Below, piece by piece: positions 1 through 33,310 of a DNA stretch of 33,310 nucleotides. The notes below the pieces were generated by a model, which worked only from the letters and a program-made list of their open reading frames with translations, had not been told where the DNA came from and ran no database searches. A program made the position numbers and the translations under genes. Within the stretch, counting starts at the first letter, position 1, and each line of letters begins with the position of its first letter. Source of the DNA: Microcaldota archaeon (GTDB lineage: Archaea; Micrarchaeota; Micrarchaeia; Micrarchaeales; CABMGC01); assembly GCA_027314605.1 (NCBI GenBank), contig DAHVAM010000006.1, positions 1 to 33,310 of the forward strand. The letters are read 5' to 3'.

Positions 1-39
1 ATATTGACATCCTAGGGGAACCGAGATTAAAGTGAAGGC

Positions 40-1251
40 ATGAAGAAGGGCTTTGGAGACGTAGGGAAGAAGATAGAGTCCTATGAGAAGGATATGGTCA
101 AGACGATGGGCAGGATGATCGAGATAAAATCGATTGCGCCAACGTCAGGCGGGGCAGGAGAGTCGGAGAGGGCAGACTTCCTGGAAGATATGTTTGAGTC
201 GTGGGGATTTACGGTGACGAGGTTCGATTACAAGGATGACAACCATGTCACAAGGTCAAGTCTTGTCACAAAACTGGGAGACGAGGAGAGGACAATTTGG
301 CTTGTAGCGCATATAGACACTGTTAGCGAAGGCGACATCTCTCTCTGGAAGACGGACCCCTTCAAAATGACAGTTAGCAATGGCAGAATGTACGGCAGGG
401 GAGTCTCGGATAATGGCCAGGAAGCGGTTGCAGGAATGTATGCGCTCAAGGCCTTGAAGGAGACGAAGGCGAAGCTGATGTGCAACCTAGGCTTGGCGCT
501 CGTCGCCGATGAGGAGCTGGGAAGCAGGTATGGCATACAGAAGCTCCTGCAGGAAGGCATATTCCTAAAGGACGACATGTTTGTAGTGCCCGACTGGGGC
601 AACGCAGAAGGCGACAAGATAGAGATAGCGGAGAAGGGCGTGCTCTGGCTGAAGATAACGGTCATAGGAAAGCAGGTGCACGCCAGCACTCCCGAAAAGG
701 GCATAAACGCGTATAGGCATTCGATGAAGCTGCTCAGCCAGGTAGATGATATGCTGCACAAGAAATACAACGCCTCGAACGGCATATTCGAGCCTTCAGT
801 TTCCACTTTCGAAGTCACGAAGCACGAGAAGAACGTAGACAGCGTGAACATAATACCAGGGATAGAAGTATCGTATCTCGATTGCAGGGTTTTGCCACAG
901 TACAGTCTGGAATCCGTGATTAAGGACATAAGGAGCATAGCCTCCGGCAAGGAGTTCAAGGACGTCGAGATAAGGATAGAAGAATTCAACAGGGAGGACG
1001 CGACGCCGCAGACATTGGAAGGCGCTGAGGTTGTGCAATTGCTGAAATCGGCGCTCAAAGACCTGAGGAAGATAGATGCAAAGGTGGTAGGCATAGGAGG
1101 CGGGACATGCGCCGCCTTCTTCAGGAAGAAGGGGAAGAGTGCCGCAGTATGGTCTACAGAGGCTCCTGTCGCCCATGAACCCAACGAATACGCGCTTATC
1201 GAAAACATGGTAAACGACTCCAAAGTGCTTGCCTACCTCCCATTGGAGTAA
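40..1251 (+). CDS. M20 family metallopeptidase (ArgE/DapE-like)
   Basis: 403-aa ORF with VAHIDTV, YGRGVSDNGQ, ADEELGS motifs typical of M20 peptidases/deacylases. Confidence 0.85.
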   Translation: MKKGFGDVGKKIESYEKDMVKTMGRMIEIKSIAPTSGGAGESERADFLEDMFESWGFTVTRFDYKDDNHVTRSSLVTKLGDEERTIWLVAHIDTVSEGDISLWKTDPFKMTVSNGRMYGRGVSDNGQEAVAGMYALKALKETKAKLMCNLGLALVADEELGSRYGIQKLLQEGIFLKDDMFVVPDWGNAEGDKIEIAEKGVLWLKITVIGKQVHASTPEKGINAYRHSMKLLSQVDDMLHKKYNASNGIFEPSVSTFEVTKHEKNVDSVNIIPGIEVSYLDCRVLPQYSLESVIKDIRSIASGKEFKDVEIRIEEFNREDATPQTLEGAEVVQLLKSALKDLRKIDAKVVGIGGGTCAAFFRKKGKSAAVWSTEAPVAHEPNEYALIENMVNDSKVLAYLPLE

Positions 1252-1280
1252 ATTGATGGCATTTGTAAGATAGCCATGCA

Positions 1281-1465
1281 TTCGACAGGCTTATTGCTAA
1301 CGTCCTGATATACAACACTTCCCTGAGTGCGAACGAAGCAAACTCACTCTACGGCGGAGGAATCGGCGGAGTTCCAATCAGTCTGAAGAATCTGAGGGTA
1401 GCGGCGGCCGCTGAACGGCAGCGCGCACGGCCATTCCGGCAACCTTAACAACGGGATTCCGGGAG
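1281..1465 (+). pseudogene. Decayed 3' fragment of a LamG-domain pilin-like gene
   Basis: Reads LIANVLIYNTSLSANEANSLYGGGIGGVPISLKNL, then after a 1-nt frame disruption RRPLNGSAHGHSGNLNNG; parallels DVQLYNASLSANEVTALYQEGIGGVPLNLNNLVGWWPLNGNANDYSGNLNNG of the intact gene at 5054-5926. Confidence 0.8.
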
Positions 1466-1496
1466 GTTGGCTGCCAAGGGTCTCCTTGGCAGATAG

Positions 1497-2237
1497 TTAT
1501 GTTCCCCCCTGATCCATGAAGGATAGGAGGAGCAATGATACTTCTTTTGCATTTGTAAAATGTGGGGTGTGTCTTGCGCCGCTTACCACAGACAGTCTGC
1601 TATTCTTGATTCCTTTCTGGAATATTTTTGCAAATTTAGCATCGATGACAGTATCGTTTTCTCCCCAGACAATCAATGTTGGCGCCTTTATTCTTGCCAG
1701 GTCTTTTGTCTTCAGTTGGCCTTCCCTGAACTCATCGTCCAGGATTGACTCTATCACGTGCTTCCTTGCGTCCAGAGTCAGAGCCTTCTCGAGGATATCT
1801 TTCTTGTACTTTTCCCTTTCTTCGGATCCGGCCGCCTCTTCGTAGAAGATATCAAGGCCGGCCGAATCTTCAAGCACTATTCCTTCAGTATTGTAGTCTA
1901 TCGCATAAGTGGCGGAGACCCATCCCCCGTAGGAGTGGCCAAAGAGATATACGCCTGAGAGCTTTTCCTTCTCTACCAACGTCCTGATTATCTCTTCTTG
2001 CACCGCGACAGTATACTTTATTTCAGGAGCATCGGATTCCCCATGGCCAAGCAGATCGACCAGGTAGATGTCCAGTTCCTCTGGCAGATATCCGACAAGT
2101 CGTAGCCATGTCCTTGTGCTTCCCGCAAGGCCATGGATAAATATTATGCCTGGCGATTTGCCGGCGTGGTGCTTGTAGTGCACTCTGCCAAATCTCGTGG
2201 AAAGAAAATGTTCCCTAAAATCCTTGTCGTAGTCCAT
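1497..2237 (-). CDS. Alpha/beta hydrolase
   Basis: HGLAGSTRTW oxyanion region, GHSYGGW nucleophile elbow, C-terminal GARHTPH. Confidence 0.85.
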   Translation of the reverse strand: MDYDKDFREHFLSTRFGRVHYKHHAGKSPGIIFIHGLAGSTRTWLRLVGYLPEELDIYLVDLLGHGESDAPEIKYTVAVQEEIIRTLVEKEKLSGVYLFGHSYGGWVSATYAIDYNTEGIVLEDSAGLDIFYEEAAGSEEREKYKKDILEKALTLDARKHVIESILDDEFREGQLKTKDLARIKAPTLIVWGENDTVIDAKFAKIFQKGIKNSRLSVVSGARHTPHFTNAKEVSLLLLSFMDQGGT

Positions 2238-2241
2238 AATA

Positions 2242-3093
2242 TCAATATTGGGATTTTAATAAAGACCTGAGTATCAGCTTCGAATTCTCCAGCTCTTTGA
2301 GCCTCCTGTAACTGTAGGAAACCCATCTGCCGCCGAAAGGCAGGTATATCGATACATTGTTTGACTTAGCGAGCCGGTACGCGTAATCGTTCATTATGCC
2401 GTTGAGCATGCCGAAGGATACTTTTGCCCTGCTCCTTTTCTTCAATCCGAGCGCCTCGGTTATTATTTTTTTGTCGTGCGTCGCTGCCATGAAGCTCTCC
2501 GAGTTCTTGAAAAGATACCGCATCAGCAGGACATAGTTCTTTGTAGTCTCGGTGCGGCTTGGATAGGCTATGTCTGCGCTTTCCCTGTAGGCCCCTTTGA
2601 CGAGCCTGATTGTTCCGCCTTTTTTGACCAGAGCCCTAACGTCCCCATCGCTTCGCTTTAGATACGACTGGATGCAGATGCCGGTCCCTCCCTTCTTTAC
2701 CTCCTTGAGATACAGGTTTATTGTATCGTCTACATGTTGGTGCTGCTCCATGTCAAGCCATACGAATGTTTTGTGTTTCCTTGCGAGGGAAACTATCTCC
2801 GAATAGTTCTTTGCCAGCTCCTTTCTGCCAATCAGCAACCCGATCTGGGTTGGCTTTATCGCTATGGAAATTCTGAGTTTGGAGGATACCGTCTCGGATA
2901 TGAGCGATCGGTAAGTGCGCACCGTCTCCGAGACATCGCCCTCCTTGTTGAAGTCCTCGCCCAGATAGTTTACCATCGCAGTCGCGCCGTTTGCATTCAT
3001 CGCCACAGCAGCTTTTGCCGCATCCGCTATGCTCTCCCCGGCTATCCACCTGCCCGCGACTGCCTTCTCTACAGCTCCGCCGATTGTCATCAA
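2242..3093 (-). CDS. Proline dehydrogenase family protein
   Basis: FVWLDMEQHQHVDDT, IRLVKGAYRES, IYLPFGGRWVSYSYRRLKE motifs of PRODH barrel; 4 bp upstream of hydrolase gene. Confidence 0.85.
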   Translation of the reverse strand: MMTIGGAVEKAVAGRWIAGESIADAAKAAVAMNANGATAMVNYLGEDFNKEGDVSETVRTYRSLISETVSSKLRISIAIKPTQIGLLIGRKELAKNYSEIVSLARKHKTFVWLDMEQHQHVDDTINLYLKEVKKGGTGICIQSYLKRSDGDVRALVKKGGTIRLVKGAYRESADIAYPSRTETTKNYVLLMRYLFKNSESFMAATHDKKIITEALGLKKRSRAKVSFGMLNGIMNDYAYRLAKSNNVSIYLPFGGRWVSYSYRRLKELENSKLILRSLLKSQY

Positions 3094-3143
3094 TGCACGA
3101 AATGAATAAATTAGCTAGCAATTTATATCATTCGCTGGTCTTT

Positions 3144-3692
3144 ATGAAGATTTATTTTGTTACCTCGAACAACGGCAAGTTCACTGAAGCCAGGGAGGTT
3201 GTGGGTTCTCAGGTGGTAAAGAAGGCTCTTGCAATAGAAGAAATACAGTCCATCGATGTCTCGAAGGTTATAGAGCACAAGCTCGACGAGGCCTACAGCA
3301 AGCTGAAGAAGCCTGTGATAGTAGAGGACACAGGACTTTACCTGAAGGCGCTCCGGGGCTTCCCGGGGGCCCTGATAAAGCACCTTGAGACGTCTATAGG
3401 CGTCAAGAATATACCAAGACTCCTCTCCTTCTATGGAAGCATGGAGGCGAAGTCGGAGACAGCCGTAGGATTCAGGGACAGGAGAACGAGGAAAGTGTTC
3501 ATCTCCACCACTGTTGGCAGGATAGCCGACAGGCCTAGGGGCAAGAACGGCTTCGGCTTCGATCCGATCTTTGTGCCTGAAGGAAGCAGAAAGACCTACG
3601 CGGAGATGGGGGTCGGCGAGAAGAACAGGTTTTCAGCTAGGGCCAAATCGTTCAGGAAGCTGCACAGCTATTTGAAGAAAAACGGCTACTGA
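3144..3692 (+). CDS. XTP/dITP diphosphatase (RdgB/HAM1 family)
   Basis: MKIYFVTSNNGKFTEA start, VEDTGLYLKALRGFPGA, GKNGFGFDPIFVPEG; ORF track start at 2991 extends into the divergent ProDH gene. Confidence 0.92.
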   Translation: MKIYFVTSNNGKFTEAREVVGSQVVKKALAIEEIQSIDVSKVIEHKLDEAYSKLKKPVIVEDTGLYLKALRGFPGALIKHLETSIGVKNIPRLLSFYGSMEAKSETAVGFRDRRTRKVFISTTVGRIADRPRGKNGFGFDPIFVPEGSRKTYAEMGVGEKNRFSARAKSFRKLHSYLKKNGY

Positions 3693-3693
3693 T

Positions 3694-4992
3694 TTACCAC
3701 TGCAGCCCTATTTTCCTAACAGCGGCTTCGGGATTGTCGTAATAGTCCCTGCAGAACGAGTTTATCGATTTGAGGTCCCTCAGGCCCAGCGAATTAAGCT
3801 TCTCCAGTACCCTTCCTCGCCTCTGCTCCTCTGCGACTATCTCGTTCGGAGGTATGCCTGCAAGCCTTGAGAGCAGATCCCTGTAGGTGACGCTCGGAAA
3901 GATGTCTGAGCTCTTGTGAGTCTTGTAGTTGTACGAGTATAGGTCTGAGAGGAGCACCTGGGTCTCTATGCCCGATACCTCAGATACCTGCGAAATCCTT
4001 CTTGTCATGGTGCCGTTCTCCCTTGTCTGCGTGCATATCAGTATTGCGTCTATGAGCGGTATTACATCTCTTTCTATGTTCATCGGAGTGTGTTCAAGCC
4101 TCGTCACCACCTCCCTCGTGGTGCTAGCGTGGATAGTGCTCATCGATATCCTCCCTATGTTCATCGAGGTCATCATGTCCTTTGCCTCCTCTCCCCGGAC
4201 TTCCCCTATGATTATCCTGTCCGGCCTCATTCTCAGTGTGTTCTGGACCAGGTCCCTTGTGGACAAGGTGGGACTCGTCTCCAGCCTTACGCAGTTCTCC
4301 TGTGTTTCAGTATTCAATTCGTATGTCTCCTCTATGACGACTACCCTTTCCTCCGGCCTGAAGAAGCTGAACATCGCGTTAAGAAGTGTTGTCTTGCCGG
4401 CTGCTGGCAGCCCGCCTATGAGAAGGTTTGCGGGCCTGGCGCCCATTCCTTCGGAATAGAGCCAGAGCCTTCCTGCAAGATTGTAGCTCAGCTCCCCCTT
4501 GTTTATCAGGTCGATTATGCTCAGCGCGTGGGTCCTGTAGTTCCTTATAGTGACATTGGCGCCGATGGGAGACTGCACTATGTTGGCTCTGGAGCCGTTG
4601 GGGAGGTGCACGTCGAAGATGTTGTTGTTTGCAGTGTCAGTGGTAGCGTACATCCTGAGCTTCTTCACAAATGTCTCAAGCTCCCTCATGTTTTGTATCC
4701 TTTCTGGCGCCTTGACAGCGCCGCCTGCCGTTGTGAAAAGGAAGATGTTCCTGATGTTGTTGACCATGATGTCCTCAACATCCTCGTTGACCAGATATTT
4801 TTGTACCGGGCCGAACGCATTTATGTCTGCCGCAACCTTCTTGATCTCTTCAGGGGTGATCGACGGATTTATCGTCTTGGCTATCCGCTCGACCTGGGCG
4901 AGCGCCTCTTCGGGAGTTTCTAGCGAGGTGAGCTTGCTCTCCAGCGTCTCGAGGATCGCCTCTTCCAGGAGATAAAGGCTGCGTTCATCCAT
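3694..4992 (-). CDS. Type II/IV secretion system (archaeal pilus/archaellum-type) ATPase
   Basis: GGLPAAGKTTLLNA Walker A, IIIGEVRGEEAKDMMTSMNIGR, STIHASTTREVVTRLE of the VirB11/PilB/CpaF family. Confidence 0.9.
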   Translation of the reverse strand: MDERSLYLLEEAILETLESKLTSLETPEEALAQVERIAKTINPSITPEEIKKVAADINAFGPVQKYLVNEDVEDIMVNNIRNIFLFTTAGGAVKAPERIQNMRELETFVKKLRMYATTDTANNNIFDVHLPNGSRANIVQSPIGANVTIRNYRTHALSIIDLINKGELSYNLAGRLWLYSEGMGARPANLLIGGLPAAGKTTLLNAMFSFFRPEERVVVIEETYELNTETQENCVRLETSPTLSTRDLVQNTLRMRPDRIIIGEVRGEEAKDMMTSMNIGRISMSTIHASTTREVVTRLEHTPMNIERDVIPLIDAILICTQTRENGTMTRRISQVSEVSGIETQVLLSDLYSYNYKTHKSSDIFPSVTYRDLLSRLAGIPPNEIVAEEQRRGRVLEKLNSLGLRDLKSINSFCRDYYDNPEAAVRKIGLQW

Positions 4993-5053
4993 GCGGCTTC
5001 CCGTCTTATCCTAGAACCCCACAGAATATAAAGATTATTATCACTTTTAAAGT

Positions 5054-5926
5054 ATGGAGAGCAGGAAGCTTCAGTCGGCGATGGAATACCTGATGACCTA
5101 CGGCTGGGCGATCCTTATCATCGCTGTCGTGCTCGGCGCGTTGTTTGGGCTGGGATTCTTCAACTCCGCCAACCTTGCTCCGAAGGTTTCCGCAGGCGCA
5201 TGCCAGGTTTACAGGCCTCAGGGGCCTGGAACAACTTCATTCATAAACCTCGAAGGGACGTGCAACAACGAACTCCCCCAATATGTAGCAGGGTTCAACG
5301 GGGTCAGTGCATCCAACATAATAATCCTGAATCCATCATTTAGCTCATTGGCAAACGGGTTTACCATTTCAGTATGGATTGAACCTACGGCCAACACTTT
5401 TGGAGCCATCTTCTCCACCAACTGCTTTGGTTTTAGGATTAACCCCGGTAATCCGTATGGCGTTGCTTTTGCCGGGCCTGGAGGCGGTTGCGCGCCTAAT
5501 CTGAATGCCGGAAGCACAAGTTCGATGTTGAACACATGGTCATTCCTTACAGTGGTTGGAGGATCTTCTACTCAGTTCAAGGTTTATGACGATGGAGTAT
5601 TGGTATACAGTCCTGTCTCGAGCAGCTTTGCGATGCCTAATTCAATAGTAGCTGTCGGGATGGGGCTTACAAATCTGCCAACAGCTACCAATGCGTACAC
5701 TGGCGGCATGGCTGATGTCCAACTTTATAATGCGTCACTCTCCGCGAATGAGGTCACTGCGCTCTATCAGGAAGGAATAGGCGGGGTGCCGCTGAATCTC
5801 AACAATCTTGTAGGATGGTGGCCGCTGAACGGCAACGCAAACGACTATTCCGGAAACCTCAATAACGGAGCGCCCGTAAACGTCGTTTACACGAGTTCCT
5901 GGACATCCGGATATACTGCTCCCTGA
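5054..5926 (+). CDS. Class III signal peptide (archaeal type IV pilin-like) protein with LamG/concanavalin-like domain
   Basis: N-term MESRKLQSAMEYLMTYGWAILIIAVVLGALFGLGFF (prepilin-type); C-term FTISVWIEP...ADVQLYNASLSANEVTALYQEG LamG pattern. Confidence 0.85.
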   Translation: MESRKLQSAMEYLMTYGWAILIIAVVLGALFGLGFFNSANLAPKVSAGACQVYRPQGPGTTSFINLEGTCNNELPQYVAGFNGVSASNIIILNPSFSSLANGFTISVWIEPTANTFGAIFSTNCFGFRINPGNPYGVAFAGPGGGCAPNLNAGSTSSMLNTWSFLTVVGGSSTQFKVYDDGVLVYSPVSSSFAMPNSIVAVGMGLTNLPTATNAYTGGMADVQLYNASLSANEVTALYQEGIGGVPLNLNNLVGWWPLNGNANDYSGNLNNGAPVNVVYTSSWTSGYTAP

Positions 5927-5929
5927 AGA

Positions 5930-6811
5930 TTAGATAGTTATCCCGAATACCGCGCGTATCGCAAGTCCCAGAAGGAATAGCGCCACTGTCGCCCCTAGCA
6001 TTATCACCGCAAGCTCGGAGAAGTCCTTCCTCAGGCTTGTTGCCGAGAGTATGGAGTTGTACCAGCTGACGAAGGCTATGATGCACATCCCGAGGACAAG
6101 CGAGATGCCGAGCGCGCCAACCTTGTCAGCGGTTATGAAGTAAGGCGACGCGAGAATGACAGCGCTGATGAAGTATGATACGCCAGTGTAGGCTGCGGCA
6201 ATCCTTGCTGAGCCCCTGAAGCCCTGCTTTGCCTGCGCGTAGGCCGCAGAGGCCATGGAAAGCGATGCTGCTGCGCCGGCCACTATGCCTGCAAGCCCGG
6301 TGAGGAACGTCGAGTTGTATATGCCTAGAGAGCCTGCGTGTATCCCCGCTATCTCGACCAGCGCGTCGGCCAACCCTAGGACTATGAATGAGATGTATCG
6401 GACATACGCTCCGCCTATGTGCGTTGCGAATGCCTGCTCATGTTCCTCCTCGTCCTTGACAATCCTCGCAAACTCTCTCTTGTCCTTCTTCGGAATCCTG
6501 GGTTCCAGGGCGCTGTACTTCCTTATGGCCGCCGCCTCGCTGCCCTCGAGGTATTTTACAACAAACGACGCCCCGAAGAGCCTGCGGAGGAGCAGTACGT
6601 AGTTTACCTTCAGGAAGCAGGGTTTTACAGTTTTGCCCTTTACGTATCCCATCCAGAAGTTGTAGTGCCTGTTCTCCATCTTCGATATGTCGAAGAACAT
6701 CTTCTTCAGCTTAGGACTGGTCTCGGTTTCAGAGAGTCGCTTGTAGACGGTGTAGTCTGTTATCTCGTCCTTCGCCTCCTGCAACGCTATCTCTGAAAGT
6801 CTTTTTGGCAA
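5930..6811 (-). CDS. VIT1/CCC1-type transporter with N-terminal ferritin/rubrerythrin-like domain
   Basis: N-terminal helical domain with E..ENRHYNFW and DEEEHEQAF; C-terminal ~5 TM with ADALVEIAGIHAG, ASLSMASAAYAQAKQ. Confidence 0.8.
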   Translation of the reverse strand: MPKRLSEIALQEAKDEITDYTVYKRLSETETSPKLKKMFFDISKMENRHYNFWMGYVKGKTVKPCFLKVNYVLLLRRLFGASFVVKYLEGSEAAAIRKYSALEPRIPKKDKREFARIVKDEEEHEQAFATHIGGAYVRYISFIVLGLADALVEIAGIHAGSLGIYNSTFLTGLAGIVAGAAASLSMASAAYAQAKQGFRGSARIAAAYTGVSYFISAVILASPYFITADKVGALGISLVLGMCIIAFVSWYNSILSATSLRKDFSELAVIMLGATVALFLLGLAIRAVFGITI

Positions 6812-6911
6812 TCCTGCACCTAAATATCCATGAACGCGGCAGATTATATATCTTACAGTATCGCCCCGGCGGAACGAAAAGATTATCTAGGGCAATATCC
6901 TAAATCAAGGC

Positions 6912-7463
6912 ATGGGGCTCTTTGGGAAACCGGATTATTACTCAGGGCAGCAATGCTACAAGTTCGCAGAGGGGCTCATACGCAGGGGGAGGGAGATACT
7001 CATAGTCTCGCCTTACATAGACGGCTACTATGCAAGATTCCTCATGGAGAACTCTGACGGGAAGAAGATCAAGATTTTGTCCTCATCGATGGACCCCGAA
7101 GCAAAGAGAATACTTAGAAAAAAGAAGCCATTGGGAATGCTCTCTGCAGTCTCCCTCCTGGTCCTCTCCGTCGATTACCTCAGTCTCACCGCAAGGCTCC
7201 TCACAATTTTTGTTATCGTCGTGTCTGCGATAATCCTGGCGGTTGCGCTAGTGGCTTTCAAGCTGAAGAAGTATGAGATGGAGGTCAAGGTTCCCCGAGG
7301 ATTCGTTCACGCCAAGATGTACATAAGCGAGAACGAGGCGATACACGGCTCAGCCAACCTCACCTACAGCGGAATGCACAAGAATGTGGAGCATATAGAG
7401 GTAATACGGGAAAGGGAGAAGATCGAGATGCTGAGGAAGGAGTTCTACAGGCTCTGGGATTGA
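6912..7463 (+). CDS. Phospholipase D-like (single HKD) protein with internal TM hairpin
   Basis: ILIVSPYIDGYY...VHAKMYISENEAIHGSANLTYSG HKD-type motif; two hydrophobic helices between residues ~75 and 120. Confidence 0.75.
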   Translation: MGLFGKPDYYSGQQCYKFAEGLIRRGREILIVSPYIDGYYARFLMENSDGKKIKILSSSMDPEAKRILRKKKPLGMLSAVSLLVLSVDYLSLTARLLTIFVIVVSAIILAVALVAFKLKKYEMEVKVPRGFVHAKMYISENEAIHGSANLTYSGMHKNVEHIEVIREREKIEMLRKEFYRLWD

Positions 7464-7528
7464 CAGCGCCGAAGGGAAAAATATATAAAAACATGAATAG
7501 AGTATCTAATGCCTGTTTAGGAGATTGA

Positions 7529-8308
7529 ATGCGACTGCGATACCTTCTGATGCCCCTGCTCTCATTGCTACTTCTAGGAAGCTCGCATGCGTTCTACAAC
7601 ATAACTTTTGTCAACACCACGGTAATCCTTAGCGGCAACAGCAGCGCACACGTGATAGAGACCTTCAACCTTTACGTGAGCAACGCGTCGGTATTGCAAT
7701 ACACGCAGAACAGGGACGCCATAGGCCTCTCGCTCAGCGACTGGCAGAACATACTCTATACAAATCTGCTCACGCAGCACATAGTCAGCCAGAAGCGCAG
7801 CACTTATGGCTTCACCTTCCTTCCCGGCCCGCTGGTCAGCCAGTTCGGCGGCGGGCAGGCGCTTCTGACAATGAGCTATGATGTCAACAACGTCACTACA
7901 GTCAGGAACATAGCGCCGCGGAAGTTTGAATACACGTTCAATGACAGCGTCTTCAATTTCATAGACACAGTGAACGGGCAGGCACTGCCGTCAAACGTCA
8001 GGCTCAATCTGGTAATACCTGAGAGGTCGCAGATCCTGATGGTGTATCCTTTGCCAGACCTGCCTTCCCCTTCCTCGCTTGGCGATTACAAGAATTTGAC
8101 CACGTTCTCGTGGTTCTCCGGAGAACCGCTATCGCAGTTCTCCTTTTCCTTCGTTTCGACGCAGTCCCTCCAGGGAGAGGTACTGGGCTATTTCTCCAGT
8201 ATATACAACGCCTACAAGATAGTCCTCTACGCCATACTCATAGCCGCGATTGCAGCCATACTGATCTACGTTTACCTGCATTCGGGAAGGACGCCTGAGA
8301 AAGAATGA
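7529..8308 (+). CDS. Secreted/membrane-anchored hypothetical protein
   Basis: N-terminal signal peptide (LLMPLLSLLLLGSSHAF), C-terminal TM helix (IVLYAILIAAIAAILIYVYL); TATA AATATATAAAA near 7481-7491 and SD-like GGAG before ATG. Confidence 0.75.
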   Translation: MRLRYLLMPLLSLLLLGSSHAFYNITFVNTTVILSGNSSAHVIETFNLYVSNASVLQYTQNRDAIGLSLSDWQNILYTNLLTQHIVSQKRSTYGFTFLPGPLVSQFGGGQALLTMSYDVNNVTTVRNIAPRKFEYTFNDSVFNFIDTVNGQALPSNVRLNLVIPERSQILMVYPLPDLPSPSSLGDYKNLTTFSWFSGEPLSQFSFSFVSTQSLQGEVLGYFSSIYNAYKIVLYAILIAAIAAILIYVYLHSGRTPEKE

Positions 8309-8309
8309 T

Positions 8310-11081
8310 TCACGCCCTGCCATGAAGGTACAGGAATGCCTGGTACCTGCCGAAAACAGAATCGGGAGCAGAAGGCCTTGTTGCCTTTATGATTTGGAGC
8401 AGGCTCTCGTTTGTTATCCGCTCCTCCTTGGAGCTATTGATCCTCGCCTCCAGCGCTGCCATCTTGGCCTCGCTGCAGACATTCACTATGTCTGCGCCGG
8501 TGAACCCGTTTGTGGCTGCAGCCAGCTTTTCGTAGTCTATCTGCTCGCATGGAGCCTTCTCGAGGTTTCTCCTGAAGAGCTCGGCCCTCTCGTCCTTGCT
8601 TGGCGCGCCGACGAAGATCAGCTTGTCGAACCTTCCGGGACGTATCATCGCCGGGTCTATCGCGTCAGGCCTGTTGGTAGTTCCGACAAGCACGATCCCT
8701 TCAGTCTCCTTAAGCTCGTCGAACTGCTTGAGGAACTCGGCTGTTATCCTGACATCCGTCTCAGCGGCATTCTCCCTTTTAGGCACCAGGGAGTCCACCT
8801 CGTCTACGAAGACGATTGAAGGGGTGTTCTCCTTTGCCCTGTTGAAGACGTCAGAGATCGTCTCGGCGGCCATGTCATATCCTCCCTTGACAAGGTCGGT
8901 TCCCGAGAGCTTGATCATCTTGTACTCGCCTATCTCATTCGAGACCGCAGTCATGAGCATCGTCTTGCCAACGCCTGGAGGCCCGAAGAGGAGTATCCCG
9001 GTTATGTTCTTTATGTCATACTCCTTGACGAGCTTCGGATGCAGGATAGGGACCTCAAGGGCCTCGTAGAGTGCCTTCTTTGCGTCGGCGAGTCCTACAA
9101 CGTCGTCTATCGCCATCTTCTCTTTCTTCTCGGCCTCGCCCTCCCGGTACATTCTCCTCTCGAAGTCCATTCTGAATTTCTCGTACTCCCCCAGCCTGCC
9201 TATGGAGGTGGAAGGCCTTGTTCCTTTTATCACGCGCATGAGGTCGTCTGTCTCTATCTTCAGTATCTGCGATTTCTTGAGAGCGATCTCTGCGACGTGC
9301 CTTGCCGCCTCGGCGCACACGTTCGCTATGTCGGCATTGGAGAACCTCTGCGTTATGCTTGATAGTTTTTCATAATCGACATCGGATGCGAACGGATACT
9401 TTCTTGAGTAGTACTCGAAGACCGCCACCCTTGCGTCCTTGTCAGGCAATGGCATGTATATCACCTTGTCGAACCTTCCGGGACGTAGAATCGCCGGGTC
9501 GAGAAGTTGCGGGACGTTTGTCGTTCCCACCACCACTATGCCCTGCATCCTCTGGAACCCATCCATCTCCGCAAGCAACATCGAGAGGAGTATCTTGGCC
9601 TCTTCGCTCTGCTGTGATTCCCTCTTGCCCGCTATCCCGTCTATCTCGTCGAAGAAGAGGACCGCCGGAGGGCTCTTCTTGACCATATTGAATATCTTGG
9701 TGAGCATCTGGGCTCCTTCGCCTGCGTAAGGCGAGATTATCGAGGAGGTCTTGACGTAGAAGAACTTTGCGCGTATCTCATTTGAAAGTGCGCGCATGAT
9801 GAGCGTTTTTCCAGTGCCCGGAGGCCCGAAAAGGAGTATTCCTTTCGCAGGCTTTATGTTGTACGCTCCTGCAATCTCCATGTGCTCTATAGGCTCCAGT
9901 ATCGCCTCTGTCAGCTCCTTCTTTGTCTCTACATAGTCGCCTATGTCATTCAATGTCTCGTGGGTTCCCGAAGTGAGGTCCTCAAACGCCTCCCCGAACT
10001 TTCCTATAAAGTCCTTCTTCATCACCTCCAGCGCCCTAACTATGTTGACATCATTCAGCTCAAGGACGAAGATTATCGGGGAGGTCAGCACGAAACCGAA
10101 CAGGGCAGCCGGATTGAGCTGGAAGCCGGAGACGTATATCAGGAAGGCATATGTTAGGAGTATGACTACGCTGTACAGTCCGGCCTCTGTGCCCCTGTAG
10201 CCTGACCTGCTTTTTAGGACATGGTTTACGATAGCGAAGACGACTATCAGCCAGACGACTATCTGCAGTCCCGTTATCTCTATGTTGTATGCGAGCGCCA
10301 GGATCGCCAGCCCGATGCCGTTGAATATGTTGCCCGAGACATTGAAGTTTATGAAGTTGGAGAAGGCGGAGCTGAAGGCGTGGCCGAAACCTGCGAGTGC
10401 AGGCGCGCTGCTTGAAGGCGTGAGGAATTGGACGAGAGGGGAGCTGCCGATAAGATTCCTGAATCCGGCTTGGTTGTATACGAATGGAGCTGTGTTAGTC
10501 AGTCCTGTCAGTCCGGAGATTATTGGGATCAGTAGCAATGCTATCACTGTCACGATGATTCCTCTCTTGAATCCCAGGAAGAGGACGCTCATCACGAAAG
10601 CGGGCACTTCCGTTATGAACCCCAGGTAGGAGAACGGAAGCATGGCAAGGGCGTAGGTCACTGCTATGGTGTCGGTGTTTTTGTATCCCACAAACAGCGC
10701 TGCGGCAAGAAATATCAGGTAGAGCCATCCGAGCAGCGGCGCCTGGTAGACGAACATTGGAAAGGTGAAGAAGAGGAGGCCAAGGAGTCCGGCGAGCGGA
10801 TGAAGCCTTGAGAGGAAGAATACTATGAGTATCAGCGGTATCAGGATGAGTAAGGGGTAGAACGGAAAGGCTATCGCCACGCTCACCATTGCGAATACGG
10901 AAAGAACGGAATCCGGAAAGTTCTTGTGGTTAGCCAGGTCGCGGAGAAGGTCCTTGATATAGTAGAAGGTTAGCGGGATGTAGAGCCTTTCCCTCTTCAT
11001 GTTCTGGTATATCTCCTCCTCGCTTTGCTCAATCTCCTTCTCTTCCTTGTTGAAGACGGATTTTCTCTTCGCTGCTGGCAT
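8310..11081 (-). CDS. CDC48-like AAA+ ATPase with two AAA modules and a large multi-TM N-terminal region
   Basis: Two Walker A (GPPGTGKT, GPPGVGKT), Walker B (FFDEIDG, FVDEVDS), SRH (LRPGRFDK, IRPGRFDK); N-terminal ~300 aa very hydrophobic. Confidence 0.9.
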   Translation of the reverse strand: MPAAKRKSVFNKEEKEIEQSEEEIYQNMKRERLYIPLTFYYIKDLLRDLANHKNFPDSVLSVFAMVSVAIAFPFYPLLILIPLILIVFFLSRLHPLAGLLGLLFFTFPMFVYQAPLLGWLYLIFLAAALFVGYKNTDTIAVTYALAMLPFSYLGFITEVPAFVMSVLFLGFKRGIIVTVIALLLIPIISGLTGLTNTAPFVYNQAGFRNLIGSSPLVQFLTPSSSAPALAGFGHAFSSAFSNFINFNVSGNIFNGIGLAILALAYNIEITGLQIVVWLIVVFAIVNHVLKSRSGYRGTEAGLYSVVILLTYAFLIYVSGFQLNPAALFGFVLTSPIIFVLELNDVNIVRALEVMKKDFIGKFGEAFEDLTSGTHETLNDIGDYVETKKELTEAILEPIEHMEIAGAYNIKPAKGILLFGPPGTGKTLIMRALSNEIRAKFFYVKTSSIISPYAGEGAQMLTKIFNMVKKSPPAVLFFDEIDGIAGKRESQQSEEAKILLSMLLAEMDGFQRMQGIVVVGTTNVPQLLDPAILRPGRFDKVIYMPLPDKDARVAVFEYYSRKYPFASDVDYEKLSSITQRFSNADIANVCAEAARHVAEIALKKSQILKIETDDLMRVIKGTRPSTSIGRLGEYEKFRMDFERRMYREGEAEKKEKMAIDDVVGLADAKKALYEALEVPILHPKLVKEYDIKNITGILLFGPPGVGKTMLMTAVSNEIGEYKMIKLSGTDLVKGGYDMAAETISDVFNRAKENTPSIVFVDEVDSLVPKRENAAETDVRITAEFLKQFDELKETEGIVLVGTTNRPDAIDPAMIRPGRFDKLIFVGAPSKDERAELFRRNLEKAPCEQIDYEKLAAATNGFTGADIVNVCSEAKMAALEARINSSKEERITNESLLQIIKATRPSAPDSVFGRYQAFLYLHGRA

Positions 11082-11208
11082 CTACAGACTCCCCTTTTGG
11101 CATTTCATATAAAATGGATAAATATAAAAACAGATAAATAGGAAAAATCGAAGAAATTTACGAGCTAAAACAAGATATAAATAGATAACACTACAAAATC
11201 CCTTTAAT

Positions 11209-11314
11209 CCCGTTGTAGCTCAATGGCAGAGCGGCCGGCTGTAGCCTGCAATCTTGGAAACAAGCTTCCAAGGAAGATACCGGCAGGTTGAGTGTTCAAC
11301 TCACTCCAACGGGA
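11209..11314 (+). tRNA. tRNA-Tyr(GTA) with 34-nt intron at 37/38
   Basis: Acceptor CCCGTTG/CAACGGG (C1-G72), D-arm GCTC..GAGC, anticodon stem GCCGG/CCGGC, loop CTGTAG^A, T-arm GAGTG TTCAACT CACTC; intron 11245-11278. Confidence 0.93.
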
Positions 11315-11477
11315 TTTTCATTTGAAAGCGTCTTGCGGTTCCTGGCAGGTCTAGACGGTTCTTCCCTGATCGGGAGAAGCCGCAGCGTCCAGGCAGTTAA
11401 GGCAGGCATGGCCACAGACTTTGCTGTGCGTCATCCGGACATCCGCTTTTATAAATCAGGGAAACCAAGATAAGAGC

Positions 11478-12356
11478 ATGGAAGTTGCAAGGAAGGAGAG
11501 ATTAGACAGGCAATTGACAGGCCTTAGGAGGGCGGCGCTGACATCGATGGCGGCCGTCAGCATTGCATTGGGGTCGTGTACCTATGATGCCGGAAGCGTT
11601 GCAGGAGGCGCGGGGCAGCAGGGCTTCTCCATCATGATGAGGCGTGCGGAAACAGTTGAAGGCGGCGCAAAGGGAAAACAGGCGCAGGCTGAAAGGCTGC
11701 CTGCGGGCCTGCTGGATTCCACGGCGCGTCTGTTTGAGTATGGCGATGCCGCAAGCGTAGCCTTAGTGCTCGGCCTGCTTGACCTGTCCAAGGCAGAGAA
11801 GAGTGCGCTGAAGCCCTATGCCATAGCCAAGATAAACGCCACGCTTGCGGAGGATAGCGTCTCGATGGATGACATCGAGGGCATAATCGGCATACTGACC
11901 ATAGTCGGCCTGAAGCAGGAGGAGATGGGAGCGCTTAAGCCCGGGGCAGAACTCCAGACGGCTCGCATAATAGACCAGGAAAAGGACTTTCTGTATGATG
12001 GCAGGAAGAGGCGCCATCTCGCCGACGCGCTGGTCTTCGCGCGCATTGTGGGGATAGCGCATGATGCACGGGGCGATCTGCTCAATGCAGTGTATGGGAT
12101 GGTCAGGGATGGGAAGCCTCTTGGCGAAATATTTGAACTGGTATTCATGAACAACACCCTGTTTGACGGCGAGAACATTACGCCAAAGGATCTCGCGCCG
12201 CTGAGGCCGAGCGTTGAGACATTGCTGCAGAAGAGAGTGAATGCTGGAGGCGCCGATGACATCGCCTACGGCATCGCCGATGAGTTCGGCCTGCGCGGCG
12301 AGCTTGATGCAATGATCAGGGAGTTCAAAAGCAAGGAGAAGCGCGAAGGAATCTGA
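11478..12356 (+). CDS. Hypothetical lipoprotein-like protein
   Basis: MEVARKERLDRQLTGLRRAALTSMAAVSIALGSCTYDAG: twin-Arg plus hydrophobic stretch and lipobox-like LGSC; helical remainder with no recognised family. Confidence 0.55.
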   Translation: MEVARKERLDRQLTGLRRAALTSMAAVSIALGSCTYDAGSVAGGAGQQGFSIMMRRAETVEGGAKGKQAQAERLPAGLLDSTARLFEYGDAASVALVLGLLDLSKAEKSALKPYAIAKINATLAEDSVSMDDIEGIIGILTIVGLKQEEMGALKPGAELQTARIIDQEKDFLYDGRKRRHLADALVFARIVGIAHDARGDLLNAVYGMVRDGKPLGEIFELVFMNNTLFDGENITPKDLAPLRPSVETLLQKRVNAGGADDIAYGIADEFGLRGELDAMIREFKSKEKREGI

Positions 12357-12519
12357 GGCCAGCACTGCCTTGGAGGCGCCGCTGCTGCAGATTTTCTCAG
12401 GGCCTCCCTGTTCGCCGTACGGGATTTTGGGAGGCGGACGCGACAAGATCTTAGCGAAGATCCCGATTTTGACCTCGCACATGGATCAATATTAATATCT
12501 ATGGTGAGAATTAGAGACC

Positions 12520-13206
12520 ATGAAGATAAAGCTGATAATAGTAGACCCGAAATACCAGATGAACGTAGGCTACATCGCCAGAGTGGCGAAGAATTTCGGC
12601 ATTGAAAAACTGTTTTTTGTAAATCCCCGTGCGGACCTGAAGGGAAGGAAATCTGTCATGTTCTCGAAGCACGCGGTTGGCCTGCTGGAAAACGCAAAAA
12701 CCTATGGCACGTTCGACCAGGCGATATCAGGATGCGACATTGTCTTGGGAACCTCAGGAATATGGAGAAGGGGAGAGAGGCTGAATGAGCATGAGTACAC
12801 TGTCCAAGGCGCAATGAAGAAAGTCAAGGAGGATCTCAGGAAGGAGGGCGTGATGGGATTGGTGATAGGAAGGGACGACAGGGGATTGGACAGGGAGGAA
12901 TTGGAGAAGTGCGACATGCTTGTGCACATACCCTCGAATCCCGATTATCCTGTTCTCAACATCTCGCACGCGCTTGCAATCCTCCTATATGAGTTTGCTG
13001 GAAAAGGATTCGATGGCTATGAAAGGGCAAGTCCGGAAAGGCCTTCGGCCAGAGAACTCGATATACTGATGCTGACTTTTGAAAGAATGACAAAAGGAAA
13101 AAAAATAAGGAATAGAAAGGCAGTGAAGAATGTCTTCACAAAGATGGTAAGGAGGGCGCAGTTGAACAGGAGCGAGCTCCATGCCATCATAACTGCGCTG
13201 AAGTAG
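12520..13206 (+). CDS. SPOUT/TrmH-family RNA methyltransferase (TrmJ-like)
   Basis: VDPKYQMNVGYIARVAKNFG, LVIGRDDRGLDREELEKCDMLVHIPSNPDYPVLNISHALAILLYE. Confidence 0.9.
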   Translation: MKIKLIIVDPKYQMNVGYIARVAKNFGIEKLFFVNPRADLKGRKSVMFSKHAVGLLENAKTYGTFDQAISGCDIVLGTSGIWRRGERLNEHEYTVQGAMKKVKEDLRKEGVMGLVIGRDDRGLDREELEKCDMLVHIPSNPDYPVLNISHALAILLYEFAGKGFDGYERASPERPSARELDILMLTFERMTKGKKIRNRKAVKNVFTKMVRRAQLNRSELHAIITALK

Positions 13207-13212
13207 GAGAGC

Positions 13213-13587
13213 CTACTTGCTTCCCGCCTTCTTCCTCTTTATTATCTTTACCTTGCTAGGCGTTATGAGGATCCTGTTCTCATCGATCTGGCCTATATCC
13301 CCGTTGATCTTGTCAACGAAGGCCTTGAGGTTCGATATGATGGTATTCCTCGTGTTTGGCCTCTTGTTGAGCTCCGTTATGTCTAGAAGTATGATGTTCT
13401 TCTTCACCACCTCCTGCTCTATAGGCTCTATGTCCCTCTCGCTCGTTATCGTTACTGGCTTTATGTACATGTCTGCAGGTTCGTGAAGCAGGTCTACGTC
13501 TTCCATCTCAGCAGAATTCATGTATTCCTCGATGTTCATGCCCTTTTGCGAGCCAAATGTCTGCCCTAGTTTATCAAATATTCCCAT
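13213..13587 (-). CDS. sepF: Cell division protein SepF-like
   Basis: N-terminal amphipathic MGIFDKLGQTFG and NIILLDITELNKRPNTRNTIISNLKAFVDKINGDIGQIDENRILITPS core. Confidence 0.85.
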   Translation of the reverse strand: MGIFDKLGQTFGSQKGMNIEEYMNSAEMEDVDLLHEPADMYIKPVTITSERDIEPIEQEVVKKNIILLDITELNKRPNTRNTIISNLKAFVDKINGDIGQIDENRILITPSKVKIIKRKKAGSK

Positions 13588-13759
13588 TTTATTCGCCTTT
13601 TCCCGTAATATCGGTGATTAGTAGATGATAGGATTAACTATTAAAAGCTATCGGCTTCGAGGATAACCTACCATAAAACCGAAACAGCTGCCAAAACACT
13701 GCAGTACGGAGTGTAGCGCCCTTAAATATCAAAAATTCCTATACGATATTGGAGATTGA

Positions 13760-14356
13760 ATGGAGGCGAGAAGAAGGATACTGGAAATAGGCCATGGAGG
13801 AAGGCCGCTCCAGTATGACAACTTCGCCCATTTTATGGCAAACTTCCAGAAGAACACCGCTTATGATGGTGTAGACTTGGCCATTGAGCAGAGCAGCCTT
13901 GAGAGAACGCTAGGACTACACACACGCAATGCGAAAATTCTATACGCAGAGGCAGAATGCGCCCGCCTAAATATTGGACATGTCCGCATGCACAGGAAGG
14001 ATGCAAGGCAGCTTGACCTCGAGCCTGGTTATGATGAATTGCACGCCCATCGCGTCTTCACCGATCCCTCGCTAGGCAGATCGGATTCTCAGCTGATACT
14101 TGCAGAAGCCAGGAGACTGTTGAAGGAAGAAGGGGCGCTGATAGCCATCCATGATGTGCATATGGACATAATGTCAATGCTTCGGAGGAAGGATAGGCGA
14201 TTTGAAAAATTTCTTTCTTCATGCGGATTCGCGGTTGACGAGAGCCCAGACGCATTGGCCAAGGCAACATTGTTCCATGGCCATATCGCCGAACAGGCAG
14301 GGACGCGGAATACGCTTGCAAATGCGTTGGTTATTGTAGCTAGGAAGAGTGGCTAA
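13760..14356 (+). CDS. Class I SAM-dependent methyltransferase-like protein
   Basis: RRILEIGHGGRPLQY motif I, DARQLDLEPGYDELHAHRVF, AEARRLLKEEGALIAIHDVH. Confidence 0.6.
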   Translation: MEARRRILEIGHGGRPLQYDNFAHFMANFQKNTAYDGVDLAIEQSSLERTLGLHTRNAKILYAEAECARLNIGHVRMHRKDARQLDLEPGYDELHAHRVFTDPSLGRSDSQLILAEARRLLKEEGALIAIHDVHMDIMSMLRRKDRRFEKFLSSCGFAVDESPDALAKATLFHGHIAEQAGTRNTLANALVIVARKSG

Positions 14357-16479
14357 TCTGCAAAGGCGGCTACCTGGCCGTAGATCTTTTTGGCAATCTC
14401 CTTGCCGAAAAGCCTCTCCAGCTTCTGCTCAGCCCCCTCTTTCCTGAGTTCCGATACCTTTGTTATCCCTGCCGCATACATCATCCTTGCCCTCACCCTT
14501 CCCACCTGCTCAAGGCGAATCAGATCCAGGAGCTCCTTCTTTATGCCGTACCTTAACCTAACACGCAATTCTAGTAGCGTTGTGTACCTTGCCTTCATCA
14601 GCTTGGCAAGCTCCATGCTCGAGTAGGCAAGCCAGTCAGCATTGGAGAGCTTTGTGTAAAGGGAGCCGGGAGTTTCGCCGTACTTCTTGAGCAGCTCCGC
14701 CTCGCTTCTCTCGGATATCCAGTCGCGGAGCATGAGCGCTGTGCTGAATGGCCTCTCGGGCTCATAGTATGACTCGAGGTCGCCTGGCTGCTTCAGCATA
14801 GGATAATATTTGTGCATCTCCAGCTCCGCCTCCTCTGTCACTTTCGAGTAAGGCCTCATCTCCTGCGTATTCGTCATCATGAAGAGGCCTGAGACCTCGT
14901 CGTCAACCTTCGGAATAGAGTCTAGGATCCACTTCGCAGAGACAGGATCTATGTAGAGTTCGCTTACCTTGGCGCCTATCTTCGTGGCCCTGTAGGCTCC
15001 CCCATTCCTTTCGACAAACTTCCACTCCTCAAGCTCTGCGAGTATGTCGTCGAGTATCTGCGCTATGCCTCCCCTGTCAGAATACTGGAAGCCGTAGAAG
15101 GTCTCCGAGAGGAAACCCAGCATCGAGTCGCTTCGAGTGAGGAAGCCCGATGCGACGAATGCGAGTATATGCGTTCTCAATACAGGTAGGACCCCCAGTT
15201 TTGATGTTATCTCCTCCGGCTTCGAGTCTATGTACATCTTTTGTAGGAAATCGGCTTCATCTACGCTCTTGGCTATCAGGAGCGCCCTGCCTTCCTTGTC
15301 GTACTTCGGCCTGCCGGCCCTTCCGAAGAGCTGGAGCACCTCGTTGACGCCTATCTTCTGGCTTCCCTCCTCGCCGCTGTACCTGCTCGTGTCCCTGACG
15401 ACTACAGTATGGGCAGGCAGGTTTACACCATAGCCCAGTGTAGTAGTTGCACAGATTGCTTTCAATCTGCCGTCCCTGAATGCCTCCTCTATCAGATTCC
15501 TCTGCTTATTGACAAGCCCGCTGTGGTGGAATGCGACGCCGTTCTCGACCTGTCTTGCAAGCCTTTCGCACTGCAGGGTGGGCTTGTCCAACGCATTCAG
15601 AATTTCTTCGGAAAGCTTCTTCAGCGACTCTTTCTCCTCGGGCTTCAGCGCCTTGCCCACCACCGCTGCGGCCTTCTCGGCGCCTGACTCAGCGTTCCTC
15701 CTTGTGGCGTAGAAGATTATCAGCTGCTTTCCCCTCTGCAATGTGTCTTCCGTCGCTCTCAGCTCGGCGATCCTGTTGCTTCCCCCAAGTCTTTCCTCCT
15801 CGTCTTTTCCCAGGAGTATCTTTCCGTCGACTATTATCCCCTTCCGCAGCGGGACCGGCCTGTAATCGCTGGCCACAAGTTCCGCGCCAAGCCATTTGCT
15901 TATCTCCTTGGCATTGCCTATTGTTGCGCTGAGCGCTATGACCTGCGCATGCGGGCTGAGGCGCTTGAGCTTGGTCATCAGTATCTCTAGCGTGGGGCCC
16001 CTTGAGACATCGTCAAGCATGTGCACCTCGTCGAAGATGAAGACACCTACAGAGTCAAGCCAGTCCAATCCATGCCTGATAAGGCTGTCAAGCTTCTCGG
16101 TGGAGACGAAGACGACATCATACTTGTCCAGCCATTCGTCAAGGGAGTCCAGGTCGCCTATCGACATCGCAACCTTGAGATATGGGTAGTCCTTCTTGAG
16201 ATCGTTGAATTTCTCAGTGACGAGGGCGCGCATGGGAGCTACGTAGACAGCCTTTCGCCTCTCCCAGATTACCGCCTTGAGCATGGCCATCTCCGCGATC
16301 AGCGTCTTGCCGCTGGCAGTAGGCGCGGCGACGAGCATGTGCTTTCCTGAGAGCAGGCCTTTTTCTATCGACATGGCCTGCGGAGGCGTGAGCTCCGCTA
16401 TTCCTCTCTTCGAGATGCTCTCTATGGCCTCGGCAGGAAGCTTCCTCTCCAGATCGCTTGTCTTCATCGCATCATGCAA
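14353..16479 (-). CDS. Hel308/Ski2-family DNA helicase
   Basis: AAPTASGKTLIAEMAML, DEVHMLDD, ALSATIGNAKEISKWLGA, VAFHHSGL, QLFGRAGRPKYDKEG. Confidence 0.92.
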   Translation of the reverse strand: MHDAMKTSDLERKLPAEAIESISKRGIAELTPPQAMSIEKGLLSGKHMLVAAPTASGKTLIAEMAMLKAVIWERRKAVYVAPMRALVTEKFNDLKKDYPYLKVAMSIGDLDSLDEWLDKYDVVFVSTEKLDSLIRHGLDWLDSVGVFIFDEVHMLDDVSRGPTLEILMTKLKRLSPHAQVIALSATIGNAKEISKWLGAELVASDYRPVPLRKGIIVDGKILLGKDEEERLGGSNRIAELRATEDTLQRGKQLIIFYATRRNAESGAEKAAAVVGKALKPEEKESLKKLSEEILNALDKPTLQCERLARQVENGVAFHHSGLVNKQRNLIEEAFRDGRLKAICATTTLGYGVNLPAHTVVVRDTSRYSGEEGSQKIGVNEVLQLFGRAGRPKYDKEGRALLIAKSVDEADFLQKMYIDSKPEEITSKLGVLPVLRTHILAFVASGFLTRSDSMLGFLSETFYGFQYSDRGGIAQILDDILAELEEWKFVERNGGAYRATKIGAKVSELYIDPVSAKWILDSIPKVDDEVSGLFMMTNTQEMRPYSKVTEEAELEMHKYYPMLKQPGDLESYYEPERPFSTALMLRDWISERSEAELLKKYGETPGSLYTKLSNADWLAYSSMELAKLMKARYTTLLELRVRLRYGIKKELLDLIRLEQVGRVRARMMYAAGITKVSELRKEGAEQKLERLFGKEIAKKIYGQVAAFAD

Positions 16480-16583
16480 CAGACAATAAGGGCCTCAGGA
16501 CATTATTATTGCTTCCTGCGTTAACAAAAAACGGTACGCGGTGAAAACGCTGTTATTCCAATACAAACGCCAAAACAATTAGA

Positions 16584-16591
16584 TTTAAATA
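16584..16591 (+). promoter_or_regulatory. Putative TATA box of speD transcript
   Basis: TTTAAATA in AT-rich intergenic DNA, ~216 bp before the speD ATG. Confidence 0.45.
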
Positions 16592-16666
16592 CTTGATTTT
16601 TTTAATAGTCTTAGAAAAACAGGCAAACGAAAAACAAAATAATCATAAAACTAGGATAAGATAAAG

Positions 16667-16789
16667 ATGTTCAACAAAACACAATGGAACGCGTCTCCGG
16701 TAACAGGAGAGCATTCTTTCGCTTCTTCTTCACTCGGTAGCAAGGCAATAGCAACTGCTAGCCTGCGCCATATCACGCTCATAGAATGA
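16667..16789 (+). CDS. Candidate 40-aa upstream ORF in the speD leader
   Basis: ATG..TGA encoding MFNKTQWNASPVTGEHSFASSSLGSKAIATASLRHITLIE, ending 10 nt before the speD start; coding status unproven. Confidence 0.25.
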   Translation: MFNKTQWNASPVTGEHSFASSSLGSKAIATASLRHITLIE

Positions 16790-16799
16790 GGAAAACAAT

Positions 16800-17225
16800 A
16801 TGTTGGGACCACACCTTACACTGGATTTGACAGGTTGCGATGAAAACGCATTGGCATCTAAGGAGATGATCTTCAAGGTACTTGACGAGATGCCTGCACT
16901 CATAGGCATGCACAAGATAACCGCTCCGCAGATAATACCATACGCTGGAAAGCCTGACTCTTTTGACAAGGGAGGAATATCGGCGTTCGTGCTTATTGCA
17001 GAGTCACACATAACCATACACACATGGAAGGAACAGAGGCACGCCTCTGTGGACATCTTCTCATGCAAGGAGTTCGATGTCGAGAAGGCGATGCTCTACC
17101 TGTCTGCGGTATTCAGGCCTAAGAAAATAGAGAAGAACCTGCTCATGAGGGGAAGGCACTTCGTAAAGGACGTAGGAAAGGTACGGGTTGTCGTTGCGAG
17201 AGAGAGGACTAAGCTTTCAAAATAA
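16800..17225 (+). CDS. speD: S-adenosylmethionine decarboxylase proenzyme
   Basis: AESHITIHTWKEQRHASVDIFSC with the Glu-Ser self-cleavage site typical of prokaryotic AdoMetDC. Confidence 0.93.
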   Translation: MLGPHLTLDLTGCDENALASKEMIFKVLDEMPALIGMHKITAPQIIPYAGKPDSFDKGGISAFVLIAESHITIHTWKEQRHASVDIFSCKEFDVEKAMLYLSAVFRPKKIEKNLLMRGRHFVKDVGKVRVVVARERTKLSK

Positions 17226-17341
17226 CTACCATGGACTGGGCATCATAATTTGAACGGTTCGGCAGCCAGGCCGGACGTTGCGCTTGCAGTGACGAAGAAT
17301 AAAGCAATATTAACCTTATTCTGGATATAACTACCGCAAGT

Positions 17342-17413
17342 GCCCCAGTAGCTCAGTGGCAGAGCGTTTGTTTTGTAAACAAAAAGTCGAGGGTTCGATT
17401 CCCTTCTGGGGCT
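17342..17413 (+). tRNA. tRNA-Thr(TGT)
   Basis: GCCCCAG/CTGGGGC acceptor, GCTC/GAGC D-stem, TTTGT-TTTGTAA-ACAAA anticodon arm, GAGGG-TTCGATT-CCCTT T-arm. Confidence 0.93.
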
Positions 17414-17528
17414 CTGAGCAAATGTCCTAGAAGTCCGATATTGCTTGTGGCATGGGAAAATACACTGCGGTTTCCTATCGCCAAAAGATATAAAATATGA
17501 TAAAGTATGATATCATAATGGTGTATTG

Positions 17529-18320
17529 ATGGACGCGCTTGTATTATGCGGAGGCTTCGCCACAAGGCTTGAGCCGATAACGTTATTTGTACCGAAGCCC
17601 CTTCTCCCGATAGGCGGAAGGCCGATACTTGATTACATTGTAGACGACCTCGCAGACGCGCCTGAGGTAAACAGGATAATAATATCGACGAACATGAAGT
17701 TCGCAGAGCAGTTCAGATACTGGGCGAACAACAAGTCAGCCTCTGGGATCCGGAAGAAGCTTGAGCTGGTAGTTGAGCCTGCGCTCCACAACGGCGAGAA
17801 ATTCGGCGCCATAAAGGGCATCAGGTTTGCGATAGAGAAGGCAGGAGTGGCTGACGACCTGATAATCATAGCCGGAGACAACTTCTACAGCTCAAGCGTT
17901 TCTGAAGCCATAAAGGGCTTTGCGAGGGAAGGCAGGAAGCCGACCGTATGTGTGCATGATGTAGGATCCTTGGGCGAAGCCTCGAGATTCGGGATAGTTA
18001 AGATGGAGAGCAGTACCATAAAGGAGTTCGAGGAGAAGCCTGTTGCCCCTACCTCCACGATGGCCAGCACAGGCATATACATATATCCAAAGGAGGCTCT
18101 TGCGAGATTTGAGGAGTATCTCGCTGGGCAGAACAACCCTGATGCGCCTGGTTTCTTCCTAAAGTGGCTGATCGGCAAGGAGGAGGTCAGGGGAATAGTG
18201 CAGAAGGGAGAATGGTTCGATATAGGCAACATCGATACTTACAGCAAGTTATGCGCACAGTTCAATGGAAGAGCGGCGAGCAGCGACCAGGAGGCAGCTG
18301 CATCCGGATCTGTACATTAG
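17529..18320 (+). CDS. Sugar-1-phosphate nucleotidyltransferase
   Basis: ALVLCGGFATRLEPITLFVPKPLLPIGGRPILDYIVDDL and IIAGDNFY. Confidence 0.9.
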   Translation: MDALVLCGGFATRLEPITLFVPKPLLPIGGRPILDYIVDDLADAPEVNRIIISTNMKFAEQFRYWANNKSASGIRKKLELVVEPALHNGEKFGAIKGIRFAIEKAGVADDLIIIAGDNFYSSSVSEAIKGFAREGRKPTVCVHDVGSLGEASRFGIVKMESSTIKEFEEKPVAPTSTMASTGIYIYPKEALARFEEYLAGQNNPDAPGFFLKWLIGKEEVRGIVQKGEWFDIGNIDTYSKLCAQFNGRAASSDQEAAASGSVH

Positions 18321-18491
18321 GTATTTATACCTGGCTTTGCAAATCTTTTTCTGATTAAGATGAGACAGAGTAACCAGACGGCACGGTGGCATATCTAAAA
18401 TTCAGCTGTTGGTTACAGAATGCATTGGAAATCGGTTCCCTAATTCTTCGTTCGGATATTTGATTCTCCTTGAAACAAGTGGTAGATGTGA

Positions 18492-19199
18492 ATGAAAACA
18501 AAGGACGTTAGAGTAGCGATTGCAGGAACGAGGGCAGCAGAGGTCCTGCCGGCCGACCCCAGAAGTATTGATCATGGATTGCTGAAGAGCCTCGCGAGAA
18601 GCACGAGGAACGGCTTCGGAACCGACATATCAGATGAATCGGTAAAGGAGCACGTTATGGGCTCCAACATTTTGCAATTGCTTAAGGTCGAGGGCGCTCC
18701 TGTTGGCTTTGCCAGCTATGACATGATAGAAGTCACGCCAGGGAACGGAGTCGGCAGGGAAAGGCAGCTATCGGTGCTTTACCTGAGGGGGATAGTGGTG
18801 GAGAAGGAGCACCAGGGGCGCGGATTTTTCAAGGAGGCTCTTTCGCAGGCCATCGGCCAGAATAGTCCAGACGTGCTCTCGATGAGGACCCAGAATCCAC
18901 TTATCTACATGGCTACGAAGAGGCTGGTGGGAAGGATGTACCCCAATGGCGGCGTCTATCCTTCGGTAACGCTTGGGCATAACGAACATGCACACAGTCT
19001 CGGCCTGGAAATAGCGAAGAGGCTTGGGATGCGAAGATACGAGGATTCTGAGTTCAGGGAGCAGAGGACGTACGAGACTGCGCTGAACGATACTGTGCCC
19101 AGAGTTGACGAAGAAACAGAAAGGCTCTTTAGTTCGCTCAGGATAAACAGGAATAGAGGCGACTCGATAGTAATAGTTTCGCTGCTCCGACCCGGTTAG
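18492..19199 (+). CDS. GNAT family N-acetyltransferase
   Basis: LRGIVVEKEHQGRGFFKEAL acetyl-CoA binding motif. Confidence 0.75.
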   Translation: MKTKDVRVAIAGTRAAEVLPADPRSIDHGLLKSLARSTRNGFGTDISDESVKEHVMGSNILQLLKVEGAPVGFASYDMIEVTPGNGVGRERQLSVLYLRGIVVEKEHQGRGFFKEALSQAIGQNSPDVLSMRTQNPLIYMATKRLVGRMYPNGGVYPSVTLGHNEHAHSLGLEIAKRLGMRRYEDSEFREQRTYETALNDTVPRVDEETERLFSSLRINRNRGDSIVIVSLLRPG

Positions 19200-19214
19200 T
19201 AGTGTGGTGTTTGC

Positions 19215-19958
19215 TTGAAAATAATGGAATTTGGAAACGGAAAGAAAAGGATCTGCCTGGTTGGATGCCTTCACGGAAATGAGGTGATAGGAATGAAGGT
19301 GATAAATAGGCTAAGAAGGGAGGGTGTCGAATGCGCATCGGTCAAGGCCATAATAGCAAATGAGAGAGCCATAAGTATCAGGAGAAGATTTGTAGACACC
19401 GATGGAAACAGGTGCTTTCCGGGGAAGAGAAATGGCAATGTCGAAGAGAGAATGGCTTATAGGCTATTGAAAGAGATTGAAGGATACGATTACGTCATAG
19501 ATATACATTCCACCCATGCAGACATGGCTGATACAGTGATAGTGACAAAAAGGAAGAGCCTGAATGAGGCCAGGCTCAGGGTCCCGATAAAAAACATCGT
19601 CCTGATGGGCAGGGAGATAGCAAAAGGCCATTCACTGATAGATTTTGCTGAAAAGGGCATAAGTCTGGAGTTTTATAAGAAGAGGAGCGTAAAGGACGTT
19701 TCGATGTTGGTAAGGCAGACCATAGAGAACATAGGGGAGGGAAAGCGCCTGAAGACGAAGAAAGAGGTCTATAGGGTTACGGGCTTCATTCAGAGAACCG
19801 GGAGGCCTTTTGCGATAAGGAATTACAGGCTTGTCAGAAAAGGGCAGCCGCTGATGAAAGACGGGCCTAGGATTGTAAGAAGCGAAGACAGCTTCTATCC
19901 CATCTTCTTTGGGGAGAGGGGCTACAAGGGGCTCTGCATGAAGTCGGTGAAGGAATAG
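19215..19958 (+). CDS. Succinylglutamate desuccinylase/aspartoacylase-like M14 metallohydrolase
   Basis: LVGCLHGNEVIG, DTDGNRCFPG, YVIDIHSTHADMADT zinc/active-site motifs. Confidence 0.8.
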   Translation: MKIMEFGNGKKRICLVGCLHGNEVIGMKVINRLRREGVECASVKAIIANERAISIRRRFVDTDGNRCFPGKRNGNVEERMAYRLLKEIEGYDYVIDIHSTHADMADTVIVTKRKSLNEARLRVPIKNIVLMGREIAKGHSLIDFAEKGISLEFYKKRSVKDVSMLVRQTIENIGEGKRLKTKKEVYRVTGFIQRTGRPFAIRNYRLVRKGQPLMKDGPRIVRSEDSFYPIFFGERGYKGLCMKSVKE

Positions 19959-20894
19959 TTAATTCCTCACAATGGTCTGGTTGCATCCGGGCACATTGCC
20001 TACCTGGCCTTTTATTATGAGGGATGGAAAACCCAGGTATGGCACGTCAGTTACTACGTATCCTATCACGTCGGAGGAGTTTACAGGGTAGTTCAACGAC
20101 TCTATGTCAAGGATGGGATTGTTGTCGCCCTTCGTCAGGATGTAGTACTTGCCGTCCACATTCATGGCCGCGAATATCCTGTGTATTATGTCTCCTGTGA
20201 AGTAGTCCACGCTTGTGGTTTTGTAGACTATGATCGGATTGCTGTAATTCTCTGCGATTGTAGTGTTGGCTATCGTTATGCTTGGGACGTACACTATGCT
20301 CTTGTTGCCTTCCGGAGTAACGAGCCTGGCTGTGGAGTATCCGTACTTGATAAGATTGTTTTGCTGATTTGTGCTGCACTGCCCATACATCGATGGGCTG
20401 GATCTTGCTATGCATTCGAGGCTGTAGAAGCCGAACCCGGAAGGACTGGAAGAGCCTGTTATCGAGGATATTTCAGAAGGATTGCCGTTGAAGTAGGCGA
20501 ATGGCTGCGCGAATTCGCCCTGCATGTTGCTTACCATCCCGGAAAATTGCGCCTGGGATACATTCACGACTGGAATGTTGTGTTTGGAAAGGAATGTGGT
20601 CATGTTTGGAATTCCATGCAGCAGCACGACGTCTCCCCTATGAAGAGTCGGAAGCATGCTGCAGCTGGCAACGACGTTTATCGGGGAATTTGTCTGGAGT
20701 ATTGCGGCAGGTATCAGCCAGAATATTATGATTGCCGCAGTTACCGCCATTACAACATCAACGAGGGTCTTCCTGCCGCCCTCGGCCTTGATGCTGGACC
20801 GGAATTCCACTGCAACTGTCACTAGGATAAGGACAAAGGCCAATGCCCCTAGGATCTCCAGTCCCGAGAGTACATAGCCGATTATGGATAGCAT
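19959..20894 (-). CDS. Signal peptidase I (Sec11-like, S26)
   Basis: VVASCSMLPTLHRGDVVLLHG, FTGDIIHRIFA, YILTKGDNNPILD; N-terminus uncertain because the frame stays open upstream into the smc 3' end. Confidence 0.8.
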   Translation of the reverse strand: MLSIIGYVLSGLEILGALAFVLILVTVAVEFRSSIKAEGGRKTLVDVVMAVTAAIIIFWLIPAAILQTNSPINVVASCSMLPTLHRGDVVLLHGIPNMTTFLSKHNIPVVNVSQAQFSGMVSNMQGEFAQPFAYFNGNPSEISSITGSSSPSGFGFYSLECIARSSPSMYGQCSTNQQNNLIKYGYSTARLVTPEGNKSIVYVPSITIANTTIAENYSNPIIVYKTTSVDYFTGDIIHRIFAAMNVDGKYYILTKGDNNPILDIESLNYPVNSSDVIGYVVTDVPYLGFPSLIIKGQVGNVPGCNQTIVRN

Positions 20895-20962
20895 CAGCGC
20901 CGCGTATAGGGCGTATATGAGATTGTTGTTCGCGTCTTTCTTCTTCTGTGCCAGTGCATCGC

Positions 20963-23900
20963 CTATTGCTTCCTGTTGACTATGCTGGATATCTCTATTC
21001 CAACGGCTCGCGACTCGTCGTTGGACTTCGCTACGCCTATGGCTGTGTCGGCATTGACTATCAGTGAATCATTGTGGCTCACCACGACGAACTGCGCGTT
21101 CTTGCTCATCTCCTTTATGAGCTGGGATAGCTTCTTGGAGTTCTCCTTGTCAAGCGCAGCGTCGACCTCGTCGAAGAGATATAGGCCGGAAGGCTTGCAC
21201 ATGTGTATCGAGAATATGAGTATGAGCGAGAGCAATGATTTCTCCCCTCCGGACATCGAGCTTATCACCCTCCTCCTGTTATCGTTTGTGGCGATTATTT
21301 CTAGGCCGCTGTTGAATGGGTCCTTCTGGTTCTCGAGCATTATCGAGGCGCTGCCCGGGAAGATGAAGTTGTAGAGCCTTGAAAAGTTCTTAGTTACCTC
21401 GTTGAGTGTGGCCATGAATGTCTGCAGTTTCTTTGAGTCTATCTCCTCGATCATCCTCAGCACCGCGTGCCTCTCGTTCTCCAGCGTCTCGACCTTAGAA
21501 AGCGCCTCGTCGGCGTTCTTCTTCTTTTCCTCGAACATCTCTGGCGCCTTCAGGTTGACATTGCCAAGCTCCGATATCTTCGCGTTGAGCACTATCACCT
21601 CCTTCTCCATCTCTGCCATGTTCTCCTTGAGAGGCTCCATGGCCTCCTTGTAGACCGCGAGCTCGGCTTTGAAGTCTGCGATCCTCGTCTCTGCCTGGCT
21701 TCTTCTGAGCTTCAGTTCCCCCAGTTGCCTATCGAGGTTTGAATGCTCGGATCCGGTCTTTGAGTGTTCCGCAGTCAATTTTGCGATATCGACGTCAAGC
21801 CCGCTTATTCTCCCGTAAATCTTCTTGCTAGTCTCATTGTCGGAGGTTATCTGCATTTCTATGTCCTTCTTCGAGATGTCCAGCTCCCTGAGCTTCTTCT
21901 CCGCATCCTTGAGCTGCTTTTTCGCCTCGTCTATGGCCTTCCTCCTCTCGGCCGCCTGCTTCCTGAGCTCCGATACCTTGCGCTCGAGCATCTGGTTCTC
22001 CTTCTGCATCTCGGCCTTCCTTATCTTCGTCGACTCTGCCTCCTTTCGCATGGCCTCCAGCCTTTCAAGGTCTTCCTTGCTCATGCCGTGCTTTGCCAAC
22101 TGCTTCGATATCTCGACGGTCTTGTTGTAGGCCGTTGAGAGTCTCTCCCTGGCAGAATCGAGCTCTTCCTGCTGCCTCTTGTGCGCCGCGTCCAGATCAA
22201 GTATCTGCCTTGCTAACCTTTCCCCCCGCTCCTCTGCGTTCTTCAGGCTCTTGGATATCGAGGACCTATGCTCCTCGTGCTTCCTCATTTCATTCTCTAG
22301 CGTGATTAGTTCCTGCTCTGCGGACTTCAGCTCCGCTTCTGCGTACGCTGCCTCCTTCCTCTGCTTGAAAAGCTGCTCCGTCTTCTCGCTCAGGCTCCTC
22401 TTCATTGCTATCGAGCTCTCCGTCAGATCCCTGAGCTGCTTCTCTATGTTCGCCACAGAGGTCCTTTTCTGCATCGAGCCCCCTGACATTACCCCTGACT
22501 GTTCAAGCAGGTCCCCCGACGTTGTGACATACCTGTGCTTCCCTATGCCTATCTTCTTTGCGTGTTCCGAGTCGTTTACAAGGTATGTGTTGTTGAAGAC
22601 AAAACCGAAGGCGTTCTTGAATTTTGGATCGAATTCTATCACGTCAAGGATTGGCTTTGCATCCCTCTCCGCTTTAGGCTCCGGGCTGGGCAGTAGCTCC
22701 CTCATGGGTATGAAGGTCGCTCTCCCCAGGCTGTTTTCACGCAGGTACTTTATCACGTTGTCGGCAGTGTTGATCGACTCGACAACTATGTAGTCCATCC
22801 TTGCGCCTGCGGCGGCCTCGACTGCTGCAGAGTGACTCGTGTCGTAGGTGCACAGGTCGGATATCCTTCCGCAGAAGCCCTTGTCCTTGCCGAATTTCTC
22901 CTTTATCTTATCGTAGACGGCTCCGCTTCTTGACTGCGTTGCTCCCTTCTGCAGCCTCAGTTCTATTATAGATTCATCTGCATTGGCTATCCTCTTGTTC
23001 AGCGAGTCAGTCTCCGAGTCGAGTGACTTTATAGCGGAAGAGAGTGTTGTGAACTTCGCCTCCGCGTCCTTCTGTCTCTTCCTAAGCTCAGCTTTCTTCG
23101 AAGAAAGGTCAGAGACCATATCCCCGATTGCGTTTGCCTCCTTGAGCAGGGATTCCTTGTCTGAGGAGAACTTGGAGAGCTCCTCCTTCAGATTAAGCAT
23201 CTTTGCGTTAAGTGCCTCGAGAGACGATTCGGCCTTCGTGACAACGGCGTTCAGCTCGTCTACGTTTCCAAAATCTGCCGAGACGTCATCAGGATTTATG
23301 TTGCTCTTCGCCAGCCTGTCCTCCATCTCCTTGACGGCCTTTGAGAGAGAGTCGATCTCAGCTGCGTTCTTCGAGATGGTCTCTTTTGTTGAGAGGTCCT
23401 CTGCCTTGATCTCGCCGATCGCCTTCTCGTTCCCAGCAATCAGGTTCTGGCGATTGCCGTTTGTCATCTCGATCTTGGCTATCTCCATCTTGGCGGCTTC
23501 CAGCCTTGCGTTTATCTCGCCCATGGTCTTCGCGCTGTCCCCCAGGTCCTTCGTGAACCTCTGCCTGTCGAGATTGAAGCCGTCTATCCTCTTAGCCATC
23601 TCCTCCAGCTTGTTCGCAAGCTCGTTCTTCTTCGCGTCTGTTATCGCCATTGCCTTGGTGTATTCGGAAAAAATCGCCTCAGATTCCTGCTTTTTCGATA
23701 CCACTATGCTGTAGTTCAGGGACTTGAGCCTGGTGCTCATCTGGAGGTACCTCTCAGCGGCGGCCTTCTCCGTTTCGAGTTCCTTCAGGAAGCCCATCCT
23801 CTCCTCAAGCATTATCTGCCCTTCCGAGATTCTCTGCCCTACCTTCTCAAGCTCCTTGAGCGCCTCCTCCTTCTTCCTCTCGAATTCATCTATGCCAGAT

Positions 23901-24361
23901 GCAATGTCTATGAGCTCCCTCCTTCCCTTCGGGCTCAGCTCGTTTACCTTGTTTATTTCGCCTTGCGTGATCGTGCTCGTCTCGTCAGCATGTATGCCAT
24001 GCCTCATCACGAGTTCCTGCACCTCTGCCCTTGTCATTCTCTTTCCGTTGACCTTGTAGAGAGACTTTCCATCGGACCTTACGCCTCTTGTGATCGCTAT
24101 GTTCTCGTCTCCTCCAAGCTCGAGGGTCACATAGGCTTTCCTGAGGCCTGATGTCTTTGAAAACATTATGAGCGTGTCCAACGACCTTGCCCTGAGCCTC
24201 CTCAGCGAGCTTTCGCCGAGGCCGAAAAGAAGCGCGTCGCAGATGTTGCTCTTGCCGGAGCCGTTAGGCCCGACGACGCAGGTGAAGCCCTTGCTGAACA
24301 GGAGTTCAGCGTGTTTGAAGGACTTGAACCTATGCATGGTCAATGACTTTAAGTACAGCAA
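20963..24361 (-). CDS. smc: Chromosome segregation protein SMC
   Basis: VGPNGSGKSNICDALLFGLGE Walker A, long coiled coils with hinge, SSMSGGEKSLLSL signature, LYLFDEVDAALD; start may be ATG at 24337. Confidence 0.95.
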   Translation of the reverse strand: MLYLKSLTMHRFKSFKHAELLFSKGFTCVVGPNGSGKSNICDALLFGLGESSLRRLRARSLDTLIMFSKTSGLRKAYVTLELGGDENIAITRGVRSDGKSLYKVNGKRMTRAEVQELVMRHGIHADETSTITQGEINKVNELSPKGRRELIDIASGIDEFERKKEEALKELEKVGQRISEGQIMLEERMGFLKELETEKAAAERYLQMSTRLKSLNYSIVVSKKQESEAIFSEYTKAMAITDAKKNELANKLEEMAKRIDGFNLDRQRFTKDLGDSAKTMGEINARLEAAKMEIAKIEMTNGNRQNLIAGNEKAIGEIKAEDLSTKETISKNAAEIDSLSKAVKEMEDRLAKSNINPDDVSADFGNVDELNAVVTKAESSLEALNAKMLNLKEELSKFSSDKESLLKEANAIGDMVSDLSSKKAELRKRQKDAEAKFTTLSSAIKSLDSETDSLNKRIANADESIIELRLQKGATQSRSGAVYDKIKEKFGKDKGFCGRISDLCTYDTSHSAAVEAAAGARMDYIVVESINTADNVIKYLRENSLGRATFIPMRELLPSPEPKAERDAKPILDVIEFDPKFKNAFGFVFNNTYLVNDSEHAKKIGIGKHRYVTTSGDLLEQSGVMSGGSMQKRTSVANIEKQLRDLTESSIAMKRSLSEKTEQLFKQRKEAAYAEAELKSAEQELITLENEMRKHEEHRSSISKSLKNAEERGERLARQILDLDAAHKRQQEELDSARERLSTAYNKTVEISKQLAKHGMSKEDLERLEAMRKEAESTKIRKAEMQKENQMLERKVSELRKQAAERRKAIDEAKKQLKDAEKKLRELDISKKDIEMQITSDNETSKKIYGRISGLDVDIAKLTAEHSKTGSEHSNLDRQLGELKLRRSQAETRIADFKAELAVYKEAMEPLKENMAEMEKEVIVLNAKISELGNVNLKAPEMFEEKKKNADEALSKVETLENERHAVLRMIEEIDSKKLQTFMATLNEVTKNFSRLYNFIFPGSASIMLENQKDPFNSGLEIIATNDNRRRVISSMSGGEKSLLSLILIFSIHMCKPSGLYLFDEVDAALDKENSKKLSQLIKEMSKNAQFVVVSHNDSLIVNADTAIGVAKSNDESRAVGIEISSIVNRKQ

Positions 24362-24449
24362 TTATTCCCCTCGGTCGCGTATATTTTGTATTCAGCTAAT
24401 ATTAAATTCCTTTCTGTTGCCTGCTGCAATCTGTCTTGCCTTTCTTCAT

Positions 24450-25532
24450 CTATGCCGCCGGTCTGTCAGTCAAAGGATGATTGCCGCTCCTCTTCTCCAG
24501 GAGATGGAGGGAGATCAGGGCATTGATGTGCTGCAGGGTGATAACGCCAACAGGCCTTCCTCTGCTTACGACTATGGCTATGCCTCTCCCGACTCCTTCC
24601 AATTTTTGCACAGCGTCGATTATCGGCGTGTTTGGCTTCATCACTGGCATTTCCATCGCCAGGTCTCCTGCGCTTCGCGGGACCGGCTGCCTTCTGAATA
24701 TGTCCAGAAGCATGAATCTGTTGTCCACTTTCGTAAGAACCGTTGACATGCCGCTATCCTCCACTGCCTTGTACAATGCCTTTAGGCTGGTTTTCGGAGA
24801 GACAGTTATGAACTGCTTGGTTATCGCCTTGGCGATCGTAAGGCCTGCCGTGTCCCTCCTGAGCAGCGCGTTCTGCCTCTCCGCCTCTGCGCCTCCATAC
24901 AGGATGATGGCGACAAATGCGAAGATTATGAAATCGAGGGCTTTGACATCTATGGAGAAATTCTCATAATAGAGATACACAACTGAGGCGAGCATCGTCA
25001 GTCCGGCCACGTACTTGCTCAGCTTGGCAGTGAGCATTGTTGCATCGAATTGATTCCTCTTTCTCTGGAGGTAACTCCTGAACACCCTTCCTCCGTCGAG
25101 TGGAAACGCGGGGAGGATGTTAAGCACGCCAAGAGCTATGTTCAGCACGAACATCTCCTGAAGCACGAAGACGATTGCTCCGGGAGGTGAGATGGCGGCA
25201 AGCACGCCGAAGACGCCTCCGAGGAAGATGCTCATGAGCGGCCCCGTAACGGCTACATTGAATTCCCGCTTGTAGTCTATGTTGTTGTCGTCAAGCGATG
25301 TCGCCCCTCCGAGAGGCGTGAGGAGTATATCCTTCACCTTGATTTTGTTCCTCAGGGCCGTGTATGCGTGGGCTGTCTCGTGTATGAAGACGCAGACGAA
25401 GAGTAGCAGGAATATTGCGAAGATGTTTATCGGATAGAAGAGCAGCACGAAGAGGAGCAGCAGTATGAATGTCCAGTGTAGGCTTATGCTTATGCCCCAT
25501 ATTCTGCCTATCCTGAGTGAGTCGGATGCCAA
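24450..25532 (-). CDS. Site-2 protease family (M50) with C-terminal CBS domains
   Basis: FIHETAHAYTALRN (HExxH), NILPAFPLDGGRVFRS; C-term GVGRGIAIVVSRGRPVGVITLQHI CBS-like. Confidence 0.9.
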   Translation of the reverse strand: MASDSLRIGRIWGISISLHWTFILLLLFVLLFYPINIFAIFLLLFVCVFIHETAHAYTALRNKIKVKDILLTPLGGATSLDDNNIDYKREFNVAVTGPLMSIFLGGVFGVLAAISPPGAIVFVLQEMFVLNIALGVLNILPAFPLDGGRVFRSYLQRKRNQFDATMLTAKLSKYVAGLTMLASVVYLYYENFSIDVKALDFIIFAFVAIILYGGAEAERQNALLRRDTAGLTIAKAITKQFITVSPKTSLKALYKAVEDSGMSTVLTKVDNRFMLLDIFRRQPVPRSAGDLAMEMPVMKPNTPIIDAVQKLEGVGRGIAIVVSRGRPVGVITLQHINALISLHLLEKRSGNHPLTDRPAA

Positions 25533-25588
25533 GATAACTTTACCTCTAATCTGAGTGGAAGCTTAGAGTATAAATACTGAGCGTTGTC

Positions 25589-26335
25589 ATGAGTAAATCG
25601 ATGAAGGAAATCTCATTCATAGAGAATGCGCCTGCGCTGATAGTGAAAAGGGAGAGGCTCCTTGCAGTTGGAGACCTGCACGTCGGAAGGGAGCTCAAGC
25701 TTGCGAGGGGAGGAATCTTTGTGCCCAATGCGACAAAAAGGCTGTCGGGGGAGTTGCTGAGGCTGCAAAAAAAGCATAATGCGGATGGGATTGCATTGCT
25801 GGGCGACGTAAAGGACAGCGTTGGGTATCCCACAAAGGAGGAGTACCAGGCGCTGTCCGAATTCTTCTATGACCTCAGGAATGTCAAGGTCACCATAACC
25901 AAGGGAAACCATGACCCCAGAATAGAGGAGATAGTCAGGAGATTGGATGCCGATGTGGAAGTCGTCAAGGAATTGCTTCTTGAAAAAGTCGCACTGATGC
26001 ACGGGCACGCGCTGCCTTCCGGCGAGTCCATGGGAAAAAGTTTCATTGTCGCGGCGCACTCCCATCCCGCAGTAAGCATAAACGGAAAGCTGGAGAAGGC
26101 GTGGGCCGTCATGAAGATAGGCAGAGGTGCAAGGAAGATTTACCCGAAGTTCAATAGATCCATGAGGCTGGTCATGATGCCTGCCTTCAATGAGCTGATA
26201 ACAGGAAGCGATTTGGCCTCCGGAAGCAAATTCTCGCCTCTTTTGAAGAACGATATCTTTGACTTCAGGGGCGCCAAGGTCTATGATATCAGAGGAAAAG
26301 AGATACGCGATGCGCTATCAGACATCCGTGTATGA
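25589..26335 (+). CDS. Calcineurin-like metallophosphoesterase
   Basis: AVGDLHVGRE, LLGDVKDS, ITKGNHDPR, LMHGHALPS, AAHSHPAVS. Confidence 0.9.
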   Translation: MSKSMKEISFIENAPALIVKRERLLAVGDLHVGRELKLARGGIFVPNATKRLSGELLRLQKKHNADGIALLGDVKDSVGYPTKEEYQALSEFFYDLRNVKVTITKGNHDPRIEEIVRRLDADVEVVKELLLEKVALMHGHALPSGESMGKSFIVAAHSHPAVSINGKLEKAWAVMKIGRGARKIYPKFNRSMRLVMMPAFNELITGSDLASGSKFSPLLKNDIFDFRGAKVYDIRGKEIRDALSDIRV

Positions 26336-26401
26336 AGCGCCGTTACAACTTTTTCTGCCTGGTTCTTCGCCCGCATGCCCGTTTTGCCTGCTTCCGGACG
26401 T

Positions 26402-27841
26402 TTATATCGGATTGGGCTTGAACTTCTCCTTCACATCCTTCATCTCCTTGTCCACAACGGCCTTCCATGCATGGAACTCCCTCGGACTCTTCGGGTAGTT
26501 GTTGTAGTGGGCGGTGAGCTTCTTCATCTCGCTCACAGTGTATATGAGATTCTTGAATGCGTTTATGTTCGCTATTCCGCTTAGTATCTTGCTGAAGGTG
26601 CCCGCGAGCGTCAGTTCAGGCACCCTTCCGTAGCTTATCTCTACAGCCTCTTCTTCTGTTATGAAGTGCGCCATCCCGTAGTTTATGAGATCGTTGTTTA
26701 ACGACTGCAGGTATATCCTGAATACCTCTAATCCGGCAGTCTTGTTTCCATAAAGTTCGTTGTATCTTATGTTATAATCCCAGAGGGACTCAAGGCTTGG
26801 GTCCTTATTCGCGGTTGCTTCGGCTGCTACCTCTCCTGCGAGGATCCCAGCGACCATTGCCGGGCCTATCCCCCCTGCGCTGATAGGGTTAGGCATCGCC
26901 ATGCTGTCCCCTGCCCCCATGTATCCGGGGAAGACGAGGCTGTCCTGCTGCCTCCTGACTGTCACAGACCAGTATCCCTTCCCGTTTCCATCCTCCGGGT
27001 CAAGCGACCATGACTTTATCAGTGGATTCCATTTCACATAGTCGTCGATGAGCATGTGCAGCGTATCCTTCCTGTTCATCTTCTCGTTTCTTATCTCAAG
27101 GCTCTTCTTCTCGACCCCCAGCCCTATGTTTAGCCTTCCGTCCCTCTTTGGAAATACCCAGCCGTATCCGCCAGGAGCGAGCTGCTGGTTGAGATGTATG
27201 AGCGCATTTTTTGGATCGTAATACCTTGGATCGTCTCCCTGAAGCTCCACGTTCATTATGTACCTTCCGGTGGACTCTATGTCGTCAATGCTTACCTCCT
27301 TGCCTACATAGTCGTTGACAGGGAGCTTCCTCCTGAGCATGCTCGCGATTCCCAATGTGTCTATGACTATGTGCGCCCTAATCTTGACCTGGTTGTGCTT
27401 CTCATCCCTTCCGAATATCCCAACTACCTTGTTGTCCTCAATTATGGGTCCCTCCACCTCGAACTTTGTGACATACTCGGCACCTTCCTTCTTTGCATAG
27501 TCCACAAGCTTCTTCGCGAGCTTTGGCCTGTTCAGGGTGTATCCCTCTCCGTCGAATATGAATTTGTGCTCAAGGTCAGGGCTCAGTGCATAGACTCCGT
27601 CGACCTTGAGGTCTATCTCAGGCTCGCTGAAGGTCATGCCTATCCGCTCTGTGATGAAATCAGTATGCGTCTTTGCAACTGCGTCTCCGCAGACCCATCC
27701 CCAGTTCGTCTTCTTTCCTGCCTGTGAGTAATCGTTCCTGTCAAGGAGCACTACCTTTGCCCCTCCCTTTGCGGCTGCTGCCGCGGCGAGGGAGCCGGAT
27801 ATGCCGCCTCCTGCCACTATAATATCATATTTTTCTTCCAC
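26402..27841 (-). CDS. Geranylgeranyl reductase family FAD-dependent oxidoreductase
   Basis: YDIIVAGGGISGSLAAAAAAKGGAKVVLLDR FAD motif, GYGWVFPKRDGRLNIGLGV, GDSMAMPNPISAGGIGPAM. Confidence 0.9.
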   Translation of the reverse strand: MEEKYDIIVAGGGISGSLAAAAAAKGGAKVVLLDRNDYSQAGKKTNWGWVCGDAVAKTHTDFITERIGMTFSEPEIDLKVDGVYALSPDLEHKFIFDGEGYTLNRPKLAKKLVDYAKKEGAEYVTKFEVEGPIIEDNKVVGIFGRDEKHNQVKIRAHIVIDTLGIASMLRRKLPVNDYVGKEVSIDDIESTGRYIMNVELQGDDPRYYDPKNALIHLNQQLAPGGYGWVFPKRDGRLNIGLGVEKKSLEIRNEKMNRKDTLHMLIDDYVKWNPLIKSWSLDPEDGNGKGYWSVTVRRQQDSLVFPGYMGAGDSMAMPNPISAGGIGPAMVAGILAGEVAAEATANKDPSLESLWDYNIRYNELYGNKTAGLEVFRIYLQSLNNDLINYGMAHFITEEEAVEISYGRVPELTLAGTFSKILSGIANINAFKNLIYTVSEMKKLTAHYNNYPKSPREFHAWKAVVDKEMKDVKEKFKPNPI

Positions 27842-27845
27842 GCAA

Positions 27846-28028
27846 TTACTCCTTTTCCGGATCCTTCATAACCACTATGGGTATTACTTCCTCCTTGAAT
27901 TCAAGCTCTGCGAGCGCAAGAGGCTCGTTTATGCCCTCAGGCACCTTTATCAGCGGAGGCGCGCCATATGCGAGCTGCAGCGCCCTTGCGCCTATGATCC
28001 TTGCCTTCTCAAATCTAGTGTATTCCAT
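27846..28028 (-). CDS. rpoK: DNA-directed RNA polymerase subunit K (Rpb6/omega)
   Basis: YTRFEKARIIGARALQLAYGAPPLI signature; TATA-like TTATAAAT just upstream. Confidence 0.9.
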   Translation of the reverse strand: MEYTRFEKARIIGARALQLAYGAPPLIKVPEGINEPLALAELEFKEEVIPIVVMKDPEKE

Positions 28029-28485
28029 TGTTAGACCATTTATAAGTATGTTGTATGATGAAGGCTATCCTCTAACCTAGTTGGAGATATGGAAGGCTTA
28101 TATCCTTGCCTCTCGGTAGCCCATACCTATTACCCTTAAACATTTAAATACTTTGGGAATTTTGTGAGCATTTGTTACAATGGCAAATGGATTCATCGTA
28201 AGCCAAGCCAGACCTAGGCGCAATATATATTAATACATGCGTAGCAATAACATTAAGGAAAAGAGATTGCATTTTGTGAGTTACATGGACAATCGTAATT
28301 GTTATTTAATTTTCAGGCCTCTGTCAGACGACAGATGTGCCCGCAGTTAGATGCAGCTCTTCCTAAGTGGATAGATTTGAGAAAAGGCTCGGTTGAGCAG
28401 GAAAGTAAGCAGGAACGCGTTATGAATTATACTGAAGGCTACGTGACGGAAGGGATTTCGGCACAATGCCAGAATTGGTGAAAAA

Positions 28486-29916
28486 ATGGCCAAAACTTAT
28501 CTAGATATAGTAAAATACATGGTAGAGGCGAAGTTTACCATCAACGGGATGGTCGACAAGCCTGACATAATAGGCGCTGTCTTTGGACAGACCGAAGGAT
28601 TGCTCGGAGACGATCTTGACTTGAGGGAGCTCCAGAAGGGAGGCAAGATAGGGAGAATAGAGATAGAGCTCACCCAGAACCAGGGAAGGAGCTTCGGAAG
28701 GCTCCTCCTGCCCGCATCGTTGGACAGGATAGAGACTTGCATTCTCGCAGCTGCTGTTGAATCAGTTGACAGAGTCGGCCCTTACGAGGCCGACTTCAAG
28801 GTGGCGAAGGTAGAGGACACCAGGTCTGAGAAGAGAAGGAAGATACTCGACAGGGCGAAGGAGCTCGTCAAGCTGCTTCTCAACACGGAGATCCCTGACA
28901 GCAGGGAGCTCTCCGAGATGGTACAGTCCGAAGTGAGGATAAGCGAGATCTCGGCATACGGGTCTGAAAGCCTTCCAGCAGGGCCTGATGTGGGAAAGGA
29001 TCCTGAATTGATCATCGTCGAGGGAAGGGCCGACGTGCTCAACCTCCTGAGAAATGACGTTACAAACGCCATAGCGCTCGGCGGAGCGGCGCAGGTGCCG
29101 AAGAGCATCATAGACTTATGCAGGGAGAAGGAGGTCACTGTCTTCCTAGACGGAGACAGGGGAGGCGACCTCATACTGAGAAACCTCGTAAGCGTCGCTG
29201 ACATTGACTTTGTCTGCAGGGCGCCTGATGGAAAGGAGGTTGAGGATCTCACGAGGAAGGAGATAATAAAGTCGATGAGGACAAAGGTTCCTCTCGACCA
29301 ATACCAGGGCAGCTCCAGGGGCAAGTTCCAGATGCCGCAGCAACAGCAGGGAGGCAGCAGCAACTACAGGCAGGAGAACAGATACCAGTCCAGCCAGAGG
29401 AGCTACCCCCCACAGCAGCCAGGCAGCATGCCTGCTCCAAAGCCGCAGGAGAAGATGCCTGCAGAGGAATTTGGGGCAGCAGGGCAGCAGGCAGGCGAGG
29501 TTAAGCCCAAGGCCTCCGGATCAGATGTTCCTGAAGACAGCGGGCCGATAGAGAGGATAGCTGAACCGGAAATCTTCTCCGGTTCGCAGAACGCGCAGGC
29601 GAAGCCTGTTCTTGAGAGCATGTTCTATACCCAGCTGGGCATGGGACTTGATGAGTTGTCAGGAACGCTTAGGAGCAGACTGTACGACGCGTCCGGCAAT
29701 ATACTCAAGGAGATGCCGATAAGGGATCTTCTGCAGACAATCCAGTCAGCCAGCGGCTGCTATGCCATTGTGCTTGACGGTGTCATCACGCAGAGGCTTG
29801 TCGACCTTGCACTACAGAAGGGCATCAGGGCGATCTACGGCGTGAAGGCAAACCAGATGCAGAGAAAGCATTCGGACATAGTCCTTTACACGAAGGAGAA
29901 CGGCAAGCTGGAGTGA
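28486..29916 (+). CDS. dnaG: DNA primase DnaG (archaeal Toprim protein)
   Basis: MAKTYLDIVKYMVEAKFTINGMVDKPDIIGAVFGQTEGLLG; Toprim IIVEGRADVLNLLRN...VFLDGDRGGDLILRNL. Confidence 0.95.
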   Translation: MAKTYLDIVKYMVEAKFTINGMVDKPDIIGAVFGQTEGLLGDDLDLRELQKGGKIGRIEIELTQNQGRSFGRLLLPASLDRIETCILAAAVESVDRVGPYEADFKVAKVEDTRSEKRRKILDRAKELVKLLLNTEIPDSRELSEMVQSEVRISEISAYGSESLPAGPDVGKDPELIIVEGRADVLNLLRNDVTNAIALGGAAQVPKSIIDLCREKEVTVFLDGDRGGDLILRNLVSVADIDFVCRAPDGKEVEDLTRKEIIKSMRTKVPLDQYQGSSRGKFQMPQQQQGGSSNYRQENRYQSSQRSYPPQQPGSMPAPKPQEKMPAEEFGAAGQQAGEVKPKASGSDVPEDSGPIERIAEPEIFSGSQNAQAKPVLESMFYTQLGMGLDELSGTLRSRLYDASGNILKEMPIRDLLQTIQSASGCYAIVLDGVITQRLVDLALQKGIRAIYGVKANQMQRKHSDIVLYTKENGKLE

Positions 29917-29920
29917 CCAA

Positions 29921-30100
29921 TTACATGTTCGCTACCTGCAATACAGTGTTGCAGTTGGGACACATTCCGCCGCTGTCAGAATCGGGAAGAGGGAGCTTGC
30001 AGCTTCCGCAGTAGTAAGCAGAGCAGCCGTCGCAATAGAACGAGATGCGGCCGTTGAGCGGCTTGCCGCACGAATTGCACGTTATTACCTGCGTTGCCAT
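29921..30100 (-). CDS. 59-aa zinc-ribbon protein with four CxxC motifs (below ORF-track cutoff)
   Basis: Manual translation MATQVITCNSCGKPLNGRISFYCDGCSAYYCGSCKLPLPDSDSGGMCPNCNTVLQVANM*. Confidence 0.75.
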   Translation of the reverse strand: MATQVITCNSCGKPLNGRISFYCDGCSAYYCGSCKLPLPDSDSGGMCPNCNTVLQVANM

Positions 30101-30389
30101 GCTTCTTTCTGGCAGTCAAGGAATAAAAAGCTTTTGAAATCCGTTCTATCGCCTAATGCTACGGCTATTTTGCCGCGGCAGGAGTTTTTGATACATAAAA
30201 AATTCAAAAGGCAGGGATTGGCGACGCCGACTTGATTCCAGTTATTTTGGCGGATTGCCAGAAATGGAGACAGAAAAATGCCGAGATCACAGTTACGGTT
30301 ATCCGTTCAGGCGGAAAGAGGCTGAGATGCATAAAAAGTTTGATTTGCATGGGAGCCTTGGCCGAAAGGCAGCGAGCAATCGCAAGGTT

Positions 30390-31079
30390 TCAGAAGTTTC
30401 GCACCCTGCACTCCCCGAAACACCCTGAGAACTCCTTTAGCTTCCTTGAGACCTCTGAGGGATTGGCCGCAGGCAGGGAGAGTACTGCAGGATTTATTAT
30501 CTCGCTGCTCTTCGAGAATTGCTGCAACAGCCAGCGCCTTGCGGGTTTTATCTGCTCCGCCATGCTCGCGAGGTCGTCGATAGTCAGCCCTGGCGCAAGC
30601 GTCGTCCTGAACTCATAATCCGATGCGCGCTCTTTGATCAGGCGCATGCTCTCCTTGATCTCATGCGTATCGAGATTTACTCCGGTTATCTTCTGGTATG
30701 CGTCCCACGGCGCCTTGATGTCCATTGCAACATAATCCACGAGGTTTTCATCAAAGATGCGCTTCAGCGCCTTAGGATTCGTGCCGTTCGTGTCGAGCTT
30801 TATCGACATCCCTATGTTCCTCAGCTTCTGGAGGAACTCCGGAAGGTCGGACCAGATTGTCGGCTCCCCGCCGGTGATGACTACAGAGTCGACAAGGCGC
30901 TTCCTCTTGGCAAGCGCATAGAGTATGAACTCGCCGCTTGTCTCCGGAACGTCCCTGAAGACGAGGTTGGAGTTGTAGCAGTAGTGGCATCGCATGTTGC
31001 AGCCCGCCGCGAAGGCTATGCTAGCCACCCTGCCAGGATAGTCTACCAGAGTGGTCTTCTGAAAGCCACCGAAGAGCAA
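30390..31079 (-). CDS. nrdG: Anaerobic ribonucleoside-triphosphate reductase activating protein (radical SAM)
   Basis: AAGCNMRCHYCYNSNLVF CxxxCxxC cluster motif, VVITGGEPTIWSDLPEFL; adjacent to nrdD; apparent TTG start directly after upstream TAG. Confidence 0.88.
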   Translation of the reverse strand: MLFGGFQKTTLVDYPGRVASIAFAAGCNMRCHYCYNSNLVFRDVPETSGEFILYALAKRKRLVDSVVITGGEPTIWSDLPEFLQKLRNIGMSIKLDTNGTNPKALKRIFDENLVDYVAMDIKAPWDAYQKITGVNLDTHEIKESMRLIKERASDYEFRTTLAPGLTIDDLASMAEQIKPARRWLLQQFSKSSEIINPAVLSLPAANPSEVSRKLKEFSGCFGECRVRNF

Positions 31080-31232
31080 CTACTCGCCCACTTTGTAGGT
31101 CTTCCTCTCCTTGAATTCAGACTGTTTGCCGTCGTTCCACTGGTCTACCGGCCTGAGGTATCCGACAACCCTGCTGTACACTTCGCATCTCGTTCTCTCT
31201 TTGTTTTCCATGTTTCCACCAGCATGATTCAT
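31080..31232 (-). CDS. Stand-alone glycyl-radical C-terminal segment of class III ribonucleotide reductase
   Basis: Manual translation MNHAGGNMENKERTRCEVYSRVVGYLRPVDQWNDGKQSEFKERKTYKVGE*; RVVGYL matches the NrdD glycyl-radical motif; start overlaps nrdD stop as ATGA; alternative start at ATG codon 8 preceded by GGTGG. Confidence 0.85.
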   Translation of the reverse strand: MNHAGGNMENKERTRCEVYSRVVGYLRPVDQWNDGKQSEFKERKTYKVGE

Positions 31233-33025
31233 TGAATTCCCAGCTCCGCGTCGCACTTTGGGCAGTACTCGTGCTCCCCGGCTATGTATCCGTGCTTCGG
31301 GCAGACGCTGAACGTAGGGGTAAGCGTGAAATATGGAAGCTTGTAATTCTCGGCGATCTTCTTTACGAGCTCCCTTGCGGTGCGCCAGTCCTCTATGCTT
31401 TCCCCAAGGAAGCCGTGCAGCACAGTGCCTCCGGTGTATTTCGCCTGCAGCTCGTCCTGGAGGTCAAGTGCCTCGAATATGTCATTGGTATGGCCGACAG
31501 GCAGATGGGTGGAGTTGGTGTAGAATGGTGATGGGCTCTTGTCTGCTTCCGAAGGCTTTGCAAGCCCTATGTCAGGATACTTCTTCTTGTCTATCCTCGC
31601 AAACCTGTGCGACGTGCCCTCCCCCGGAGTTGCCTCTAGGTTGTATATGTTGCCCGTCTCTTCCTGATATGCGCCCAGTCGTGATCTTATGTGCTCAAGC
31701 ACCTCGACGGCGAACGCATGGCCCTTTGGATCCTCTATGCCAACATGCATGAAGTTCTTGAGCGACTCGTTCATGCCGAGGACGCCGATGGTGGCGAAGT
31801 GGTTTTTCCAGAACTCTCCGAATCTTGTCTTGATGTCCCGCAGGTAGAACTTCGAGTAAGGATACATACCCTTATCGGTGAGGTTCTCCAGGGCCTTGCG
31901 CTTGACCTCAAGGCTTTCCTTCGCAGCATCCATCAGTTTATCAAGCCTGCTGAAATACTCCTCTTTGCTTTTAGAGAGAAAGCCTATTCGCGGCAGGTTT
32001 ATCGTGACTACCCCTATGCTTCCTGTCAACGGATTTGCGCCGAAGAGCCCTCCCCCTCGCTTTCGAAGCTCCCTGTTGTCAAGCCTTAGCCTGCAGCACA
32101 TGCTCCTTGCATCCTCCGGATTCATGTCGCTGTTCACGAAGTTCGAGAAATAAGGTATGCCGTACTTCGCAGTCATCTCGAAGACAGGCTGGAGGACGCT
32201 CTCGTTCCAGTTGAAATCCTTTGTTATGTTATACGTTGGTATCGGAAAGGTGAAGACCCTGCCTTCGGCATCTCCTTCCTGCATTATCTCAGCAAAGGCC
32301 CTGTTCAGCATGTCCATCTCCTTCTGGAATTCAGAGTACGTCTCCTTTTTGTATTCGCCTCCTACGATCACGTGCTCGTCCCTCATCATCGATGGAACCT
32401 TCAGGTCCATGGTGATGTTGGTGAACGGTGCCTGGAAACCGACGCGCGTGGGTACGTTCATGTTGAAGAGGAATTCCTGGATGGTTTGTTTCACCTGCGC
32501 ATAATCAAGATTATCGTACCGTATGAAAGGCGCAAGATAGGTGTCGAAATCGCTGAATGCCTGTGCGCCGGCTGCCTCTCCCTGCAGGGTGTAAAAGAAA
32601 TTGACTATCTGCCCCAGCGCGCTTCTTAGATGCCTCGGAGGCTTGCTTGAGATCTTCCCACGCACATGGCCGAATCCGCTCAGCAGCAGATCTTTGAGAT
32701 CCCATCCCACACAGTATGCCCCCAGTATCCCCAGGTCGTGGATGTGGAAGTCTCCATCTATGTGCATCTTCCTTATTTCTTCATTGTAGATCCTGTTCAG
32801 CCAGTAGTTGGATATGATCGTGGAGGAGATATGGAAATTGAGTCCCTGCAGCGAGTATCCCATGTTGGCGTTCTCCTTGACGCGCCAATCGCTGCGCTGA
32901 AGGTAATTTTCAACAGATGCCAGGGTATCCGCGTCCTCCATTTTCGGAAGAGAAGGTTCCTTTGACACCATGACTTGCTGCTCGTCAGATTTTTGTCTAT
33001 TTTCAGATTCAGAAAGGCCTACCAT
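31229..33025 (-). CDS. nrdD: Anaerobic ribonucleoside-triphosphate reductase catalytic chain lacking its own glycyl-radical C-terminus
   Basis: DGDFHIHDLG, ARSMCCRLRLDNRELRKRGGGLFGANPLTGSIGVVTINLPRIG, Zn site CPKHGYIAGEHEYCPKC; start set to MVGLSESENR because the longer ORF start at 33142 lies upstream of the TATA and palindromes. Confidence 0.9.
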   Translation of the reverse strand: MVGLSESENRQKSDEQQVMVSKEPSLPKMEDADTLASVENYLQRSDWRVKENANMGYSLQGLNFHISSTIISNYWLNRIYNEEIRKMHIDGDFHIHDLGILGAYCVGWDLKDLLLSGFGHVRGKISSKPPRHLRSALGQIVNFFYTLQGEAAGAQAFSDFDTYLAPFIRYDNLDYAQVKQTIQEFLFNMNVPTRVGFQAPFTNITMDLKVPSMMRDEHVIVGGEYKKETYSEFQKEMDMLNRAFAEIMQEGDAEGRVFTFPIPTYNITKDFNWNESVLQPVFEMTAKYGIPYFSNFVNSDMNPEDARSMCCRLRLDNRELRKRGGGLFGANPLTGSIGVVTINLPRIGFLSKSKEEYFSRLDKLMDAAKESLEVKRKALENLTDKGMYPYSKFYLRDIKTRFGEFWKNHFATIGVLGMNESLKNFMHVGIEDPKGHAFAVEVLEHIRSRLGAYQEETGNIYNLEATPGEGTSHRFARIDKKKYPDIGLAKPSEADKSPSPFYTNSTHLPVGHTNDIFEALDLQDELQAKYTGGTVLHGFLGESIEDWRTARELVKKIAENYKLPYFTLTPTFSVCPKHGYIAGEHEYCPKCDAELGIQ

Positions 33026-33030
33026 GATAC

Positions 33031-33044
33031 CACAATAGGTTGTG
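33031..33044. promoter_or_regulatory. NrdR-box-like imperfect palindrome (proximal)
   Basis: CACAATAGGTTGTG, half-sites CACAA/TTGTG. Confidence 0.6.
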
Positions 33045-33061
33045 TGTTTCATGTCCACAAC

Positions 33062-33075
33062 CACAACATGTTGTG
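33062..33075. promoter_or_regulatory. NrdR-box-like perfect palindrome (distal)
   Basis: CACAACATGTTGTG, 14-bp perfect inverted repeat, 31 bp from the proximal copy. Confidence 0.7.
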
Positions 33076-33084
33076 ATACTTCCT

Positions 33085-33092
33085 TATTTAAA
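33085..33092 (-). promoter_or_regulatory. TATA box of nrdD
   Basis: TTTAAATA on the minus strand; predicted start ~25 nt downstream falls on the distal palindrome. Confidence 0.6.
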
Positions 33093-33173
33093 TCTACTTT
33101 TAAGAAAAAAGGTAAATCCCTAAACAAAAAAAGAAATCGCACTTAAAAACAGAAAAGTATCCGTGTGGGTATC

Positions 33174-33310
33174 TCACTCGCGTTTCGCTCTGCACTTGAA
33201 GTAGCGCTTCAGGTTGTGCGGCAGATATGCCCAGAATGCATCCACTAACTCAAACAGAGAATTCATGCCGTTGGCGTTGTGAGCGAGTAAGGCCTGCGCT
33301 GCTTCCCTGC
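33174..33310 (-). CDS. C-terminal part of an ORF running off the window edge; unknown function
   Basis: Open frame REAAQALLAHNANGMNSLFELVDAFWAYLPHNLKRYFKCRAKRE* from window edge to TGA; too short to classify. Confidence 0.4.
   Translation of the reverse strand, partial: REAAQALLAHNANGMNSLFELVDAFWAYLPHNLKRYFKCRAKRE

Follow-up and report, generated by a model that had tools for sequence, protein, structure and literature searches.

A Class III Ribonucleotide Reductase Very Probably Made of Two Chains, With a Separate Gene for the Glycyl-Radical Domain, in a Microcaldota Archaeon

The nrdD-nrdG Locus

The stretch of DNA analyzed here, referred to as the window, comprises 33,310 nt of contig DAHVAM010000006.1 from a Microcaldota archaeon (GCA_027314605.1). 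On its minus strand nrdD is followed by a small ORF for a glycyl-radical domain and then by nrdG (Table 1), and both the reading frames and the division of the family profiles described below confirm the original prediction that NrdD is split, with its glycyl-radical domain as an ORF of its own ahead of nrdG. The nrdD ORF opens at GTG 33142, with a plausible start at ATG 32971 (580 aa), and its frame (33142-31229) closes CAA TGA after CPKCDAELGIQ, the C-terminal end of the protein being CPKHGYIAGEHEYCPKCDAELGIQ-stop at 31229. A stop just after the Zn-site CPKC had been predicted and is borne out by the sequence, as is the absence of a spacer before nrdG, whose TTG start at 31079 abuts the stop codon of the small ORF.

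From ATG 31232, within the ATGA overlap, the small ORF extends to TAG 31080-31082. It had been read from this ATG as a 50-aa ORF; the overlap exists, but the likely start is ATG 31211, which gives 43 aa. The sequence ahead of ATG 31211 is GCTGGTGGAAAC, and GGTGG(A/T)AAA or a close variant stands right before the corresponding ATG in most relatives of the genus and family, which favors this start over the upstream one.

Elsewhere the window encodes DnaG primase, digeranylgeranylglycerophospholipid reductase and an archaellum-type ATPase, which mark it as archaeal. A 106-nt tRNA at 11209-11314 (+), detected by Rfam and missed by ARAGORN, probably contains an intron, and a 59-aa putative double zinc-ribbon protein is encoded between dnaG and nrdG (29921-30100, minus strand).

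Table 1. Coordinates of features at the nrdD-nrdG locus, numbered along the window.
Feature	Position	Strand	Evidence
nrdD, catalytic chain of a class III RNR, glycyl-radical segment absent	31229..33142	-	Pfam NRDD 1-528, NCBIfam PRK08270, AF2 model
Finger-loop motif MCCR, thiyl-radical cysteine	32090..32101	-	Invariant in alignment; motif per PMC9669993
Zn-site region CPKH...CPKC, C-terminus of NrdD	31253..31303	-	Sequence and alignment
ATGA overlap on nrdD stop codon, upstream alternative start (ATG 31232) of the small ORF	31229..31232	-	Sequence
GGTGG, Shine-Dalgarno-like, 4 nt ahead of ATG 31211	31216..31220	-	Motif common to most genus/family relatives
Separate glycyl-radical domain gene, likely 43 aa, MENKERTRCEVYSRVVGYLRPVDQWNDGKQSEFKERKTYKVGE	31080..31211	-	Pfam NRDD 531-562; conserved in relatives
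Codon of presumed radical glycine, Gly17 of the 43-aa chain, in RVVGYL	31161..31163	-	Gly invariance across domains
nrdG, radical SAM activase, TTG start directly after domain stop codon	30390..31079	-	TIGR02495 E 5.6e-58; PF04055

Identity and Conservation of the Two Chains

The Pfam family NRDD is divided between the two chains, positions 1-528 of the profile (E 5e-184) falling to NrdD and 531-562 (E 5e-11) to the small ORF, and NCBIfam PRK08270 and TIGR02487 show the same division. As this coverage is complementary, no part of the NrdD family is missing. Pfam and NCBIfam thus agree with the earlier assignment of the small ORF as the C-terminal glycyl-radical segment usually fused to NrdD; in Pfam it matches the NRDD family only and does not belong to the PFL glycyl-radical domain family. 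The window's NrdD has the NRDD profile and barrel fold, the catalytic finger-loop cysteine in MCCR or MGCR (here MCCR) and the adjacent NrdG of a class III RNR, and the C-terminal glycyl-radical segment is present and complete, but on a separate chain.

An AF2 model of this NrdD without the domain has a class III RNR core (pLDDT 81, pTM 0.83), and its best structural match is P. copri 8p2s (TM 0.78). For one relative (L079), a model of the chain joined by stop read-through predicts the radical hairpin at fair to high confidence (10-residue blocks 78-95), with strands 718-723 and 726-729 around Gly725. An N-terminal ATP cone, present in the consensus of split relatives, is absent from the window's NrdD, and with the cone gone dATP overall control of this enzyme may be lost.

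The radical glycine is invariant in the alignment (54/54 split, 37/37 fused and 5/5 extra domains). In all 54 split domains, Ser, Arg, Gly, Pro, Asn, Gly, Lys, Glu and Arg occupy fixed positions, and the invariant residues of the separate domains are those of the fused ones. Pooled dN/dS of the separate domain is 0.024 in close pairs of relatives; at about 0.02, the separate domains in relatives are under strong purifying selection. Distances between NrdDs and between domains correlate (r 0.56, with 0 of 5000 permutations as high), the correlation falling to r 0.27 for pairs whose bodies are more than 20% different; NrdD and the small domain co-diverge.

The window's genome has a second RNR, which is of the PF02867 family (G000:C21:198-1805) and taken as class II (NrdJ-type). 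The class III enzyme need therefore not be essential here, and the idea that it is the genome's only RNR, which would have been a strong argument for its function, was rejected on this ground.

Split and Fused NrdD Among Relatives

A radical domain was found in 12 of 98 near genomes, the window's own counted, and the class III system is therefore patchy. Ten of these 12 are split, including the window's, more than chance would produce; two, from another family, are fused. A fused NrdD in all close relatives had been named as the observation that would count against the split; the reverse was found, the split being present in each of the five other genomes sampled from the genus. A wider set of 91 NrdD loci comprised 54 split, 32 fused and 5 fused with a second free radical domain, and the 80 loci with NrdD from named genomes comprised 44 split and 30 fused ones, 5 in which a free domain accompanies a fused NrdD, and 1 cut by a contig end. 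Within the window's phylum, a hand count over a 295-genome sample gave 27 genomes in which the domain is clearly separate, 17 in which it is fused (with long linkers in 4) and 2 in which in-frame stops interrupt the sequence. The split recurs in many phyla of archaea and bacteria, isolates included, and is not unique to the window. Split loci differ in frame, in spacing (from an overlap to a gap of about 200 nt) and in the order of the genes, with nrdG lying between nrdD and the small gene in Halanaerobiales, including the isolates Halanaerobium kushneri and Orenia metallireducens.

Other variants were also seen. Split and fused NrdD lie side by side in one genome of the phylum sample (G187:C18:6490-11073). 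Nanoarchaeal split NrdDs (L024, L033, L035, L038, L040) have largely acidic C-terminal tails of 55-381 aa, the frames of which overlap or nearly abut the radical-domain gene. The NrdD bodies of G191:C61 and of a viral record (G307, L174) carry intein-like inserts in a single long frame (1379 and 1080 aa, respectively).

Finished, annotated plasmids with the split come from Cupriavidus necator H16 (pHG1) and Sulfuricurvum kujiense, the latter with nrdD and the domain gene overlapping by ATGA. In pHG1 a domain-less NrdD of 676 aa comes first; 142 nt further on lies the gene for a 66-aa protein, itself annotated nrdD, and then nrdG. This locus is split at the same place as the window's, but has a gap instead of the overlap and a longer N-terminal region before the barrel. 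The domain-less NrdD of H16 computes to 76.19 kDa. A 1999 paper on H16 reportedly gave NrdD as 76.2 kDa, and if this figure is right, the functional enzyme studied there was split. Such small genes are already annotated nrdD in other organisms in RefSeq, and a search of open-access papers turned up no account of a free-standing NrdD radical domain. NrdDG is reported to be essential for complete denitrification in C. necator H16 (PMC2864759).

A change of frame at a single junction is typical of errors in draft genomes, and a sequencing or assembly indel in what is really a fused nrdD would produce one. However, the same split occurs in independent genomes, including isolates and finished plasmids, in other frames and with spacers of up to about 200 nt, and the start of the domain with its Shine-Dalgarno-like motif is conserved, which leaves an indel extremely unlikely.

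It is also conceivable that programmed frameshifting or stop read-through yields a fused NrdD-GRD from the overlapping frames. Several genus relatives have the junction GAAAAATGA, with A-runs where a -1 slip could be imagined, and in relatives such as L079 only an in-frame TAA separates the two frames. The window's CAA TGA, however, comes without a slippery run, and elsewhere the two parts of split loci lie in different frames, far apart or on either side of nrdG. A ribosome-binding motif also precedes the ATG of the domain. No slippery site was found at the window's junction, junction geometry varies among split loci, and no genetic code was found that joins the window's NrdD and GRD into one chain. 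We consider frameshifting or read-through very unlikely.

Decay of the gene, leaving an NrdD without its C-terminus, a remnant fragment and a class II RNR that does the work, would fit the presence of a class II enzyme in this genome and the patchiness of class III among relatives. Against this stand the selection acting on the relatives' separate domains (dN/dS as above), the intact state of every catalytic and radical-site residue and of nrdG, and the sharing of the split state by whole clades, and decay is therefore very improbable. The split class III RNR is real and recurrent; it is visible in database annotation and undescribed in the open-access papers searched.

On a quick tree of the 91 NrdD bodies, which does not resolve the direction of change, the split label requires 8 changes, at least 4 of them forced by well-supported branches, and splitting or refusion has therefore occurred repeatedly. 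The split and fused states have interchanged at least four times on well-supported branches. The window's NrdD falls outside the NrdDs of its own genus, where the surrounding forks are weakly supported.

The Proposed Two-Chain Enzyme and Its Known Counterparts

The reading first proposed for this locus, a class III RNR whose radical subunit is a chain of its own, has the best support: the sampled genus is split throughout, and many phyla have the split. The window very probably encodes a class III RNR of two polypeptides, NrdD and a radical subunit of ~5 kDa, plus the NrdG activase. Both chains would be translated from one operon, the small one from its own GGTGG-ATG start. NrdG would abstract a hydrogen from Gly17 of the small chain, the hairpin of which would sit non-covalently in the NrdD barrel, at the usual position of the fused C-terminus, and the radical would pass from there to the MCCR cysteine. 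In fused enzymes the radical domain swings out to NrdG and back into the barrel (PMC12662201), and such a movement would fit a non-covalent version. The small protein could be replaced after oxygen damage without remaking NrdD.

Fused class III NrdDs (T4, T. maritima, P. copri and S. thermophilus structures; PRK08270 subfamily) share with the window the barrel, the Zn site, the finger-loop MCCR (a motif described in PMC9669993), the radical hairpin sequence and the nrdG activase in the operon. The window differs from them in that its hairpin is a separate chain and its copy lacks the ATP cone. The solved class III RNRs that we found carry the radical on the enzyme's own C-terminus. An RNR catalytic chain in two polypeptides is also known from the split class II RNR of Pseudomonas aeruginosa, NrdJa/NrdJb (PMC4520616, PMC9669993), but NrdJb carries predicted IscU-like and zinc finger domains and no radical, unlike the window's small chain.

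The PFL spare parts GrcA/YfiD and T4 Y06I, to which the small protein had been compared, are likewise small free glycyl-radical domain proteins for a larger enzyme. The comparison holds only to that extent. GrcA doubles a domain retained by the intact enzyme and comes into play once O2 has cleaved that enzyme (PMC8683613), whereas the window's NrdD ends at the Zn site and never has the domain. GrcA/YfiD is also of the PFL family, while the small protein is of the NrdD family. Lacking a radical segment of its own, NrdD would need the small protein as an obligatory subunit and not as a repair part. A role as a GrcA-like spare part and nothing more, with another radical domain normally serving NrdD, has the GrcA precedent (PMC8683613) and the extra free domains beside fused NrdD in Moranbacteria-like loci in its favor. 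However, one such domain was found in the window's genome, which is about 85% complete and might hold a second copy elsewhere, and NrdD itself carries none; this explanation is extremely unlikely.

Free Radical Domains in Viruses and Moranbacteria-Like Loci

The Moranbacteria and viral free domains are nearer to GrcA in logic than is the window's small protein. Five Moranbacteria-like loci (L047, L054, L056, L057, L073) have a fused NrdD followed by a free protein of a CxxC...CxxC ribbon and a radical domain. Stand-alone NrdD-type domains are also common in viral contigs without NrdD (L126, L127, L130-L209), where the free domain has a short form and a zinc-ribbon form. NrdD was absent from the flank at 62 of 84 viral loci, and among whole viral records (24-122 kb, some maybe fragments) the free domain stood alone in 28 of 30, with a split NrdD in 2 of 30. 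One free domain lies among terminase, portal and head genes (L134), and the 38-kb record of the ANMV-1 virus holds another (L121:2680-3114) and no NrdD. The radical-glycine motif is present in 64 of 64 viral separate domains, 16 of which have two CxxC. A query of the ANMV-1 type retrieved no relatives from viral contigs, and one of the Moranbacteria form retrieved four.

That further glycyl radical enzymes have spare parts has been considered possible but undemonstrated (PMC8683613). By analogy, the viral copies may be an RNR counterpart of T4 Y06I, which serves PFL. More broadly, the NrdD radical domain could be an exchangeable, trans-acting cofactor protein, an obligatory subunit in split enzymes, of which viral and Moranbacteria-like copies would plug into the host enzyme and restore or boost dNTP synthesis; we see the case for and against this as evenly balanced. 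Phages and archaeal viruses might provide the host RNR with fresh radical cofactor, as their free domains suggest.

The two-chain arrangement explains small database "nrdD" genes that resemble fragments. Natural two-chain RNRs would allow charged and uncharged radical subunits to be mixed and radical transfer between chains to be measured, and could be used to test the repair of oxygen damage by swapping a 5-kDa part.
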